Assembly: GCF_009687845.1 (NCBI RefSeq)
Contig: NZ_BLAD01000058.1
Location: 1-64,000 of the forward strand
DNA from: Acrocarpospora corrugata
Lineage (GTDB): Bacteria > Actinomycetota > Actinomycetes > Streptosporangiales > Streptosporangiaceae
Length of the DNA: 64,000 nucleotides
Reading direction: 5' to 3'
Shown here: positions 1-64,000 of the stretch, piece by piece
How the letters are laid out: every line of letters begins with the position of its first letter
Numbering within the stretch: the stretch's first letter is position 1
Translations under genes and position numbers: made by a program
Notes under the pieces: generated by a model
The model's database searches: none
Seen by the model: only the letters and a program-made list of their open reading frames with translations
Told to the model about the DNA's origin: nothing

Positions 1-475
1 TTTCGCCTTGATGTCACAACAATGGCGTAGCGGTGTCTTGCGGTCGAAATGGTAGGGCCAAGGCCCATCAGAGTGCGGCTGCCGGGAATTACGCGGAACG
101 CAGGTTAGCGATGTCTGTCTTGCTTGATTGTTATTCGTCACGCAATGTGGGGTCTTAGTCCCGCTGATCGCGGGCGGGACGGTCTTTCGGAGGCGGCAGG
201 AGATTGCCACCCGGCGGGTGACCCAGGCGAGAGGGCGGGTGAGCGGATCTGAGAGCCTAACTGTACTTCCGCAGGAAGGAACGTTCCAAGCAGAGGTCAC
301 GGACATCCGCCGCGCCGACGACAGGATTGGCGGTGTCGAGGCCTCACGGGCGTCGGGCCGGTCTGTCCGTAAATATGTTTTTTCCACACGCACCCGTTCG
401 CATGTTTCGGGCATGCGTTTCCTCGCTGGTGCGTGGCTTTTCATGTATTTTCCGGGCCGTAAAAGGAGTTCGGTG
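1..475. other. Non-coding leader region before the giant LamG gene
   Basis: No convincing gene is seen here. The reading frame of the next gene is open back to about position 128, but that extension has no family resemblance and no ribosome site, so I treat it as leader. An inverted repeat with 7-bp arms (GTCCCGC at 158-164, GCGGGAC at 174-180) could form a hairpin. It has no T-run, so I do not call it a terminator. A clear Shine-Dalgarno AAAAGGAG lies at 461-468. Confidence 0.5.
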
Positions 476-3400
476 ATGGATGACAAGAATCTGCTGAGGG
501 TTTACAGCGACAGGGAGTACATCTCGACCACGATGGTGCGCCATGCGGGGATGGTGGTGGCGTTCGCGCTGAGCGCCGACCGCAGGATCTACTACAGCGT
601 GCTGGGCCTGGACCAGGCCGATCGGGCGCGTGGAGCGCTGGACGCGGCGTACTGGAACGCCGAACCGGGCCTGCTGCCCTTCCCCACCGAACTCGTCGAT
701 GTCAGCGCCGACGTGCCGGTGCCGGAGGTCATGCCGGTGGTGAAGAAGCGCGGCGGGGCCGAGGTGCTCGCCTCCGAGACGCTGCTGGCCGGGGAGAACG
801 ACCCGTTTCTGTCCACCACAGCCCGGCTGACCTCCGCCTTTCCCATCCAGGTCCTGTCAGATGGCCGCCACATTCTGCTGTTCCGGCAGTCGATAGCCGC
901 CGACGAGGGCGACGCGGTGTACGCGACGACCGGGGGCGGCGCGGATCTGAAGGGTACCGACGACATCCTGGTCGGCAGAACGCGGGACGCACTGACCGAC
1001 GCCTCGCTGCTATGCGACCGGTTCGTCCTGGTCGGCTCCGAACTCAAGCCCGTGGTGGAGGTGCGCTACCAGCGCAGCCGCAGCAAGGTCGCGCCAGCCT
1101 CCGGAGGCGACACGCTGGGCACCCGCGACATGGAGGGAAAGCTGTTCTTCGAGCCGACCCTGAAGCTGTCGTTCGTGGGCACGCTGAGCGAGGGGATGCT
1201 CTCCGTGCTGCTGCTGCCCACCGCGGTGGCCGGATCCTCGCGCTGGCAGATCTTCACCGGCGATGCCGAGACCGGCGCCATCAGCTCCTACAACCTGGAG
1301 CAGAGCACCGACGGCCTGTTCAACGTCAAGGGCACCCAGCTGTACACCAGCCCCGATCCGAAATTCGCCGCCTCGGTGCTGGAACGGGCGCCGGGCATCG
1401 ACTCCCACACGGGGCAGCCGCTGGTGCCGGTACGCCCGAGCCGCGACCGGGCGGGCACCGCGCTGCGTTTCGAAGGCGACACGAGCGGCCCGGTGATCGC
1501 GGGCGAGGCGGACACGGCGGTGCCGGCGGGCCCCTACACGCTGGAGGCGTGGATCAAGCCCGCGAGCCCGAAGGGCATCATCGTGGGCCGGACCGACGCG
1601 GACGGAGCCGACACCCCGGTTCAGCTGAGCCTGAACGCCGACGGCAAGCTCGTGTTCACCCACGGCGCCCAGACCCTCACCTCCGCCACGGCGGTCCCGA
1701 TGAAGGTGTACACGCACGTGGCGGCGGTGTTCGACGGATCGCAGATGCGCCTGTTCCTGGACGGCGCGCCGGCGGGAACACACGCCACCACCACGGGCGT
1801 GGAGGTCACCGCCAAGCTCCTCGTGGGCAAACGGCACGTCTCGGGCCCCACGGCCGATCCCTTCACCGGTGAGATCGATGAGGTGCGCGTCTGGAACCTC
1901 GCCCGCACCGACTTCACCGGCCGGGCCCAACGCCTGGCCGGCACCGAGCCCGGCCTGTTCGCCTACTTCCCCTTCGACGAGGGGGCCGGCGCCGAGGTGC
2001 GGGACCGCAGTGCCAACCGGTTCGCCGGCAGCCTGGAGGCCGGCCCGGTGTGGACGAGTTCGGACGCGCCGCTCTACGACGGACCCGGCGTGGTCCGGCA
2101 CACCTTTTCCATCGCCGGGCGCAAGGTGGTCGCGGGTCTGACGGCGACGATGTACTACCAGCAGGAATCGATGGCGACGGGGTACGCCACCACTGCGGCG
2201 CCGGAGAAAAGGCAGGCGCGGGTGCTCCTGGCCTGCGCCACGTCCGGGCCGCCGCCCGAGGGCCAGCCGACCGGACGCCACTATGTGGCCACCGTGGACT
2301 TCGCGTTGTCGCAGGAGGGCAAGCTGGCCACGCCGCCGGGGGTGGTCGACCTGAGCTGGCTCGGCCGACCCAACCCGACCGAGGACGAGGATCGACGCGC
2401 GGAGGCCGAGGCCGCGGTGACCGCGGCGCGCGGCCAGCTCTACAACGACCAGGCGCTGGCACAGAAGCTTCCGGGCATCATCGCGCGGCTGGACGCCATC
2501 CACGACGAGGTGTACGGAGGAGTGCCGGGCTTCACCCTGCACGACCTCAACGAGAACATCAAAGGCCCCGCCCGCGACTGGGGAGGCCACCGCCAACGGG
2601 AGCGAGACCTCCTCGCGGAGGCGGCCGGCCTTGAGGGCCGCAAGGCGGAGGGGCAGGCGGCCAGGAGCCGGCTGGGCTCGGACCAGGCGACGTTCCAGGC
2701 GGCGCGAAACGCGCTGGCCATCCTCAGCGGCGGCCTGATGGGCGCGGCGGAGGCCGTTCTGCCGATGCCGACGGTGCACACCGACCGCTCGGGGCTGACC
2801 GTGCTGGGGGCTCTGCTGTCGTTCGCCTGGACCACCCACGCCCCGGCCCTGCTGGACAGCTCCACCGGTGACGTGGCGCTGTACTTCCGCGGCGGCAAGA
2901 ACGAGTTCTTCTCCGCCTACTACTCCACCACCATCCACCCGGCCGCCAAGCAGATCGTCCTGGCCGACCAGAAGGCGCTGCGTCTGACCAGCCGCGACAC
3001 CGCGGCGAACTTGGCCGACTTCGCCGTGACGGTGAGCGCGGACGGTCCCGGCCGGTGCGCCGTGGTGGTGACCCAGGGCGCGGCGACGGAGACGTTCACC
3101 GCGGCGCCCGATCAGGCCGACCTGCTGGCCGCCGTCCTGAACGGCTCCACGCGAGGCACGGACCTGGGCGTGGTCGTCGCCGTCAAGGACAAGACCGTGA
3201 CACTCGCCGAACCGCCGGCGACCTCTCCGGAACCGGGCTCGGCCATCATGGTGGGCGAGCAAAGCCGCACCGTCGCGACCGCGCCGACCGGCTCCGCGCA
3301 GATCACCCTCACCACCGGCAACCTCACCGCCGGGCCGGGCGCCCAGGTGCGCACCGCGGTCTACGACTACACCCACGCCACCAGCACCGTACCCGGCATG

Positions 3401-6400
3401 TCGGCGGCTCGCGGCTCGCTGCTGGTCAGCGCGCACGCCGAGAGCGCCACCAGCCTGGTGCCCGCCGGGACGGCCGAAGACCTCAGCGAGCCGCTGGCGC
3501 CGCGCTGGCACGGCGACGCGCCCGGGCGTGCCTTCTCCTTCGACGCCGCCGACGCCCAGCGACTGGAGATGAGGCGCAGGGCGACCGTGGACGACCTGGC
3601 CCCGACCGGCGACCTGAGCCTGGAGGCGTGGGCCTATCCGACGTTCGTCGATGGCCCCACCCAGATCGTGCAGGCCGAGCTGAGCAGTGCCGACTACCGC
3701 CTGGGGTTGGACAAGGCCACGCTGCCCACCGGCGAGGCCGGCTACGTCATCGTCGCCGAGGTCGACCGCCAGGCCGCCCGCGGCAGCGAAGCCTTTCCCC
3801 TGTCCGAATGGGGGCATCTGGCGATGTCGTTCGAGCAGAGCTGGGCGATGGGCATGGACGGGACCGCCTACCTGGACGCCGGCGGGCCCGGCGGCCTGGA
3901 CATCGTGGACGACCTGACCATCGAGGCGTTCGTGAAACTGGACTCCCTGGACGTCACGCACGGGCTGGTCGGCAAGGGCGCGCTCGGCGCGGGCACCCAC
4001 CAGGCCGTCCCCTACAGCTTGTACGTGGCCCCCGGCGGGGTGCTGACGTTCGCCTTCGAGTCGGGCTCCGGCGGAACCGATCAGCTGCAGGTCTGCCCAT
4101 CAGCGCTGACCCTGTCGAAAAACGTCTTCTACAAGGTCGCGGTGACCCGCAGGAACCCCACTACCCCGGACGGCCCTATGGAGATCCGTTTCTACGTCGT
4201 CCCGCCCGACGCCAGCCGCCTCCCGTCCAGCCATTCCTATAACTGCGCCAAGCCAGTGGGCAACGACGCGCCGGTGGAGCTGGGCCGCCACCATGTGGGC
4301 AAGAACAGCTACGGCCTGCGGGGCGCGCTGTCGGAGGTGCGGATCTGGAACGTGGCCAGGGAACCCGACCAGATCGGGGCCCCGATCACGGAGAAGGCCA
4401 CGGGCCTGGCCGCGTGGTGGACCTTCCCCGAGTTCGAGGGCTCCCAGACCGCCGACCGGTGCGGCTCCTACCCCGCCACGCTGCACCACGTGGAGCGGGT
4501 GCCCACCCCCGACCCGGCCGGCAACCGATTCACCTTCTACCGCAACGGAACCGCCACGCCCGCCACGGTGAGCGCCGCCCCGGCCAGACCCCGAGTGGCC
4601 GACCCCAGACCGACGGACCGGTGGTCCGGCGGTCTCGACATCACCGGCGGGTCTCAGCCCCGATTCCGACCACGCTTCAACCTGGCCGCCTCCGAAAAGC
4701 CGGACGGATCCTTCCACGAGGCGTTCACCGGGAACCTGGACGAGATCCGCGTGTGGCGCACGATCCGCACCCAGGAGCAGGTGCTGGACAACATGTTCGG
4801 CCGCATCCGCGGGGACCGCCGGGACCTGATCGCCTACTACCCCTTCGACCTCGACGACACCGTGGCCGGGGCGGACGTGAGCGACGCGGGCCTGGGCGGC
4901 CACCACCTGACCCAGTCCTCCGCACCGCCGGCGATCGTGCTGTCGAACGCGCCGATCTCCACCGACTCCGCCCAGGTCCGCTCCGCGCTCGCTGGCATCG
5001 GCACCGCCTTCCACGCCTCCATCGCCCACACCCCGGCCGCCACCGAGTACGGCGACATCCAGGAGATCGCCCACGGCGGGCTGATCGGGGTGATGAAACG
5101 CGCCTACACCTACATCCGGGACACTTCCTGGGTGCTGAGCACCGGCTTCAAGGTCGGTGAGCTGACCACCACCTGGGTGGGCCAGGCCCAGTTCGACCCG
5201 CAGCTCATCGGCTACATCGAAGGCGCCCCGCCAGTCCCTTCGGAGAACCTGATCGCCGGCGCCGCCGACGACTACGCGGGGGCCTCCTCGATCGCCTTCG
5301 TCCAGGCCGACAACGTCGTCAACGCCCTGTCCTCACACAAGAACACCAGCGTCGACGCCTCCCTGAAGATGACCTTCTCCTCGACCGTGAAGGACGACAC
5401 CTGGACAGTCAGCGCCCCCCTCGGCGTCGGCATCGCCAAACCCGCAGGCTCCGTGGAGCTCGACATGGGGGCCAGCGTCGAGCTCAAGTTCTCCAACAGC
5501 TGGAGCCACGACACCAAGGTGTCCCAAGGCGCCAACACCACCCGCACCAGCAAGGTGGAGCTCACCGGCGGCTGGGAGGGCACCGACACATCCAGGCAGG
5601 CCAATCCCGTCGCCGGGCAGCGGTGGGTGCCGGCCAACACCGGCTTCGCCGTCGTGCAGTCCGAAACCGCCGACCTGTACGCGCTGCGCCTGGCCCACAG
5701 CGGCGCCCTGGTGGCCTACCGGATGCTGCCCAGCCCCGACATCCCCCGCGACTGGAACCTGATCCCCTTCCCGATCAACCCCCGCTACACCAAACAGGGC
5801 ACCCTGGACGGCATCATCGGGTACGGCGAGCACGGCACGGCCAAGGAACCGGGGCCCTTCGCCGACCCGGACTTCCCCAACGCCGCCACCGGCGTGCGCG
5901 GCGAGTTCAGCTACTACCGGCCCGCGGAGGCGTACCGGATCAAGAAGCGGATCCAGCGCGAGCAGCAGCAGCTGCAGGGCTTCTACGACTCGGTCTCCAC
6001 CGAGACCCACGTCCCGGACCCCACCCACGGCCAGGCCGCCAAGGTGCTCAACGGGATGATGGGCGGCACCGGCGCCGAGGTGACCCAGGGCGGCAACCCC
6101 GAGGCGGGACGGGCGGCCGTCCGGGCGGCCTCTCGCCGCAACATCGTCAACACCTACGTGTGGACGGCCGCCGGCGGGTTCTTCGCCGAGACCACCGGCA
6201 CCACCGATCAGGTCACCGAGACCACGGCCGGCTCCTTCACCTTCAACGCCACCCGCGGCGGTCACTTCTCTCTCGGCTTCGAGGCGTTCGGACAGGGCCT
6301 CAAGTTCGGCGTGGAGGCATCCATGGGCGCCGGCTACAGCGTCACCCGCACCAAGTCCAAGGAAGCGACCAGAACCTTCAGCCTGGACGTCCACTGCGCC

Positions 6401-7222
6401 CCCGGGCGCCGACTGCAGAAACACGACGGCGACACCCCCCTGTTCGACATCGACGGCCGGCCCGCCCTGGTGCCCGGCCGCGTCGACGCCTACCGCTTCA
6501 TGAGCCTCTACCTCGACACCACCACCGACAACTTCGAGGACTTCTACGGCAAGGTCATCGACCCCGAATGGCTGGATCGCAGCAGCGACCCCAACGCCCA
6601 GGCCCTCAAGGCCGCCCGCCAGGCCGAACGCAAGCCGCCGTGCTGGCGCATCATGCACCGGGTCACCTTCGTCAGCCGCGTCCTGTCCACCACCCCCGCC
6701 GCCCATCCCTCCCTGGAACAGGCGATGGCCACCCAGAAGATCATCAGCCCGTACGCCCTCATCAAGAAGCTTGAGCCCTACCTCGGCGCCTCCACTGCCG
6801 ACCCCACCGCGCTGACCGCCGCCACCCGAACCGCCATCACCGAGCGCTTTCCCGCCTTCATTCCCTACCTCAACAACATCACCGCCCTGCTCATCTCCTA
6901 CTACGAGGCGACCGGCGCCCCCGCCGCTCCCTCAAGCACGCTCGCCACCGACACACCCACCATCGCCAAGGGAACGTTCTTCACCGTGCGCTACTCCACC
7001 GCGCCGGACACTCGCAGCGCCAAGAACTGGATCGGCCTCTACCCCGCCAGCAAAAGGCCATCGGAGCAAGAGGCCATCGACTGGAAGTACGCGCCCGACG
7101 CGAGCGGCACCATCACTCTGACCACCGGCACCGTGCCCGGACCGGGCAGCTACAGGGCCTGGTACCTCCACGACAACGGCTACATCGCCCTGACCGACCC
7201 GCTCACCGTCACCGTGACCTGA
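476..7222 (+). CDS. Giant LamG/concanavalin A-like multidomain protein (2248 aa)
   Basis: I start it at ATG 476 because AAAAGGAG sits 7 bases upstream. The upstream in-frame extension to 128 looks non-coding. Visible parts: an unrecognised N-terminal region (1-320); a LamG/pentraxin-like domain (about 325-530, ending in the typical EIDEVRVWN); an Ala/Arg/Glu-rich probable coiled coil (632-755); a second LamG domain (about 1015-1335, SEVRIWNVAR); a third, partial one (1378-1462, LDEIRVWRTIR). Next comes a Thr/Ser-rich stretch of alternating polar/apolar beta strands (about 1610-1975), and finally an Ig-like domain like those of PhoD-type phosphatases (2150-2248, NWIGLYP and SYRAWYLHDNGY). LamG domains usually bind glycans or proteins. 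There is no signal peptide or membrane anchor, odd for such a protein. The beta-rich middle recalls pore-forming toxins, but that is only a pattern impression. Function unknown. Confidence 0.85.
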   Translation: MDDKNLLRVYSDREYISTTMVRHAGMVVAFALSADRRIYYSVLGLDQADRARGALDAAYWNAEPGLLPFPTELVDVSADVPVPEVMPVVKKRGGAEVLASETLLAGENDPFLSTTARLTSAFPIQVLSDGRHILLFRQSIAADEGDAVYATTGGGADLKGTDDILVGRTRDALTDASLLCDRFVLVGSELKPVVEVRYQRSRSKVAPASGGDTLGTRDMEGKLFFEPTLKLSFVGTLSEGMLSVLLLPTAVAGSSRWQIFTGDAETGAISSYNLEQSTDGLFNVKGTQLYTSPDPKFAASVLERAPGIDSHTGQPLVPVRPSRDRAGTALRFEGDTSGPVIAGEADTAVPAGPYTLEAWIKPASPKGIIVGRTDADGADTPVQLSLNADGKLVFTHGAQTLTSATAVPMKVYTHVAAVFDGSQMRLFLDGAPAGTHATTTGVEVTAKLLVGKRHVSGPTADPFTGEIDEVRVWNLARTDFTGRAQRLAGTEPGLFAYFPFDEGAGAEVRDRSANRFAGSLEAGPVWTSSDAPLYDGPGVVRHTFSIAGRKVVAGLTATMYYQQESMATGYATTAAPEKRQARVLLACATSGPPPEGQPTGRHYVATVDFALSQEGKLATPPGVVDLSWLGRPNPTEDEDRRAEAEAAVTAARGQLYNDQALAQKLPGIIARLDAIHDEVYGGVPGFTLHDLNENIKGPARDWGGHRQRERDLLAEAAGLEGRKAEGQAARSRLGSDQATFQAARNALAILSGGLMGAAEAVLPMPTVHTDRSGLTVLGALLSFAWTTHAPALLDSSTGDVALYFRGGKNEFFSAYYSTTIHPAAKQIVLADQKALRLTSRDTAANLADFAVTVSADGPGRCAVVVTQGAATETFTAAPDQADLLAAVLNGSTRGTDLGVVVAVKDKTVTLAEPPATSPEPGSAIMVGEQSRTVATAPTGSAQITLTTGNLTAGPGAQVRTAVYDYTHATSTVPGMSAARGSLLVSAHAESATSLVPAGTAEDLSEPLAPRWHGDAPGRAFSFDAADAQRLEMRRRATVDDLAPTGDLSLEAWAYPTFVDGPTQIVQAELSSADYRLGLDKATLPTGEAGYVIVAEVDRQAARGSEAFPLSEWGHLAMSFEQSWAMGMDGTAYLDAGGPGGLDIVDDLTIEAFVKLDSLDVTHGLVGKGALGAGTHQAVPYSLYVAPGGVLTFAFESGSGGTDQLQVCPSALTLSKNVFYKVAVTRRNPTTPDGPMEIRFYVVPPDASRLPSSHSYNCAKPVGNDAPVELGRHHVGKNSYGLRGALSEVRIWNVAREPDQIGAPITEKATGLAAWWTFPEFEGSQTADRCGSYPATLHHVERVPTPDPAGNRFTFYRNGTATPATVSAAPARPRVADPRPTDRWSGGLDITGGSQPRFRPRFNLAASEKPDGSFHEAFTGNLDEIRVWRTIRTQEQVLDNMFGRIRGDRRDLIAYYPFDLDDTVAGADVSDAGLGGHHLTQSSAPPAIVLSNAPISTDSAQVRSALAGIGTAFHASIAHTPAATEYGDIQEIAHGGLIGVMKRAYTYIRDTSWVLSTGFKVGELTTTWVGQAQFDPQLIGYIEGAPPVPSENLIAGAADDYAGASSIAFVQADNVVNALSSHKNTSVDASLKMTFSSTVKDDTWTVSAPLGVGIAKPAGSVELDMGASVELKFSNSWSHDTKVSQGANTTRTSKVELTGGWEGTDTSRQANPVAGQRWVPANTGFAVVQSETADLYALRLAHSGALVAYRMLPSPDIPRDWNLIPFPINPRYTKQGTLDGIIGYGEHGTAKEPGPFADPDFPNAATGVRGEFSYYRPAEAYRIKKRIQREQQQLQGFYDSVSTETHVPDPTHGQAAKVLNGMMGGTGAEVTQGGNPEAGRAAVRAASRRNIVNTYVWTAAGGFFAETTGTTDQVTETTAGSFTFNATRGGHFSLGFEAFGQGLKFGVEASMGAGYSVTRTKSKEATRTFSLDVHCAPGRRLQKHDGDTPLFDIDGRPALVPGRVDAYRFMSLYLDTTTDNFEDFYGKVIDPEWLDRSSDPNAQALKAARQAERKPPCWRIMHRVTFVSRVLSTTPAAHPSLEQAMATQKIISPYALIKKLEPYLGASTADPTALTAATRTAITERFPAFIPYLNNITALLISYYEATGAPAAPSSTLATDTPTIAKGTFFTVRYSTAPDTRSAKNWIGLYPASKRPSEQEAIDWKYAPDASGTITLTTGTVPGPGSYRAWYLHDNGYIALTDPLTVTVT

Positions 7223-7510
7223 CCAGGGCAATCGCCCCCACCACGCGACCACCACGCCGACCGCCGACCGCCGACGGATAAGGATCTCCCACCGACCGCC
7301 CCGACCCAGGGCGGGCGGTGAGGAGGGCGGGGATGAGTTGGTCGAACAGATGCCCACGCAGTTCCTTCGAATCGGTGAAACGGCCGGGCTCCAGTAGCAA
7401 CGAAGGATCGCCCGCTACGCCGCCACCCGCGCAGCTGCCCGTGGCATTCCCCATGTCCTCAGGCGGTGACGTGGCCTGGTGGCGCGTCCGAGCCTGAGCG
7501 ACAGTGAGGA
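7223..7510. other. Intergenic region with weak hairpin
   Basis: This lies between two convergent genes. A GC-rich inverted repeat (ACCGCCC 7295-7301 with GGGCGGT 7313-7319) could act as a bidirectional hairpin, but there is no T-run. On the minus strand around 7320-7420 a short reading frame (containing RFTDSKELRGHLFDQLIPAL) looks protein-like. It may be the remnant of a lost gene; I do not recognise its family. Confidence 0.3.
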
Positions 7511-7939
7511 TCAGGAGGTCGCGAGTGACTCCAGGGCCGGAAGTGCGGCGGTGAGGGCGGTGCGCTGGGCTGGGGTGAGGGCGGTGACGCCGGCAATGAA
7601 GAATGCCGAGCGGTCCTCGCGTAGGTGGGCGAGGTGGCGGTGGCCCTCGTCGGTGAGGCTGAGGAGGGAGGCGCGGCCGTCGGCCGGGTCGGGGGTGCGG
7701 GTGGTCAGGCCGGAGGATTCGAGGCTGGCGACCAGGCGGCTCTGGGTGGGGGCGCTGACCCCTTCGTGGATGGCCAGGTCGACCAGGCGTACCGGGCCGA
7801 GCGTGTCCAGGGCGGACAGGGTGGAGCGCTGGCTCGCCGTCAGGGTCTGCGGGGCGTGCTGGCGGGCGCGGCGGGCCAGGCGGGACAGGGTGGCGCGCAG
7901 GCGTTCGGCGAGCTCTACGTCGGTGAGCGTGTCTGTCAT
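7511..7939 (-). CDS. MarR-family transcriptional regulator
   Basis: A 142-residue winged-helix regulator of MarR length. The recognition helix region contains APTQSRLVASLESSGL, followed by the wing TRTPDPADGRASLLSLTDEG, which is the classic MarR signature (DxRxxxxxLT). Its ATG at 7939 overlaps the stop of the upstream MFS remnant (ATGA), so exporter and regulator formed one minus-strand operon. MarR proteins in this arrangement usually repress the linked exporter and respond to a small toxic ligand. Since the exporter here is broken, the regulator may be an orphan. The ligand cannot be inferred. Confidence 0.9.
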   Translation of the reverse strand: MTDTLTDVELAERLRATLSRLARRARQHAPQTLTASQRSTLSALDTLGPVRLVDLAIHEGVSAPTQSRLVASLESSGLTTRTPDPADGRASLLSLTDEGHRHLAHLREDRSAFFIAGVTALTPAQRTALTAALPALESLATS

Positions 7940-8478
7940 GGTCCGCCCACGGTAACCGGGTTGAGGGGGGAGAGCTGGGCGAGGGTTCCGGTCGGGGCGA
8001 GCAGGCTTTCGATCGGGTTGTAGCCGAGGAAGGCGGCGAACAGGGCGCCGACCGGGGGGAGTTGCCCGATGTGGGTGGCTTCGGCGGTCTGTACGCCGTG
8101 CTGGGTGAGGCCCTGGGCGAGGGTGGCGACCGCGGTCAGCAGACCGGCCGCGTTCCCGGCCGTGAAGGCGACCAGCAGGCTGGTCAGCCAGATGGCGAAC
8201 GTCGCGTTGCCCAGCCAGTCGATCCGGGCGCCTGCCACCCGGGAGACGGTCTCCCGCAGCGACTTGTACGCCCAGATCGTCCCGATGACGCCGATCGGCG
8301 CGGACGCGAAGAACACCAGCCGCCAGTCGATCTCGCTCAGCAGTCCGCCCGCGATGAGCCCAGGAAGCTGCCCGCGATCCCGGCGACCTGGTTGACGCCC
8401 ATGGCCATGCCGCGCCGGTGCACCGGAAAGGCGTCGGTGATGATGGCGGCGGACCCAGCGATAGCGGTCCGTCTGCAC
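7936..8478 (-). pseudogene. MFS exporter remnant (DHA2-like), deleted and frameshifted
   Basis: The open frame from GTG 8478 hides a damaged major-facilitator gene. In the +1 frame the first part reads as mid-transporter sequence (GMAMGVNQVAGIAGSFLG). A one-base loss near 8362 shifts it into the frame that continues LIAGGLLSEIDWRLVFF. After about 100 residues the protein jumps to the extreme C-terminal DHA2 signature (HIGQLPPVGALFAAFLGYNP), so several central helices are missing. The N-terminal helices are missing as well. A promoter-like AT-rich stretch and GGAAGG site before the start survive. Intact relatives are about 450-520 residues. It cannot make a working transporter. It overlaps the marR start. 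Confidence 0.85.
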
Positions 8479-8518
8479 AAGGACGACCTTCCAGATATTT
8501 GCTTGTGCTAACTAACTA

Positions 8519-8746
8519 TCACTGTAGCTCCTCATGGGTGATGAGGTCTCCGGGCTGGCATCGGAGTTCGCGGCAGAGCGCGCTCAACGTGGAGAATCGG
8601 ATCGCCTTGGCCTTGCCGTTCTTGAGAATCGACAGGTTGACGATGGTGACGCCGACCCGGTCCGCCAGTTCGGTGAGCGTCATTCCCCGCTCGGCCAGCA
8701 ACCGATCCAGGTGCACGTGAATGCGGTATTGGGGATTGGGCGGCAT
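8519..8746 (-). CDS. Small Cro/CI-type (YozG-like) regulator
   Basis: A 75-residue protein made almost only of an XRE helix-turn-helix (MTLTELADRVGVTIVNLSIL, then NGKAKAIRFSTLSALC), the HTH_26/YozG type. Proteins of this kind are nearly always encoded next to a DUF2975 membrane protein, and here too: its ATG lies one base after the DUF2975 stop, so the two are translationally coupled. Probably an autoregulator acting on the CGATAA repeats ahead of the pair. The physiological role of such pairs is not established. Confidence 0.9.
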   Translation of the reverse strand: MPPNPQYRIHVHLDRLLAERGMTLTELADRVGVTIVNLSILKNGKAKAIRFSTLSALCRELRCQPGDLITHEELQ

Positions 8747-8747
8747 G

Positions 8748-9362
8748 TCAGACGAGCCCGTCCGCGTCCTCGCGCAGGCGCGCGCCCTTTCTGAAGATCG
8801 TCCCCAGGCCGATCAGGAGGAGGGCGAATCCGACGGGGGCCGCGGTGAACGGCCAATAGGTGTCGATCAGCCCTTCGGCGGGGGTTCCGTCGACCATGTA
8901 CACCGCCACGAACGTTCTGAGGGGCTCGACGAGCAAGCCGTATCCGGCCACGCAACCGGCCATCAGGAAGATCCGGCGGGCATTGGCCGGTACGAAGGGG
9001 TCACCTGACCTGAGGGTCCGGGCGATCTGCCACAGCAGGAAGACGATGATGGCGGTCAGCAGCGCACCGACCACCAGTGGGGTGTTGAGGACGAGGTTCT
9101 GCCACCTGTCCGGCCGGTCGATCGAGATGGTCGCGCTGTATTCCAGGGTGGACCTCAGTGGTCCGATCTGCTGGGGGTTGGTTAACGGCCACTCCCGTAA
9201 CTGGGGCACCTGCATGCTGGCGTGATCCGAGGGCGGCCCCGCGGCCTGCCATCCGGCTTGGGCCAGGTAGACGACGCACAGCGCGAAAGCCAGGTAGACC
9301 AGGTTCTCGAAGATCGCCCACCAGATGCGGACTGACCACGTGCGCAGTTCCGTCCATCCCAT
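8748..9362 (-). CDS. DUF2975 membrane protein
   Basis: A 204-residue protein with about four hydrophobic segments (roughly residues 15-35, 95-115, 133-152 and 172-192). It matches DUF2975 in layout, including the sequence around RSGDPFVPANARR between the second and third helices. It is the first gene of a two-gene unit with the small XRE regulator, separated by one base. An AGAGGA ribosome site precedes ATG 9362. DUF2975 proteins are proposed partners or sensors of the adjacent regulator, but the molecular function is unknown. Confidence 0.88.
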   Translation of the reverse strand: MGWTELRTWSVRIWWAIFENLVYLAFALCVVYLAQAGWQAAGPPSDHASMQVPQLREWPLTNPQQIGPLRSTLEYSATISIDRPDRWQNLVLNTPLVVGALLTAIIVFLLWQIARTLRSGDPFVPANARRIFLMAGCVAGYGLLVEPLRTFVAVYMVDGTPAEGLIDTYWPFTAAPVGFALLLIGLGTIFRKGARLREDADGLV

Positions 9363-9373
9363 GAAATCCTCTT

Positions 9374-9406
9374 TTATCGTTTTTCGATAACAACGATAAA
9401 CGATAA
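9374..9406. promoter_or_regulatory. CGATAA-repeat operator of the DUF2975/XRE pair
   Basis: TTATCG at 9374-9379 and CGATAA at 9385-9390 form a perfect 6-bp inverted repeat. Two further CGATAA copies follow at 9394-9399 and 9401-9406. The cluster is only about 10-45 bases upstream of the DUF2975 start and is very AT-rich for this genome. It is a good candidate for autoregulatory binding by the XRE protein. It also lies directly beyond the mdcH stop codon. Confidence 0.6.
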
Positions 9407-9407
9407 G

Positions 9408-10334
9408 TCATGGGCTGTGAAGGCCGCGCGCGAGCGCTGCCGCGTCGGTGACGCGGGTGTCGGCGAGGGTGATGACGCGGGCCCGGGGGTGGGCGGCCTG
9501 GGCGATCCGGGCCAGGACATGTCCCGGGGGAGTCTGGATGAACACGGCCGTGCCGAGTTCGCCGAGCAGGGCGATTCCGTCACGCCACCGGACGGTGGTG
9601 GCGACGCTCCGGGCGAGATCGTCCAGTACGGCGCCGGAGTCGTGCAGGAGCCGCCCGGTGGCGCCGCCGAGGTAGGGGACACGGAGACGGCGCCGGGGGA
9701 GCGCGGCGAGGTGGTCCGCCATCGCGTCGGCGACCCGGGCGAGCAACGGGCAGTGCGAGGGCACGCTGACGTCCAGGCGCTGAACGCGCCGCGCGCCCGC
9801 CTGGGCCGCCGCCGCGGCGAGGCGCTCCAGGGCGGCATCGCTGCCGGAGACCACGGCTTGGTGGTCGGTGTTGACGATGGCCAGATAGACGGGTTCACCC
9901 TCGGTGCCGGCCGACTCGACCAGCCGCCGGACCTGCGGAATGCTCAACCCCAGCACGGCCGCCATGCCGTAGCCGGAAGGGCAGGCGTCGCGCATAAGCT
10001 CGCCACGCCGGCGTACGGCCATGAGGGCTTCGGCGAACGTCAGCACCCCGGCGGCGACGGCGGCCGGAAATGCCCCCGAGGAGTGCCCCGCCACCGCGTC
10101 AGGGATGACGCCTTCGGCGAGCAGGGCACCAGCCGAAGCGACTCCGGCGACGCACAGGGCCACCTGCGCGGTGACGGTCGACGCCAACGCCTCCGCGCCG
10201 TCCTGCCGGGCCGACCCGGGCAGGACCCGCTCGGCCTCGGCGAGCGCCGCCGCGACGGCGGGGTGATCAGGCAGGTCGTGGAGCATCCCGGGCCGCTGTG
10301 TGCCCTGACCGGGGTACAGAAACGCGACCCTCAT
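9408..10334 (-). CDS. mdcH: Malonate decarboxylase epsilon subunit (malonyl transferase)
   Basis: A 308-residue acyltransferase of the FabD/MdcH type. It begins MRVAFLYPGQGTQRPGM and carries the nucleophile elbow GHSSG with catalytic Ser85; the second active-site His lies in VPSHCPLL. In biotin-independent malonate decarboxylase, MdcH loads malonate from malonyl-CoA onto the phosphoribosyl-dephospho-CoA arm of MdcC to start the cycle. It is the last gene of the mdc operon. Its ATG overlaps the stop of a 39-codon repeat-derived ORF (ATGA), not mdcG directly. The enzyme is cytoplasmic. Confidence 0.93.
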   Translation of the reverse strand: MRVAFLYPGQGTQRPGMLHDLPDHPAVAAALAEAERVLPGSARQDGAEALASTVTAQVALCVAGVASAGALLAEGVIPDAVAGHSSGAFPAAVAAGVLTFAEALMAVRRRGELMRDACPSGYGMAAVLGLSIPQVRRLVESAGTEGEPVYLAIVNTDHQAVVSGSDAALERLAAAAAQAGARRVQRLDVSVPSHCPLLARVADAMADHLAALPRRRLRVPYLGGATGRLLHDSGAVLDDLARSVATTVRWRDGIALLGELGTAVFIQTPPGHVLARIAQAAHPRARVITLADTRVTDAAALARGLHSP

Positions 10335-10450
10335 CCGAGGGTCCAGGGGTGGGTGAGCCCGGCCCGGCTGTCCGGGCAGGGCGCGATCCTCGTTCGGGAG
10401 CTCACGGGTGGGCGAGCGCCCCGGCTGTTCCGACAGAACGCGACCTTCAT
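10322..10450 (-). repeat. mdcG-mdcH junction repeat (about 58 bp, 2.2 copies)
   Basis: The sequence around the mdcH start (GCGACCCTCAT on the plus strand at 10324) recurs at 10383 and 10440, spaced 59 and 57 bases. Each copy carries the end-of-mdcG/start-of-mdcH context. A 39-residue ORF (10450 to 10331, beginning MKVAFCRN, compare mdcH MRVAFLYP) starts inside the mdcG stop and ends inside the mdcH start, so both junctions remain ATGA overlaps. The middle copy has ACG instead of ATG. Confidence 0.8.
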
Positions 10451-11055
10451 TCGGGAGCCCACGGATCGTCCACCAGTTGCGGGCCGTGCGCGGTGCGGAT
10501 CATGACGAGACCGTCGGCGTGGGCCCATTCGGTCAGGCTCAGTCCGCCTCGGGGGGTCTCCAGCTGGCAGTCGACCGTGACGGGGACCCCCGTCAGGGCA
10601 GTCACCAGCCGCGCAGCCTGAGCCCGGTCCAGTCTGCGTGGTGCCCGTATCAGCAGGTCCAGATCGCTTCCCGGGTGGGTGACTGGCCGCCCGGTGGCGA
10701 GTTCGAAGCCGAGGCTGCCGGTCGGCCCCCAGACGGCGTCGTCGCCGAGTTCGGCGGACAGTCGCAGGGTGACGGCGGAGAGGGCGGTGGCGAACTGGGG
10801 GAGTCTGGGCGGCCGTTTCCGCAAATCCTCGGGCGTTACGACGCGAACGACCGAGTCCGATGGAACGATGGCGGCGTGCCGCAGCCGCCGTTCGGTTCCG
10901 CGCACCCCGACGGGGATGAGACCGGGGGAGCATGGCGCCCGCCGGACGACCGCCCAAGGGCATGCGGCCAGCGACGCGCGGGCCCAATCGGGGAGGGCGG
11001 CGTCGGGTGCCGACCTCCCGCTGAGCAGAAGCAGGTCGTGCGGGCGCGCGATCAT
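10447..11055 (-). CDS. mdcG: Malonate decarboxylase holo-ACP synthase
   Basis: A 202-residue nucleotidyltransferase that attaches the phosphoribosyl-dephospho-CoA prosthetic group to a Ser of the MdcC acyl carrier protein. The signature GSDLDLLI (Gly129, Ser130, Asp131, Asp133) is the metal/nucleotide site of this family. The ending LTEWAHADGLVMIRTAHGP and LVDDPWAPE also fits MdcG. I chose ATG 11055 (MIARPHDLLLL, the usual MdcG beginning). The frame stays open further upstream only because it crosses a tandem repeat. The stop of the repeat-encoded ORF ahead of it overlaps this ATG. Confidence 0.92.
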   Translation of the reverse strand: MIARPHDLLLLSGRSAPDAALPDWARASLAACPWAVVRRAPCSPGLIPVGVRGTERRLRHAAIVPSDSVVRVVTPEDLRKRPPRLPQFATALSAVTLRLSAELGDDAVWGPTGSLGFELATGRPVTHPGSDLDLLIRAPRRLDRAQAARLVTALTGVPVTVDCQLETPRGGLSLTEWAHADGLVMIRTAHGPQLVDDPWAPE

Positions 11056-11236
11056 CCCCATTGGGCGCTGACCCGATTGGGCGCTGACCCGATTGGGCGC
11101 TGACCCGATTGGGCGCTGACTCCCATTGCGCAATCACCCCCATAGCGCGGCCACCCCATAGCGCGGCCACCCCATAGCGCGGCCACCGCTATTGCGCGGT
11201 CACGTGTCATTGCGTGGTCACCCCCACTGGGCGGTC
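11052..11236 (-). repeat. mdcE-mdcG junction array (about 16 bp, roughly 11 imperfect copies)
   Basis: A run of degenerate 16- to 18-bp units fills the space between mdcE and mdcG. On the plus strand, CGATTGGGCGCTGACC occurs three times in tandem (about 11062-11110) and CCCATAGCGCGGCCAC three times (about 11139-11187). Variants run into the mdcE stop. The unit matches the mdcE 3' end (coding TAQWG then stop). A 52-residue ORF (11210 to 11052) spans the array, ends SAQWG like MdcE, and its stop overlaps the mdcG ATG. A 4-codon ORF links mdcE to it. Confidence 0.85.
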
Positions 11237-12024
11237 ATCGCCTCGCGGACGCGGATGGACGCGGCCCGGGTCTGGTGCGCGCCGGGGGAGGTCAGCCGGT
11301 TGCTCAGGTCACGGGGACCGCGGCGGGCCCGCGCCACGGCGGCCACCAGTGCATCCTTCACCTTCCGGACATCCGTGCCAGCCGGGTCGGCCGCGTTCTC
11401 AACCTCCAGCAGGTCGTCACACAGCCCGAGCTTCGCCCACTCGGCGACGTCGTAGGAGAGCGGAGGCACCCGCCGCGCCAACTCGTCAAGCTCCGCCACA
11501 CTCCGCAGGGTCACCCTCGCCGCGGCCTCCTTGTGCATGGCGTGAATCACCACACCCGGATCGTTGAGCGCCAGGATCTGATTCGCCTGGAATCCGTGCG
11601 CCAGGAACCCACCCGACAGCGCCGCCCCGACGATGAGCGCGATCACCGGATGCCCCGCGATACGAGCGCGCACATAGGCGTCCACTGTGACAGCCAGCGC
11701 GTGATGCAGCCCAACCAACTCCTCGACCCGCCCATACGCCTGACTCGGCAAATCGACGACGGCGACGATCGGACGCCGCCGATCCTCGGGCAGTCCCGCG
11801 TCCGCCCCGACGACGCCGCCCACCGCCCCGGCAAGGGCGAACGCCTCACGGAGACCAACCTCGCCCTTCCGCGCCCGATGGTACGGACTCCCCGGATCCG
11901 GAACGACGGCGATCAGCCGGGCGGTGTCGTCCCCCAGCACGGCATCAGCGGTGATCACCGACGGAACCCCCTGGCCGACCTCACCTTCGGCCAGCGCCCG
12001 CGTCCAGCTCCAGCCGCGGCTCAT
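11218..12024 (-). CDS. mdcE: Malonate decarboxylase gamma subunit
   Basis: A 268-residue crotonase-fold carboxyltransferase-like subunit that, with MdcD, decarboxylates malonyl-S-MdcC to acetyl-S-MdcC without biotin. Recognisable MdcE features: AVVDLPSQAYGRVEE, then HPVIALIVGAALSGGFLAHG forming the oxyanion-hole region, and a typical C-terminal LGLCDDLLEV. Start ATG 12024 has GGAGGA upstream and overlaps the stop of a repeat-encoded 63-residue ORF. The last codons (MTAQWG) already belong to the 16-bp repeat family of the next junction. Confidence 0.93.
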   Translation of the reverse strand: MSRGWSWTRALAEGEVGQGVPSVITADAVLGDDTARLIAVVPDPGSPYHRARKGEVGLREAFALAGAVGGVVGADAGLPEDRRRPIVAVVDLPSQAYGRVEELVGLHHALAVTVDAYVRARIAGHPVIALIVGAALSGGFLAHGFQANQILALNDPGVVIHAMHKEAAARVTLRSVAELDELARRVPPLSYDVAEWAKLGLCDDLLEVENAADPAGTDVRKVKDALVAAVARARRGPRDLSNRLTSPGAHQTRAASIRVREAMTAQWG

Positions 12025-12400
12025 GACCGATCCTCCTTCGACGGTACGGTTCGCGCCCCCACCCAGATCACGAGCGATCCATCCTCGACGGCGCGGCCAG
12101 CGCCCTCAATTCGGCTCATGGCCGATCTCGCTTCGCTGGCACAGCCAGCGCCCGACTCATGACCGATCCTTCGCCGGACGAAGGTACGACTCGCGCCCTC
12201 ACCCCGGTACATAGCCGTTCCCCTTCAACGGCACGGCCAGCGCCCCTGCCCGGATCGCGGCCGATCCTTCGACAGGACGGCCAGCACCCCCGCCTGGCTT
12301 ACGACCGATCCTCCTTCGACAAGACAGCCAGCGCCCTCGTCCTGGCTTATGGCCGTTCCCCTTCGATGGCACGGCCAGCGCCCGGCTCATCGTTCATCCC
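12021..12400 (-). repeat. mdcD-mdcE junction array (about 40-50 bp, 8-9 imperfect copies)
   Basis: Each unit contains a copy of the mdcD tail plus the mdcE ribosome site and start: on the minus strand roughly GCGCTGGCCGTGCC, then TCGAAGG, then a variant of ATCGGTCATGAGCC. Copies begin near 12021, 12070, 12116, 12157, 12209, 12256, 12299, 12347 and 12387. Two 63-residue ORFs (12390 to 12199 and 12212 to 12021) run through them. The first starts in the mdcD stop (ATGA), the two overlap by 14 bases, and the second ends in the mdcE start, so translation could pass along the whole array. Confidence 0.85.
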
Positions 12401-13232
12401 CCTTCGACGGTATGGCCGGTAGGTCGGCCGGTTCCGGCGGGTCGGTCGGGTCGACGGCTGCGAGTAGCGCCCCCAGCGAGTCGATCCACCCGGAGCGATG
12501 ATCGGCGGGCACGCCACGGCCAAGGCCCTCGATAACGGCTGCGCGGATGGCCGCGACGTCGTCGGGAACCAGCGTGTCCGCCAGGCCGGTCCGAATACGT
12601 TGGGCGCCGCCGTCGATCGACCAGATCAACGGGTGGTCGGAGGCGTCGAACTCGGCGACACCGGCCTCGGACTCGATCACCTGGGGGCCGTCCAGTCCGA
12701 GCCGCCCCTCACTGGTGATGATCAACTCGGTGCACAGCCCGGCCGCGATGCTCATTCCGCCGAAACAGCCCAGCATTCCGGCGATGACGCCGATGACCGG
12801 CTGCAGCGGCCGTAACTCCAGCAGCGCCGCACAGACCTCCGCGACCGTGGCCAGGCCCAGGTTGGCCTCCTGGAGCCGTACCCCGCCCGTCTCCAGCAGC
12901 AGAACCGCCGCGGTGGGGACGCCCGCGCGGCTGTCGCGGGCGGCCAGCGACAGGGCGGTGGCGATCTTCACGCCGGAGACCTCGCCGATGCCGCCGCCCT
13001 GGAAGGCCTGCTCGATGCCGATCACGACGACGGCTCGCCCGGCGAGCTTTCCCCGTACCACGACCACCCCGTCGTCGGACTGCGGGACGACACCCTGGGG
13101 TTCCAGCCACGGTGACTCGATCCGGTCGAAAGGGCCGCAAAGTTCGCGGGCGGTGCCGCCGTCGAGCAGGGCGAAGGCGCGCGCCCGTGCGTCCAGTTCG
13201 ATGAAGCTGGCCCGAGCCGTCATCGATGTCAT
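12387..13232 (-). CDS. mdcD: Malonate decarboxylase beta subunit
   Basis: A 281-residue carboxyltransferase-like subunit, partner of MdcE in the decarboxylation step. The family signature is clear: AGRAVVVIGIEQAFQGGGIGEVSG is broken across AGRAVVVIGI and QGGGIGEVSG, followed by LLLETGGVRLQEAN and GMLGCFGGMSIAAG. I start it at ATG 13232, which overlaps the mdcC stop (ATGA), rather than the longer open frame from 13373. This C/D junction is the only one in the operon without a tandem duplication. The C-terminal AIPSKGDER is the sequence amplified in the following array. Confidence 0.93.
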   Translation of the reverse strand: MTSMTARASFIELDARARAFALLDGGTARELCGPFDRIESPWLEPQGVVPQSDDGVVVVRGKLAGRAVVVIGIEQAFQGGGIGEVSGVKIATALSLAARDSRAGVPTAAVLLLETGGVRLQEANLGLATVAEVCAALLELRPLQPVIGVIAGMLGCFGGMSIAAGLCTELIITSEGRLGLDGPQVIESEAGVAEFDASDHPLIWSIDGGAQRIRTGLADTLVPDDVAAIRAAVIEGLGRGVPADHRSGWIDSLGALLAAVDPTDPPEPADLPAIPSKGDER

Positions 13233-13534
13233 TTCCCGTCCTCCTCCATGCTCTCCTCGACGGCTTGCCGCAGCCGCAGCGCGACCACACCGGGGGTCGC
13301 CCCGGCGTCGTTGAGCTCGAAACCGGCGGACACCGGGTGGCGGGCGAAGAAACGCTCCAGCACGACCCGCCACACGGTGTCGAACCCATCGACGCTGGTG
13401 CGGACACGCACCCGGGCGACACCTACCGGCCCCGGCGTCATCAGCACCTCCAGATCCCCCGAACCGGCCACCCCGACGTGAGCCCGCCGCGCTGGCGGCC
13501 GATCGGCTGGGAACTCGAAGTTCAGCGTTTGCAC
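13229..13534 (-). CDS. mdcC: Malonate decarboxylase acyl carrier protein (delta subunit)
   Basis: A 101-residue acyl carrier subunit. The conserved GVAGSGDLEVL places Ser25, the known attachment site of the 2'-(5''-phosphoribosyl)-3'-dephospho-CoA arm, exactly where the Klebsiella protein has it. Its GTG start (13534) overlaps the stop of a preceding 35-residue truncated copy of its own N-terminus. A second truncated copy lies before that. The ribosome site GGAGGTG lies 5 bases upstream. Acetyl and malonyl groups are carried on this protein during turnover. Confidence 0.93.
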   Translation of the reverse strand: MQTLNFEFPADRPPARRAHVGVAGSGDLEVLMTPGPVGVARVRVRTSVDGFDTVWRVVLERFFARHPVSAGFELNDAGATPGVVALRLRQAVEESMEEDGK

Positions 13535-13629
13535 GAGGCCACCTCCAGATCGCTCGGACCGGGGACCTCGACGTGTGCCCGCCGCGCTGGCGGCCGGTTG
13601 GCCGGGAAGTCGAAGTTCAGCGTTTGCAC
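13522..13629 (-). pseudogene. Truncated tandem copy 2 of mdcC (35 aa)
   Basis: A GTG-started ORF beginning MQTLNFDFPAN that repeats the first 31 codons of mdcC. It ends SCKR at a TGA that overlaps the true mdcC start by 13 bases. The prosthetic-group region reads PGPSDLEV, so the Ser is one place off from position 25. It has the same GGAGGTG-type ribosome site as mdcC. It could be translated by coupling, but makes no complete carrier domain. Confidence 0.75.
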
Positions 13630-13724
13630 GAGAGCACCCCCAGATCCCCCGAATCGGCGACCTCGACGTGTGCCCGGCGGGCCGGTGATCGGTCGGCCGG
13701 GAACTCCATGTTCAGCGTCTGCAC
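13617..13724 (-). pseudogene. Truncated tandem copy 1 of mdcC (35 aa)
   Basis: Beginning MQTLNMEFPADRS, this copy starts inside the mdcB stop region (13-base overlap) and ends SCKR inside copy 2. It keeps Ser25 in ADSGDLGVL, the motif recognised for prosthetic-group attachment. Whether such a short peptide can be modified is unknown. Copies are exactly 95 bp apart (starts 13724, 13629, 13534). Because 95 is not a multiple of three, each copy terminates early instead of extending the protein. Confidence 0.75.
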
Positions 13725-14701
13725 GAGACGGCCTCTCGGTCGGTTTCGGCGCCGGACCCATGCCGCGGCACCATGTCAAGGAAGAGCGCGGCGGCCAGGA
13801 GATCGCCGCTGCCACCCGGTGACAGCCCGTACGCGCGCAGCCGTTCGTCTAGCTCGGCGAGGGCCGTTCGGCCCGGGACCGTCCCCGTACCGCCCTCGGC
13901 CAGGACGCGGGCCGCGCCGGTGCGCACTACCCGCAGTCCCGCGAGGCCGCCGCGATGCAGCACGCAGGTGTCGTTCAGGTGGCTCATCACCGCCAGCAGC
14001 GCGTCCAGCCGGGCGACGTCCTCGGCGTGTCCGGCCGCCCGGCCCTGGCGTAGCCGCGGTAGCGCGACCTCCACTACATGCGGGAAACCGGCCGCCGCTT
14101 CGCCGCGGGCACCGGGCACTCCGAACCGCCGCCGTACCCGTTCGCCGTGGGAGAGCACACTCGCAGGGACGTCCGCGTCCGGGCTGGCCGCGCTCCCGGA
14201 CGCGCCCTCCGCGTCGGCCGCGTCGGGGAGCGCGGCCAGCCGGGCCGCCCGGCCGACGGCTGACGGCTCGTCGGCGGCGGTGGCGGCGCCCGCGACCAGC
14301 AGCCCGAGCGCCCACAGCGCACCACGGTGCGTGTTCACCCCACGGGTGGCCCCGAGCATGACCCGCTCGCCCGCACGCCCGATCCGCCCCAGTTCGGTAC
14401 GGAGCCCGCTCCCCACGGCCATCCGCTGCGCCGCCACTGCGAGCGACCGGAAGACGGGCCGCAGCGCCTCGGCGGAAGCCAGCATGAGCGGCAGATCCAT
14501 GTCGCCGTGCGCGCCGCCGCCACGATGGTCGACCAGGCCTGGCTTGGGCCCCAGCCGCGCCTCCGCGCCCAGGGCCCGGACCGCGAGATCGGCCAGCATC
14601 GCCGCACGCCCACCGGTCATCACCGGATCACCAGGTCCGGGTCCGGGCTGGTGGGTGGTCATTGCCGGATCACCAGGTCCGGAACTGGGCCGGCGGATCA
14701 T
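13712..14701 (-). CDS. mdcB: Triphosphoribosyl-dephospho-CoA synthase
   Basis: A CitG/MdcB-type enzyme that makes the triphosphoribosyl-dephospho-CoA precursor of the MdcC prosthetic group from ATP and dephospho-CoA. The family start (LADLAVRALGAEARLGPKPG, then LVDHRGGGAHGDMDLPLML) and GVNTHRGALWALGLL are clear. ATG 14701 has GGGAGG at ideal distance and gives 329 residues. Family homology starts near the third Met at 14620, and the 27 residues before it come from a 42-bp tandem repeat rich in Pro/Gly. It overlaps the mdcA 3' end by 32 bases. The true start could be 14701, 14662 or 14620. Confidence 0.88.
   Translation of the reverse strand: MIRRPSSGPGDPAMTTHQPGPGPGDPVMTGGRAAMLADLAVRALGAEARLGPKPGLVDHRGGGAHGDMDLPLMLASAEALRPVFRSLAVAAQRMAVGSGLRTELGRIGRAGERVMLGATRGVNTHRGALWALGLLVAGAATAADEPSAVGRAARLAALPDAADAEGASGSAASPDADVPASVLSHGERVRRRFGVPGARGEAAAGFPHVVEVALPRLRQGRAAGHAEDVARLDALLAVMSHLNDTCVLHRGGLAGLRVVRTGAARVLAEGGTGTVPGRTALAELDERLRAYGLSPGGSGDLLAAALFLDMVPRHGSGAETDREAVSCRR
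14618..14699 (-). repeat. mdcA-mdcB junction repeat (about 42 bp, 2 copies)
   Basis: GGACCTGGTGATCCGG followed by an ATG occurs twice, 42 bases apart (ATG 14662 and ATG 14620). The first copy contains the mdcA stop codon. Because 42 is a multiple of three, the duplication here is translated as an N-terminal extension of MdcB (GPGDPAM, GPGDPVM) rather than creating a new ORF. Confidence 0.7.
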
Positions 14702-16331
14702 AGAGACCTCCCGACCAGGTGACCAGATCCTCGATGCTGCGGGCCGCCAGTAGGGAGCGCTTGGCTTTGCGGACGTCCACTCTCAGGTCCTCGGGTAGTG
14801 CCACCAGGCCGTCGCGGCGTAGTGCTTCGACGCGCCGCTCATTCAGGTTTCGGCCGACCGGGGTGGCGCCCGCGATGGCGGCCAGGGCTTCACGCCGTTC
14901 GGCCAGGCTGGAGGCCTTGTAGAGGTAGGCCACTCCCTCTTCGGTGACGACGTGGCTGACGTCCGCGCCGTAGATCATGACTGGGGGGATGGGCATGCCG
15001 GTGTCCGCGCCCACCTGGATCGCGTCCAGGGACTCCACGAAAGCGGGCGTGCCGCCGGCCCGGAAGGTCTGGGTGATCTGCACGACGAGCTTGCGTCCCC
15101 GTAGCGCGGGTGGTTCACCGGCGGGCAGGCTCAGCCACGCGGGGGAGGAGTGGCGGCGGCCGTGCGGGTCGTGCCCCATGTTGGGAGCGCCGCCGAAACC
15201 GGTCAGCCGACCCTCGGTTACCGTCGAGGAGTTCGCGGAGGCGTCGATCTGTAGTGAAGAGCCGATGAACATGTCCACCGCGTACTGACCGGCGAGCTGG
15301 CACAGCACCCGGTTGGAGCGGAGCGAGCCGTCGCGGCCGGTGAAGAACACGTCGGGGCGGGCGGCGACGTAACGCTCGGTGCCCGGTTCGCCGCCGAAGC
15401 AGTGCACCGACTCCACCCAGCCGCTCTCGATCGCCGGGATGAGCGTCGGGTGCGGGTTGAGCGTCCAGTGCTTGCAGATTTTCCCGCGCAGGCCCAGTTC
15501 CTCGCCGTAGGTGGGCAGGATGAGTTCGATCGCCGCGGTGTCGTAGCCGATCCCGTGGTTCAGCGCCGTCACCCCGTGCCGCTCGTAGACGCCGCGCAGC
15601 GCCAGCATGGCCATCAGGATGTCCACCTGGCCGATCTGGCGCGGGTCCCGGGTGAAGAGCGGCTCCAGCGCGTACGGCCGGGGGCTGGCCACGACCAGGT
15701 CCACCCAGTCGCCGGGGATGTCCACCCGGCGCACCTTGTCCACCAGCTCGTTGACCTGGACCAGCACGACGCCGTCGCGGAACGCCGCCGCCTCGGCGAT
15801 GGTCGGGGTGTCCTCGGTGCCGGGCCCGGTGTACAGGTTGCCGTCCCGGTCGGCCTGCTCGGCGCAGAGCAGGACCACGTCGGGGGCGAGGTCGACGAAC
15901 ATCCGCGCGTACAGCTCGACGTAGGTGTGGATCGCCCCGACCTCGACCTTGCCGTCGGCCAGCAGTTGCGCCATCCGGACGCTCTGCGGCCCGGCGTAGG
16001 CGAAGTCGAGGCGGCGGGCCACGCCGCGCTCGAAGACGTCCAGGTGCTCGGGCAGGCTGATCGAGGAGATCAGCAGATGCAGGTCATGCACCACCTTCGG
16101 GTCGCAGCCTGCCAGCGCCTCGGCCAGGAAGTCGGCCTGCTTCTGGTTGTCGCCCTCCAGCGCGACCCGGTCGCCGGGACGCAACAGCGCCTGCAGGGCG
16201 TCCAGGATCCGCCCGGCGTCCAGCACCCGGCCCGAGGCGAACGGCTCGACGGCTTCCAGCCGTTCCCGCTTCGCGGCCCGCCGCCGGGTCCAGCTCCGCG
16301 CGGACGCCGCGGCCTGCCTCGATGCCGACAT
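14670..16331 (-). CDS. mdcA: Malonate decarboxylase alpha subunit (acetyl-S-ACP:malonate transferase)
   Basis: A 553-residue CoA-transferase-fold subunit that swaps acetate for malonate on the MdcC arm and so drives turnover. Diagnostic MdcA segments: VALEGDNQKQADFLAEAL near the start, KVVHDLHLLISSISLPEHL, SSLQIDASANSSTVTEGRL, FGGAPNMGHDPHGRRHSS and the tail ARSIEDLVTWSGGLYDPP. Length is normal for the family. It is the first gene of mdcABCDEGH. A GGAGG lies 13 bases before ATG 16331, somewhat far. No malonate transporter or MdcR regulator gene is seen alongside. Confidence 0.95.
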   Translation of the reverse strand: MSASRQAAASARSWTRRRAAKRERLEAVEPFASGRVLDAGRILDALQALLRPGDRVALEGDNQKQADFLAEALAGCDPKVVHDLHLLISSISLPEHLDVFERGVARRLDFAYAGPQSVRMAQLLADGKVEVGAIHTYVELYARMFVDLAPDVVLLCAEQADRDGNLYTGPGTEDTPTIAEAAAFRDGVVLVQVNELVDKVRRVDIPGDWVDLVVASPRPYALEPLFTRDPRQIGQVDILMAMLALRGVYERHGVTALNHGIGYDTAAIELILPTYGEELGLRGKICKHWTLNPHPTLIPAIESGWVESVHCFGGEPGTERYVAARPDVFFTGRDGSLRSNRVLCQLAGQYAVDMFIGSSLQIDASANSSTVTEGRLTGFGGAPNMGHDPHGRRHSSPAWLSLPAGEPPALRGRKLVVQITQTFRAGGTPAFVESLDAIQVGADTGMPIPPVMIYGADVSHVVTEEGVAYLYKASSLAERREALAAIAGATPVGRNLNERRVEALRRDGLVALPEDLRVDVRKAKRSLLAARSIEDLVTWSGGLYDPPAQFRTW

Positions 16332-16340
16332 GGGCTTGTG

Positions 16341-16560
16341 ATGCCTCCGACGGCGGCGCGGCTAACCCAACGGGAGTTAAAGGTGGCCCTTGACCGGCTG
16401 CGCGCCGAGGGCGTGATCGAGTTCGAGCGCGAGGAGAGCGTCGAAGACTGGGCGCGCCGCCACCGCCACCCGCCGCCTGCGCCACGCTTCGGCCCCTCCA
16501 GGCAGCGCACGTTCGCGCTGGCTGGGCTGGTCGCCGAACCCCTGGGTGACCGTTCGGGAT
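16341..16560 (+). other. Possible winged-helix gene fragment upstream of mdcA
   Basis: The 230-base gap between mdcA and the sigma gene must hold the mdc promoter. On the plus strand from ATG 16341 a frame reads LTQRELKVALDRLRAEGVIE, which resembles the helix-turn-helix/wing entry of GntR-like regulators. It then loses any family character. I regard it as a possible decayed regulator fragment. No operator is obvious. Confidence 0.2.
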
Positions 16561-16564
16561 GGCG

Positions 16565-17437
16565 TCAGAGGTCGAGTACGGCGAGATCGAGCAGGCGGAG
16601 ACGCTCCGGGTTCGCGATCACGTCGATCTCGGTGATCCGGTCGGCGGCGATCGTGAAGCCGAGGACCACGCGCAGCCGTCCGCGCGCGGCCATCACGAGT
16701 CCGACCGACCCGTTCACCAGCGCCGGTTCGGTGAACCTGACCCGTTCGGCGGCGGCGAACGCGCCCCTGGCGACGTTGCGGGAGCCGCGGACGACGACGG
16801 GCGAGCGGGTGGGGCCGGCCTCCCGGTCGGCTCGGAGGACCACGTCGGGATGGAGGAGCGCGACCAGCGCGTCGAAGTCGCCGTTCCGGGAGGCGGCCTG
16901 GAAGGCGTCCACGACTCGGCGCTGACGATCCAGGTCGGTGTCGGGGGCCGGATCGGCCCCTTTGACCCGGCGGCGGGCGCGGCTGGCGAGTTGCCTGGCC
17001 GCGGCGGGAGAGCGTTCGATCATCGGGCCGATCTCGTCGAACGGCACGGCGAACATGTCGTGCAGCACGAAGGCGAGCCGCTCGGCCGGTGTCAGCGTCT
17101 CCAGCACGACCAGGAGGGCCAGCCCGACGGAGTCGGCCAGCAGCGCCTCCCCCTCCGGGTCGCTTCCTTCCGACTGGTCGGGCATGCGTACGTCCAGGGG
17201 GTGTTCGCGCCGTGAGTCGCGGCTGCGCAGCATGTTGAGGCACACCCGCGCCACCACCGTGGTCAGCCACCCGGCGAGGTTCTCGACGCCGCCGGTCCCG
17301 GCGCGGCTGAGGCGCAGCCAGGCCTCCTGGACGGCGTCGTCGGCTTCGCTCGCCGAGCCGAGCATCCGGTAGGCGACCGCGCGCAGACGAGCCCGGTGTT
17401 CGCCGAAACGCTCGGTCAGCAATTCCTGCTCGTCCAC
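16565..17437 (-). CDS. ECF41-type RNA polymerase sigma factor (SigJ-like)
   Basis: A 290-residue extracytoplasmic-function sigma factor. Region 2 (residues about 10-75: RLRAVAYRMLGSASEADDAV, WLRLSR) and region 4 (about 110-165: LTPAERLAFVLHDMF, IGPMIERSPAAARQLASRAR) are followed by a SnoaL-like C-terminal domain (about 175-290) ending with the NPERL variant of the ECF41 NPDKL motif. In ECF41 proteins this extension modulates activity in place of an anti-sigma factor. GTG 17437 has AGGAAGGA upstream. It is divergent from an NAD(P)-binding reductase, the type of partner these sigma factors normally control. Confidence 0.92.
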   Translation of the reverse strand: MDEQELLTERFGEHRARLRAVAYRMLGSASEADDAVQEAWLRLSRAGTGGVENLAGWLTTVVARVCLNMLRSRDSRREHPLDVRMPDQSEGSDPEGEALLADSVGLALLVVLETLTPAERLAFVLHDMFAVPFDEIGPMIERSPAAARQLASRARRRVKGADPAPDTDLDRQRRVVDAFQAASRNGDFDALVALLHPDVVLRADREAGPTRSPVVVRGSRNVARGAFAAAERVRFTEPALVNGSVGLVMAARGRLRVVLGFTIAADRITEIDVIANPERLRLLDLAVLDL

Positions 17438-17438
17438 G

Positions 17439-17503
17439 TGTCACATTCCTTCCTCGCCGGGTGTCACAGACCTAGACCCCCGAAGCTCCGCGGATGTGAC
17501 GGG
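17439..17503. promoter_or_regulatory. Candidate ECF41 promoter elements (TGTCACA)
   Basis: TGTCACA, the reported ECF41 -35 motif, occurs at 17439-17445 and 17462-17468 in the direction of the SDR gene. A reverse GTCACAT lies at about 17494-17500, facing the sigma gene. About 16 bases after the second copy the sequence (GCTC) only loosely resembles the expected CGTC -10. The clustering in a 95-base intergenic space suggests autoregulation and co-control of the SDR gene. Confidence 0.5.
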
Positions 17504-17532
17504 GAGATGGTCCGGACGAGTTTGGAGAAGCC

Positions 17533-18333
17533 ATGACGTCACTCATTCTGGTCACCGGCGGTATGGGCACGCTCGGGCGCCTCACCGTACCGCTGCTGCG
17601 GGCGGCAGGAAGCAAGGTGCGGGTGCTCAGCCGACGCGGCCACGAGTCCGGTGACGGCGTCGAGCACGTGACCGGTGACCTGCTCAAAGGCGAGGGGATC
17701 GAACCCGCGGTGGACGGCGCCGAGATCGTCCTGCACCTCGCGGGCGGCTCGAAGGGTGACGACGTGGCGACCCGGAACCTGGTGCGGGCCGCCTCGCGGG
17801 CCGGGGTGCGGCACCTGGTCTACATCTCCGTCATCGGGGCGGATCGGGTTCCGCTGGGCTATTTCAGGTCCAAACTGGGCGCGGAGCGCGCCGTGACCGG
17901 CTCCGGGCTGCCGTGGACGACGTTGCGCGCCGCGCAGTTCCACGACCTGGCCCTGAACGTGGTGCGGACGATGGCGAAGTCGCCGGTGATACCGGTTCCT
18001 GGCGGGCTCAGGTTCCAGCCGGTCGACGCGGGCGAGGTGGCGGCCCGGCTGGCGGAACTGACGCTGGGCCCGCCCGCCGGGCTGGTGCCCGACCTGGCCG
18101 GGCCCAAGGTGTACGGCCTGGCCGAGCTGAGCCGTGAATACCTGCGGCTGTGCGGCAAGCGTCGTCTGACGATGCCGGTCCGGATGCCGGGTAAGGCGGG
18201 CCGCGCGTACCGGGCCGGTGAGAATCTGTCCCTGGCGAGGGCGGACGTGGGCGGGCGGACGTGGGAGGAGTTCCTGGCCGACCGGCTGGGCCGCGCGGTG
18301 TCGGAGACGATGGATGAAGGAGACGATGGATGA
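17533..18333 (+). CDS. NmrA-like NAD(P)-binding SDR protein
   Basis: A 266-residue atypical short-chain dehydrogenase. The N-terminal Rossmann motif TGGMGTLG (residues 8-15) binds NAD(P), and the body VLHLAGGSKGDDVATRNLV and HLVYISVIGADRVPLGYF is the NmrA/SDR_a5 type. It lacks an obvious YxxxK catalytic pair in the usual place, consistent with a sensor or atypical reductase. The ribosome site GGAGAAG precedes ATG 17533. Its position divergent from an ECF41 sigma gene, with TGTCACA motifs between, suggests it is a target of that sigma factor. Confidence 0.88.
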   Translation: MTSLILVTGGMGTLGRLTVPLLRAAGSKVRVLSRRGHESGDGVEHVTGDLLKGEGIEPAVDGAEIVLHLAGGSKGDDVATRNLVRAASRAGVRHLVYISVIGADRVPLGYFRSKLGAERAVTGSGLPWTTLRAAQFHDLALNVVRTMAKSPVIPVPGGLRFQPVDAGEVAARLAELTLGPPAGLVPDLAGPKVYGLAELSREYLRLCGKRRLTMPVRMPGKAGRAYRAGENLSLARADVGGRTWEEFLADRLGRAVSETMDEGDDG

Positions 18334-18567
18334 ATGGGTGCGGAGCCGGTCGAGCACGCCCCGGCAGCAGAACCGTCACGGCCAGAATGATCCGCATGCC
18401 CAGACCCCCGGCGAAGCGGCATTCCGGGGAGACTATCCACCTTGCGCCGACAAATGGCGCTATTTCGGCAGTTTGGGAACGCGCGAAACATCAGCTGCAC
18501 TCAGTTTCAGCAGGTCAAGGGCGCTGCGGAACCAGCGTGCCGGTCGCAGGGGTGCGACGATGGAGCC

Positions 18568-18915
18568 GTGTCCTTCCGCATCAAACGGATCTACGACGAG
18601 GTGGATCCCAGTGACGGCTTCAGAGTCCTCATTGACCGGCTGTGGCCCCGGGGCGTGTCCAAGGAGCACGCCTGTCTCGACCTGTGGCTGAAAGAAGTGG
18701 CCCCAAGCCCCGAGCTGCGCACCTGGTTCGACCACCGGGCTGACCGTTTCACCGAGTTCACCACCCGCTACACCGCCGAACTCGACACCAACCCGGCAGC
18801 CCGCACCCTCCGGCAGCTCGGCCGCGCGCACCCGACGGTGACCCTGTTGTACGGCGCCAAGAACCCTGAAATCAATCACGCCGTCGTGCTGGCCGAATAC
18901 CTGACCCCGGATTGA
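18568..18915 (+). CDS. DUF488 family (YeaO-like) protein
   Basis: A 115-residue protein with the family features: an initial IKRIYDEVDPSDGFRVLIDR, then LWPRGVSKE, WFDHRADRFTEFTTRY and a final VTLLYGAKNPEINHAVVL. I start it at GTG 18568, giving VSFRIKRIY as in homologues, although the GGAG ahead is close (2 bases). DUF488 proteins are small cytoplasmic proteins of unknown activity, sometimes linked to metal or stress resistance. It stands alone after a 234-base gap in which I see no gene. Confidence 0.88.
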   Translation: MSFRIKRIYDEVDPSDGFRVLIDRLWPRGVSKEHACLDLWLKEVAPSPELRTWFDHRADRFTEFTTRYTAELDTNPAARTLRQLGRAHPTVTLLYGAKNPEINHAVVLAEYLTPD

Positions 18916-18957
18916 TCGCCGAAAATCGTTTGCCGTGGCCGGGGCGGGCGGCCGAGG

Positions 18958-19865
18958 ATGACGGCGATGAGCCGGACCAAGATGCATGCCGATGAGATCC
19001 ACACCGATGGCGCGCTTGTCCGCCGTCTGGTCGCGGGGCAGTTCCCGCAGTGGGCCGGGCTGCGGATCGAACCGGTCCCGTCCTACGGGACGGAGAACGA
19101 CATCTACCGGCTTGGCGATCACCTGGCTGTCCGGCTGCCGCGTATCGGGTCGGCCGTGGGAGCGGCGGCGCTGGAGGCGCGGTGGCTGCCGGAGTTCGCG
19201 CCGCGCCTGCCGCTCGCGGTTCCGGTGCAGGTGGCGGTGGGGGAACCGGCCGAGGGTTACCCGTTCGCCTGGTCGGTGAACGAGTGGTTGCCCGGCGAGA
19301 ACGCCAACGGCAGCATCCATGATCTGGATCGCGCGGCCGTCGATCTGGCCGAATTCGTGAGAGCACTGCGTCAGATCGACACGGCCGGTGCGCATCCGCG
19401 GCTGCCGCATGCCCGCGGCGGGCCACTCGCCGAAGGCGACGAGCAGGTTCGCCGTTCCATCGTCCAGCTCGGCGATCGTATCGACGGCGCTTCGACACTC
19501 CGCCTGTGGGAGGAGTCGCTCGGCGCCGCGAAATGGGCGAGCCCGGAGGTCTGGGTGCACGGCGACCTGCTTCCCGGCAATCTGATCGTCGCCGACGGCC
19601 GTCTGTCGGCGGTCATCGATTTCGGCGGCCTCAATGTCGGCGATCCCGCCTGCGATCTCCAGCCCGCGTGGAACGTGTTCGCGGGTGCCAGCCGGCAACG
19701 TTTCCGTACCGAACTCGGGTTGACGACGCGTCGTGGTCGCGTGGCCGCGGCTGGGCGCTCTATCAAGCGGTGACCGGGCTGGCGTATTACTGGGACACCA
19801 ATCCCGGAATGATTCGCCAGACCGCGCACGCCCTGGCGCAGATTCTCGCCGACGATTCCCGTTAG
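18958..19865 (+). pseudogene. Aminoglycoside phosphotransferase-like gene with a one-base frameshift
   Basis: The protein matches APH-family kinases: IYRLGDHLAVRLPRIG near the N-terminus, catalytic loop VWVHGDLLPGNLIV and metal site SAVIDFGGLNVGDPACDL. At 19717-19719 (a run of three G after GAACTC) the frame slips. The open frame then ends at 19773 with unrelated residues, while the expected C-terminus (VDDASWSRGRGWALYQA and YYWDTNPGMIRQ) continues in the +1 frame to the stop at 19865. One missing G in what was probably GGGG explains it. It could be a real mutation or a sequence error. If intact it would be about 302 residues. Substrate unknown. Confidence 0.85.
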
Positions 19866-19939
19866 TACCCCGTACCGGATTCGAACCGGCGATCTCCCGA
19901 TTGAAAGTCGGGCGTCCTGAACCGCTGGACCAACGGGGC
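19866..19939 (-). tRNA. tRNA-Glu (anticodon TTC)
   Basis: A complete cloverleaf of 74 bases on the minus strand: acceptor GCCCCGT with ACGGGGT (one G-U pair), D stem GTCC/GGAC, anticodon stem CCCGA/TCGGG with loop CTTTCAA, and T arm GCCGG-TTCGAAT-CCGGT. The loop CTTTCAA is the form of actinobacterial tRNA-Glu(UUC). No CCA is encoded. It starts one base after the stop of the phosphotransferase-like gene on the other strand. Confidence 0.92.
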
Positions 19940-19956
19940 TGGTGGTTCCTTTCGCG

Positions 19957-20032
19957 TGCCGCCCCGGGGATTCGAACCCCGACTGCCCCCGTGTCCTGAG
20001 CACGGTGCCTCCTGCCGTTGGGCTAGAGCGGC
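19957..20032 (-). tRNA. tRNA with CAG anticodon, atypical (no long variable arm)
   Basis: A well-paired cloverleaf: acceptor GCCGCTC with GGGCGGC, anticodon stem CCGTG/CACGG with loop CTCAGGA (anticodon CAG, normally Leu), variable region GGGCAGT, T arm CGGGG-TTCGAAT-CCCCG. Leucine tRNAs are class II with a long variable arm, but here the variable region is only 7 bases. It is therefore either a non-standard tRNA or a former tRNA of other identity. It lies 17 bases upstream of tRNA-Glu and is probably co-transcribed with it. Confidence 0.7.
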
Positions 20033-20040
20033 GAATGTCC

Positions 20041-20075
20041 GGCGCTGCCGGAGCACGATTCGAACATGCGGGAAA
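20041..20075 (-). other. Degenerate tRNA 3'-half
   Basis: On the minus strand, GCATG-TTCGAAT-CGTGC forms a T arm and is followed by TCCGGCA, which looks like the 3' side of an acceptor stem. No matching 5' half is present upstream, where a hairpin lies instead. I read it as the remnant of a third tRNA in the cluster. Confidence 0.35.
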
Positions 20076-20077
20076 TC

Positions 20078-20107
20078 AAAAAGCCGCCTGGTTTCCCGGG
20101 CGGCTTT
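20078..20107 (-). terminator. Rho-independent terminator
   Basis: AAAGCCGCC (20080-20088) pairs with GGCGGCTTT (20099-20107). Read on the minus strand, the hairpin runs into TTTTT. It would end transcription coming from the RCC1 gene before the tRNA region. The plus-strand version has a shorter T-run. Confidence 0.7.
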
Positions 20108-20307
20108 GCGGGTGGTTCCCGTGGGGGTTACCCGGAAGCTCGCCGAGGTCGCAGCGCGAGGCCACGGAGGGACAGCGCGCCGCGCGCCTGTTCCGAGCTG
20201 GCTTCGTAGTTCACTGTCCTGTTCCTTCCGGTGCCGATTAAAGGGAGCCGCTGTTTGAATTGCTATTCAGAACCGTAGCCTTCCGGCTTCCCGGCCGCGA
20301 CGTATTT

Positions 20308-21792
20308 TCACTCGATGGGACCGGACACCGTCAGGTCGAACGTGGTGGATGCCAGAGACGTCCTGCTGCTGTCGTACCCGTGGACGGTCACCGTCTCCGA
20401 CCGGATCGGCGCGTCGGGCCCGGCTGTCACGGTCATGACCGAGGTCTGGCCGGGCGGAACCAGCGGGGGATCGAAGGTGACGGTCACCCCTGACGGGAGG
20501 CCGGCCGCGGTCAGCTTCAGCGACTCGGTGAGGCCGTTGATCGGTTCGACCAGCACGGTGGCGGTGGCCGAGCGGCCGGCGTTCACGGTGACGCTCTCGG
20601 GCTGGACCGTGAGGGTCGCGCCGGGCGGCGCGGGCGGCGGGTCGGCTTGGACGGCGAGGAGATGGCCGTCGCCCATCCCGGCGGTGACGCCGATGGCGGG
20701 ACCGACGCCGGGCACGATCGCGGGGGTCGGCCGGGCGGCCGGCGCGTTGCCGTCGCCCATCTGCCCCGCCGAGTTGCCGCCCCAGGTGTAGACGTTGCCC
20801 CCGGACAGCGCGGCGCTGGTCCGCCGGCCGGCGGTGATGGCGGTGACCTGGGTGAGGGCGGGCACCGGTCTGGGCGCGCCGGGGTTGTGCGGCGTGGTGA
20901 GGGTGCCGTCCCCGCGCTGGCCCTTGTCGTTCCGGCCCCACGCCCACAGGCGTCCGGACGCGTCGAGCGCGAGACTGTGGTCGTACCCCGCGGCGACCTT
21001 GACGATCTTGGGGGCGCCCGTCACCTGGACCGGCGTCCTGAGCTCGCCGCCGTAGCTGGAGCCGTCCCAGCCGTAGGTGCTGTTGCCCCACGCCCAGACG
21101 CTTCCGTCCTCCCGCGCGGCCAGGCTGTGATATTTGCTGACCGCGATGGAGACGACGCCGCCGAGGCTGGGCACCCGTACCGGGGAGAGACGGCGGGTGA
21201 AGGTGCCGTCGCCCAGCTGGCCTTCCGCGTTGCGGCCCCAGCCCCAGACGGTGCTGTCGGTACGGCGGGCCAGCACGTGCGAGCCCTTGGCCGCGATCTC
21301 CACGACGCCGGTGAGACCGGGTACAGGAGCCGGGACGCCCCGGCTGGCCTGGGTGCCGTCGCCGAGGAAGGGGTAGACGCCCCACGCCCAGACGGTGCCG
21401 TCCGAGCGGAGGGCCAGGCTGCCGCTCCACCCGGCGGCGACCTGGGTCACGCCGGTCAGACCGGGGACTCTGGCAGGGGTGCGGACGGGATCGGCGGCGT
21501 GGTCGCCGACCTGACCGTCGTCGTTGCGGCCCCACGCCCAGACCGTGCCGTCCTTGGCCAGGGCGACGGTGTGCTCGTAGCCGGCCGCGACCTGGGTGAA
21601 GCGGGCGAGCACGCTCCGTACCGGGACCGGGGTGGTCCGGGTCTCGTCGCTGGCGTCGCCGAGCTGACCGTAGGTGTTGGTGCCCCAGGACAGGGTGCGG
21701 GTGGACCAGTTCGGTGCGGCGGCGTGCGCGGCCGGAGCCGGCGCGCAGGCCAAGGCGAGGACGGTCGCCACCGACCAGGCCCGTTTCGTCAT
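20308..21792 (-). CDS. Secreted RCC1-repeat beta-propeller protein with C-terminal Ig-like domain
   Basis: A 494-residue protein if started at ATG 21792, which is preceded by GGAGG at 10 bases and gives a normal signal peptide (MTKRAWSVATVLALAC, then AHA-AAP cleavage). Seven RCC1 repeats follow, each with a W(A/G)WG...G(Q)xGDG pattern (for example TVWAWGRNDDGQVGD), enough for one seven-bladed propeller. After a Pro-rich linker (PPPAPPG) the last about 105 residues form an Ig-like beta domain (LTVQPESVTVNAGRSATATV). Bacterial RCC1 proteins of this kind are exported and of unknown function. The open frame extends upstream to 21954, but that part is not a leader. Confidence 0.9.
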   Translation of the reverse strand: MTKRAWSVATVLALACAPAPAAHAAAPNWSTRTLSWGTNTYGQLGDASDETRTTPVPVRSVLARFTQVAAGYEHTVALAKDGTVWAWGRNDDGQVGDHAADPVRTPARVPGLTGVTQVAAGWSGSLALRSDGTVWAWGVYPFLGDGTQASRGVPAPVPGLTGVVEIAAKGSHVLARRTDSTVWGWGRNAEGQLGDGTFTRRLSPVRVPSLGGVVSIAVSKYHSLAAREDGSVWAWGNSTYGWDGSSYGGELRTPVQVTGAPKIVKVAAGYDHSLALDASGRLWAWGRNDKGQRGDGTLTTPHNPGAPRPVPALTQVTAITAGRRTSAALSGGNVYTWGGNSAGQMGDGNAPAARPTPAIVPGVGPAIGVTAGMGDGHLLAVQADPPPAPPGATLTVQPESVTVNAGRSATATVLVEPINGLTESLKLTAAGLPSGVTVTFDPPLVPPGQTSVMTVTAGPDAPIRSETVTVHGYDSSRTSLASTTFDLTVSGPIE

Positions 21793-21894
21793 GGATGGCA
21801 TCCCTCCATGGAACGCACCAGGGAATGGGGTGAACAGCGCCACTGCTGGGTCAGACGGAGAGGTGAGTGGTTCTGTTGTGTCCGCTATCGTCGT

Positions 21895-22275
21895 TTGGTA
21901 AGTCCTCGCCGGCCACCGGGGACGCTGGAGACGGAGATCCTTACCGTGCTCCACGAAGCGTCCAGCGATCTGTCACCACGTGAGGTCCGGGAGCGGCTCA
22001 GCGCCCGGGCCGGTGCCGAGCTCTCCTACAGCGCGATCGTGACCACACTGACCCGGCTGCACGACAAGGGCATCGTCACGCGCAGCCGTTCGGGGCGCGC
22101 CTACCGCTACGCGGCCCCTTCGGACCCGTCCGGGCTGGTGGCCTGGCGGATGCGGCGGCTGCTGGACGCGGAGGCCGATCACGCGCGGGTGCTGACGCAT
22201 TTCATCTCGGGGCTGTCGCCGTCGGACGAGGAACTGGTCCGGCGGGTGCTGCGGCAGGAAAGCGAAGAGCCGTGA
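21895..22275 (+). CDS. BlaI/MecI/CopY-family repressor
   Basis: A winged-helix repressor of about 126 residues: TLETEILTVLHEASSDLSP, VRERLSARAGAELSYSAIVT, TLTRLHDKGIVTRSRSGRAY then Tyr/Ala-rich RYAAPSD. These are the DNA-binding domain; the C-terminal helix (HFISGLSPSDEELVRRVL) is the dimer/cleavage region. The start is uncertain. TTG 21895 fits the family length and may be leaderless, as no ribosome site is seen. Its stop overlaps the GTG of the M56 gene (GTGA), the classic BlaI-BlaR pairing in which the membrane protease inactivates the repressor. Confidence 0.88.
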   Translation: MVSPRRPPGTLETEILTVLHEASSDLSPREVRERLSARAGAELSYSAIVTTLTRLHDKGIVTRSRSGRAYRYAAPSDPSGLVAWRMRRLLDAEADHARVLTHFISGLSPSDEELVRRVLRQESEEP

Positions 22276-23156
22276 TCGATCACGTGGTCGTCTCGGCGAT
22301 TCTGGCGCCCGCGCTGCTGGTGCTGGCGATGCTCGTCATGGTCGACCGGCAGCATCCGGGGCCGACGGCGGTGACGTTCGTCTTCTCCGCCCTGCTGGTG
22401 GCGGTGTCGAGCCTGGTGAGCCTGGCGGCGGTGTCGGTCGAGGCGGGGATGATTCTGGCGGGCGGGGATCTGCCGGGTTTGCCGCATCTGGGGACGGTCG
22501 TGTTCCTGCTGCTGGTCACCGCGGCGATCGGGGCGGGGGTGTGGCGGGAGCGGCGGTCGCTGCGCGCCGCGCGGGCGCAGGCGGCGGCGCTGCCCGGTGA
22601 CGACGTCGTGGTGCTGCTGCCCGCCGAGGAGCCGGCCGCGTTCACACTGCCCGGGCGGCCGGGCAGGATCGTGGTGACGCAGGGCATGGTGGGGGCGCTG
22701 AGCGCGGCGGACCGGGCCGTGGTCATGGCGCGCGAGCGGGCCCATCTGGCCGGGCATCACCACCGCTGGCTGCTGGCCGGCCGGTTGGCGGTGGCCGCGC
22801 ATCCGCTGCTGTGGCGGGCGGCCAGGATCTTTCCGTACCTGATGGAGCGGTGGGCCGATGAGCGGGCCGCCGAGCAGGTGGGGGATCGGCGGGCGACCGC
22901 GCGGGCGATCGGGGCGGCGGCGCTGGTGGCGGGCGCGGACCCGGCGCCCGGGGCGCTGCCGCTGCTGACCGAGCGTGGGCCCGGGTCGGTGCCGCGCCGG
23001 ATCGCGGCGCTGCTCAGCCCGCTTCCCGGCGGGCAGGGGGCGCTCATGCTCGCGGTTCCGCTGCTGGTGGCGGTGGGGCCGGGCGTGTGGAGCGCGGAAG
23101 CGATCGTCGACGTGATGCAGGCCGGCGGGCCGTGCACGGAGAAGAACGAGCGCTGA
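22272..23156 (+). CDS. M56/BlaR1-like membrane protein with altered zinc motif
   Basis: A 294-residue integral membrane protein of the M56 peptidase family: N-terminal helices at about 5-25, 33-60 and 72-92, a cytosolic protease region, then a C-terminal helix near 258-275. The family motif HExxH is here RERAH (Arg154, Glu155, His158): the first zinc-binding His has become Arg (CGC at 22731). The rest (HLAGHHHRWLLAGRLAVAAHP and MERWADERAAEQVGD) is well kept. Catalysis by the usual mechanism looks impossible, although the gene is otherwise intact and coupled to its repressor. Confidence 0.88.
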   Translation: MIDHVVVSAILAPALLVLAMLVMVDRQHPGPTAVTFVFSALLVAVSSLVSLAAVSVEAGMILAGGDLPGLPHLGTVVFLLLVTAAIGAGVWRERRSLRAARAQAAALPGDDVVVLLPAEEPAAFTLPGRPGRIVVTQGMVGALSAADRAVVMARERAHLAGHHHRWLLAGRLAVAAHPLLWRAARIFPYLMERWADERAAEQVGDRRATARAIGAAALVAGADPAPGALPLLTERGPGSVPRRIAALLSPLPGGQGALMLAVPLLVAVGPGVWSAEAIVDVMQAGGPCTEKNER

Positions 23157-23214
23157 GCTTCGAGCGGGGACCTTCGGTCTGCCGGCCTGCCCACGACTAG
23201 CCGGGTCGCCGAAC

Positions 23215-23233
23215 TTAGGTTAGGCTCGGCTAA
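23215..23233. promoter_or_regulatory. DtxR/IdeR-type iron box
   Basis: TTAGGTTAGGCTCGGCTAA differs at two positions from the common actinobacterial iron box TTAGGTTAGGCTCACCTAA. It sits immediately before the remnant of an iron(III)-binding protein gene, the expected target, and so probably belonged to that gene's promoter. Confidence 0.75.
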
Positions 23234-23345
23234 CTTCTACAGCCGGAGTGAGTCGCCGGTCAAACCGCTGCTGGACAAGTTCACCCAGCAGAGCGGGATC
23301 GCGGTGGAAGCCCGCTACGCCGCGACCGCGGCCATGGCCACCCAG
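23232..23345 (+). pseudogene. Fragment of an iron(III) ABC transporter substrate-binding protein
   Basis: About 37 codons read NFYSRSESPVKPLLDKFTQQ then SGIAVEARYAATAAMATQ, the start of the mature domain of FutA/FbpA-like ferric-binding proteins (usually YSGRSE...VKPLLDKFTQQTGI...VRYADTAAM). The signal peptide and ribosome site are missing upstream, where an iron box directly abuts. The rest of the gene is missing downstream, where the sequence passes into an antisense kinase gene. It is a clear deletion remnant. Confidence 0.75.
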
Positions 23346-24286
23346 TCCTGGGAGATCGAGTCGTGCAGCTCGCGGGCGATCCTGACCCGTTCGGCCTGCC
23401 GCGCCTCGGCCTGCCCGGCCGCGCGTTCCGCGTTCAGCGCCGACTCCAGCCGTTCGGTCATCCGGTTGAAGGACTCCTCCAGCTGGCCGATCTCGTCGCC
23501 CTCGGTCACCGGCGCCCGGGGGCGGAAGTCGCCCTGGGCGACCGCGGTGGTGATGGTGGCCAGGTGCCGTACCCGGCCGATCAGGCGGCGCGTGCTCAGC
23601 AGGCCGAAGACCAGCCCCACCGGCACGACCAGGATCAGGACCAGGACGCCGGGCGTGAGGAGGCTGAGCGAGTAGTCGGCCGTCGCGCCGCCGTAGCCGA
23701 TCGGGGCCGCGACCACGACGTATCCGGCCAGCTTGTACGAGCCCGGCGCGGCGGACCTGGCGGTCGCGCCGCGCAGGCCGGGAGGGTAGATCAGCACCGG
23801 GCTGGACCACCAGGCGACCGCGCCCATCCGGGTCTTCCCGCTGCCGCCGCCCTCTTGGGGCAGGCCCAGGTCGAGGCGGCTGCCCGGCGGGTAGGAGCCC
23901 TGGGCGGAGCCGGCGACCACCAGCCCGGTGGGGTCGACCAGGATTTCGACGGGCTGGTCCACGGCCTTGCCCGCGGTGTAGGTGATCCGCAGGTTCTGGT
24001 CCTGGGGCGTGGGGGAGCCGTTCAGGGAGAGGTCCTCGCGCGCCGCCTTCTGGGCCACGTCGAGCAGGTCGGCCAGGCCGGTGCCGGGCACGGCCGCGCC
24101 GATGTCGCTGACCGCGAGGCTGAGGATCTTCGCGTCCCGGCCGGCCTGGGCCTGCAGCCGGTTCTGCAGGTCGGAGTCGCCGACGATCGTCGGCAGGTAG
24201 ACGCCGAGCAGCGCCGCCTCCACGACCAGGACGGCCGCCGCGGTCACCAGGACGTAGGAGGCGGCCATCCGGCGTCTGAGGCCCAT
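23315..24286 (-). pseudogene. Histidine kinase truncated after its phospho-acceptor motif
   Basis: The gene begins MGLRRRMAASYVLVTAAAVL (ATG 24286): membrane helix, extracytoplasmic sensor of about 175 residues, second helix (LLTPGVLVLILVVPVGLVFG), HAMP domain (RRLIGRVRHLATITTAVAQG) and the start of a HisKA_3 dimerisation domain with RIARELHDSISQD. There it stops: nine unrelated residues follow to the stop at 23315, and the ATP-binding domain and partner response regulator are gone. The breakpoint lies at about 23343-23350, exactly where the iron-binding-protein remnant ends on the other strand. Confidence 0.85.
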
Positions 24287-24438
24287 GCCGCGAAGCCTAA
24301 CCTCGCGGCCCGGCCCTTTCCTCTCCCAAAAGAGGGAGCTCTTCTCCGTTGACGTGCAAGTTCTCACAAAGTCGGAATTGTCGATCTTTGGTTGGATATG
24401 GCGGGATCGGAAGGGGATCTGCAGAAAGGTGCGTCGCG

Positions 24439-25425
24439 ATGAGTATCAAGTTCCTGCCCGGACGGCTCGGCTTCGGCACGGCGCCGCTGGGCAACATGTA
24501 TCGGGCCATCCCGGACGAGGAGGCGGACGCCACCCTGGACGCCGCCTGGCAGGCCGGCGTCCGCTACTTCGACACCGCTCCCTTCTACGGCGCGGGGCTG
24601 GCCGAGCTGCGGCTCGGCGAGATGCTGGCCCGTCACCACCGGGACGAGTTCGTGCTGAGCACCAAGGTCGGCCGCCTCGTCCTCGACGAGGTCGAGGATT
24701 CCGCCTCGAAGAAGCTGTTCGGGTACGGCCGGCCGAACAAAATCGTCTACGACTACAGCGCGGACGGCACCCACCGGTCCATTGAGGACAGCCTCACCCG
24801 GATGGGGACCGACCGCATCGACCTCGTCTGGGTGCACGACGTCTCCCAGGACTTCTGGGGGGACGAATGGCTCGCCGCCTTCGACAAGGCCCGAACCGGC
24901 GCCTTCCGGGTCCTGCAGAAACTGCGGGACGAAGGGGTCATCAGGGGCTGGGGGCTGGGCGTCAACCGGGTCGAGCCGCTGGAGCTGACCCTGGGCCTGG
25001 ACGAGCCGCAGCCGGACGCCTTCCTGCTGGCCGGCCGCTACACCCTGCTCGACCACGAGAGCGCGCTGCGGCGGCTGCTTCCCGAGGCGGACCGGCAGGA
25101 CGTCGACATCGTGGTGGGCGGCCCGTACAGCTCGGGCATCCTGGCGGGCGGGAAACACTTCGAATACCGGGACGCGCCGCGCGCCGTCGTCGCGAAGGTC
25201 GAGCGGATCAAGGACCTCTGCGACCGGTACGGCATCAGCGTCAAGGCCGCGGCCCTCCAGTTCTGCCTGGCCAACCCGGTCGTCAGGGCCGCCATCCCCG
25301 GCGCCTCCCGCCCGGACCGGATCGCCGAGGACATCGCCGCACTGCACGAGAACGTCCCGGCCGAGTTCTGGACGGCGCTCCGCCAGGAGCGGCTGATCGT
25401 CCCGGCCGCCCCCGTCCCCGCCTGA
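24439..25425 (+). CDS. Aldo/keto reductase
   Basis: A 328-residue NADP-dependent oxidoreductase of the AKR barrel fold, closest in pattern to D-threo-aldose 1-dehydrogenase/pyridoxal dehydrogenase members. The catalytic tetrad is intact: Asp45, Tyr50 (TAPFYGAG), Lys76 (STKVGR) and His133 (VWVHD). The C-terminal cofactor region reads GISVKAAALQFCLANPVV and AIPGASRPDRIAED. ATG 24439 is preceded by AAAGGTG. It is convergent with the MOSC gene, 2 bases apart. Substrate cannot be read from sequence. Confidence 0.9.
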   Translation: MSIKFLPGRLGFGTAPLGNMYRAIPDEEADATLDAAWQAGVRYFDTAPFYGAGLAELRLGEMLARHHRDEFVLSTKVGRLVLDEVEDSASKKLFGYGRPNKIVYDYSADGTHRSIEDSLTRMGTDRIDLVWVHDVSQDFWGDEWLAAFDKARTGAFRVLQKLRDEGVIRGWGLGVNRVEPLELTLGLDEPQPDAFLLAGRYTLLDHESALRRLLPEADRQDVDIVVGGPYSSGILAGGKHFEYRDAPRAVVAKVERIKDLCDRYGISVKAAALQFCLANPVVRAAIPGASRPDRIAEDIAALHENVPAEFWTALRQERLIVPAAPVPA

Positions 25426-25427
25426 GG

Positions 25428-27131
25428 TCACAGATCGAGCACCAGGTCGCCCTTCGGCCGGGCGCAGCAGACCAGCACCTCGCCGGGGCCGGGCGGTTCG
25501 AGGGGAAGCGGCCGGTATTCCACGTCGCCGGCGAGCAGCGGCGTGACGCAGGTGTGGCACACGCCGGTCCGGCAGGCCCAGCGGGTCGGCACGTCGCAGG
25601 CGTCGGCGAGGTCCAGCACGGAGCCGTGCCGGGGCGACCAGGGGACCGACAGGCCGCTGCGGGCGAAGGTGATCATCGGCCCGGTGCCGGGTTCGCCGGG
25701 CGGCTGGTGGGGCGGCACGCGGAGGCGGCCGGCCACGCCGGGGTTGACGGGGGAGCGGGCGCCGAACAGTTCGGTGTGGATCCGGTCCGCCGTGAGGCCG
25801 ATCCGTACCAGCGCGTCCTGAATCGCGGCCATGAAGGGGCCGGGCCCGCACAGGTAGGCCGTGGCCTGGCCGGGGATGCCGAGTTCCGCCAGGCTCGCCA
25901 CGGTCGGGCGGCCGTGGCGCACCCCGGGGGCGGCGGGTGCCGCGGTGTAGAAGACGTGCTCGTGCGCCTCCCGGAGCGCGGCCAGGAGGGTGTGCGCCTC
26001 CCGGGCGAAGGCGTGCTCGCGCCGGTTGCGCGCGACGTGCACCCACCAGACCGGCCGTCCGGCGTGTTCGGCGGCGAGCTGGTGCAGCATCGCCATGACC
26101 GGGGTCACGCCGATCCCGGCGGAGACGAGGGCCACCGGGCCCGTGCCGGGGGCCAGCGTGAATTCGCCCCGGGGGGCGGCGGCCTCCAGAACGGCGCCGG
26201 CCCGGAGGCTCGCATGCAGATATTTGCTGACAAATCCGTGTTCCTCCCGTTTTACGCTCAGGCGGTAGGCGGGGGCTCCGGGAGCGGAGGAGAGGGAGTA
26301 GCTCCGTACCGGGGGAGGGTCGGCGGCGCCGTCGATCCGGAGCGTCAGATACTGCCCGGCCTCGGCGGCGGGCAGCTTCGCGCCGTCCTCCGCTTCGAGC
26401 TCGATGGACAGCACCGACGGGGTCTCGTGCACGATCTTGGTCACCCGCAGCGGGCGGAAGCCGTCCCAGCCCGTGGATCTGGCGGCGGGGGCGGCGGCCA
26501 GCTCGCGGAAGGACCCCTGCCATCCCGGGCTCAGCGCGGGAATGGCCAGCGCCCGGCGCAGCAGGTCAGGGTCACGGCCGGGAAGGTAGAGCAGCGCGTC
26601 GAGGTCGGCGACGCTGAGCGCTTCGGGACCGACCCGCGTCCTGACGATGTCTTCGCCCGCCCGCACGTTCCCCTCGGTGATGACCCGCAGGTAGAAACCG
26701 GGCCGATGATGCGAGACCAGCAGCGCGGGCAGCTCCGGTTCGCCGAGGCGCAGGCCCACCCGGTAACAGGTGACGCGCGGCTGGGTCACCTCGAACTCGG
26801 CCTCGCCGATCCGGTAGCGGTCGCCGACGCACACCTCGTCGTCCGGCAGGCCGTCGACGGTGAAGTTCTCCCCGAACTGCCCGAACACGAAGTCGGACCG
26901 CCCGAAATACTCCTGCCAGTAGGCGTAGGACTGGATCTGGTAGACGAGCACGGCCCGCTGCTCCCCGCCGTGCCCCTGCAGGTCGCCCTGCCCGTCCCCG
27001 TCGATGTTGAGCCGCCGGGCCATGCGCGGCCCGGCGGCCGCGCTCTTCCACACCCCGGTGTGTACGGTTTTCCCCTGCCAGGAAACGTCCTTCGGCATCC
27101 CGACATTGACTGACAAAAGCTTTGCCATCAT
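25428..27131 (-). CDS. MOSC domain - ferredoxin reductase - [2Fe-2S] fusion oxidoreductase
   Basis: A 567-residue three-part enzyme. The MOSC domain (about 20-175; GGEQRAVLVYQIQSYAYW, GQFGENFTVDGL) is a putative sulfur/molybdenum-ligand carrier. It is followed by a flavodoxin-reductase FAD domain (about 225-330; RSYSLSSAP), an NAD-binding domain (about 340-445; GPVALVSAGIGVTPVMAM, YLCGPGPFM) and a plant-type ferredoxin domain (about 480-567; ACRTGVCHTC with a distal CC). Electron flow NAD(P)H to FAD to FeS is likely; the acceptor is unknown. Its start is 33 bases after the stop of the lyase gene on the same strand, so they are probably co-transcribed. Confidence 0.92.
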   Translation of the reverse strand: MMAKLLSVNVGMPKDVSWQGKTVHTGVWKSAAAGPRMARRLNIDGDGQGDLQGHGGEQRAVLVYQIQSYAYWQEYFGRSDFVFGQFGENFTVDGLPDDEVCVGDRYRIGEAEFEVTQPRVTCYRVGLRLGEPELPALLVSHHRPGFYLRVITEGNVRAGEDIVRTRVGPEALSVADLDALLYLPGRDPDLLRRALAIPALSPGWQGSFRELAAAPAARSTGWDGFRPLRVTKIVHETPSVLSIELEAEDGAKLPAAEAGQYLTLRIDGAADPPPVRSYSLSSAPGAPAYRLSVKREEHGFVSKYLHASLRAGAVLEAAAPRGEFTLAPGTGPVALVSAGIGVTPVMAMLHQLAAEHAGRPVWWVHVARNRREHAFAREAHTLLAALREAHEHVFYTAAPAAPGVRHGRPTVASLAELGIPGQATAYLCGPGPFMAAIQDALVRIGLTADRIHTELFGARSPVNPGVAGRLRVPPHQPPGEPGTGPMITFARSGLSVPWSPRHGSVLDLADACDVPTRWACRTGVCHTCVTPLLAGDVEYRPLPLEPPGPGEVLVCCARPKGDLVLDL

Positions 27132-27164
27132 GCCCCCGCATTTGGACGACCGCGAAATAGCGTT

Positions 27165-28031
27165 TCACGACTGGTATCGGCGTTCCAGTTCCGAGTATTC
27201 GTCCAGCCCGATCAGCTTGTTGAACTCGTCGAACACGATCATGCCCGTATGCCGGGTGTCGCCCCCGGAGGCCAGTACGTCCAGATAGTCCTTCATACCC
27301 TTGGCGGCGGCGAAAGCCAGTCCCAGGGAGAAGATCGCCAGCGCGTACCCCATCTTCTGCAGCCGCGCCACCCCCGGCATCGGCGTCCGCCCGCCCTCGA
27401 TCTGATTGCTCAGCACCGGCACGACACCGCGGAACGAGTCGCAGATGGTCCACATCTCCGCCTCGCTCTCGGGCGACTCGACGAACAGCACGTCGGCCCC
27501 CGCCTCGCGATAGGCCGCGCCGCGATCCAGCGCCTCCTGAAGCCCGTGCGCCGTCCGCGCGTCGGTCCTGGCGATGAGCACGAAATCCGGGTCGGTACGG
27601 GCGTCCACGGCGGCCTTGATCTTCGCGACCATGTCGGCCATCGGGATCACCTCCCGCCCAGGCATGTGCCCACAGCGCTTGGGCCAAGTTTGATCCTCGA
27701 TGTGCATCGCAGCGGCCCCGGCCTTCTCATAGGCCCGGACGGCCCTGCGCACGTTCAGCGGATTGCCGAACCCCGTGTCGCCATCCGCGATCAGCGGCAG
27801 GTCCACCACATCCGCCAGCGCGGCGACCCGCTCCACCATCCGCGTCTCAGTCAGATAGCCCACGTCAGGCTGCCCCAGGACGCTGGCGGAAGTCTCGAAG
27901 CCGCTCAGATAGACCGCCCGGAATCCGGCGGCCTGCACCAGCCGGGCTCCCGTCCCGTCATAGGCCCCCGGAACCACCAGGATCTCCGGGTCGCTCAGCA
28001 TCCTGCGCAACCGCGTCGTATGCTCCCCCAT
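27165..28031 (-). CDS. Isocitrate lyase/PEP mutase-family enzyme
   Basis: A 288-residue (beta/alpha)8 enzyme of the 2-methylisocitrate lyase/PEP mutase/oxaloacetate hydrolase group. The active-site loop KRCGHMPGREV puts Cys120 where lyases have their catalytic Cys. Metal-site residues lie in LIADGDTGFGNPLNV and MHIEDQ, with later IARTDAR and FVESPES. ATG 28031 has GGGGGATC upstream. The open frame beyond is not family-like. With a C-C lyase motif it probably cleaves a 2-hydroxy di- or tricarboxylate, but substrate assignment is not possible here. Confidence 0.9.
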   Translation of the reverse strand: MGEHTTRLRRMLSDPEILVVPGAYDGTGARLVQAAGFRAVYLSGFETSASVLGQPDVGYLTETRMVERVAALADVVDLPLIADGDTGFGNPLNVRRAVRAYEKAGAAAMHIEDQTWPKRCGHMPGREVIPMADMVAKIKAAVDARTDPDFVLIARTDARTAHGLQEALDRGAAYREAGADVLFVESPESEAEMWTICDSFRGVVPVLSNQIEGGRTPMPGVARLQKMGYALAIFSLGLAFAAAKGMKDYLDVLASGGDTRHTGMIVFDEFNKLIGLDEYSELERRYQS

Positions 28032-28065
28032 CTGATCCCCCGCTCCCACGCTACAACCAGCGGCG

Positions 28066-28392
28066 TTACCCGCCCAAAGCCTCCTGAAGCGTGTCGTGAA
28101 TGGGGATATGCCCGGCAAGCCCGACAAGCTCCATCACCTTGCGCGGCGACGGGCGCGGCGCGCAGACCGACACCGTGCCGCCGTGGGCGCGCGCGTGGTG
28201 GTAGGCGTCCAGGAGGACGCGGATGCCCGCGCTGTCCATGAACGACATACCCGCCATGTCGAAGATCAGGTCGCCGGAGAGCGTGCGGGCCGCGCGGACC
28301 TCGTCCTGGAGCTGGGCCGTGGTCGTGGCATCCAGGTCACCGGTCACCGTTATCACAGCAAAATGTCCATTACGCTCGGTGAGTACATGCAT
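28066..28392 (-). CDS. STAS-domain anti-sigma factor antagonist (RsbV-like)
   Basis: A 108-residue single STAS domain. The strand-helix core VTGDLDATTTAQLQDEV and the phosphorylation loop MSFMDSAGIRVLLDAY are classic, with Ser54 as the phospho-acceptor. Such proteins, when unphosphorylated, bind an RsbW-type anti-sigma kinase and free the sigma factor. I start it at ATG 28392 (GAGGA at 5 bases) rather than 28437. It is divergent from the stressosome operon, so it may be its downstream switch. No sigma gene or RsbW lies nearby. Confidence 0.9.
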   Translation of the reverse strand: MHVLTERNGHFAVITVTGDLDATTTAQLQDEVRAARTLSGDLIFDMAGMSFMDSAGIRVLLDAYHHARAHGGTVSVCAPRPSPRKVMELVGLAGHIPIHDTLQEALGG

Positions 28393-28509
28393 GTGATTCC
28401 TCGTCCCGTTCACCTGGCAGGCGTCTACACCTACCACAGTGGTGCCATTTTCAGGACATGCCCCATACTTGGCTGCCTCTAAGGTGAGCTGACCGGAAAA
28501 GGAAGTGCG

Positions 28510-29349
28510 ATGGCGGCCGAGATTTTCGGAAATGTAGTGGAACGGTGCCGCGCGGAAGAGGAGTCCCTGCTCGGCCGGTGGCGGGAGATCGTCGCCGAGT
28601 CGCTACGCGGCCGGATGACCGGCGCCGAGCTGGACAAGGAACTGCGTGACCTGCTCGACGCCCTGCTGTCCGCACTCGCCACCGGGGGCGGGACCGACCT
28701 GAACGCCGAGCCGTACGCGGAGGTCCGGGCTCTGCTGGTGGAGTTGTCACGCAATCGTGCCCACCAAGGTTTCAGTCCCCGGGAGACGGCCGTCGGGGTG
28801 TACGCCCTGAAGCGGGCGATCCGCGACACGGTCGGCGCCGAGGCGGGCTTCGCGGCGCTCTCCGATGTGATCGACGAGCTTGGCCTGCTCACCTTTGAGA
28901 TCTACACCAAGGCCCGCGAAGAGGTCATCACCAACCAGGCGGAGCAGCTGCTGGAACTGGCCACCCCGGTGGTGAAGCTGTGGCACGGAGTGGTGGCGCT
29001 GCCGCTGGTGGGCACGCTGGACTCGGCGCGGGCGCAGGTGGTGATGGAGAAGCTGCTGCAGACGCTGGTCGACACCGGCTCAGAGCACGCCATCATCGAC
29101 ATCACCGGCGTGTCCGCGGTCGACACCCAGGTGGCCCAGCACCTGCTGAAGACCATCGTGGCCGCCCGGCTGATGGGCGCCGACTGCATCATCTCCGGCA
29201 TCCGCCCGCAGATCGCCCAGACCATCGTCGCGCTCGGCATCGAGTTCGGCGACATCGCCACCAAGGCGACGCTGGCCGACGCGCTGATGCTGGCCATCAG
29301 CCGCAGCGGGGTCGACTTCGGCACGGAGATGGCGAAGCGGGGTCTGTGA
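28510..29349 (+). CDS. rsbR: Stressosome scaffold protein RsbR
   Basis: A 279-residue protein: N-terminal non-haem globin-like sensor (about 1-140; SRNRAHQGFSPRETAVGVYA, a helical RsbR_N domain), linker helix, then a STAS domain (about 155-270) with Thr206 in VSAVDTQVAQHL as the probable RsbT target. RsbR and RsbS co-assemble into the pseudo-icosahedral stressosome that holds RsbT until stress. AAAAGGAAG precedes ATG 28510. First gene of six overlapping genes; the RsbS start overlaps its stop. Confidence 0.93.
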   Translation: MAAEIFGNVVERCRAEEESLLGRWREIVAESLRGRMTGAELDKELRDLLDALLSALATGGGTDLNAEPYAEVRALLVELSRNRAHQGFSPRETAVGVYALKRAIRDTVGAEAGFAALSDVIDELGLLTFEIYTKAREEVITNQAEQLLELATPVVKLWHGVVALPLVGTLDSARAQVVMEKLLQTLVDTGSEHAIIDITGVSAVDTQVAQHLLKTIVAARLMGADCIISGIRPQIAQTIVALGIEFGDIATKATLADALMLAISRSGVDFGTEMAKRGL

Positions 29350-29702
29350 TGGAGCGCATCCCGATTCTCAAGATCGGGGACCTGCTGCTGGTCTCCATCC
29401 AGGTCGACCTCCAGGACCAGACCGTCATGGCGCTGGAGGAGGATCTGGCCCAGAAGATCGTCTCCAGCGGCGCGCGCGGCGTGATCATCGACATCACCGC
29501 GCTGGACATCGTCGACTCCTTCATCGGCCGGATGCTCGCCACCATCGCCTCCATCTCCCGGGTGCTGGACGCCGAGACGGTCGTCGTCGGCATGCGCCCG
29601 GCCGTCGCGATCACCCTGGTCGAGCTGGGGCTCTCCCTGGACGGGATCAAGACGGCCCTCGACGTCGAGCGTGGCATGCGGCTGCTGTCCGGCCGCAGAT
29701 GA
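29349..29702 (+). CDS. rsbS: Stressosome core protein RsbS
   Basis: A 117-residue single STAS protein beginning MERIPILKIGDLLLVSIQ as RsbS proteins do. The phosphorylation loop LDIVDSFIGRML puts Ser57 at the RsbT target site, and VVGMRPAVAITLVELGL is the conserved second half. It forms the stressosome core with RsbR. ATG 29349 shares its A with the rsbR stop, and its own stop overlaps rsbT by four bases. Confidence 0.93.
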   Translation: MERIPILKIGDLLLVSIQVDLQDQTVMALEEDLAQKIVSSGARGVIIDITALDIVDSFIGRMLATIASISRVLDAETVVVGMRPAVAITLVELGLSLDGIKTALDVERGMRLLSGRR

Positions 29703-30097
29703 CCGCGCAGGAGCAGGCGATCGCCGGCGACGCGGATGTGGTACGGGTCCGCCAGCTGGTCCGGACGGTGGCGGTGGCCGCCCGGCTCTCCCTGGTCGAC
29801 CAGACCAAACTGGTCACCGCCGCCAGCGAACTCGCCAGGAACACGCTCATCCACGGGGGCGGCGGCAGCGCCTCGGTGGAGCAGGTGACCTCCGCCGTCA
29901 AGCCGGGGGTGCGGGTGGTGTTCCGCGACAAAGGACCGGGCATCGCCGACATCGCGCTCGCCCTGACCGACGGCTACACCTCGGGCAGCGGGATGGGCCT
30001 GGGCTTGGGCGGGGCCAAACGGCTGGTCGACCAGTTCGATATCGTGTCGGACCCGGCCGAGGGCACCACGATCACGGTGGTCAAATGGGCGCGATGA
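29699..30097 (+). CDS. rsbT: Serine/threonine kinase RsbT
   Basis: A 132-residue GHKL kinase. The ATP site is visible as TAASELARNTLIHGGGG (N box), VFRDKGPGI (G1) and SGSGMGLGLGGAKRL (G2). RsbT phosphorylates RsbR and RsbS; once released from the stressosome it activates an RsbU-type phosphatase. Such a phosphatase is encoded at the end of the same operon. The 4-base ATGA overlaps on both sides indicate coupled translation. Confidence 0.93.
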   Translation: MTAQEQAIAGDADVVRVRQLVRTVAVAARLSLVDQTKLVTAASELARNTLIHGGGGSASVEQVTSAVKPGVRVVFRDKGPGIADIALALTDGYTSGSGMGLGLGGAKRLVDQFDIVSDPAEGTTITVVKWAR

Positions 30098-31074
30098 CGC
30101 CCGGCGTCTGGATCGACGTGGCCGAGGAGAGCGCGGTCTCGGCCGTACGGCGGGCGCTCACCGAGGAGGCCGTGGCGGTCGGCCTGGCCGAGCGGCGGGT
30201 CGCCGAGCTCGGGATCGTCGCCGCCGAGATCGTCACCAACCTGTGCCGGCACGCCGGGCGGGGCACCGTGCTGGTCCGCAGGTCCGGGCCGGGCGTCGAG
30301 GTGGTCGCGCTGGACTCGGGGCCGGGGATGGCGGACGGCGTGCCGTACGCGGCGGACGGGCATTCGACGGCGGGCACGCTCGGCATCGGGCTCGGCGCGC
30401 TGGCACGGCTCAGCGACTGGACCGACGCCTACTCCCGGCCGGGCGGCGGCACCGTCTACGCGCTGCGGGTCGGCGACGCGGAGCCGGCCCAGGACGCCTG
30501 GCGGGTGGCCGGCCTGGTCCGGGCGATGAGCGGGGAGAGCGCCTCGGGCGACGGCTTCGCGGTGCGCCGGGAGGGCCCGCGCGTCACCATCATGCTCTGC
30601 GACGGCCTCGGCCACGGCCCGCTCGCCGCCTCAGCGGCCAACGCCGCGCTCCGCGCGTTCGAGGACGCGCCCGCGGGCGCCCCGGCCGACCTGCTCACCC
30701 ACGTGCACAAGGAGATCACCCACACCCGGGGCGCCGCCATCGCCATCGCCGCCCTGGACCTGGCCGCGGGCACGCTCCACTACGCCGGGCTGGGCAACAT
30801 CGCCGGCGTCCTGGTCGGCGACCGGCAGCGCGGCCTGGTGTCCCTGCCGGGCATCGCCGGGCACCGCGCCGTCGCCATCCGCGCGTACGAGTACCCGCTG
30901 CCGCCGCGCCCGCTGCTGGTCATGCACACCGACGGGCTCAGTCAGCGGTGGGACCTCGCCGACTACCCCGGCCTGGCCGGCCGCGACCCGCTGGTGATCG
31001 CCGGGGCGCTGCTGCGCGACCGGGGCGTGCGCCGCGACGACGCCGGCGTCCTTGTGGCCAAGGTCGCGTCATGA
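30094..31074 (+). CDS. RsbX-like phosphatase with fused GHKL domain
   Basis: A 326-residue protein: residues 1-135 form a RsbW/RsbT-like ATPase fold (VAAEIVTNLCRHAGRGTVLV, LDSGPGMAD, GTLGIGLGALARLSD), and 140-326 a PP2C/SpoIIE-type phosphatase (VTIMLCDGLGHGPLAA, YAGLGNIAGVLV, HTDGLSQRWDL). By position after rsbT and by its phosphatase domain it is the stressosome-resetting RsbX equivalent, removing phosphate from RsbR/RsbS. The fused GHKL half suggests an added protein-kinase or binding role. ATG 30094 overlaps the rsbT stop. Confidence 0.88.
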   Translation: MTPGVWIDVAEESAVSAVRRALTEEAVAVGLAERRVAELGIVAAEIVTNLCRHAGRGTVLVRRSGPGVEVVALDSGPGMADGVPYAADGHSTAGTLGIGLGALARLSDWTDAYSRPGGGTVYALRVGDAEPAQDAWRVAGLVRAMSGESASGDGFAVRREGPRVTIMLCDGLGHGPLAASAANAALRAFEDAPAGAPADLLTHVHKEITHTRGAAIAIAALDLAAGTLHYAGLGNIAGVLVGDRQRGLVSLPGIAGHRAVAIRAYEYPLPPRPLLVMHTDGLSQRWDLADYPGLAGRDPLVIAGALLRDRGVRRDDAGVLVAKVAS

Positions 31075-32711
31075 CGCCCGACATGCTGACGATGGCGATC
31101 CGTACCGAACCGGACGTCTTCACCCTGCGCCGGATCGGCCGCGAGGTCGCGGCCGGGATCGGCCTCGACTACCAGGACCAGGTACGGCTGGCCACCGCGC
31201 TCAGCGAGGTCGGCCGCGAGGTGCTCGCCCAGGCCGGCGGCGGCACCGTGGTGTTCGCCTTCGACGGCACCCTGAACGTGACCGTGCGCGCCGAGTACCG
31301 GCTCAGGCCCGGCACCCACGGCTTCGCCGCCGCCGCCCGGCTGGTGGACGAGGTCAGGTACGCGGACCAGAGCGTCACCCTGGTCAAAGGCGTGCCCCCG
31401 GCCAGGCTGACGCAGGACCGGCTGGAGACCCTCCGTACCCACCTGGCGGGCCTGGCCGCGGTGAGCCCGCTGGACGAGCTCCGCACCCAGAACCAGGAGT
31501 TGCTCACCGCGCTGGAGGACGTGCAGTCCCAGCGGGACGAGCTGGAGGAGACCAACCGCGGCGTGCTCGCCCTCTACACCCAGCTGTCGGAGGAGCTGGA
31601 GCACACCAACCAGGGCGTCGTCGCCCTGTACGCCGAACTGGAGGACAAAACCGTCCAGCTGCGGGAGGCGAGCGAGGCGAAGACCCGGTTCCTGGCCAGC
31701 GTCAGCCACGAACTGCGCGCCCCCGCCAGCTCCATCCTCGGCCTGGCCCGGATGATCCTGGAACTCGGCGACCCGCTCGACGACACCCGGCGGCACCAGA
31801 TCGAGCTGATCCGCTCCTCCGGCCGGGACCTGCTCAACCTGGTCAACGAGCTGCTCGACCTGGCCAAGGCCGAGTCGGGGCGGCTGGAGCCCACCCTGTC
31901 GGAGGTCGAGCTGCGGCCGGTGGTGGAACGGCTGGCCGCCCAGCTCCGGCCGATGGCCAGGGACGGCGTCGCGCTCGTCGCGGACCTGCCCGGCGAACTC
32001 GACCCGCTGCTCACCGACGACGTCATGCTCACCCAGGTGCTGCGCAACCTGCTCACCAACGGCCTGAAGTTCACCGAACACGGCCAGGTCCTGATCCGGG
32101 TGACGGACGACGCCGACACGGTGCTGGTCGAGGTGTCCGACACCGGGATCGGCATCCCGGCCGACCAGCTCGACCAGATCTTCGAGGAGTTCTACCAGGT
32201 GCGCGGCCCGATCCAGACCCGGGTCACCGGGACCGGGCTGGGCCTGCCGTACGCGCGGAGCCTGGTCGGCATCCTCGGCGGCGACCTGACCGTGCGGAGC
32301 GAGGTGGGGGAGGGGACCACATTCGAACTGCGGCTGCCCCGGCTGGACCGGATCACGCTGCCCCGGGTCCTGATCGCCGACGACGACCCCGGATTCCGGG
32401 CCACCCTGCGCGACTTCCTGCGCGGCGTCGCCGACCAGGTCGAGCAGGTCGGCGACGGCCGGGCCGCGCTGGCCGCGATCCGGCGCGAACGGCCCGACCT
32501 GCTCCTGCTCGACCTGCGCATGCCGGACCTGGACGGCGGGCAGGTGCTGGCCGAACTCCGGTCCGACCCGGAGCTGCGCGACCTGCCGGTGATCGTGGTC
32601 ACCTCGGCCGAGGCGGGGCCGCTGGCCGGTTCGGTGGCCGTGCTGGAGAAATCCCGGCTGAGCCGGGGCGGTCTGCTACGCGTGATCAGAGGGGTCGGGA
32701 CCGGTGGCTGA
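31071..32711 (+). CDS. Hybrid histidine kinase with RsbT-like N-terminal domain
   Basis: A 546-residue soluble hybrid kinase. Residues 1-110 resemble an RsbT-type GHKL fold (LRRIGREVAAGIGLDYQDQ, TALSEVGREVLAQAGGG) but lack a clear G1 box. Then a long coiled coil (about 140-205), HisKA with His213 in SVSHELRAPASS, HATPase (about 310-425; NLLTNGLKFTEH, VSDTGIGIP, TGTGLGLPYA) and a receiver domain (about 430-545; VLIADDDPG, LLLLDLRMPDLDG). No membrane segment, so it senses a cytosolic input, perhaps the stressosome. Start overlaps the previous stop (ATGA). Confidence 0.9.
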   Translation: MTPDMLTMAIRTEPDVFTLRRIGREVAAGIGLDYQDQVRLATALSEVGREVLAQAGGGTVVFAFDGTLNVTVRAEYRLRPGTHGFAAAARLVDEVRYADQSVTLVKGVPPARLTQDRLETLRTHLAGLAAVSPLDELRTQNQELLTALEDVQSQRDELEETNRGVLALYTQLSEELEHTNQGVVALYAELEDKTVQLREASEAKTRFLASVSHELRAPASSILGLARMILELGDPLDDTRRHQIELIRSSGRDLLNLVNELLDLAKAESGRLEPTLSEVELRPVVERLAAQLRPMARDGVALVADLPGELDPLLTDDVMLTQVLRNLLTNGLKFTEHGQVLIRVTDDADTVLVEVSDTGIGIPADQLDQIFEEFYQVRGPIQTRVTGTGLGLPYARSLVGILGGDLTVRSEVGEGTTFELRLPRLDRITLPRVLIADDDPGFRATLRDFLRGVADQVEQVGDGRAALAAIRRERPDLLLLDLRMPDLDGGQVLAELRSDPELRDLPVIVVTSAEAGPLAGSVAVLEKSRLSRGGLLRVIRGVGTGG

Positions 32712-34260
32712 GCGCATCCTGGTGGTCGACGACATCAACGCCAACCGGTATGTGATCGGGCGGTGGCTGGAGCATTCCGGCTATGAGGTGATCGAGGCCG
32801 CCAGCGGCCAGGAAGCCCTCATCGCGGTTCGCGAGCAGCTGCCGGACCTGGTCCTGCTCGACGTGCGGATGCCCGACATGGATGGCTTCGAGGTGTGCGA
32901 GCGCATCAAGGCCGACCCCGCCACCGCGGCGGTGCCCGTCATCCACCTCACCGCGTCGGCCGTCGAGGTGCGCGACCGCACCCAGGGGCTGGCCCGCGGC
33001 GCCGACGGCTATCTCACCGAACCGGTCGAACCCGAGGTCCTGCTGGCGACCGTGCACGCCATGCTCAGGTACGCCGGGGCCAGGCGGCGGGCCGAACGGC
33101 TCGCGGGCCAGCTGGCGGCGCTGGCCGACACCACCCTCGCCGTCAACTCGGCGCGCAGCGTCCCGGACGTGGCGCTGGCGGCGGCGCGGGGCGGGGCCCG
33201 GATGTTCGGCTGCGCGGTGTCCGTGGTCGCCGCCGACCTGGACGGCACGCACACGCACACCGCCATCGCCGACTCGGACGCGGGCGGCGACGTGGTCCGG
33301 ATCCCCGCGGCGCAGGCCGACTTCGGCGGGGCCGCGCACGGGCTCACGGTCCTGACCGGCCCCGGCTCCGCCTGGGCTCCGCTGCTGGCGCCCTCGGCGC
33401 GGGACGTCGAGGTGCGGGTCGCCCTGGCCCGGCTGCAGGCCCGGCCGCTGGTGGCCGTCCTGGTCCCGGCCGACGTGACCGCGAGCGAGGCCGACCTGCA
33501 CGTGCTGTCCCAGCTCGGCCAGACCGTGGCGCTGGCGGTGGAGGGGCTGCGCTCGCTGGACGTGGAACGGCGGATCGCGCTCACCCTCCAGCGCAGCCTG
33601 CTGCCCCGCTTCCTGCCGGAGGTGCCCGGCATCGAGATGGCCGCCCGGTACATCCCCGCCACCACCGAGGCCGAGATCGGCGGCGACTTCTACGAGGTGA
33701 TCCAGCTTGGCGACCGGCTGCTGGTGGCGGTGGGCGACGCCATGGGGCACTCCCTGCACGCCGCCACGGTGATGGCCGAGATCCGGCACGCCGTCCGCGC
33801 CTTCGCCAGCGAAGGGCACACGCTGGGGGAGATCCTGCGCCGGACCAACCGGCTCATGCTGGACTTCCTGCCCAGGGAGCTCGCCACCGTCGTGCTGCTG
33901 CTGGTCGACCCGGTAGGCGGTGAGGTGCTGATGTGCAACGCGGGCCACCTGCCGCCCCTGGTGGTCACCGGCGGCCGGGCCGAATACACCGTGCTCCCCG
34001 GCCCGCTCCTCGGCGCGGACCTGCCGCGCCCCGACGAGACCATGATCATGCTGCCGCCCGGCGGGGCGCTGGTCCTGGTCACCGACGGCCTGGTCGAACG
34101 CCGCGACCTCAGCGTCTCCGACGGCCTGGCCCGGCTGCGCGAACTGAGCGCCACCATGGAACCCGACCTGGACGTGTTCTGCGACCGGCTGATCGCGGGA
34201 CTGATGCTCTCCGACCACGAGGACGACGTCGCCCTGGTGGTCCTGCGGCGGACGACGTGA
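32704..34260 (+). CDS. RsbU-like PP2C phosphatase with receiver domain
   Basis: A 518-residue protein: receiver domain (1-120; ILVVDDINANRYVIG, LVLLDVRMPDMDGFE), a GAF-like middle (about 150-285) and a SpoIIE/PP2C phosphatase (about 300-515; LQRSLLPRFLPEVPGIEMAA, IGGDFYEVIQLGDRLLV, VGDAMGHSLHAA, CNAGHLPPLVV). It is the expected output of the operon: it dephosphorylates an RsbV-like STAS antagonist, here driven by phosphotransfer and possibly RsbT. It overlaps the kinase gene by 8 bases, so the kinase-receiver pair is probably direct. Confidence 0.92.
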   Translation: MAERILVVDDINANRYVIGRWLEHSGYEVIEAASGQEALIAVREQLPDLVLLDVRMPDMDGFEVCERIKADPATAAVPVIHLTASAVEVRDRTQGLARGADGYLTEPVEPEVLLATVHAMLRYAGARRRAERLAGQLAALADTTLAVNSARSVPDVALAAARGGARMFGCAVSVVAADLDGTHTHTAIADSDAGGDVVRIPAAQADFGGAAHGLTVLTGPGSAWAPLLAPSARDVEVRVALARLQARPLVAVLVPADVTASEADLHVLSQLGQTVALAVEGLRSLDVERRIALTLQRSLLPRFLPEVPGIEMAARYIPATTEAEIGGDFYEVIQLGDRLLVAVGDAMGHSLHAATVMAEIRHAVRAFASEGHTLGEILRRTNRLMLDFLPRELATVVLLLVDPVGGEVLMCNAGHLPPLVVTGGRAEYTVLPGPLLGADLPRPDETMIMLPPGGALVLVTDGLVERRDLSVSDGLARLRELSATMEPDLDVFCDRLIAGLMLSDHEDDVALVVLRRTT

Positions 34261-34385
34261 ACAGGCGTCAGGATCGCGTACATAAATGCTGGTCCGCCGT
34301 CGGGATCCCGTAGGGACATCCCATTTCGCCTGTTATGCGTGCCTAGGTTGGCGGTGTTGGTCTTTTCAAGAAAGATCGGAGCCGC

Positions 34386-35723
34386 ATGATGTGCGCCCTC
34401 ACCCAGGAACTCGCCGCCACCCGGGCCGGAACCACCGGCCCGTGGAGCAACACCACGCTGTTCGGGCCGCGCGGCGAGGCGACCGTGGGGAGCGTGTCGC
34501 TCACCGAGATCGCCGACCGCTTCGGCACCCCCGCCTACGTCGTGGACGAGGCCGACCTGCGGTCGCGCTGCCGCGCCTACCGGCAGGCCCTGCCCGGCGC
34601 GACCATCGCCTACGCCGGCAAAGCCTTCCTGTGCCGGTCGGTGGCCAGCTGGATCCGCGAGGAAGGGCTCAGCCTGGACGTGTGCTCCGGCGGTGAGCTG
34701 GCGATCGCCCGCGCGGTCGGGTTCCCCGGCGAGCGGATCATCTTCCACGGCAACGCCAAGACCCCGCACGAACTGCAGGACGCGATCGCCTACGGGGTCG
34801 GCCGGATCGTGGTAGACAACCTCGCCGAGATCACCCGGCTGGCCGCGCTCGTGCCGCTGGGGCACCACCAGAAGGTGCTGCTGCGCGTCATCCCCGACAT
34901 CGAGGCGGGCGCCCACCCCGCCATCCGCACCGGCGGCCAGGGCCAGAAGTTCGGCTTGTCCACCCTGTCCGGCGAGGTCGACTCGGCCGTGGCCCGCGTG
35001 CTCGCCCAGCCCGGCCTGCGGCTCGTCGGGCTGCACTGCCACATCGGCTCACAGATCACCACCGCCCAGCCGTACGCCCGCGCGGTGCGCATGCTGGTCG
35101 AACAGCTCGCCCGCATCCGTGACGCGCACGGGATCACGCTGCCCGAGCTCGACCTGGGCGGCGGCCACGCCATCTCCTACCGGGCCGGCGAATCCGGCCT
35201 GGACCTGGCCAAACTCGCCGCCGCCGTCCGGCTGGCGCTGGTGGACTGGTCGGCCGCCTTCAGCCTGCCGGTCCCGGCGCTGACCGTGGAGCCAGGCCGG
35301 GCGATCAGCGGCCCGGCCGGGGTCACCCTCTACCGCGTGATCGCGGTCAAGCGGCACGGCGCCCGCACCTTCGTGGCGGTGGACGGCGGCATGAGCGACA
35401 ACCCCCGCCCCTCCCTGTACGGCGCCCGCTACACCCTGCGCATGATCGGCCGCCCGAACCTGGCGGGCACCCGGCCGGTCACCGTGGTCGGCCACCACTG
35501 CGAGGCCGGGGACATCCTGGCCGAAGACGTCGAACTCCCCGCCGACGTCCGCCCCGGCGACGTGCTCGTGGCCGCGGCCACCGGCGCGTACAACCATTCG
35601 ATGGCCTCCACCTACAACCTCACCGGACGCCCCCCGGTGGTCGCCGTCGACGACGGCCAGGCCAGGCTGGTGGTCAGGCGCGAGGAGCCGGAGGACTTCC
35701 TCCGCCGCGACGTGGGCCTGTGA
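34386..35723 (+). CDS. lysA: Diaminopimelate decarboxylase-like PLP enzyme
   Basis: A 445-residue fold-III PLP decarboxylase. The PLP lysine is in TIAYAGKAFL (Lys79). Other landmarks are LDVCSGGELAIA, GLHCHIGSQI, ELDLGGGHAISY, TVEPGRAISGPAG and, from the other subunit, HHCEAGDIL (Cys372) and TGAYNHSMASTYN. Normal role: meso-diaminopimelate to lysine. It stands alone, away from the usual argS/thrA lysine genes, so it may be a second copy or serve another pathway. GGAG lies 6 bases before ATG 34386. Confidence 0.85.
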   Translation: MMCALTQELAATRAGTTGPWSNTTLFGPRGEATVGSVSLTEIADRFGTPAYVVDEADLRSRCRAYRQALPGATIAYAGKAFLCRSVASWIREEGLSLDVCSGGELAIARAVGFPGERIIFHGNAKTPHELQDAIAYGVGRIVVDNLAEITRLAALVPLGHHQKVLLRVIPDIEAGAHPAIRTGGQGQKFGLSTLSGEVDSAVARVLAQPGLRLVGLHCHIGSQITTAQPYARAVRMLVEQLARIRDAHGITLPELDLGGGHAISYRAGESGLDLAKLAAAVRLALVDWSAAFSLPVPALTVEPGRAISGPAGVTLYRVIAVKRHGARTFVAVDGGMSDNPRPSLYGARYTLRMIGRPNLAGTRPVTVVGHHCEAGDILAEDVELPADVRPGDVLVAAATGAYNHSMASTYNLTGRPPVVAVDDGQARLVVRREEPEDFLRRDVGL

Positions 35724-35753
35724 CGCGGTGCGGCTTCCGGTGGCCGCCCGTCG

Positions 35754-36230
35754 CTAAAGGTCGCTGTCCGGATCGGCGGCGACCCGGTCGAAGGCCGTCG
35801 CGAGTGCCGCCAGGTCGATGCCCTCGAAGCGGTCGAGCACCCGCCGCCGGGTGCTCACCAGGTTGGTGGGGTAGGCGTCCTCCAGGCGGGCGAAGCCGGT
35901 GTCGGTGAGCACCGCGTTCCAGCCCCTGGCGTCCTCGCCGCATCTGACCCGCAGCACCAGCCCGTCGCTCTCCAGGCGGGCGACCGCCCGGCTCATCCCG
36001 CTCAGGGACAGGTCGCAGGCGGCGGCCAGGTCGCTCATCCGCATGTGCCGGCCCGGCGCTTCCGACAGGTGCATGAGGATCCCGTAGTCGGTCAGCGAGA
36101 TCCCGGCGCCGCGTCTCATGTCGGCGTCCATCAGCTTCGGCAGCACGGACATGACGCGCGCCAGGGCGCGGATGGCCGCCTCCTCGGCGGCGCTCAGGGG
36201 GCCCGGCTGGTCAGGTGTGACGCGAGACAT
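35754..36230 (-). CDS. MarR-family regulator of the FMN reductase gene
   Basis: A 158-residue MarR protein: YGILMHLSEAPGRHMRMSDL, CDLSLSGMSRAVARLESDGL for the recognition helix and a wing containing DARGWNAVLTDTG. It is divergent from the flavin reductase, with two similar palindromes in the short space between, so it very likely represses both genes. The inducing ligand is unknown; such pairs typically respond to quinones or phenolics. Confidence 0.9.
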   Translation of the reverse strand: MSRVTPDQPGPLSAAEEAAIRALARVMSVLPKLMDADMRRGAGISLTDYGILMHLSEAPGRHMRMSDLAAACDLSLSGMSRAVARLESDGLVLRVRCGEDARGWNAVLTDTGFARLEDAYPTNLVSTRRRVLDRFEGIDLAALATAFDRVAADPDSDL

Positions 36231-36242
36231 AGTCCCAGTTTA

Positions 36243-36289
36243 CTTGCTTGCGCAACAAAGCACTAATATGTTTGCTTGACGGAACAAGG
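36243..36289. promoter_or_regulatory. Paired MarR operator (TTGCTTG-CG-AACAA type)
   Basis: TTGCTTGCGCAACAA (36244-36258) and TTGCTTGACGGAACAA (36272-36287) are two related imperfect palindromes about 28 bases apart. They fill the AT-rich space between the divergent marR and FMN reductase starts. Confidence 0.65.
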
Positions 36290-36325
36290 ACTTTGTCCAT
36301 GCCGCTGACCAGCAAGGGAACAGTT

Positions 36326-36886
36326 GTGTCCAAGATCGGAATCATTCTCGGCAGCACCCGCCCCGGCCGTAACGGCGAAGCGGTCGCGCGCTGGGTGCTC
36401 GATATCGCCAAGCAGCGCTCCGACGCCGAGTTCGAGCTCGTCGACCTGCTCGACTTCAAGCTGCCCCACCTCGACGAGATCAACTCGCCGATCATGGGGC
36501 AGTACACCCAGCCGCACACCCTTGAGTGGGCGCGCAAGATCGCGTCGTTCGACGGGTTCATCATGGTCACGCCCGAGTACAACCACTCCACCTCCGGCGC
36601 GCTCAAGAACGCGATCGACTTCCTCTACGCCGAGTGGAACAACAAGGCCGTCGGCTTCGTCAGCTACGGCGCCCTCGGCGGCGCCCGCGCCGTGGAGCAC
36701 CTGCGCCTGATCGCGGGCGAACTCCAGATGGCCGACGTGCGCGCCCAGGTGGCGCTGTCGGTCTTCACCGACTTCGAGAACTACAAGGTCTTCAAGCCGA
36801 ACGACTTCCACGCCGAGACCCTGCACACGGTGCTCGACCAGGTCATCGCGTGGAGCAAGGCTCTCGCGCCGCTGCGCGCCGCCTGA
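36326..36886 (+). CDS. NADPH-dependent FMN reductase
   Basis: A 186-residue flavodoxin-fold reductase. The phosphate-binding loop is ILGSTRPGRNGE at the N-terminus, and the flavin ring site is TPEYNHSTSGALKNAIDF. Members reduce FMN, azo dyes or quinones with NADPH. I place the start at GTG 36326 because AAGGGAA lies 5 bases before it and the sequence upstream is operator/promoter; an in-frame ATG at 36299 is the alternative. Regulated by the divergent MarR protein. Confidence 0.92.
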   Translation: MSKIGIILGSTRPGRNGEAVARWVLDIAKQRSDAEFELVDLLDFKLPHLDEINSPIMGQYTQPHTLEWARKIASFDGFIMVTPEYNHSTSGALKNAIDFLYAEWNNKAVGFVSYGALGGARAVEHLRLIAGELQMADVRAQVALSVFTDFENYKVFKPNDFHAETLHTVLDQVIAWSKALAPLRAA

Positions 36887-37007
36887 ACGCACCCGTGGCC
36901 CCGGCCCGCCTGGTAGTACTGCCAGGCGAGCCGGCCACCGCCAGACCAAGCAGGTCTGCGACGTGGCCAAGAACGTCCCGTCGGGTTCGATTCTCTGAGC
37001 TCCGGAA

Positions 37008-37041
37008 CAGCGAACCCCGACCAGCCGGTCGGGGTTCGCTG
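37008..37041. terminator. Perfect 15-bp hairpin
   Basis: CAGCGAACCCCGACC (37008-37022) and GGTCGGGGTTCGCTG (37027-37041) are exact inverted repeats around a 4-base loop. It lies between the FMN reductase and the small membrane gene, which are convergent. There is no T-run, but such strong stems often terminate transcription in high-GC actinomycetes. Just upstream, GGGTTCGATTC resembles a tRNA T loop. I found no matching cloverleaf. Confidence 0.6.
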
Positions 37042-37064
37042 CTGTATTGGGCGAAATTTCCGGA

Positions 37065-37343
37065 TTAGTTTCTGTCCGGAGGTAGTTGCCGTACCTCAGG
37101 GGAGAGCGCGGCTTGGGGGAAATGCTGGGTATCGCGGGACGCCGGCCGGAATGATGGGCGGAGCAAGTGCCGCAGGGACTGGGCGCAGGCGTCGAGAAGC
37201 GCGGGCCGCTCGCCGGGCCGGCTGCCCCACAGCACCATCGCGAGTGCCAGCAGGGCGATGAGCCTGGGTATGAGCACGTGGGCCAGGCCGCAGAGCAGAA
37301 CGGGCAGGAGCAGGGCCGTCTCGGAGTGCGCGAAGGCGTTCAA
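37065..37343 (-). CDS. Small membrane protein, unknown
   Basis: A 92-residue protein from TTG 37343 (GAGAGGA upstream). It has one long or two short hydrophobic segments (TALLLPVLLCGLAHVLIPRL, IALLALAMVLWG), then GSRPGERPALLDACAQSLRH, a pattern of small actinomycete membrane proteins with an amphipathic tail, followed by a polar end. Divergent from the NACHT gene. No function recognised; the start and even the coding status are moderately sure. Confidence 0.55.
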   Translation of the reverse strand: MNAFAHSETALLLPVLLCGLAHVLIPRLIALLALAMVLWGSRPGERPALLDACAQSLRHLLRPSFRPASRDTQHFPQAALSPEVRQLPPDRN

Positions 37344-37433
37344 GAGCTGTCCTCTCGGGGGTTGTCGACGGGCTTACGCCTTCAGGTTTAGACCTTGTTC
37401 CCCTCCGGCCATAGGGGCTCTGACCAGCAGTGA

Positions 37434-39971
37434 ATGGGTGAATGGCAGAAGATGGCAGATCGTGTCGGGCAGCAGAAGAAGCGGGGCAGCGGCGGGCGGA
37501 CGACCCCGGGGATCGTCCCGCCCGATCCGCTCAGTGTGGATCCCGTCATGCGGCCCTGGGCGGAGTTCACGCGCCTCATCCACGACGAGCTGTATGCCGT
37601 CGGTGACCCCGCCACGCGACTGAGCCAGAGCGAGCTCGGCCGGAAGGCGAACATCTCGCGGGCGCACATGTCCAACATCTTCGCGGGCCGCGCGTACACC
37701 TGGCAGACGTGCCGGGCGCTGGTGGCCGCGCTCGGCGGTGATCCGGCCGAGTGGGAGTCGCGCCACCGGATGACCGAGGAACGCGTCCGGCAGGGCGCCG
37801 TCGATCTGGCCGGCCTGATCCCCCTGCCCGGGGCCGGCTCGGCGACCGAGTCCGCGCGGGAGATCCGTGACTGGGACAGCCGCCGCGGCCGGCGGTGGCG
37901 CGGACTGACCCGATGGCTGCGCGCCCTGACGCGGCGGGGCGAAGGAGGCAGCGACGAGAGCCGCGAGGGCACGCTGCACCGGACGATCAGCGCCGCGGCG
38001 AAGATCGTGCGGCGGGCCGAGGCCGACTATTACCTGACCCCCCGGTTCTCCGTCCTGGCGGATGCCCCCGTCGCTTCCCGCCGGAAGCGCTCCATCCGGA
38101 GAGCGGGCTGGAAGCGTGAACCTCCCCGCCCACGGACCATCCGGGAGTTGTACGCCGCGAGCGGCAAGAGCCTGATGCTGATCGCCCAGCCGGGCCTAGG
38201 CAAGAGCACCCAGCTGGCCAAACTCGCCCGCCACCTGGCGGCCGAGGCGCTGGCCGCCTCGCAGGCGGGTCACCGCCACCAGCTCCCCGTCCTGCTCGAC
38301 CTGGCCACCTACCGCAAGAGCGAGCGGCTGGAGGACTGGATCGCCACGGCGGCCCACCGCCAGCGCGGAGTGGCCGAGGCGCGGGCGCGCCTGTTGCTGG
38401 CAGAGGACGCACTGCTGCCGATTCTCGACGGTCTGGACACCGTGCCCGAGGCCGACCGGGAGGAGTGCGTGACCCAGCTCCGCCGGTTCCAGGAGAAATG
38501 CACCGGGCTGGTGGTCAGCTGCCGTACCGCCGACGAGGAACTGGCCCGCCGGGTCGGAGCCCTCCTCAGCGTCGAACTCGCCGCGCCGACCACCGACGAC
38601 GTGCAGAACTACCTGCTGGCCGACCAGGCCGCGCTCACCGACGTGAAAGCCGCGCTCGACGACGACGAGTCGCTGTGGGAGCTGTTCCTGTCACCCTTGA
38701 TGCTCAAGATCATCCACCGTACCTACGCGGGACGGACCGCACCGGAACTGAAGGTCTCCGCCGATCTCCGGACACGCACCGAGCTGATCTTCGACGCCTA
38801 TGTGAAACGCATGCTCACCGAGGGCCCGGAGAGCCGTTACCGCCCCGAGCAGACCCTGACCTGGCTGACCTGGCTCGCCCGCACCCTGTCCGGGCGGGGC
38901 GAGCAGATCTTCCACCTGGACCGGGTGGGCGTCGACTGGCTCCCCAAGCGCGGGCACACCCTGTTCGCGATCCTCGACGGCTCCTTCGCGCCGACCTTCG
39001 TCACCCTGCTGACCTGCCTGTGGCTCATGGCCGCCGACCGGATGGGGGTACTGGACACCGACTTCGCCCAGGCCGGGCAGGTCGTCCTCATCGGCGCGAT
39101 CATGACAGTGGCCGTGGCCATCGGCTCCAGAGGCGGCTTCGCGGACCAGGACGAGAAGGGCGGCTATCTCTGGATGTTCGGCTGGATCGCCGGCGGCGCT
39201 CTGCTGTGCGGCCAGGTCGCCCCTGACGTGCGCTGGTCCGACTCCGGGGTCAGGGTGCTCTGCCTGGTCTACCTCTGGGTCGCCGTCGCCAGCCTGGAGG
39301 GCACCTTCCGCTCGGCCCACGTCCCGGTCGAGCAGATCAGATGGACCCTGCGCCCCCGGATGACGATCGCGCCCTCCCAGCGGTTCTTCGCCCTGGGCGT
39401 GATCCCGCTCGCCGTCATCGGCGCCCAGGCGGTCCTGTTCGGCTACGTGTTCTCGCTGCTCCTCCCCGGCGGCCTCTGGTTCGCCGCCACCCTCCTCCTC
39501 GTCCTCATCTACGGGCTCGGCGACAACATCGAACCGTCCCTGCGGGACAAGCGCCCCCGCCCGAACGAAGGCACCCGCCGCTCGGCCCGCTTCGCGTTCC
39601 TGCTCGGCTCCGCCAACGCGATCGCCGTCGCACTCACCATCCTGCTGCTGTTCTGGATCGCCGCCCCCGGCACCCCGCCGGACCGCCTCTGGCTGGCCGT
39701 CGGCCTCTTCGCCCCCCTGTACGGCGTGCTCCGCGCCGTCCGCTTCGGCGGCATGGCCGCGGCCCTGCACTGGATCATCCGACTGATCATGGTCATCCGC
39801 GGCGGCACGCCCCTGCGCTACCAGCGATTCCTGCACCACGCCGAGCAGTGCATCCTGCTGCACAGCACGGGCAACGGCTTCGTCTTCCCGCACAGCCTGT
39901 TCCAGCAGTACCTGAACACCCCGGCCAGGGACCTGACCGCCCGGCTGGGCCTGCTCAGTGATTCACGATGA
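37434..39971 (+). CDS. XRE-NACHT NTPase with C-terminal membrane domain
   Basis: An 845-residue STAND-type protein. Residues about 45-115 hold a Cro/CI-like helix-turn-helix (RLSQSELGRKANISRAHMSN, IFAGRAYTWQ). The NACHT NTPase follows (about 235-480): Walker A AQPGLGKSTQL with Lys257, Walker B LPILDGLDTV (Asp332, Asp335) and a sensor-like VVSCRT. The C-terminal third (about 515-800) has seven or eight hydrophobic segments, for example TFVTLLTCLWLMAA and LWFAATLLLVLIYGLG. The end, LLHSTGNGFVFPHSLFQQYL, is the closing motif seen in related NACHT proteins. NACHT proteins often act in anti-phage defence or regulation; here a DNA-binding head and membrane tail are combined. It overlaps the convergent XRE gene by 17 bases. 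Confidence 0.85.
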   Translation: MGEWQKMADRVGQQKKRGSGGRTTPGIVPPDPLSVDPVMRPWAEFTRLIHDELYAVGDPATRLSQSELGRKANISRAHMSNIFAGRAYTWQTCRALVAALGGDPAEWESRHRMTEERVRQGAVDLAGLIPLPGAGSATESAREIRDWDSRRGRRWRGLTRWLRALTRRGEGGSDESREGTLHRTISAAAKIVRRAEADYYLTPRFSVLADAPVASRRKRSIRRAGWKREPPRPRTIRELYAASGKSLMLIAQPGLGKSTQLAKLARHLAAEALAASQAGHRHQLPVLLDLATYRKSERLEDWIATAAHRQRGVAEARARLLLAEDALLPILDGLDTVPEADREECVTQLRRFQEKCTGLVVSCRTADEELARRVGALLSVELAAPTTDDVQNYLLADQAALTDVKAALDDDESLWELFLSPLMLKIIHRTYAGRTAPELKVSADLRTRTELIFDAYVKRMLTEGPESRYRPEQTLTWLTWLARTLSGRGEQIFHLDRVGVDWLPKRGHTLFAILDGSFAPTFVTLLTCLWLMAADRMGVLDTDFAQAGQVVLIGAIMTVAVAIGSRGGFADQDEKGGYLWMFGWIAGGALLCGQVAPDVRWSDSGVRVLCLVYLWVAVASLEGTFRSAHVPVEQIRWTLRPRMTIAPSQRFFALGVIPLAVIGAQAVLFGYVFSLLLPGGLWFAATLLLVLIYGLGDNIEPSLRDKRPRPNEGTRRSARFAFLLGSANAIAVALTILLLFWIAAPGTPPDRLWLAVGLFAPLYGVLRAVRFGGMAAALHWIIRLIMVIRGGTPLRYQRFLHHAEQCILLHSTGNGFVFPHSLFQQYLNTPARDLTARLGLLSDSR

Positions 39972-40545
39972 GCCAGGTCGCCACCGCGGTCGTGGTCTCC
40001 GACCGGTTGCCGATGATGTGCGGGAGCCCGCAGGGAAAGGTGATGGAATCACCCGCCGCCAGGGTGACCACTTCGGTTTCGAAATCGATGGTCAGCTCGC
40101 CCTGCGTGACCGTGCCCACTTCGTACCCGTCGTGCCGGAGAAACTGCCCGTGCGCGTTGGAGATAGAATTGGGCGGATAGGTCGACTCGAAGAACTCCAC
40201 ATCCGGTATCGGCACCGGGGACAGGCGGCGGAAGGTGATCCCGCCGCTGAGCTGGATGGACGCGATCTCGTGCGCCCGCCGGATCGCGAACCCGTCGACC
40301 GGCTTGCTCTCCGGCGCCGTGTCGAAGACCGCCGCCAGCGGCGCCCCGATGGCCGACACGAACGCGATCAACCGGCTCACCGACGGGCGCATGGCGCCCC
40401 GCTCGATCTGGGAGACCGCGCTCGGGGAGATGCCCAGCTCGCGGGCGAGCGCGCGTAGCGACATCCCGGACTGAAGCCGCAGTTCACGCAGCCGCCCTCC
40501 GAGCCGTTCGGTCGAGAGCGCCTCGATGCGGGGTTCGGCTGTCAT
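39955..40545 (-). CDS. XRE-cupin regulator
   Basis: A 196-residue regulator: helix-turn-helix (about 15-70; LRLQSGMSLRALARELGISP, SAVSQIERGAMRPS) plus cupin domain (about 115-195; HGQFLRHDGYEVGTVTQGEL, LAAGDSITFPCGLPHIIGN). Such proteins sense small organic ligands and control linked catabolic genes. It is divergent from the NCS1 permease/racemase operon and is its likely regulator. Confidence 0.9.
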   Translation of the reverse strand: MTAEPRIEALSTERLGGRLRELRLQSGMSLRALARELGISPSAVSQIERGAMRPSVSRLIAFVSAIGAPLAAVFDTAPESKPVDGFAIRRAHEIASIQLSGGITFRRLSPVPIPDVEFFESTYPPNSISNAHGQFLRHDGYEVGTVTQGELTIDFETEVVTLAAGDSITFPCGLPHIIGNRSETTTAVATWLIVNH

Positions 40546-40597
40546 GTCACAAAGCCTTTACGTGCGCGAAATTCCGGGCCGGGTGTTCAGTCATACA

Positions 40598-40614
40598 TTC
40601 ACGTCAAGTGTGAA
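40598..40614. promoter_or_regulatory. Candidate XRE-cupin operator
   Basis: TTCAC (40598-40602) and GTGAA (40610-40614) form an inverted repeat separated by seven bases in the divergent intergenic space, about 30 bases before the NCS1 permease start. Placed as expected for control by the adjacent regulator, but the arms are short. Confidence 0.4.
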
Positions 40615-40640
40615 GTCGGGACTTAACAAGGGGAGTCGCG

Positions 40641-42182
40641 ATGACCGAACCAAGTGCATTATCCCAGCCCAAACCCCACGATCTCGTCGAAGCCGCCGGA
40701 CATCCCATCGGCGCCGGTCTGATCAAGCCCGGCTACGACCCCCGGCTCGCCAACGAGGACCTGGCGCCGCTGCGCAAGCAGACCTGGTCCTCCTACAACA
40801 TCTTCGCCTTCTGGATGTCCGACGTGCACAGCGTCGGCGGGTACGTCACCGCGGGCAGCCTGTTCGCGCTCGGCCTGGCGAGCTGGCAGGTGCTGTTCGC
40901 GCTGATCATCGGCATCATCATCGTCAACGTCTTCTGCAACCTCGTCGCCAAGCCCAGCCAGGTCACCGGCGTGCCGTACCCGGTGATCAACCGGGCCATC
41001 TTCGGGGTGCTCGGGGCGAACATCCCGGCGATCATCCGCGGGCTCATCGCCATCGCCTGGTACGGCGTGCAGACCTACCTGGCCTCGCAGTCCCTCATCA
41101 TCGTCTTCCTCAAGTTCTGGCCGGCCACCGCGTCCCTGAACGAGGGCGGATTCCTCGGCCTGTCCGCACTCGGCTACATCTGCTACGCGATCCTGTGGGT
41201 CGCCCAGGCCGCGGTGTTCTGGAAGGGCATGGAGGCGATCCGCCGTTTCATCGACTGGGCCGGCCCGGCCGTGTACGTCGTGATGGTCGTCCTGGCTGGC
41301 TACCTGGTCGCCCAGGCGGGCTGGGAGAACATCAGCCTCGACCTCTCCCAGGGCGAGAACCTGGACTTCGCGGCCTCGGTCCCGGTGATGCTCAGCGCCA
41401 TCGCCCTGGTCGTGTCCTACTTCTCCGGCCCCATGCTGAACTTCGGCGACTTCTCCAGGTACGGACGGTCGTTCGAGGCGGTGAAGCGGGGCAACTTCCT
41501 CGGCCTGCCGATCAACTTCCTGTTCTTCTCGCTGCTCACCGTGATCACGGCCTCGGCCACGGTGCCGGTCTTCGGGGAGCTGATCACCGACCCGATCCAC
41601 ACCGTGGAGCGCATCGACACCCCGGTCGCGATCCTGCTCGGCGGGCTGACCTTCGTGATCGCCACGATCGGCATCAACATCGTGGCCAACTTCATCTCCC
41701 CGGCCTTCGACTTCAGCAACGTCAACCCGCAGAAGATCAGCTGGCGGACCGGCGGCATGATCGCGGCGGTCGGCTCGGTGCTGCTGACGCCGTGGAACTG
41801 GTACAGCAACCCGGACGCCATCCACTACACACTCGGCCTGCTCGGCGCGCTGATCGGGCCGCTGTTCGGCATCCTGATCGCCGGCTACTACGTGATCAGC
41901 CGGCAGCGGGTCTCGGTGGACGAGCTGTTCACCCTCGACCCCGGCGGCCGGTACTGGTTCCGCGGCGGATACAACCCGAACGCGGTCTGGGCGACCGTGG
42001 CCAGCGGCGTACCGGCGGTCGTCTCGGTGCTGGTGCCCAAGATGCTGCTCGACCTGGAGCTCAGCACCCTGGATCTGACGTGGATCGCCGACTACAGCTG
42101 GTTCGTCGGCTGCGGGCTGGGATTCGTGGCGTTCGTCGCCTTCGAGCGTCTTTCGCCGAGGATCGTGGTCTCCGACGCATGA
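40641..42182 (+). CDS. NCS1-family nucleobase/hydantoin/allantoin permease
   Basis: A 513-residue transporter with about 12 hydrophobic segments. NCS1 landmarks: WSSYNIFAFWMSDVHSVGGY at the first helices, GVPYPVINRAIFGVLGANIP, ARGLIAIAWYGVQ-like IIRGLIAIAWYGVQTYLA, and NFISPAFDFSNVNPQKI. It imports a nucleobase, hydantoin or allantoin with a cation. The next gene, a racemase of the hydantoin/allantoin class overlapping by ATGA, favours hydantoin or allantoin as substrate. GGGGAG precedes ATG 40641. Confidence 0.92.
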   Translation: MTEPSALSQPKPHDLVEAAGHPIGAGLIKPGYDPRLANEDLAPLRKQTWSSYNIFAFWMSDVHSVGGYVTAGSLFALGLASWQVLFALIIGIIIVNVFCNLVAKPSQVTGVPYPVINRAIFGVLGANIPAIIRGLIAIAWYGVQTYLASQSLIIVFLKFWPATASLNEGGFLGLSALGYICYAILWVAQAAVFWKGMEAIRRFIDWAGPAVYVVMVVLAGYLVAQAGWENISLDLSQGENLDFAASVPVMLSAIALVVSYFSGPMLNFGDFSRYGRSFEAVKRGNFLGLPINFLFFSLLTVITASATVPVFGELITDPIHTVERIDTPVAILLGGLTFVIATIGINIVANFISPAFDFSNVNPQKISWRTGGMIAAVGSVLLTPWNWYSNPDAIHYTLGLLGALIGPLFGILIAGYYVISRQRVSVDELFTLDPGGRYWFRGGYNPNAVWATVASGVPAVVSVLVPKMLLDLELSTLDLTWIADYSWFVGCGLGFVAFVAFERLSPRIVVSDA

Positions 42183-42910
42183 TCCATATTCAGGTGATCA
42201 ACCCCAACACCGCCCGGGCGATGACCGAGACCATCGGCCGCTGCGCCCGGGCGGCCGCGGCGCCGACCACCCGCGTCACCGCCGTCAATCCGGACATGGG
42301 CCCGGAATCCATCGAGAGCCACTACGACGAGGCGCTGGCCGTCCCCGGCCTGCTCGCCGAGATCGGCAGAGCCCAGGCGGACGGCTACGTCATCGCCTGC
42401 TTCGGCGACCCCGGCCTGGACGCCGCCAGGGAACTCGCCACCGGCCCCGTGATCGGCACCGCCGAGGCGGCCATGCACGCCGCCACCCTGCTCGGCCGCA
42501 GCTTCAGCGTGGTCACCACCCTGTCCCGCACCACCGGCCGCGCCTGGGACCTGGCCACCCGCTACGGCTTCGCCGGCGCGTGCCGAACCGTGCACGCGTG
42601 CGACATCCCGGTCCTGGAACTGGACGATCCGTCGTCCTCGGCCCGGGAGGTCCTGGCCGACCTGTGCGCGTACGCGGTGGAACACGACGGTTGCGACTCG
42701 ATCGTCCTGGGCTGCGCGGGAATGGCGTCCTTCCGCGAGGAACTGACGGCCCGGCTCGGCGTCCCGGTGATCGACGGGGTCGCGGTCGCCGTCAAGCTGG
42801 CCGAATCACTGGTCGCCCTCGACCTGCGAACCAGCAAACGCGGCGAATTCGCCCGTCCAGGCCCGAAAAAGTACACCGGCCTGCTTGAGGATTTCGGTCA
42901 GAGGTTGTAG
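42179..42910 (+). CDS. Hydantoin/allantoin racemase (Asp/Glu racemase superfamily)
   Basis: A 243-residue cofactor-independent racemase. The two catalytic Cys are Cys74 (VIACFGDPGLDA) and Cys179 (SIVLGCAGM), spaced as in hydantoin racemase (HyuA) and allantoin racemase (HpxA). The N-terminal INPNTARAMT motif is typical. Starts at ATG 42179 within the permease stop. Acts in the cytoplasm to interconvert enantiomers of the imported ring. No hydantoinase or allantoinase is in this window. Its 3' end overlaps the convergent SDR gene by 13 bases. Confidence 0.9.
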   Translation: MIHIQVINPNTARAMTETIGRCARAAAAPTTRVTAVNPDMGPESIESHYDEALAVPGLLAEIGRAQADGYVIACFGDPGLDAARELATGPVIGTAEAAMHAATLLGRSFSVVTTLSRTTGRAWDLATRYGFAGACRTVHACDIPVLELDDPSSSAREVLADLCAYAVEHDGCDSIVLGCAGMASFREELTARLGVPVIDGVAVAVKLAESLVALDLRTSKRGEFARPGPKKYTGLLEDFGQRL

Positions 42911-43656
42911 CCGCCGGAGACTTCGAGGTTCTGCGCGGTGACCCAGCGGCCCTCCTCCGAGAGCAGTGCCGCGATCATCATGCCGATGTCGTCGGGTTCG
43001 CCCACCCGGCCGAACGCGGTCTTCGCCGCGATGGCCGGGATCACCTCGGGGAAGCGCTCGAAGGCGTCGCCGGCGATCCGGGTGCGGGTCGAGCCGGGGG
43101 CGATCGCGTTGACGCGGATGCCCCGCTTGCTGAACTCCTTGGCCATGTAGCGGGTGAGCACGGTCAGGCCGCCCTTCATCGTCGCGTAGGCGGAGTAGCC
43201 CTCCTCCAGGCCGGAGGCCAGCGCCGAGTTGCTGGTGACGTTGACGATGGCGCCGCCGTCCGTCAGCAGCGGCAGCAGGGTCTGGGTCAGGAAGTACGGC
43301 CCCTTGAGCAGGACCCGCATGAACGTGTCGAAGAGCTCCTCGGAGGTGTCCTCGAACATCGCCATCTGCCCGAAACCGGCGTTGTTGACGAGGAAGTCGA
43401 ACGTGTCCCGCTGCCACGTGTCGCGCAGGGCCGCGACGACGGACTCGCGGAAGGCCGGGAAGATCTCGCTTCTGCCGACGTCCAGCGGCAGCGCGACGGC
43501 CTGCCCGCCCTCCTTCTCGATCGCCGCGACCGCGTCGAGCGCTCCGGGCTGGTTGCCGTTGTAGGTCAGGATCACCCCGGTTCCCCGCTTGGCGATCTGG
43601 ACGGCGGCGCTCCGCCCGATCCCGGAACTCGCCCCTGTGACGATTGCGACCTGCAT
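42898..43656 (-). CDS. Short-chain dehydrogenase/reductase
   Basis: A 252-residue classical SDR: cofactor motif TGASSGIG (residues 7-14), NNAGFGQ, catalytic Ser in NVTSNSALASG, YSAYATMKGG (Tyr-x3-Lys) and C-terminal VSGGYNL. Start ATG 43656 has GAGGTG at 8 bases; the open frame upstream is not coding. It is divergent from a MarR gene, and a 21-bp palindrome sits 25 bases upstream. Substrate unknown. Confidence 0.9.
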   Translation of the reverse strand: MQVAIVTGASSGIGRSAAVQIAKRGTGVILTYNGNQPGALDAVAAIEKEGGQAVALPLDVGRSEIFPAFRESVVAALRDTWQRDTFDFLVNNAGFGQMAMFEDTSEELFDTFMRVLLKGPYFLTQTLLPLLTDGGAIVNVTSNSALASGLEEGYSAYATMKGGLTVLTRYMAKEFSKRGIRVNAIAPGSTRTRIAGDAFERFPEVIPAIAAKTAFGRVGEPDDIGMMIAALLSEEGRWVTAQNLEVSGGYNL

Positions 43657-43680
43657 GGTTCGCCCACCTCTCAATGTCCG

Positions 43681-43701
43681 ATGAGAATCTGTCCTTCTCA
43701 T
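43681..43701. promoter_or_regulatory. Palindromic operator upstream of the SDR gene
   Basis: ATGAGAA (43681-43687) and TTCTCAT (43695-43701) are perfect 7-bp arms around a 7-base spacer. It differs from the AGTTCGT sites of the neighbouring MarR system, so a different regulator encoded elsewhere may act here. Confidence 0.5.
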
Positions 43702-43808
43702 TTGACCAGCGTGAGCTGCGGAGATGTTAGAACAATGCTCTTCCATCCTTGCACGATCCTGCTCATGTCCGGAAAGCCCGCAGACGTCATGGGCTTCGGC
43801 CTCCGGAT

Positions 43809-43825
43809 AGTTCGCCGCACGAATT
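43809..43825. promoter_or_regulatory. MarR autoregulatory site (imperfect)
   Basis: AGTTCGC-CGC-ACGAATT matches the two perfect palindromes before the LLM oxidoreductase (AGTTCGT-N3-ACGAACT) at 12 of 14 arm positions. It lies about 30 bases ahead of the GTG start of the MarR gene, where a -35 would be. Confidence 0.55.
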
Positions 43826-43854
43826 ACATGGATGGCCGATGTTATCCTGACCGC

Positions 43855-44313
43855 GTGGGTAAGCATGATAATGGCCAGATAGGAGTGGTGGCCGCGCTGG
43901 TGCGGTCCTCGTTCTTGGTGAATGCGGTGTACGCGGATTCGGGGCGGGAGCACGGTCTGACCCCGCAGCAGGGGCAGTTGCTGTGCGTGCTGATGGCGCA
44001 GCCGTACGGCATGAGCGAGCTGGGTGTGGTGCTGGGGCTGGCCAAGTCGAGTCTCACCGGCCTGGTGGATCGCACCGAGCGGAACGGCCTGGTGCGGCGT
44101 GAACCGGATCCGCAGGACCTGCGCGCGGTCCGGGTCGCGCTCACACCGCGGGGGAGCAGGCTCGCGGAGGAGTTCTACTCCGAAACCTGCCGGCGGGTCG
44201 AGAAGTTGTCGGCAGGGCTCACTTCGGCCGAGCGTGACACGCTCGCGGACCTGCTCGGCCGCGTCGTGCTGGACAACAATGTCCCGATGGTCTTTCTGGA
44301 ACCGGGCGAATAA
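43855..44313 (+). CDS. MarR-family regulator of the LLM oxidoreductase
   Basis: A 152-residue MarR protein: LLCVLMAQPYGMSELGVVLG, LAKSSLTGLVDRTERNGLV for the recognition helix and REPDPQDLRAVRVALTPRG for the wing. I use GTG 43855. No ribosome site is visible, and a TATCCT -10-like sequence 8 bases upstream suggests a leaderless message. Palindromes of one family occur before this gene and before the next, implying it controls itself and the flavin-dependent oxidoreductase. Confidence 0.88.
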   Translation: MGKHDNGQIGVVAALVRSSFLVNAVYADSGREHGLTPQQGQLLCVLMAQPYGMSELGVVLGLAKSSLTGLVDRTERNGLVRREPDPQDLRAVRVALTPRGSRLAEEFYSETCRRVEKLSAGLTSAERDTLADLLGRVVLDNNVPMVFLEPGE

Positions 44314-44329
44314 GCCTCCGCCGGGTTGT

Positions 44330-44368
44330 AGTTCGTTCCACGAACTAATATAGTTCGTGGCACGAACT
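44330..44368. promoter_or_regulatory. Double perfect MarR operator
   Basis: AGTTCGT-TCC-ACGAACT (44330-44346) and AGTTCGT-GGC-ACGAACT (44352-44368) are two perfect 17-bp palindromes whose centres are 22 bases apart, about two helical turns. They precede the LLM oxidoreductase start by 28 bases. Confidence 0.8.
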
Positions 44369-44395
44369 TGGCTCTTGTCGCGGGGGGTAGGAACA

Positions 44396-45295
44396 ATGGA
44401 ACTCGTCTTCGGCTTTGGCGCGCCCAGCGGCGTCGGCGAAGCGCCGGAACTGCTGCGCCTGGCTCAGCAGGCCGACCGCGACGGGCTTGACGTCTTCTCG
44501 GTGTCGGACCACCCCTACCTCGGCGGGCGCCTGGACGCGTACGCCGCCGTCGGATTCCTCCTGGGACGCACCCAGCGCATCTCGGGCTTCGCGAACGTCA
44601 CCAACCTGCCGACCCGGCCAGCCCCCATGCTGGCGCGGATGGCGACATCGCTGTCCGCGCTCTCCGGCGGCCGGGTCGTGCTCGGCATGGGCGCGGGCGG
44701 GCTGTGGGATCGGATCTCCGACATGGGAGTGCCGCGGCTCTCACCCGGCGATGCCGTGGCCGCCTTCGAGGAGGCGATCGTCCTGATCAAATCGCTGGCG
44801 GGCGGCGGCCCGCCGGTCACCTACCGGGGCAGCCACTACCAGGTGGACCGGATCGAGCCGGCGCCGGTGGCCGCGCCACCGGTGTGGACCGGGTCGGTCG
44901 GCCCGAAATCCCTGGCCGTCACCGGCCGGGTGGCCGACGGCTGGATCCCCGGCCACGCGGCGGACTGGCTCAGCGCGCGATACCGGGAGTCCCGGCCGGT
45001 CATCGACGAGGCGGCGGCGGGCGAGGGCCGCGATCCGCGCGAGATCCGCACGATCTTCAACTTCCCCGGCCGCGTCACCGGCCGACCGTTGCCCGCCACC
45101 CGCGACCGCGACGGCCGCTGGCTCGGCGGTTCAGTCGGCCAGTGGGTCGAGGAGCTGACCGGCGCCGTGCTGGAGCACGGCGCCTCGGGCTTCGTGGTCT
45201 TCTCGGCCGACCACGCCTCGCCGGACCTCGGCTTCCTCGGCCGCTGGGCCACGGAGATCGTCCCGGCCGTACGCGAAGCGGTCGAGAAGGGTTAG
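44396..45295 (+). CDS. LLM-class flavin-dependent oxidoreductase
   Basis: A 299-residue luciferase-like monooxygenase/F420-type protein: LELVFGFGAP start region, FSVSDHPYLGGRLDAYA, GRTQRISGFANVTNLPTRPA, LSGGRVVLGMGAG and a C-terminal VFSADHAS. The TIM-barrel flavin site is in these strands. ATG 44396 is preceded by TAGGAA. Under a double MarR operator, so probably induced by a toxic substrate. It could use FMN or F420; the sequence does not decide. Confidence 0.9.
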   Translation: MELVFGFGAPSGVGEAPELLRLAQQADRDGLDVFSVSDHPYLGGRLDAYAAVGFLLGRTQRISGFANVTNLPTRPAPMLARMATSLSALSGGRVVLGMGAGGLWDRISDMGVPRLSPGDAVAAFEEAIVLIKSLAGGGPPVTYRGSHYQVDRIEPAPVAAPPVWTGSVGPKSLAVTGRVADGWIPGHAADWLSARYRESRPVIDEAAAGEGRDPREIRTIFNFPGRVTGRPLPATRDRDGRWLGGSVGQWVEELTGAVLEHGASGFVVFSADHASPDLGFLGRWATEIVPAVREAVEKG

Positions 45296-46023
45296 GGAGC
45301 TACGGCCACTGCGTGGAAGAACGTGTCGGCGTACGGGATGTCGCGGCGGGTGAAGACGATTTTGCCGGGGCAGAGGCCGCGTTTGCGGAGGTTGCTGACG
45401 ATCTGCGGGACGGCGTCGACGGACGGCTGGGCCCAGTCGTGCATCAGGATGATTCCGCCGGGCTGGAGGGTGTCGGCGGCGGCGACGATCTCCGCGGTGG
45501 TCGCGCCGGCCCAGTCCCTGGAGTCGACCGTCCAGAGGACTTCGAGCAGCTTCAGGCGGGCCGCGTCGGCGCGGACCTGGTCGCTGGTCTCGCCGAACGG
45601 GGGGGGGAACAGGGTGGGGCGCTGGCCGGTGATGTGCCGGAGGATCTTCTGGGTGTCGGCGATCTCGTTGAACGCGGCCGGTTCGCCGATCTGGGGGAGG
45701 TGCGGGTGGGTCTTGGTGTGGTTGGCGATCCACATGCCGGCGCGCTGCTGGGCGCGGACGAGTTCGGGGTGGGCCTCGGCGGCGGTGCCGGTGTTGAAGA
45801 AGGTGGCCTTGACGTTGGCCTGGCGCAGGGCGCGGAGCAGGCTGGAGGTCGTCTCCGGGGTGGGGCCGTCGTCGTAGGTGAGGCCGACGTAGCCGTTGCG
45901 GCAGTGGGACGGCGGGTGGGCGGCCGAGGCGGCCTGCGCGGGGATCGTCGCGACCATCAGCGCCGCGGTGGTGAGCACGGTCAGCTTGCCCGGCTGGGTC
46001 AGGCGGCGCAGGTGTCTGATCAT
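45292..46023 (-). CDS. Secreted polysaccharide deacetylase (CE4)
   Basis: A 243-residue exported hydrolase. Signal peptide about 1-35 (LTVLTTAALMVATIPAQAAS, AAH). The NodB domain shows TYDDGP (Asp51, Asp52), metal ligands in NHTKTHPHL (His102, His106), RPTLFPPPFGE and LMHDW near the end. It removes N-acetyl groups from chitin or peptidoglycan outside the cell. The final four bases overlap the convergent LLM gene. Upstream is a LacI-like palindrome. Confidence 0.92.
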   Translation of the reverse strand: MIRHLRRLTQPGKLTVLTTAALMVATIPAQAASAAHPPSHCRNGYVGLTYDDGPTPETTSSLLRALRQANVKATFFNTGTAAEAHPELVRAQQRAGMWIANHTKTHPHLPQIGEPAAFNEIADTQKILRHITGQRPTLFPPPFGETSDQVRADAARLKLLEVLWTVDSRDWAGATTAEIVAAADTLQPGGIILMHDWAQPSVDAVPQIVSNLRKRGLCPGKIVFTRRDIPYADTFFHAVAVAP

Positions 46024-46059
46024 CTTTGCTCCCGGAAATGCGGTCAGAGGGGATCGCTG

Positions 46060-46069
46060 GAAACGTTTC
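46060..46069. promoter_or_regulatory. Possible LacI-family operator
   Basis: GAAACGTTTC is a perfect 10-bp palindrome of the kind bound by LacI-family regulators of polysaccharide genes. It lies 37 bases before the deacetylase start. A second GTTTCGA occurs about 20 bases further. No LacI gene is in the window. Confidence 0.4.
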
Positions 46070-46180
46070 GAAATATCTGCGAATTGTTTCGAGGAACATA
46101 TGACGTCTCCCCGGACAGGTCAACAGCGCGGAACGGGGCGGCCCTCAGCCTTGGCGATACCGGTGAAATGTTCATCCGGA

Positions 46181-47857
46181 TCACTCCGGACGGCTCGACC
46201 GCCAGCTCTCGTACGCGGCCACCGCGGTCGGCAATGTGGGGAAGATGTGGTCCTCGCCCACCGAGGCCGTCAGCCCGAACGCGTCCAGGGAATCGCGAAG
46301 ATCCTTCTTCACCCGGGCCAGGCCGAAGACGATCCCCCGCCCGGTCAGTTCGGCCCGCAGCGACTCGACCGAGTCCAGCGCGGTGATGTCGACTTCCACG
46401 TTCGCCTCCGCGTTGAGGACGAACCACAGCACCGGGCCGTCGTGGGCGTCGGCGGCGGCCAGCGCGCGGCGGCGGAAGTTCTGGGCGTTGGCGAAGAACA
46501 GCGGGGAGTCGTAGCGGTAGACGACCAGCCCGGGGATGGTCCTGGCCCGCGGATAGTCGTCGACGTCGTGCATGCCGGCCAGGCCGGGCACGACGCCGAG
46601 GATCGCGTCGTGCGGGCGCGCCACCCGGGCCAGCATCTCCGCGACGGACAGAGCCACCGCGAGCAGCACGCCGTACAGGATGTCGAAGACCAGGACGCTG
46701 GCGCAGGCCGCGAGCGCCAGCAGCAGTTCGCTCCGGCGGAAGGCGAGCAGGCGGCGGAACTGGGCCACGTCGATGAGCTGGGTCGCCGCGTAGATGACGA
46801 GGGCGCCGAGGGCGGCGACGGGGAACAGCGCCAGCAGCGGCCCGGCGGCCAGCAGCACCACGATCACCAGGACCAGCGCGACATACGAGTACACCTGGGT
46901 GCGCGCGCCCGCCGCGTCTCCCAGCGCGGTACGGCTGCCGCTGCTGCTGACCGGAAACCCCTGGAAGATCCCGGCGCCCACATTGGCGGCGCCGAGGGCG
47001 AGCAGTTCCTGATTGGCGTTGATCTCCTGCCGGTGCCGCGCGGCGAAGGACCGCCCGGTGAGCACGTTGTCGCTGTAACCCACGAGAAGCACACCGAGGG
47101 CGGGCAGCAGAAGCTCGCCCAGCCCGACGCCGAAGGGCAGCGACGGAGTCGGAAGCCCGGAGGGGATCGAGCCCACGACCTCGATCCCATAGCGTTCCAG
47201 GCCGAACACCGCGACCGAGGCGGTCGCGAGCAGAACCGCGAGCAGCGGGGCCGGCAGCGCGGGAAACAGCCGTTTCAGCAGGAAGAGGAAGACCAGCACC
47301 GCCACCGCGAACAGCACCGTCCACCAGTGGATTCGCGGCAGCCCTCGCGCGAACGAGGCCAGCTCGTCGAAGAACTCGTTCCCCGACACGGGCACCCCGG
47401 TGGTCCGCTCCAGCTGCCCGACGATCATGGTGAGCCCGAGCCCGGTCAGATACCCGACCAGGATGGGCCGGGACAGCAGATTGGCCACGAAACCCAGCCG
47501 GAGCACCCAGCAGGCCAGTGCGAACAACCCCACCAGGATCGCCAGGGCGGCGGCCAGCGCCGGGTACCGGGCCGGATCGCCCGCCGCCAGCGGCCCGATC
47601 GTGACCGCCGTCATCAGCGCGGTCGAGGACTCGGGCCCGATCGAGAGCTGCCGGGAGGAACCCAGCAGCGGATAGAGCGCCAGCGGCACCAGGATCGCCC
47701 ACAGCCCGGCGACCGGCGGCAGCCCGGCCACGGTCGCGTACGCCATGACCTGGGGCACCAGATACCCGGCCACGGTGACCCCGGCGAGCAGATCACCCCG
47801 CAGCCACGTACGCCGGTATCCCCGCAGATCCGCGAGGACCGGAGGTAGCTGGATCAT
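46181..47857 (-). CDS. SulP-family anion transporter with STAS domain
   Basis: A 558-residue SLC26/SulP transporter: about 12 hydrophobic segments from residue 20 (DLLAGVTVAGYLVPQVMAYA, the SulP signature, then GLWAILVPLALYPLLGSSRQ) and a C-terminal STAS domain (about 440-555; SPLFFANAQNFRRRALAAAD, VDITALDSVESL). It imports sulfate, bicarbonate or another oxyanion. It follows the SDR gene by 28 bases on the same strand. No carbonic anhydrase or sulfate-assimilation gene adjoins, so the ion is undecided. Confidence 0.92.
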   Translation of the reverse strand: MIQLPPVLADLRGYRRTWLRGDLLAGVTVAGYLVPQVMAYATVAGLPPVAGLWAILVPLALYPLLGSSRQLSIGPESSTALMTAVTIGPLAAGDPARYPALAAALAILVGLFALACWVLRLGFVANLLSRPILVGYLTGLGLTMIVGQLERTTGVPVSGNEFFDELASFARGLPRIHWWTVLFAVAVLVFLFLLKRLFPALPAPLLAVLLATASVAVFGLERYGIEVVGSIPSGLPTPSLPFGVGLGELLLPALGVLLVGYSDNVLTGRSFAARHRQEINANQELLALGAANVGAGIFQGFPVSSSGSRTALGDAAGARTQVYSYVALVLVIVVLLAAGPLLALFPVAALGALVIYAATQLIDVAQFRRLLAFRRSELLLALAACASVLVFDILYGVLLAVALSVAEMLARVARPHDAILGVVPGLAGMHDVDDYPRARTIPGLVVYRYDSPLFFANAQNFRRRALAAADAHDGPVLWFVLNAEANVEVDITALDSVESLRAELTGRGIVFGLARVKKDLRDSLDAFGLTASVGEDHIFPTLPTAVAAYESWRSSRPE

Positions 47858-47885
47858 GACCGTCAGTGTCCCACCCCCGGCCGGC

Positions 47886-48641
47886 TCAGAGGGAGGTGAA
47901 GCCCCCGTCGACGAACAGAGTGGCGCCGTGGATGTTGGCCGCGCCGTCGCCGGCCAGGAAGACCACCGCGGCGGCGACCTCGGACGGCGTGGTCAGCCGG
48001 CGGCCGGGAGTGGCCGCGACCATCGGCTCCAGCCGGTCCCTGATCTGCTCATTGCGTTCGGTGCTGGTCGGGCCCGGGGCGACGGTGTTGACCCTGACCC
48101 CCGCCGGTCCGAACTCCGCCGCCCAGGACTTGGTCAGCGAGTGCATCGCGGCCTTGGTCATGCTGTAGAGCGCCGACCCGGCCATGCCGCGCACCCCGTT
48201 GATCGACCCGAGGTTCACGATCGCGCCGCCGCCCGCGGCGGCCATCCGAGGCGCGATCCGCCCGGTCAGCAGGGTCGGAGCCTTCACGCTGACCGCGAAC
48301 GCCCGGTCGATCAGCTCTTCGGGCAGTTCGCCGGTGGCCTGCGGATTGATCAGCAGCGCGGCGTTGTTGACGAGCACGTCCAGCCGCCCGCCCGCCAGCC
48401 CGGCCACCTGATCGGCCAGCGCGTCCACCGCCGCCGAGCCCCCGGCCAGGTCGGCGGCGACGAAGTCGGCCCGGCCGCCAGCCTCCCGGATCTCGGTGAC
48501 CACGGCCGCGCCCCGCTCGGTGTTCCGCCCGGTCGCGATCACGTGCGCGCCCTCCTCGGCCAGCGCGACCGCGATGGCGCGGCCGATCCCCGTGGTCGCC
48601 CCGGTGACGAGGGCGCTGCGGCCCTTCAGGTTGGTGTTCAC
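47886..48641 (-). CDS. Short-chain dehydrogenase controlled by a TetR regulator
   Basis: A 251-residue classical SDR: TGATTGIGRAIAVALA, NNAALLINPQ, NLGSINGVRG with the catalytic Ser, YSMTKAAM (Tyr-x3-Lys) and C-terminal FVDGGFTSL. GTG 48641 follows GGAGG by 7 bases; the frame upstream covers the operator and is not coding. Divergent from tetR with palindromic sites between. Substrate unknown. Confidence 0.9.
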   Translation of the reverse strand: MNTNLKGRSALVTGATTGIGRAIAVALAEEGAHVIATGRNTERGAAVVTEIREAGGRADFVAADLAGGSAAVDALADQVAGLAGGRLDVLVNNAALLINPQATGELPEELIDRAFAVSVKAPTLLTGRIAPRMAAAGGGAIVNLGSINGVRGMAGSALYSMTKAAMHSLTKSWAAEFGPAGVRVNTVAPGPTSTERNEQIRDRLEPMVAATPGRRLTTPSEVAAAVVFLAGDGAANIHGATLFVDGGFTSL

Positions 48642-48656
48642 GGCGAGCCTCCAAAA

Positions 48657-48709
48657 TGGACTATTTGGTCCAGTGTGGAGCGCGTAGGATTGGACCGTCA
48701 AGTCCAATC
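48657..48709. promoter_or_regulatory. TetR operator pair (TGGAC-N6-GTCCA)
   Basis: TGGAC-TATTTG-GTCCA (48657-48672) and GATTGGAC-CGTCAA-GTCCAATC (48688-48709, perfect 8-bp arms) share the same core and spacing. They occupy the divergent SDR/tetR promoter region. Confidence 0.75.
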
Positions 48710-48726
48710 AGGTAAAGGCGGAGCGC

Positions 48727-49317
48727 GTGCCACAGGGGATGACGAGCAAGGGAGCCGCCACCCGGCAGCGCATCGTCGAAGGCGCCGCGGTCGAACTACG
48801 GCGGCGCGGCCCCGGCGTCTCCCTGGACGAGATCCGCGAGGCCACCCGGACCAGCAAGAGCCAGCTGTTCCACTACTTTCCCGACGGCCGCGCCCAGCTG
48901 CTGCTCGCCGTCGCCCGCCACGAGGCCGACCAGGTCCTCGCCGACCAGCAACCCCACCTGGGCGACCTCAGCAGCTGGGACTCCTGGACCGCCTGGCGCG
49001 ACCAGGTCATCGAACGCTACCGCCGGCAGGGCCGCCACTGCCCCCTCAGCTCCCTGCTCGCCCAGCTGGCGCCCAACGACGAGGGCGGCAGAACCGTGGT
49101 CCTCGACCTGTACGCCCGCTGGGAGCACGCCCTCGCCGAGGGGGTCCGGCGCATGCAGGCCGGCGGGCGGATGACCGCCGCCCCGCCGCCCGCCCAGGCC
49201 GCGCAGGCCCTGCTCGTCGCCGTCCAGGGCGGGGTCGTCGTGCTGATGGCCACCGGCGTGGCAGAGCACCTGGAGACGGCACTCGACCTCACCCTGGCCA
49301 ACCTGCGTACCCCGTGA
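48727..49317 (+). CDS. TetR-family regulator
   Basis: A 196-residue TetR protein: helix-turn-helix near residues 12-58 (RQRIVEGAAVELRRRG, VSLDEIREATRTSKSQLFHY) and a ligand-binding C-terminal region of the TetR_C type (HCPLLLSSL-like HCPLSSLLAQLAPNDEGGR). GTG 48727 has GGCGGAG upstream. It probably represses itself and the divergent SDR via the TGGAC-N6-GTCCA sites. Confidence 0.92.
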   Translation: MPQGMTSKGAATRQRIVEGAAVELRRRGPGVSLDEIREATRTSKSQLFHYFPDGRAQLLLAVARHEADQVLADQQPHLGDLSSWDSWTAWRDQVIERYRRQGRHCPLSSLLAQLAPNDEGGRTVVLDLYARWEHALAEGVRRMQAGGRMTAAPPPAQAAQALLVAVQGGVVVLMATGVAEHLETALDLTLANLRTP

Positions 49318-49330
49318 AATCGCCGAACCG

Positions 49331-50488
49331 TCACGCGTCGGCGGTGACCGGTTCCGGCTGCGCACGCCCCGTCCGGAGGGTGATCGCGGCGGCGACGGCC
49401 AGGCCCAGGAAGATGACCGCCCCGACGGCTCCGACCACGTTGAGGCCGGTGGTGAACGCGGCCCTGGCCGCGTCGAGCAGGCCGGGCACCTCGTCGGCGA
49501 CCGCGACCGCGGCGGTCAGGCCGGTCCTGGCCACCGCCGGGGCGATCATCGAGCCGATGACCATGGCGACGTTCTGCGGGATCAGCCGTACGCCGGTCTC
49601 CAGCGGGGACAGTCCGGCGACGTTCTGCAGGTACAGGCTGGACAGCAGCGACAGCCCGGCCATCACCACGCCGCCGAGCAGCATGATGCCGAGGGCGGTG
49701 CTGAAGACGCGGTTGGCGAACAGCCGCAGGTCCAGCAGCGGGTCGGGCAGGACGCGCTGGCGGCGGACGAACACCAAACCGAACCCGACGCCGACGACGA
49801 CCGCGACGAGCGGCAGGAGGTTCCAGCCGTCGCGGGCCAGCGACTTCAGGCCGTAGATGACCGGCAGGATCGCGGCGAGCGACAGGCCCACACTGGCGAG
49901 GTCGATCGGGTGCTCCGGCTTGGCCGGCTTGTACTCGGGCAGCAGGATCGGGCCGGTCACCAGCAGCAGCACCATGAACGGCACGCCGAGCAGGAACGCC
50001 GAACCCCACCAGAAGTGCTCAAGCAGCAGGCCGCCGACGAGCGGGCCGAGCGTCATGCCGCCCATGAAGCAGCTGAACCAGACGCCGATCGCGGCGCCCA
50101 TCCGCTTGGGGTCGGGGAACATGTTGCGGATCAGGGCCATCGTGGACGGCATCAGCGTGGCGCCGGCCACGCCGAGCAGGGCGCGGGCGGCGATCAGCAG
50201 GGCCGCGCCGGTGGCGTACGCGGCCACGACCGAGGCGACGCCGAACGCGGCGGCGCCGATCAGCAGCAGCCGGCGGCGGCCGATGCGGTCGCCGAGGGCG
50301 CCCATCGTGACCAGGAATCCGGCCAGCATGAACGAGTAGATGTCGAGGATCCACAGCTGCTGGGTGGCGTCGGCGTGCAGGTCGGCGCTGAGCTGCGGCA
50401 GGGCGACGTACAGGACGGAGACGTCGAGGGAGAGCAGGAGGGCGGGCAGGGCGAGGACGGCCAGGCCGACCCAGGGGTTGTTCTTCAT
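49331..50488 (-). CDS. MFS exporter (DHA2/QacA type) with internal deletion
   Basis: A 385-residue drug:proton antiporter homologue. The first nine or so helices are normal (LSLDVSVLYVALPQLSADLH, GALGDRIGRRRLLL, GVAGATLMPSTMALIRNMFP). After AMVIGSMIAPAVART the sequence jumps directly to ADEVPGLLDAARAAFTTGLN, which in full-length relatives (about 480-510 residues) comes some 100 residues later. Thus about three helices appear to be missing, in frame. It may be non-functional. Follows the SRPBCC gene by 16 bases. Confidence 0.85.
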   Translation of the reverse strand: MKNNPWVGLAVLALPALLLSLDVSVLYVALPQLSADLHADATQQLWILDIYSFMLAGFLVTMGALGDRIGRRRLLLIGAAAFGVASVVAAYATGAALLIAARALLGVAGATLMPSTMALIRNMFPDPKRMGAAIGVWFSCFMGGMTLGPLVGGLLLEHFWWGSAFLLGVPFMVLLLVTGPILLPEYKPAKPEHPIDLASVGLSLAAILPVIYGLKSLARDGWNLLPLVAVVVGVGFGLVFVRRQRVLPDPLLDLRLFANRVFSTALGIMLLGGVVMAGLSLLSSLYLQNVAGLSPLETGVRLIPQNVAMVIGSMIAPAVARTGLTAAVAVADEVPGLLDAARAAFTTGLNVVGAVGAVIFLGLAVAAAITLRTGRAQPEPVTADA

Positions 50489-50504
50489 CGGTCCGTATCC
50501 CTTC

Positions 50505-51242
50505 TCAGGCCAGCGCGGCGGCGAGCCACTCGCCCCAGATCCGCTCGGCCTCGGCCGGGTCCACGTCGCTGAAGAGGTGGTGGCCGGTGAGCACCATCCC
50601 GCCGCCGCCGACGAACCGCAGCAGCGCGTCGTCGGTGCGCACGCCCAGGAACGACGGCTCCAGCACGGTGTCGACCACGCCGTCCACCTGCTCGCCGCCG
50701 ACCGTGAAGTGCGCCTTGTCGCCCTCGTGCACGTCCTGGGAGAGTCCGGCGGCGCGGGTGACTGCCGCCCAGACCGTGTCCTGGTCGGGCTGCTGCGGGC
50801 CGAACGCGGTCACCGGCACGGCGGTCCGGCCGGGGAAGTGCTTGAGGTACTGGGCCAGGGAGCGCAGGTAGAGCGGGTTGCCCTTGCGCAGCGCGTCGTA
50901 CTCGAACTCCCAGTCGCCGGTCAGGATGCCGCTGTGCACCATCCGCAGCGCGGTGGCGCCGCCGTCGCTGGCCTCGATCAGGTACTCGAACGCCATGAAC
51001 GAGCCGTCTTCGGCGGGCGGGCTCTGATGGGCGAAGCGGCGCCCCGGCTCCCAGGCGGTGACCCTGGACTCACCGGTGAAGCCGGGCATCGCCATGCTGG
51101 TGACGCCGCCCTCACGGGGCTCGATCTCGTTGCTGCCCATGAACCAGGAGTCGACGCCCGGTCCGGTGGCGATGGCCGCCCACACCTGCTCGGGGGTGGC
51201 TTCGAGCTCGATGTCGTGGGTCAGCTGGAATTCATGCGACAT
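50505..51242 (-). CDS. SRPBCC (AHSA1/START-like) protein
   Basis: A 245-residue protein with an Aha1/START-type hydrophobic-pocket domain in the first half (LTHDIELEATPEQVWAAIAT, then GPGVDSWFMGSNEIEPREGG and WEPGRRFAHQSP) and a second, less familiar alpha/beta half. Such proteins bind hydrophobic ligands and are often encoded with ArsR or transporter genes; here with an MFS exporter, likely one operon. Ligand unknown. Confidence 0.88.
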   Translation of the reverse strand: MSHEFQLTHDIELEATPEQVWAAIATGPGVDSWFMGSNEIEPREGGVTSMAMPGFTGESRVTAWEPGRRFAHQSPPAEDGSFMAFEYLIEASDGGATALRMVHSGILTGDWEFEYDALRKGNPLYLRSLAQYLKHFPGRTAVPVTAFGPQQPDQDTVWAAVTRAAGLSQDVHEGDKAHFTVGGEQVDGVVDTVLEPSFLGVRTDDALLRFVGGGGMVLTGHHLFSDVDPAEAERIWGEWLAAALA

Positions 51243-51322
51243 ATCAGGACTCCTGGATCTCTCAGTTCTTGACCTGCGACCAGCCGCGCCGCGATGGCCG
51301 GCGTGACTCCCGCTTCGAACAT
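51221..51322 (-). CDS. Possible 33-residue ORF ahead of the SRPBCC gene
   Basis: ATG 51322 opens a frame MFEAGVTPAIAARLVAG... of 33 codons that runs 22 bases into the SRPBCC gene in another frame. A weak GAGGG precedes it. It may be a translated leader or a remnant; no family is recognised. Confidence 0.2.
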   Translation of the reverse strand: MFEAGVTPAIAARLVAGQELRDPGVLICRMNSS

Positions 51323-51340
51323 GCCCTCACGCTAGTCCCC

Positions 51341-51356
51341 GACAATTCTCATTGTC
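51341..51356. promoter_or_regulatory. Palindrome in the SRPBCC/MFS promoter
   Basis: GACAAT-TCTC-ATTGTC is a perfect 6-bp-arm palindrome. On the minus strand it overlaps a TTGACA -35 sequence, so a bound protein would block the promoter of the SRPBCC-MFS operon. It could also affect the divergent CHAT operon. Confidence 0.5.
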
Positions 51357-51523
51357 AAGACAAAAAAAATCGTCGGTGGATTTGCGGCAACACCCCCGGG
51401 GGCGGCTGCCGTTGGGACAGAATTGGGGTGTCGTCGGGGAGATCGCGTGGACTACTCGGGTGTGGGAGATGTCCAGATGCACTGCGAAGAACGCGGCGAA
51501 AGCACGCTGCCGCCGGCGTCGAG

Positions 51524-54484
51524 ATGAGGCGATCCGATGAGCTGCACCGGATCGTTCAGCAGATCATGTGGCTGGGGTCGCGTTCCCTCGGCAGGTCGGT
51601 GGCCGATCGGCCCCTGTCGAGCAGGCTGGTACGGCTCGCCGAGCAGGGCCTGACCCTCCTCCGCGACGAGGACGGCGACGAGGTGCGCGCGTGGCTGCAG
51701 ATCATCCTGGGCCAGGCGCTGAGCAGCGCCGACGAGGGCAACCGGGTGATCAACCTGGAACGCGCCATCGGCATCCTGGTCCGCGTGGCGCGCGCCGTCT
51801 CCCGGCAGGAGCGGCCGGAGGGCTGGGCCGTCGCCCAGTTCGAGGCCGGCCGGGTGTACGAGATGCGCGACATCGGCGACCGCTGGGCCAACCAGGAGCT
51901 GGCCATGCGGTATTTCCGCGCCGCCCTGGAGGAGGCCACGCCGGACCGCGATCCCACCCTCTTCGGGCGGGCCCAGACCGCGCTGGCGAAGGTGCTGATG
52001 GAACGCGGCACCCAGCTCGGGCGGGAGCCGGTCGAAGAGGGCATCGCCCTGCTCGAACAGGTCGTGGCGCGGCTCGACCCGGCCGGGTTCAAGGAGCTCT
52101 GGTGTGACGCGCAGAGCGCGCTGGCCGGGGCGTACAACGTCAGGGAGGCGGGTGATCCGGCCGTCAACCTGGAGCGGGCGCTGCGTATCTACCGGCGGAT
52201 CGACGCCGTGGAGTCGGCCGAGACCGACCCGGAGCAGTGGGCGAACACGCAGGTCAGGCTGGGGGTGCTGCTGATGAAGCGGAGCCGCGGAGACCGGCTC
52301 GACAATCATCGGCTGGCCCGCGAGCACTTCACCGGGGCGCTTGAGGTCTACCTCCGGGTCGGCGATCGCGATGAGGCGTCCAGCACCTACGACAAGCTGT
52401 CGATCGTGGCCGGCACGTTCGGCGAGCATGAGGAGCAGCTCCGCCTGCTGCGCGCCGCGCTCGCGGACCGGAGCAGGCAGGGCGCGCCGCACCTCTGGGC
52501 GCGGACCGCCCTGAAACTGGGCGCCGTGCTGCTCGACCATCCCGAGGCCGCCGATTCCGGGGACCTGCTCGCGACTCGGCGGCAAGGGCTCCAGCTGGTC
52601 GAGGACGGCGTCGCCGCGTACGAGGACGTGGTCACGGTGGGCGAGCACGGCATGGCGCTGTACCGCCTGGCGGTGGCCCGGCGCCGGATGCGGGAGTGGG
52701 ACCCCGCCGTGTCGCGTACCGACGAGATCGCCGCGCTGGAGGCGGCCGTGGCCAAGCTGCGCGGCCGGTTCGACATGCTGGTCACCGTGGCGGCCGACCT
52801 GGGTGACGCGCTGGCGGAACGGGGCGAATGGGCGCGCGCGGCGCAGGCGTACGAGCTGGCGGTGGCGGCGGCCGATGAGCTGTTCCGCGCCTGCCTGGTG
52901 AGCACCTCCCGGCGCCGCCGCCTGACCTTCACCGGGAACCTGCACCAGCGGGCCGCGTACGCGCTGGCCCGGGCGGGACGGCCGGGGGACGCGGTGCTCT
53001 GCCTCGAACAGGGCCGGACGCGGACCTTCAACGAGGCGCTCTCGCCCGACCAGGACCAGCTCAGGCAGGTCGCCAGGACCGACCCGGAGATCCACGCGGC
53101 CTACCTGCGCGCGGCGGAGGCAGCCCAGGACCTGGCCGCGCGCAACCGCGAGCTCGGCCGGTTCACGTCGGCCGTCGATGGCGGGCGCGCGGTTGACTCG
53201 GCCGAGTACACGCTGGGTGAGCAGGTCGAGCGAGTGCGGGCGGAGTTGGCGGACGCCATCGCGGGCGTCCGGGCGCTGCCGGGGATGAACGCGTTCCTGC
53301 GCGAGGTGACGATGGCGGACGTGACGATGGCCACCCGGCCGGAGGAGCCCGTCGTCTACCTGGCGGCCACGCCGTCCGGGAGCGTGGGCCTGATCGTCCG
53401 GCATCCGGACGATCAGGGGCCGCCGCTCGACGTCGTCTGGGCTCCACTGACCTCGGAGCGGGCGGAGGCCGCGGCGCGGGAGATCGCCGAGGTCGGCCGG
53501 ACCAACGGGCGAGGGTTGCGCGCGCTCCTCACGCTGCTGGGCGACGAGCTGGTCGGGCCGCTCGCCGACCGTCTCGGCCCGGCCGAGGCACTGGGCGGGG
53601 ATCTGGGCGGGGATCTGGGCGGGGCACTGGGCGGGGATTCGGGCGGAGGTCTGGGCGGAAGTCTGGCGGAGGGCCCGGTGGCGGGCCTGGTCGTGGTGGC
53701 CTGTGGCGCGCTCGCGCACCTGCCGCTGCACGCCGCGACCCTGCCGGGGACGGGGGAGCCGCTGGCCGGGACGCACGCGGTGGCGTACGCGCCGTCCGTG
53801 CGGCTGCTGCTCGCCGCGCGGCGGCGGGCCGAGGCTACGCAGCCGCCGCCGGTCCTGGTCGCGGCGTACGACACCGGCCAGGGCGGCGGCATCCTGGCCG
53901 AGCCGGAGGCGACCGCGCTGCTCGGAGTGTTCGGCGGCGGACGCCGGGTGACCGGCGGGCTGCTCGGCGAACTGCCGTCCGGCACGCACATCCACCTGGC
54001 GTGCCACGGCGGCTACGTGCCGGAAGATCCGCTCGCCTCCGGGCTCGACCTGCACGGCGGCCGGATCACGCTGGCCGACCTGCTCGACGCGCGGCCGCGA
54101 CCGCTGGAACGCGCCAGGCTGGTCACGCTGTCGGCCTGCGAGACCGCGATGATCGACGCCGGGCTGCCGGACGAGGTCGTCGGCCTGCCCGCCGGCATCC
54201 TGCTGGCGGGGGGAGCGGGGGTGGTCTGCACGCAATGGGAGGCGCGGGACAGCGCGGCCGTGCTGCTGATGATCGCGTTCTATCGGCGGCTGCTCGGTTC
54301 CGGCGCGCCCGCGCGGTCGCTGCGTGCGGCCCAGGCCTGGCTCAGGTCGGCGACGGTGGCCGACATCCTCGCCGAGGAGTGGCTGCCCGCCGAGCTCAGG
54401 CGGCGGCTGGCGGCCCCCGGCGTTCCCGAGCGGCCGTTCCGCCATCCGTACATGTGGGCGCCCTTCGTGCTGGTGGGGGTGTGA
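51524..54484 (+). CDS. TPR-CHAT caspase-like protease
   Basis: A 986-residue protein. The first about 560 residues are helical TPR-like repeats (for example AGDPAVNLERALRIYRRIDA and ERGEWARAAQAYELAVAAAD). The C-terminal CHAT domain (about 640-985) has the caspase-type dyad His828 (IHLACHGGY) and Cys872 (TLSACETAMIDAG), followed by GLPAGILLAGGAGVVCTQW and PYMWAPFVLVG. Between them a Gly/Leu/Asp-rich stretch (about 690-715) is coded by a 12-bp tandem repeat. Known relatives include the separase-like gasdermin-cleaving and Craspase proteases. The start at ATG 51524 is likely but its ribosome site is weak. First gene of a four-gene operon; the next start overlaps its stop. Confidence 0.9.
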   Translation: MRRSDELHRIVQQIMWLGSRSLGRSVADRPLSSRLVRLAEQGLTLLRDEDGDEVRAWLQIILGQALSSADEGNRVINLERAIGILVRVARAVSRQERPEGWAVAQFEAGRVYEMRDIGDRWANQELAMRYFRAALEEATPDRDPTLFGRAQTALAKVLMERGTQLGREPVEEGIALLEQVVARLDPAGFKELWCDAQSALAGAYNVREAGDPAVNLERALRIYRRIDAVESAETDPEQWANTQVRLGVLLMKRSRGDRLDNHRLAREHFTGALEVYLRVGDRDEASSTYDKLSIVAGTFGEHEEQLRLLRAALADRSRQGAPHLWARTALKLGAVLLDHPEAADSGDLLATRRQGLQLVEDGVAAYEDVVTVGEHGMALYRLAVARRRMREWDPAVSRTDEIAALEAAVAKLRGRFDMLVTVAADLGDALAERGEWARAAQAYELAVAAADELFRACLVSTSRRRRLTFTGNLHQRAAYALARAGRPGDAVLCLEQGRTRTFNEALSPDQDQLRQVARTDPEIHAAYLRAAEAAQDLAARNRELGRFTSAVDGGRAVDSAEYTLGEQVERVRAELADAIAGVRALPGMNAFLREVTMADVTMATRPEEPVVYLAATPSGSVGLIVRHPDDQGPPLDVVWAPLTSERAEAAAREIAEVGRTNGRGLRALLTLLGDELVGPLADRLGPAEALGGDLGGDLGGALGGDSGGGLGGSLAEGPVAGLVVVACGALAHLPLHAATLPGTGEPLAGTHAVAYAPSVRLLLAARRRAEATQPPPVLVAAYDTGQGGGILAEPEATALLGVFGGGRRVTGGLLGELPSGTHIHLACHGGYVPEDPLASGLDLHGGRITLADLLDARPRPLERARLVTLSACETAMIDAGLPDEVVGLPAGILLAGGAGVVCTQWEARDSAAVLLMIAFYRRLLGSGAPARSLRAAQAWLRSATVADILAEEWLPAELRRRLAAPGVPERPFRHPYMWAPFVLVGV
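53586..53670 (+). repeat. 12-bp tandem repeat inside the CHAT gene
   Basis: CTGGGCGGGGAT and close variants occur six or seven times in a row, encoding LGGD/LGGA/LGGS units. It sits in the linker before the catalytic half of the CHAT domain. It is likely a slippage-prone minisatellite that changes linker length in frame. Confidence 0.8.
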
Positions 54485-54999
54485 GCATGGACGAGGTCGC
54501 GGCGATGCCCGCGTACGCGCGCATCGCCCACTACCAGCTCGTCGAGCATCCGGCGATCAGGCGCGGCGCGCTCGGCGACGAGGTCGACGCGCGCACGCTG
54601 AGTCACGTGCTCGCCCTGCTGTGCATGGCGTACGCGGACGAGGAACGCTACGAGGAGGCGATCGCCGCCGGGGAGCGCGCGCTGCGGATCGCCCCCCAGG
54701 ACGACGCACTGCGCGGGCCTGTCCTGCTCAACCTGGGCGTCGCCCACAGCAGGAGCGGCGACCTGGTCGCCGGCCTGGCCTGCCACCGGCGGAGCTGGGC
54801 GCACGCCCGGCGGGCCGGCGACCTCGGGACGCTGCTGAAAGCTGGCGGCAACTCGCTGCTGGCGCTGGAGTCGGGCCACCCGCTGGGCGAGCCGGAGCTC
54901 GCGTTCCTGACCGAGTGCCTGCCCGTGTTCGAAGAACTGGAGCGGCGGCCGGAGATGGCCAGGGCGGCCCTTCTCCTGGAGAAGGCGAGGCGCGGATGA
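54481..54999 (+). CDS. Small TPR-like protein of the CHAT operon
   Basis: A 172-residue helical protein with at least two tetratricopeptide-type repeats (SHVLALLCMAYADEERYEEA with IAAGERALRIAP; GPVLLNLGVAHSRSGDLVAG with LACHRRSW). The GTG start at 54481 lies in the CHAT stop (GTGA); ATG 54487 is an alternative. The overlap implies coupled synthesis with the protease, so it may be its binding partner, inhibitor or substrate. No catalytic motif is visible. Confidence 0.8.
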   Translation: MSMDEVAAMPAYARIAHYQLVEHPAIRRGALGDEVDARTLSHVLALLCMAYADEERYEEAIAAGERALRIAPQDDALRGPVLLNLGVAHSRSGDLVAGLACHRRSWAHARRAGDLGTLLKAGGNSLLALESGHPLGEPELAFLTECLPVFEELERRPEMARAALLLEKARRG

Positions 55000-55661
55000 C
55001 CCCGAGCACGGTGGAGCAGCTGGCGATCGTGGTGCTGCTCGTCCTGCCGGGCACCACCTACCTGTTCGCCAGGGAACGCCTGCTCGGCGTCCGGGAGGCC
55101 GAGCAGGACACCGGCAACCGTTTCCTGCGCGCCATCGGCGTCGGCGTGCTCCTCGACACCCTCTACCTGATCGCGGCGGGCCCCGGGCTCGTCGCCCTGC
55201 TGCGCGGCCGGGGCGCCACGCCGCTGGCCGGGCTGACCGAGCAGCCCCGCGCGGCCGGGCTCTGGCTGCTGCTCCTCATCATCGTGGCGCCGACCCTGCT
55301 GGCCTGGGCGGAGGCCCGGTGGGTACGGCGCCGCCGCCCGGCCAGGCACGACCGCACGCCGACCGCCTGGGACGCGCTCTTCCAGAACCGGGGGCCGTGC
55401 TTCGTCCGGATCCGGCTGAAGAACGGGGGCTGGGCGGGCGGTTGGTACGGCTCCAGATCCCGCGCCTCCGCCTACCCGCAGCCGGGAGACCTGTTCCTGG
55501 AGTCGCAGTACCGGATGAAACCCGACGGCTCCTTCGGCCCGCGCATCCCGGGCACCGGCGGCCTGTACGTCAAGACGGCCGACATCGACCTGCTGGAGAT
55601 CCTCGAACCCCGCGCCCGCCCCGAAGAAGGAGCCGCCGATGCCCAGCCCCGACCCCGATGA
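54996..55661 (+). CDS. DUF6338-like membrane protein
   Basis: A 221-residue protein with an N-terminal hydrophobic helix (VEQLAIVVLLVLPGTTYLFA), two more (about 45-65 and 85-105) and a soluble C-terminal domain. That domain contains FVRIRLKNGGWAGGWYG, SYPQPGDLFLE-like AYPQPGDLFLESQYRM and YVKTADIDLLEIL, the layout I associate with DUF6338. The motif resembles a small SH3-like/ruler fold for ligand binding. ATG 54996 overlaps the TPR gene stop (ATGA). Its membrane position suggests it may be effector or target of the CHAT module. Function unknown. Confidence 0.75.
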   Translation: MTPSTVEQLAIVVLLVLPGTTYLFARERLLGVREAEQDTGNRFLRAIGVGVLLDTLYLIAAGPGLVALLRGRGATPLAGLTEQPRAAGLWLLLLIIVAPTLLAWAEARWVRRRRPARHDRTPTAWDALFQNRGPCFVRIRLKNGGWAGGWYGSRSRASAYPQPGDLFLESQYRMKPDGSFGPRIPGTGGLYVKTADIDLLEILEPRARPEEGAADAQPRPR

Positions 55662-55812
55662 CTACCCGGACCTCGACGACATCGACGCCTGGGCGGGCTC
55701 GCCGCGCGGCTGCCACCACCCGAAGGAGACGGTGTCGGAGGCCGACTCGATCCCCCCGGACGAACCGCCAGGCGTGTCCATCCCCGTCGAGCCCGAGCCC
55801 GAGCCGGGCTGA
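55639..55812 (+). CDS. 57-residue acidic protein of the CHAT operon
   Basis: ATG 55639 with AAGAAGGAG 6 bases upstream opens a 57-codon gene that overlaps the end of the membrane-protein gene by 23 bases. The product is very acidic and Pro-rich (MPSPDPDDYPDLDDIDAWAG ... PVEPEPEPG), probably disordered. DUF6338-type genes are often followed by such a small gene. It could be a chaperone-like partner, inhibitor or protease substrate. Confidence 0.65.
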   Translation: MPSPDPDDYPDLDDIDAWAGSPRGCHHPKETVSEADSIPPDEPPGVSIPVEPEPEPG

Positions 55813-56484
55813 TCAGATGAGCTGGTAGAGCAGCTCGGGCCGGCCGAGGTTGCCGTACTGGGGGAGCCGCCGGGTGACGCCGGTCTCGGTGAGGTGTTCC
55901 AGGTAGCGGCGGGCCGTCACCCTCGACACCCCGACGGAGGCGGCGACCGCCTGGGCCGACAGGCCGTCGGTGGTGTTCCTGAGTTCGGCGACCACGGCTT
56001 CCAGGGTCGGCCGCGTCAGCCCTTTCGGCAGGTGCGAGCGGGTTGGGCCGCGCAGCGCCGCGAGCGCGTCGTCGACCTCGCCCTGGCCGCTCGCCTCGCC
56101 GGACACGTCGACCGAGGAGCGGAACCGCGCGTACTGCCGGAGCTTCTCGCTGAGCGCGGCGAAGGTGAACGGCTTGAGCAGGTACTGCGCCACGCCCGCC
56201 GACACCGCCGACCTGACCACCGACAGGTCGCGGGCCGAGGTGATGACGATGACGTCGCAGAGGATGCCGGCGCCCCGGACGGCGCGGCAGACGTCCAGCC
56301 CGTGCATGTCGGGCAGATACAGGTCCAGCAGGATCAGGTCGACCGGACGCCGGCGCAGGAAGCGCAGCGCCTCGCCGCCGGAGCGGACCACGCCGGCGAC
56401 CTCGAAACCGGGCACCCGCTCCACGTAGACGCGGTTCGCCTCGGCCGTGATCTCCTCATCCTCCACCACCAGCACCGAGATCAT
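55813..56484 (-). CDS. CitB/DcuR-type response regulator
   Basis: A 223-residue response regulator of the citrate/C4-dicarboxylate family: receiver domain with phospho-acceptor Asp54 (VDLILLDLYLPDMHG) and TSARD, then a linker and a C-terminal helix-turn-helix (about 165-220; GLSAQAVAASVGVSRVTARR, YLEHLTETGVT). Its ATG overlaps the stop of the kinase gene by four bases. Likely activates the divergent dicarboxylate symporter. Confidence 0.92.
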   Translation of the reverse strand: MISVLVVEDEEITAEANRVYVERVPGFEVAGVVRSGGEALRFLRRRPVDLILLDLYLPDMHGLDVCRAVRGAGILCDVIVITSARDLSVVRSAVSAGVAQYLLKPFTFAALSEKLRQYARFRSSVDVSGEASGQGEVDDALAALRGPTRSHLPKGLTRPTLEAVVAELRNTTDGLSAQAVAASVGVSRVTARRYLEHLTETGVTRRLPQYGNLGRPELLYQLI

Positions 56485-58058
56485 GACGTGCTCCGTTCCG
56501 GCAGCGGGAGCCGTACCGTGAAGACGGCGCCGGGATCGCCGGTCACCTCGATCGTGCCGCCCAGGCGGCGCACGGCCTGCGCGACCAGGGACAATCCGAG
56601 GCCGCGCCCGCTGCCCTTGGTCGTCCAGCCGCGCTGGTACGCCTCCGTGACCGCGGCCGGGTGGAGTCCCCGGCCGCTGTCGGCGACCCGGATCAGGCAG
56701 CTCCCTTCCGACGCGCCCAGATGTACGGTCACCCGGGCGGGCGGTGTGCCGGACATGGCCGCCTCCACCGCGTTGTCGATCAGGTTGCCGAGGATCGCCA
56801 CCAGGTCGTGCGCGTCCAGCCCGACGTCGTCCAGCTCGCTCTCCTGGCTGATCGACAGCTCGACGCCGCGCTCGCCCGCCTGGGCCGACTTGCCGAGCAG
56901 CAGCGCCGCCAGCACCGGCTCGCGGACGGCGGCCACGACCCGGTCGGTGAGTTCCTGGGCGGCCCGCAGTTCCTCGGTGGCGAACGCGACGGCCTGTTCC
57001 GGGCGGCCCAGTTCGACCAGGGTGATCACGGTGTGCAGGCGGTTGGCCGATTCGTGCGCGGCCGAGCGCAGCGCCTCGGCGAAGCCGCGTTCCGCGTCGA
57101 GCTGGCCGGTCACGGCCTGGAGTTCGGTGTGGTCGCGCAAGGTGACCACCGTACCGAGGGAGCGGGCGCCGGCACGCACCGCCGCGACGCTGACCAGCAG
57201 GACGCGGTCGCCGGTCAGGTGGATCTCGTCGGTGCGGTCGCCGCCGGAGGCCAGCTGTTCGGTGAGGGACGGCGGCAGGCCCAGGGCGGTGACCTGGCGG
57301 CCCTCCGCGTCCGGGGGGAGGGCGAGCAGTTCGCGGGCGCCGTCGTTGCACAGGGTGAGCGCGCCCCGGCTGTCGACCAGGAGCAGTCCTTCGCGGACGG
57401 CGTGCAGGATCGCCTCGTGGTAGTCGTACATCCGGCCCAGTTCGGTCGGCCCGAGGCCGTGCGTGTGCCGCCGCAGCCGCCGCCCGGCCAGGTAGGTGCC
57501 CGCCGTCCCGGCCGCGAGGCCGAGTAGCGCGGCGATCCCGGCCGCGCCGACCTGCTCGCGCAGCCTGTCGCTGATCTTCTCGACCGTGATTCCGGCGCTG
57601 ACCAGCGCCCTGACCCGGCCCTCGGCGTCCCGGACGGGCGTGACCGTGCGGATGGAGGGGCCGAGCGTGCCGGTGTAGGTCTCGCTGACCGTCCGCCCCT
57701 CCCGCGCGGGCGCGATGGTGCCCAGGTAGCGCCTGCCGATCTCGGCCGGGCGTGGGTGGGTGTAGCGGATGCCGTCCGGGCTCATGATGGTGATGAAGTC
57801 GACCTTGGTCTCCGCCCGGACCCGCTCCGCGTACGGCTGGAGCGCCGCGGACGGATCGGGATCGGCGAGCGCGGCCAGCACGGACGGGGAGCCGGCCACG
57901 CTGACCGCCACCGCCCTGGTCACCGCGGTGGCGTCCGCGGCCACCAGATCGCGCGCCTGGAAGAAGCCCATCGCGGAGCCGGCGGCCACGGTCACCGTCA
58001 CGACGATGATCTGGAGGGCGAGCATCTGCCTCGCCACACTCCACTGCCGCAACCGCAT
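56481..58058 (-). CDS. CitA/DcuS-type sensor histidine kinase
   Basis: A 525-residue kinase: helix 1 (about 10-33), extracytoplasmic PAS-like sensor (about 35-170; VDFITIMSPDGIRYTHPRP, IGRRYLGTIAPAREGRTVSE is the CitA-family binding pocket region), helix 2 (GIAALLGLAAGTAGTYLAG), cytoplasmic PAS (about 225-330), SPOB-type phospho-acceptor in SAAHESANRLHTVITL and HATPase (NLIDNAVEAAM, SGRGLHP, GSGRGLGLSLV). It senses an external di- or tricarboxylate. I start at ATG 58058; GTG 58070 is possible. Divergent from the symporter gene. Confidence 0.92.
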   Translation of the reverse strand: MRLRQWSVARQMLALQIIVVTVTVAAGSAMGFFQARDLVAADATAVTRAVAVSVAGSPSVLAALADPDPSAALQPYAERVRAETKVDFITIMSPDGIRYTHPRPAEIGRRYLGTIAPAREGRTVSETYTGTLGPSIRTVTPVRDAEGRVRALVSAGITVEKISDRLREQVGAAGIAALLGLAAGTAGTYLAGRRLRRHTHGLGPTELGRMYDYHEAILHAVREGLLLVDSRGALTLCNDGARELLALPPDAEGRQVTALGLPPSLTEQLASGGDRTDEIHLTGDRVLLVSVAAVRAGARSLGTVVTLRDHTELQAVTGQLDAERGFAEALRSAAHESANRLHTVITLVELGRPEQAVAFATEELRAAQELTDRVVAAVREPVLAALLLGKSAQAGERGVELSISQESELDDVGLDAHDLVAILGNLIDNAVEAAMSGTPPARVTVHLGASEGSCLIRVADSGRGLHPAAVTEAYQRGWTTKGSGRGLGLSLVAQAVRRLGGTIEVTGDPGAVFTVRLPLPERSTS

Positions 58059-58184
58059 CCGCCGGCTCACTTCCTCGGGCTCACTTCGGTGATGAACGAA
58101 ATGTACGCAATGGTGACCGCTGTCAGCGCCCGGGCGCATAGTCGCTCAACTGACCACCCCTTCTCCACCGGGAGAGTGAGCGCC

Positions 58185-59552
58185 ATGTCCGCCCCCACGG
58201 AAGCCCCCCAGGCCCCGGTCCCCGAACGCCGGGACCGGACCCGCTACCTCTACCTCGCCGTCATCGTCGCCGCCCTCGCCGGGATCGCGGTCGGATTCAT
58301 CGCCCCCGACCTCGGCAAGGAGCTGAAGCCGCTGGGCACCGCGTTCGTGGCGCTGATCAAGATGATGATCAGCCCGATCATCTTCTGCACCATCGTGCTC
58401 GGCGTCGGCTCGGTCGCCAAGGCCGCCAAGGTCGGCCGGGTCGGCGGCCTGGCGCTCGGCTACTTCCTGGTGATGTCCACGGTCGCGCTCGCCATCGGCT
58501 TGGTCGTCGGGAATCTCGTCGACCCGGGGCAGGGGCTGCAGCTGACCGACGAGCTCCGCCAGGCCGCCGCCGCCGAGGCGGCCAAGGGCGGCGAGAGCGA
58601 CACGACGGCGTTCCTGCTCGGCATCATCCCGGCCACCATCGTGTCGGCGTTCACCGAGGGGCAGGTCCTGCAGACCCTGCTGGTCGCCCTGTTCGCCGGT
58701 TTCGCCCTCCAGGGCATGGGGGAGCGGGCGGCGCCCATCCTCACCGGCATCGGGCACATCCAGCGGCTCGTCTTCCGCATCCTCGCCATGATCATGTGGG
58801 CGGCCCCGGTCGGCGCGTTCGGCGCCATGGCGGCGGTGGTCGGCGCGACCGGCGTGGACGCGCTCACCAGCCTCGGCGTCATCATGCTCAGCTTCTACGC
58901 GACCTGCCTGCTCTTCGTCTTCCTCATCCTGGGCCCGATGCTCCAACTGGTCGCCCGGATCAACGTGCTGTCCCTGTTCGGGTATCTGCGGCGCGAGTTC
59001 CTGCTCATCCTGTCCACCTCCTCCTCCGAGTCGGCGCTGCCACGACTGATCGCCAAGATGGAGCACCTGGGCGTCAGCCGCCCGGTCGTCGGCATCACCG
59101 TGCCGACCGGCTACTCCTTCAACCTGGACGGGACCGCCATTTACCTGACCATGGCCACCCTGTTCGTGGCCAGCGCCACCGGCGCCCCCCTCGCCATCGG
59201 CGAGCAGCTGTCCCTGCTGGCCTTCATGATGATCGCCTCCAAGGGCGCGGCCGGGGTGACCGGCGCGGGCATGGCGACCCTGGCCAGCGGCCTCCAGTCG
59301 CACCGCCCCGAACTGGTCGACGGAGTCGGCCTCATCGTCGGCATCGACCGCTTCATGTCCGAGGCCCGCGCCCTGACCAACTTCGCCGGCAACGCGGTGG
59401 CCACCGTCCTGGTCGGCAGCTGGACGGGCGAGTTCGACCGCGCCAGGGCCGTGGAGGTCCTCGCCGGCCGGGACCCGTTCGACGAGACGACCCTCCTGGA
59501 CGAGCACGACTCCCCGGCGCAGGAGCCGGTGCCCGCGTCCCACCCGGGCTGA
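58185..59552 (+). CDS. Dicarboxylate/amino acid:cation symporter (DAACS)
   Basis: A 455-residue GltP/DctA-fold transporter: PLGTAFVALIKMMISPIIFC, VLGVGSVAKAAKVGRVGG, hairpin STSSSESALPRLIAKMEHLG (the serine-rich HP1), GYSFNLDGTAIYLTMATLFV and SKGAAGVTGAGMATLA (HP2). These are the substrate and cation sites. Next to a CitA/CitB-type system, so a C4-dicarboxylate is the likely substrate. GGGAGAG precedes ATG 58185. Confidence 0.92.
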   Translation: MSAPTEAPQAPVPERRDRTRYLYLAVIVAALAGIAVGFIAPDLGKELKPLGTAFVALIKMMISPIIFCTIVLGVGSVAKAAKVGRVGGLALGYFLVMSTVALAIGLVVGNLVDPGQGLQLTDELRQAAAAEAAKGGESDTTAFLLGIIPATIVSAFTEGQVLQTLLVALFAGFALQGMGERAAPILTGIGHIQRLVFRILAMIMWAAPVGAFGAMAAVVGATGVDALTSLGVIMLSFYATCLLFVFLILGPMLQLVARINVLSLFGYLRREFLLILSTSSSESALPRLIAKMEHLGVSRPVVGITVPTGYSFNLDGTAIYLTMATLFVASATGAPLAIGEQLSLLAFMMIASKGAAGVTGAGMATLASGLQSHRPELVDGVGLIVGIDRFMSEARALTNFAGNAVATVLVGSWTGEFDRARAVEVLAGRDPFDETTLLDEHDSPAQEPVPASHPG

Positions 59553-59558
59553 GCCCGG
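59544..59558. terminator. Small bidirectional hairpin
   Basis: CCGGGC-TGA-GCCCGG contains the symporter stop codon in its loop and lies between convergent genes. Without a T-run it is only a weak terminator candidate. Confidence 0.3.
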
Positions 59559-60191
59559 TCAGCCGAGGACGCCGCGGTCGTAGGCCGCGGCCACCGCGGC
59601 GGCGCGGTCCTTGACGCCGAGCTTGGCGTAGATGTGGGTGAGGTGGCTCTTGACGGTGGCCTCGCTGATGAACAGGATCGCGGCGATCTCGCGGTTGCCG
59701 GTGCCCTTGGCGACCAGGTGCAGGACTTCGCGTTCGCGGCCGCTGAGCGCGGCGCTGACGGGGGCCCTGACCCGGGAGACCAGGCGGGAGGCGATGGCGG
59801 GGGACAGGACCGTCCGGCCTTCTGCCGCGGCGCGGACGGCGGTGAACAGTTCGTCGCGCGGGGCGTCCTTGAGCAGGTATCCGGTGGCGCCGGCCTCGAT
59901 CGCGGGGATGGTGTCGGAGTCGGTGTCGTAGGTGGTGAGCACCAGGACCTTGGCGCGCAGGCGGCGGCGGGACAGTTCCTTGATGGCGTCCACGCCGCCG
60001 CCGCCGGGCATCCGCAGATCCATCAGGACCACGTCGGGGTCTAATCGGGTGGCCAGGTCGACCGCTTCGACGCCGTCCTGGGCCTCGCCGAGGACGCGGA
60101 AACCGGCCGAGGAGGCGAAGATGCCGAGCAGGCCGTGCCGGACGACGGGATGGTCGTCGACGATCAGGAGGGTGATGACGGGTTCAGTCAT
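59559..60191 (-). CDS. NarL/LuxR-type response regulator
   Basis: A 210-residue regulator: receiver domain (LLIVDDHPVVRHGLLGIF, Asp58 in VVLMDLRMPG, KVLVLTTYDTD) and LuxR helix-turn-helix (about 145-205; LSGREREVLHLVAKGTGNRE, IAAILFISEATVKSHLTHIY). It overlaps the kinase gene by 8 bases and is the last gene of an ABC-exporter/two-component operon, which it probably regulates. Confidence 0.95.
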   Translation of the reverse strand: MTEPVITLLIVDDHPVVRHGLLGIFASSAGFRVLGEAQDGVEAVDLATRLDPDVVLMDLRMPGGGGVDAIKELSRRRLRAKVLVLTTYDTDSDTIPAIEAGATGYLLKDAPRDELFTAVRAAAEGRTVLSPAIASRLVSRVRAPVSAALSGREREVLHLVAKGTGNREIAAILFISEATVKSHLTHIYAKLGVKDRAAAVAAAYDRGVLG

Positions 60192-61458
60192 TGCGCAACA
60201 ACGGTACCCGGGCCGAGACGGCGGTGCCCGTCCCCGGCTCCGACTCGATCTCGACGGTGCCGGCCACGCGTTCGGCCCGGGCGCGCATGCCGTCCAGACC
60301 GAAACCGCCGAGGCTGCCGCGCGGGGGGACCGAGCGCGGGTCGAAGCCGCGGCCGTCGTCGCGGACGTCCAGGCTCACCTCGTCGTCCATGTAGGACAGG
60401 GTGACGCCGACCCTGGCCGGGCGGGCGTGCCGGCCGGCGTTGGCGAGCGCCTCCTGGGCGATGCGGAGCAGGGCGGCCTCGATCTCGTGGTGCAGCTGTT
60501 CCGCCGCTCCGGTGACGGTGAAGCCGGCCCGGACGCCCGTCGACTCCGACCAGGCCACCACGATCTTCTCCAGCGCCTCGGGCAGCTCGTCGTGCTGCAG
60601 CGGGGCCGGGCCGAGGTTGTGGACCGAGCGGCGGGCCTCGCCGAGGCTCTGCCTGGCCAGGACGGCCGCCCGCTCGATGTAGTCGCGGGTGGTGGCGGGC
60701 TCGGCGCTGTCGGCCGCCGCCTGGAGCTGGGTGACGATGCCGGCCAGCCCCTGGGCGATGGTGTCGTGGATCTCGGCGGCCAGGCGGCGCCGCTCGTCGT
60801 GCACGCCCGCCTCCCTGGCCTGGACGAGGAGCTGCGCGTGCAGGCCGGCGTTCTCCAGCAGCGCCTGCTCCAGCTTGGCGTTGGCGCTCCGCAGTTCCGC
60901 GATGGTGTCGGTCTTGGCCTGGGTGTTCTCGCCCGCCTTGACGGAGAAGTGGTGGAGCAGCAGGACGAACGCGCAGCTGATCGCGAAGAGCGCGGCGAAG
61001 CCCGCCCACTCGTTCGCGCCGGTCAGCGGGAATCCGCCGACGGTGGCCCCGGCCATCGGCACCGCCGTGGCGAGCAGCCCGGCCCGCACCCGGCGGGGCG
61101 GCAGCCAGCGGTCGGCGTCGTAGTAGCCGATCAGCGCGTAGATGGCGAAGATCGGGTTCAGCCAGGAGAGGGTGAAGGAGAGCATGTACCGGATGGCGTA
61201 GTACGCCTGGCTGGCCGCCCCGATCCCGGCCCGGCCCGGGGCGGTCCTGCTCCACCACAGTTGCAGCGCGAGCGCGGCGCCCGCCAGCGCCACCGTCCAG
61301 TTCCGCTCGGCGCCGGCGCGGAGCAGATCGGTGGTGGCCGCCGTGGCCACGGCGGCGATGCCCAGCAGCAGGTACGGCGCCCACCGGTAGAACTGCTCCC
61401 AGCGCGCCTCCACCGGCACCGCGTCACTCGTCACCGGACCAGTCTGCGGGCTGATCAT
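60184..61458 (-). CDS. Membrane histidine kinase (HisKA_3/NarX-like)
   Basis: A 424-residue kinase with about five or six N-terminal hydrophobic segments (for example YLLLGIAAVATAATT, FAALFAISCAFVLLLHHFSV), a coiled coil, HisKA_3 with phospho-acceptor in RRLAAEIHDTIAQGLAG and a HATPase domain (IAQEALANAGRHARPARVGV, DVRDDGRGFDP, GGFGLDGMRARAE). ATG 61458 overlaps the permease stop (ATGA). By position it likely monitors the substrate or activity of the adjacent ABC transporter. Confidence 0.92.
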   Translation of the reverse strand: MISPQTGPVTSDAVPVEARWEQFYRWAPYLLLGIAAVATAATTDLLRAGAERNWTVALAGAALALQLWWSRTAPGRAGIGAASQAYYAIRYMLSFTLSWLNPIFAIYALIGYYDADRWLPPRRVRAGLLATAVPMAGATVGGFPLTGANEWAGFAALFAISCAFVLLLHHFSVKAGENTQAKTDTIAELRSANAKLEQALLENAGLHAQLLVQAREAGVHDERRRLAAEIHDTIAQGLAGIVTQLQAAADSAEPATTRDYIERAAVLARQSLGEARRSVHNLGPAPLQHDELPEALEKIVVAWSESTGVRAGFTVTGAAEQLHHEIEAALLRIAQEALANAGRHARPARVGVTLSYMDDEVSLDVRDDGRGFDPRSVPPRGSLGGFGLDGMRARAERVAGTVEIESEPGTGTAVSARVPLLRND

Positions 61459-62195
61459 TCCCAGCGGAACCATCGGACGGCGGCGGCGATCAGGACGACG
61501 GTCCAGCCCGCCATCACGCCCAGCAGCGACCAGCTGGGCCAGCCGCCCCGCATCGCCTGGTCGAGCGCCTGCGCGGCCGCCCCGAACGGGGTGAGCTCGA
61601 TGATCCGCTGGGCGATCTCCGGCAGGACCTGGACGGGTCCCCACAACCCCGCGGTGATGACCAGCGGGAAGAAGGCGATCGTGCCGGCCGTGGTGGCGAG
61701 CCGCGTGGTCGGGACGATCGCGGCGATGATCGTGCCCAGCGCGAGCGCCACCAGGACGGCGAGCACGAGGGCCACCAGGTAGCCGGGGAGGTGCCGGGGG
61801 AGCGGCACGCCGTGCAGGATCCCGCCCAGGGCGAGCACGAGGACGGCCGAGCCGAGGGCGATCCCGGTGTGGACCAGGATCTGCGCCGTCAGGAGGGTGA
61901 GCGGCCGTACCGGTGTGGTGGACATGCGCCGCAGGATTCCCTGCTCCCGGTAGCCGACCAGGAACCCCGGCATGACCTGCGTCCCAGACATGATCACGGC
62001 GAGCAGCAGCAGCGCGGGGACGTAGGCGTCGACCATGCGCAGGCCGCCCAGCGCCGGGTCGGCCGCCCGGAAGGACGGCAGCAGGCCGAGGACGGCCAGC
62101 AGCAGCGGCGGGAAGGCCACGACCCAGAACACCCCCGCCCGGTTGCGGCCGATCAGGCGGGCTTCTGTGGTCAGTACGGCGGTGGCGGCGGACAT
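61455..62195 (-). CDS. ABC-2 type exporter permease
   Basis: A 246-residue permease with six hydrophobic segments (VFWVVAFPPLLLAVLGLLPS, AYVPALLLLAVIMSGTQVMP, LGSAVLVLALGGILHG, VALVLAVLVALALGTIIAAI, TIAFFPLVITAGLWGP, LLGVMAGWTVVLIAAAV) and the ABC-2 motif YREQGILRRMSTTPVRP. Starts 1 base after the ATPase stop. Probably exports a drug, antibiotic or lipid. Confidence 0.92.
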   Translation of the reverse strand: MSAATAVLTTEARLIGRNRAGVFWVVAFPPLLLAVLGLLPSFRAADPALGGLRMVDAYVPALLLLAVIMSGTQVMPGFLVGYREQGILRRMSTTPVRPLTLLTAQILVHTGIALGSAVLVLALGGILHGVPLPRHLPGYLVALVLAVLVALALGTIIAAIVPTTRLATTAGTIAFFPLVITAGLWGPVQVLPEIAQRIIELTPFGAAAQALDQAMRGGWPSWSLLGVMAGWTVVLIAAAVRWFRWE

Positions 62196-62196
62196 G

Positions 62197-63102
62197 TCAG
62201 TTCTCCCGCTCGGTGAGGTGGAGGAAGGTGTCGTCGAGGGTCGGCGTGGTGACCTGGAGCTGATGTGCCGTGATCTGGTGCCGGGCGAGCAGGGCGATCA
62301 GCGTCCCGACGGTCTCGTCCGTGCCGCGTACGGTCACCTGGCCGTTCTCGGCCTGCCGGACGGACACGACCGCGGGCAGCGCGGCCAGGTCGAGGTCGCC
62401 GACGGGCTGGGAGGGGGTGAAGGTGATGACCGTGACTCCGTCGGTGTGGCGGATCAGCCCGGCGGGTGTGTCGAGGGCGACGACCTTGCCGGCGTTGATC
62501 ACGGCGATCCGGTCGCAGAGGTGCTGGGCTTCCTCCATGAAGTGCGTGACCAGCAGGACGGTCACGCCCGAGGCCCGGACGTCCTCGACCAGCTGCCAGG
62601 TGTCGCGGCGGGCGCGCGGATCCAGCCCCGTGGTGAGCTCGTCCAGCACGACGATCCTGGGGGAGCCGATGAGGGCGAGCGCGATGAACAGGCGCTGCTT
62701 CTGCCCGCCGGAGAGTTTGCCGAAGCGGATGTCGAGCCGGTCGGTCAGGCCGAGCGTCTCGGCCAGCGTCCGCCAGTCGGCCGGGGCCGGATAGAAGGCG
62801 CTGTAGAGCACCAGCGCCTCGCGCACGGTCAGGTTCTCCTGGAGCGCGCTCTGCTGGAGCTGCACGCCGAGGAGCTGGGTGACCCGCTTGCGGTCGGCGA
62901 GCGGGTCCAGCCCGGCCACCCGCACCCGCCCGGCGTCGGGCACCCGCAGCCCCGCGACGCACTCGACGGTGCTCGTCTTGCCGGCGCCGTTCGGGCCGAG
63001 CACGCCGAAGATCTCGCCTTCCTCGACCGCGAAGGAGACCCCGTCGACCGCGGCCCGGCCCCCGTAGGACTTGCGCAGTTCGGTGACTTCGATGATGGGC
63101 AT
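62197..63102 (-). CDS. ABC transporter ATP-binding protein (DrrA-like)
   Basis: A 301-residue ATPase: Walker A GPNGAGKTST, Q-loop GVQLQQSALQ, signature LSGGQKQRL, Walker B RIVVLDELTTGLD, H-loop LLVTHFMEEAQ. A C-terminal DrrA-type extension (about 220-300) contains FTPSQPVGDLD and ends with TLDDTFLHLTEREN. First gene of the exporter/two-component operon. Pairs with the permease to form a half-size-style ABC-2 exporter. Confidence 0.94.
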   Translation of the reverse strand: MPIIEVTELRKSYGGRAAVDGVSFAVEEGEIFGVLGPNGAGKTSTVECVAGLRVPDAGRVRVAGLDPLADRKRVTQLLGVQLQQSALQENLTVREALVLYSAFYPAPADWRTLAETLGLTDRLDIRFGKLSGGQKQRLFIALALIGSPRIVVLDELTTGLDPRARRDTWQLVEDVRASGVTVLLVTHFMEEAQHLCDRIAVINAGKVVALDTPAGLIRHTDGVTVITFTPSQPVGDLDLAALPAVVSVRQAENGQVTVRGTDETVGTLIALLARHQITAHQLQVTTPTLDDTFLHLTEREN

Positions 63103-63199
63103 GCGTCAATGATCACGTCCGGCGTCCCGGCCGCGCATCGGCCATCGCGCTCGCCCCGGCATCATCCGATCGGATGATCGCGGGGTACGACCCGGGCGG

Positions 63200-63847
63200 T
63201 CAGCCGTTCGGCTGGTCGCCGTAGGCGGTGACGGAGAGGAAGCGGATGGGGAGTTCCACGAGTTCGTGCGGGCCGTGGGCGCCCTCGCCGTCGAGCTGGA
63301 GGGCGTCGCCGGGGCGCATGGTGTACTGGGCTTCGCCGTGGCCGTACACCATGACGCCTTCCAGCAGGTAGATGAGTTCGGTGCCGGGGTGCTGGAAGAG
63401 GGGGAAGACCTCGCTGGACTCGGTGAGGGTGACCAGGACGGCTTCCATGCGTTTGTGGGGGCCGCGGAGCGCGCCGAGCAGTTCGTAGAGGTGGCCGACC
63501 CTGCTGCCCTGGCGGACGATGCGCGCGCCGTGACCGGCCGGGACGAAGACCGCTTCGCGGGTGGTGTCGACGCCGCGGAACAGGGCGGTGACGGGGATGT
63601 CGAGGCCGGCGGCCAGCCGGGCGAGCGTGGTCAGGCTGCACGAGGTCTGGGCGTTCTCGATTTTGGAGAGCATCGCCTTGGAGATGCCGATGCGGGCGGC
63701 CATCTCCGCCACCGACAGCCCGGCGGCGGTCCGGTAGCGGCGGACCTGCTGGGCGATGGCGGCCTCCAGGCTGGCCGGTCCTGTCTCCTGATCGGGGTCG
63801 ATCTCGCGGGAGTCGTGGGGCTGACGGTCGGTGGCCATGGCCCTCAT
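63200..63847 (-). CDS. XRE-cupin (PuuR-like) regulator
   Basis: A 215-residue regulator: helix-turn-helix (about 33-90; GLSVAEMAARIGISKAMLSK, IENAQTSCSL) and C-terminal cupin (about 135-210; FPLFQHPGTELIYLLEGVMV, MRPGDALQLDGEGAHGP). ATG 63847 overlaps the stop of the upstream oxidase gene (ATGA), which decides the start and suggests it regulates that amine-oxidising operon. Confidence 0.92.
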   Translation of the reverse strand: MRAMATDRQPHDSREIDPDQETGPASLEAAIAQQVRRYRTAAGLSVAEMAARIGISKAMLSKIENAQTSCSLTTLARLAAGLDIPVTALFRGVDTTREAVFVPAGHGARIVRQGSRVGHLYELLGALRGPHKRMEAVLVTLTESSEVFPLFQHPGTELIYLLEGVMVYGHGEAQYTMRPGDALQLDGEGAHGPHELVELPIRFLSVTAYGDQPNG

Positions 63848-64000
63848 CCTGCCGTTCCCGCCCGGAAGCGGCGCAACGCGAAGCGGGGGTGCGGGTCGGT
63901 GTCGCCGAGGGCGAGGTCGGCGGCGAGTGCGCCGATCAGCGGGGCGAACTTGGCGCCGTGCCCGGAGCAGGGGGAGACGATCACGATCGGGCCGGTGCGG
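63844..64000 (-). CDS. FAD-dependent oxidoreductase, C-terminal part (sarcosine oxidase-like)
   Basis: Only the last 51 codons are in the window. They read GPIVIVSPCSGHGAKFAPLI then GALAADLALGD and HPRFALRRFRAG, the C-terminal signature of monomeric sarcosine oxidase/N-methyltryptophan oxidase, in which SPCSGHGxKFAP surrounds the flavin. The gene continues beyond position 64000. Its stop overlaps the XRE-cupin start. Confidence 0.8.
   Translation of the reverse strand, partial: RTGPIVIVSPCSGHGAKFAPLIGALAADLALGDTDPHPRFALRRFRAGTAG

Follow-up and report, generated by a model that had tools for sequence, protein, structure and literature searches.

Tandem duplications of local sequence at five of the six gene junctions of the mdc operon of Acrocarpospora corrugata, with mini-ORF chains across the expanded overlaps

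The malonate decarboxylase (mdc) operon of the soil actinobacterium Acrocarpospora corrugata carries tandem repeats at five of its six gene junctions. The expansions were gained in this lineage, the genes are intact, and the gaps that took the place of ancestral overlaps are spanned by unbroken chains of mini-ORFs. With modest confidence, we favour local duplication at overlapping stop/start sites, filtered by reading frame, as the process that built these arrays.

In the window, the whole stretch of 64,000 nucleotides analysed here, mdcABCDEGH lies on the minus strand. In a profile search all 7 genes exceeded the NCBIfam cut-offs, and their order matches that of relatives. They are mdcA, the malonate decarboxylase alpha subunit (14670..16331; TIGR01110, 886.7 bits, cut-off 789.15); mdcB (longest frame 13712..14701; TIGR03132, 303.5 bits, cut-off 282.35); mdcC, the acyl carrier subunit (13229..13534; TIGR03130, 116 bits, cut-off 84.1); mdcD, the beta subunit (12387..13232; TIGR03133, 341.4 bits, cut-off 278.15); mdcE, the gamma subunit (11218..12024; TIGR03134, 272.9 bits, cut-off 237.15); mdcG, the holo-ACP synthase (10447..11055; TIGR03135, 138.4 bits, cut-off 99.7); and mdcH, the epsilon subunit (9408..10334; TIGR03131, 299.9 bits, cut-off 297.9). 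Inspection by eye indicates two likely starts for mdcB, near 14662 and 14620. The dN/dS values of 0.07-0.40 point to purifying selection on the mdc genes. An Rfam scan of 9300-16500 at the gathering score returned no known structured RNA.

Tandem Repeats Finder and a direct-repeat search confirmed the repeats that the first-pass annotation had placed at five of six junctions. The remaining junction, C/D, is free of repeats as described there, with the ATGA overlap of mdcC and mdcD intact. Read by eye, the repeat units do resemble copies of the local gene-end/gene-start segment. All arrays are given on the minus strand. The A/B repeat (14615..14696) has two copies at 42-bp spacing, 83% alike over 40 nt, and provides mdcB with two in-frame ATGs 42 bp apart. 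At B/C (13443..13742), repeat searches found three copies of a 95-bp unit, 80-85% alike, composed of the end of mdcB and the first ~31 codons of mdcC. The D/E array (12017..12424, also from repeat searches) has units of ~44-48 bp that carry the ribosome-site-like GAAGGAGG plus a start; the gap holds 7 recognisable cores at spacings of 44-48 bp and one of 92, and the copies are 61-76% alike. Tandem Repeats Finder resolved E/G (11056..11203) into two 16-bp arrays (11056-11120 and 11138-11203) of 4.1 copies each, with matches of 97% and 92%, inside 148 bp. The units extend over ~150 bp, more than the first-pass figure of about 16 bp suggests. Repeat searches at G/H (10316..10464) found three copies of 57/59 bp, 79% alike. 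The coding interiors, described at first as repeat-free, are nearly so: in mdcA, Tandem Repeats Finder reported a single weak array of 2.1 copies of 18 bp (15435-15471), with a score of 53; those in mdcB and mdcE are smaller and score 30-40, compared with 102-402 for the junction arrays.

Ancestral junction states were read from the mdc operons of 22 family relatives. The B/C overlap is -13 in 19 of them, D/E genes overlap (typically by -4) in 18 and are fused in 3, E/G overlaps by -4 or -10 in 17, and G/H by -4 in 21. Since these four junctions are mostly overlapping across the 22 relatives, the expansions in A. corrugata are lineage-specific, and the comparison with related operons that the annotation had proposed bears this out, as the relatives lack the arrays of this operon. 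The gain at B/C over the relatives is exactly 2 x 95 bp. Duplication at mdc junctions has also occurred elsewhere: Sphaerisporangium corydalis has a 68-bp D/E duplication and several changed mdc junctions, locus G003 has independent duplications at A/B and G/H, and Paraburkholderia rhynchosiae has one at A/B. The A/B value of 52 obtained for A. pleiomorpha was discarded as an alignment artefact, as the sequence itself has no duplication there.

The expanded gaps measure 177 bp (B/C), 362 bp (D/E), 162 bp (E/G) and 112 bp (G/H), and all four are still spanned by mini-ORFs overlapping both neighbouring genes, as first reported. On the minus strand, B/C holds two mini-ORFs of 35 codons, the first (13617..13724) overlapping the mdcB stop and the second mini-ORF, which in turn (13522..13629) overlaps the mdcC start. 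D/E holds three, of 63 (12199..12390), 28 (12116..12202) and 32 codons (12021..12119), the last overlapping the mdcE start. At E/G, a mini-ORF of 6 codons (11207..11227) is followed by one of 52 codons (11052..11210) that overlaps the mdcG start, and at G/H a single mini-ORF of 39 codons (10331..10450) overlaps both the mdcG stop and the mdcH start. The chains end in an ATGA overlap with the gene at D/E, E/G and G/H, and in a 13-base overlap at B/C. Under a stricter rule of 1-4 overlapping bases B/C is no longer bridged, and when only ATG starts are allowed G/H is the one expanded gap that is.

These features suggest how the arrays may have arisen and how they might act. Starting from mdc genes that mostly abutted in stop/start overlaps, tandem duplication, by slippage or short-homology recombination, would repeatedly have copied the gene end, the overlap and the next start. 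Every copy would contain a stop and a start that overlap in register, so that after a duplication of 0 or 2 modulo 3 ribosomes would still have access to the next gene, whether by an in-frame extension of its N-terminus or by way of a mini-ORF whose frame ends on that gene's start. A ribosome that terminates at the end of the upstream gene could then reinitiate and pass along this relay as far as the real start; duplications breaking the relay were probably lost, and the remainder would drift. Slippage as the cause, the relay itself and the frame filter are what we infer from this arrangement. As for the many gains in a single operon, a locally high duplication rate or relaxed spacing constraint is our guess.

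Whether the bridging reflects selection is less clear. The first-pass annotation held that duplicates are tolerated or selected because they preserve coupling. The four bridged overlaps agree with it, and among family mdc operons 12 of 13 expanded overlaps stay coupled, the exception being L173, a distant operon with mdcD and mdcE fused (A/B was omitted here, since ancestrally its genes are separated by a short gap and do not overlap). In a control set of 101 other gaps, 90-450 bp long, only 2 are bridged, which had suggested strong selection for bridging; simulation weakened this, and we no longer hold it. A newly duplicated overlap generally remains bridged if the duplication measures 0 or 2 modulo 3 (the simulated rate is near zero at G/H for two relatives with no ATG/GTG in that overlap, and likewise for L004). 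For the most part, then, copying an overlapping stop/start brings bridging with it, and bridging by itself is no sign of selection. Neutral decay alone leaves all four gaps bridged with a probability of about 5-7% as the product of simulated rates (about 6%), a value that leaves a reading-frame filter unproven. Selection for coupling at the expanded junctions is only partly supported.

The simulation also favours a neutral account, in which each gene has its own ribosome site, duplications between genes are tolerated and the mini-ORFs are untranslated by-products, since a new duplication bridges by itself in most phases. mdcC and mdcE are directly preceded by strong ribosome-site-like sequence, so a relay may be unneeded there, and the B/C mini-ORFs are under no clear protein-level constraint (12 of 17 differences from mdcC fall at third positions in copy 1, and 7 of 14 in copy 2). 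Tandem repeats are common in this genome as well, with 131 in-frame arrays in coding sequences within 1.58 Mb and arrays at 24 of 843 junctions. In a scan of the 1.58 Mb against a repeat threshold, 26 of 842 same-strand junctions exceeded it, compared with 0 of 200 shuffled junctions. Against it stand the low probability of four unbroken chains, the persistent coupling in the family, and mdcG and mdcH, which have no obvious ribosome site. We regard purely neutral spacer growth as rather unlikely.

Bridging is not confined to mdc. The 12 bridged junctions of the A. corrugata genome comprise 3 in mdc, 1 at hutF and 8 with no array; mdc E/G is absent from this set because the gene caller shortens mdcG. 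At the 8 array-free junctions the two starts are 25-40% identical (p > 0.05 in 5), indicating that bridging also exists without duplication. The hutF junction is duplicated in this genome and, separately, in A. pleiomorpha, with an 83-bp unit. Outside mdc, only 5 of 16 testable junctions with Tandem Repeats Finder arrays are coupled, which speaks against the favoured reading; in S. corydalis 0 of 16 such junctions are bridged. With a looser rule (in-frame starts allowed, gaps 14-370 bp), 53 of 460 own-genome controls are coupled, mdc left out, and 20/129, 17/74 and 37/245 in three further control sets, so the control rate, 2/101 included, depends on the rule.

A third account supposes that unit number or state at each junction sets relative mdc subunit output and is under selection. 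It draws on the concentration of repeats, as five repeat junctions fell in one operon in 1 of 20,000 permutations over all junctions (26 of the 843 surveyed carry repeats) and in 0 of 20,000 for gaps of at least 40 bp, and on S. corydalis as a second lineage with altered mdc junctions. That genome, however, is rich in repeat-bearing junctions anyway (15/203), and plain overlaps suffice in most relatives with intact mdc operons. We consider such tuning improbable. Elsewhere, repeats occur at 8 of 215 scanned junctions in the family loci, which were fetched around mdc and so say nothing on whether mdc is prone to repeats in general, and at 12 of 469 in mostly Paraburkholderia loci.

Mycobacterial interspersed repetitive units (MIRUs) can lie in tandem between genes. 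According to PMC12548453, MIRUs are short repeats that insert at start codons, with an ORF coupled to the gene at -4, and they appear to be mobile and present at many places. The mdc units resemble this geometry, with an ORF that overlaps the gene start, by -4 at D/E, E/G and G/H. However, each mdc junction has its own unit derived from its own flanks, whereas MIRUs, as described there, are dispersed. Within its own genome, the D/E, E/G and G/H arrays match themselves alone and the B/C array adds two weak short matches (64 nt at 79%; 23 nt); the absence of the four arrays elsewhere argues against a dispersed MIRU-like element, and insertion of one at coupled starts is very improbable. An assembly artefact is scarcely credible: the draft genome has 170 contigs and the near-identical 16-bp E/G copies are open to miscounting, but the operon lies on a contig of 119,362 bases, similar arrays occur in other assemblies, and copies at A/B, B/C, D/E and G/H differ by 15-39%, beyond what misassembly creates.

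Ancestral and relay mdc overlaps share -4 and related geometry with termination-reinitiation coupling (reviewed in PMC12548453), and the mdc junctions have overlapping or adjacent stops and starts; here, by sequence, coupling would run via one to three extra mini-ORFs. Beggiatoaceae have intergenic TAACTGA direct repeats, according to PMC4679880. They resemble the mdc arrays in being tandem direct repeats between genes, but they are one 7-base unit at many loci, whereas mdc units copy local junctions. Junction duplication is not unique to this operon, as it occurs at other loci too, but five of six together is unusual. Our search of open-access literature turned up no operon reported to carry local junction duplications in series, which is weak ground for concluding that none has been described.

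It is doubtful that bacterial operons in general gain relay mini-ORFs through frame-filtered copying of coupled stop/start cassettes, with no mobile element involved, and that repeated use of this route in mdc of this lineage has set relative subunit output. If the relays are translated, the operon offers a natural test of how far serial reinitiation can stretch translational coupling, and would suggest a simple survival rule for junction duplications, namely a unit length of 0 or 2 modulo 3. The mdc arrays also illustrate a way in which mini-ORFs that are not mobile could come to lie between genes, and MIRU-like architectures may have originated in this way.

The genome studied here is a draft of 9.27 Mb in 170 contigs. 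Its malonate decarboxylase operon, mdcA-B-C-D-E-G-H, lies on the minus strand, and all seven genes pass the NCBIfam cut-offs, mdcH barely. Tandem Repeats Finder and a direct-repeat search confirmed tandem repeats at the A/B, B/C, D/E, E/G and G/H junctions and none at C/D. The first-pass annotation had also considered the coding interiors repeat-free. Strong arrays are indeed confined to the junctions (scores 102-402, compared with 53 for the best interior array, in mdcA), but weak arrays do exist inside mdc genes. With dN/dS values of 0.07-0.40, these genes are under purifying selection. Near the operon, a minus-strand frame at 7936-8478 resembles a piece of a membrane transporter and is possibly a remnant.

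The usual state of these junctions was examined in 22 family relatives. The B/C spacing is -13 in 19 of them (+26, -97 and -20 in the other three), and G/H is -4 in 21 and +19 in one. D/E overlaps in 18, is fused in three more and stands at +64 in one, while E/G is -4 or -10 in 17. The corresponding gaps in the window are 177 (B/C), 362 (D/E), 162 (E/G) and 112 bp (G/H), and B/C has grown by precisely two units of 95 bp. Because plain overlaps are present at all four junctions in both Acrocarpospora pleiomorpha NBRC 16267, a genome of the same genus with a 94% identical MdcA, and the comparison genome G002, the gains are specific to the window's lineage. B/C copy 1 is equally distant (80%) from the mdcC starts of the window and of A. 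pleiomorpha, and copy 2 shares changes with the window's mdcC, which suggests that the B/C array grew stepwise. In the G002 locus (L087, G002:C48:46000-60000), only the last ~110 residues of mdcA are left, containing a 21-bp x 3.3 repeat, and the locus retains the six remaining mdc genes with their overlaps. Directly upstream of this remnant lies an unrelated frame that resembles an acetyltransferase.

Each expanded overlap contains a chain of small frames (mini-ORFs): the upstream stop overlaps a mini-ORF start, a mini-ORF stop overlaps the next start, and the real start comes last. There are two mini-ORFs at B/C, three at D/E, two at E/G and one at G/H. Bridging was scored when frames overlapped by 1-13 bases and began with ATG or GTG. 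Under this rule, 2 of 101 control gaps (the remaining gaps 90-450 bp long across 0.78 Mb of the genome) were bridged, one being the hutF junction, itself a triplication. With overlaps of 1-4 bases, B/C was not bridged and controls fell to 1/101; with ATG as sole start, only G/H among the four expanded junctions was bridged.

Selection for a relay, in which ribosomes would be handed over through the mini-ORFs, is less clear than first appears. Fresh two-copy duplications with units of 0 or 2 modulo 3 kept coupling in 75-100% of simulated cases. Units of 1 modulo 3 kept it in 0-2% at five junction/locus pairs, whereas E/G retained it in 76% and one G/H in 50%. The five pairs had overall coupling rates of 59-69%; two further pairs reached 82% and 92%, and another, with neither ATG nor GTG in its overlap, stayed at 0. 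After divergence like that observed, simulated chance retention of bridging was about 0.52-0.54 (B/C), 0.27-0.33 (D/E), 0.62-0.64 (E/G) and 0.57-0.67 (G/H), and 5-7% for all four window junctions together. Among family mdc operons, these four junction kinds keep the overlap in 77/90 cases and are expanded in 13/90; 12 of the 13 are still coupled, taking the window E/G with the true mdcG start. The evidence leans towards a filter against uncoupling acting on junction duplications, without being decisive. That junction units might tune subunit ratios, as proposed earlier, is a speculative idea.

Genes were called by a simple codon-usage script, and some starts, including that of mdcG, were misplaced. 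Repeats occur at 26 of 843 same-strand junctions in 1.58 Mb (~17%) of the genome, with mdc accounting for five. A cluster of five among six consecutive junctions appeared once in 20,000 permutations of all junctions and never in 20,000 when only gaps of at least 40 bp were shuffled, figures that overstate the surprise because the window was chosen for its odd look and most of the genome lies outside the sample. Repeat-bearing junctions numbered 15/203 in S. corydalis, 8/215 in family loci and 12/469 in mostly Paraburkholderia loci.

Similar duplications were found elsewhere. S. corydalis carries a 68-bp duplication with a 23-codon mini-ORF at mdc D/E, a 27 bp x 5.0 array at the mdcB end, and arrays at the start (36 bp x 4.9) and end (51 bp x 2.2) of mdcG. 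G003, of the window's genus, has a 78-codon mini-ORF holding a diverged mdcB-start copy at A/B and a 23-bp step at G/H. In another phylum, mdcA/B of Paraburkholderia rhynchosiae contains 75 bp x 4.2 with copies 96% alike (L065, 11.6-12.0 kb), and that of P. dilworthii two diverged copies (L045). The junction before hutF has about three 77-bp copies in the window's genome and a different, 83-bp duplication (73/82 identical, 28-codon mini-ORF) in A. pleiomorpha; by eye, it is single-copy in three other genus genomes. Taken together, these cases show that junction duplication is a recurrent process. The copy number of the 75-bp unit differs between the two Paraburkholderia species, and across L258-L262 the same coupled hutF junction is duplicated independently, with different composition, in two genus genomes.

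The window mdc junctions match the coupling geometry of the mycobacterial interspersed repetitive unit (PMC12548453), but not its dispersal when the four arrays other than A/B were searched against their own genome. We call their small frames putative locally generated, non-mobile relay mini-ORFs. The distribution of mdc is patchy: an mdcE match at E <= 1e-20 occurs in 25/345 genomes of the order, and mdcA is absent from one of five genomes of the genus. In another locus (L115, G000:C72, 14.8-19.0 kb), arrays of 18, 39 and 47 bp occupy three neighbouring gene junctions; none of these is bridged, and two belong to the same transporter operon.
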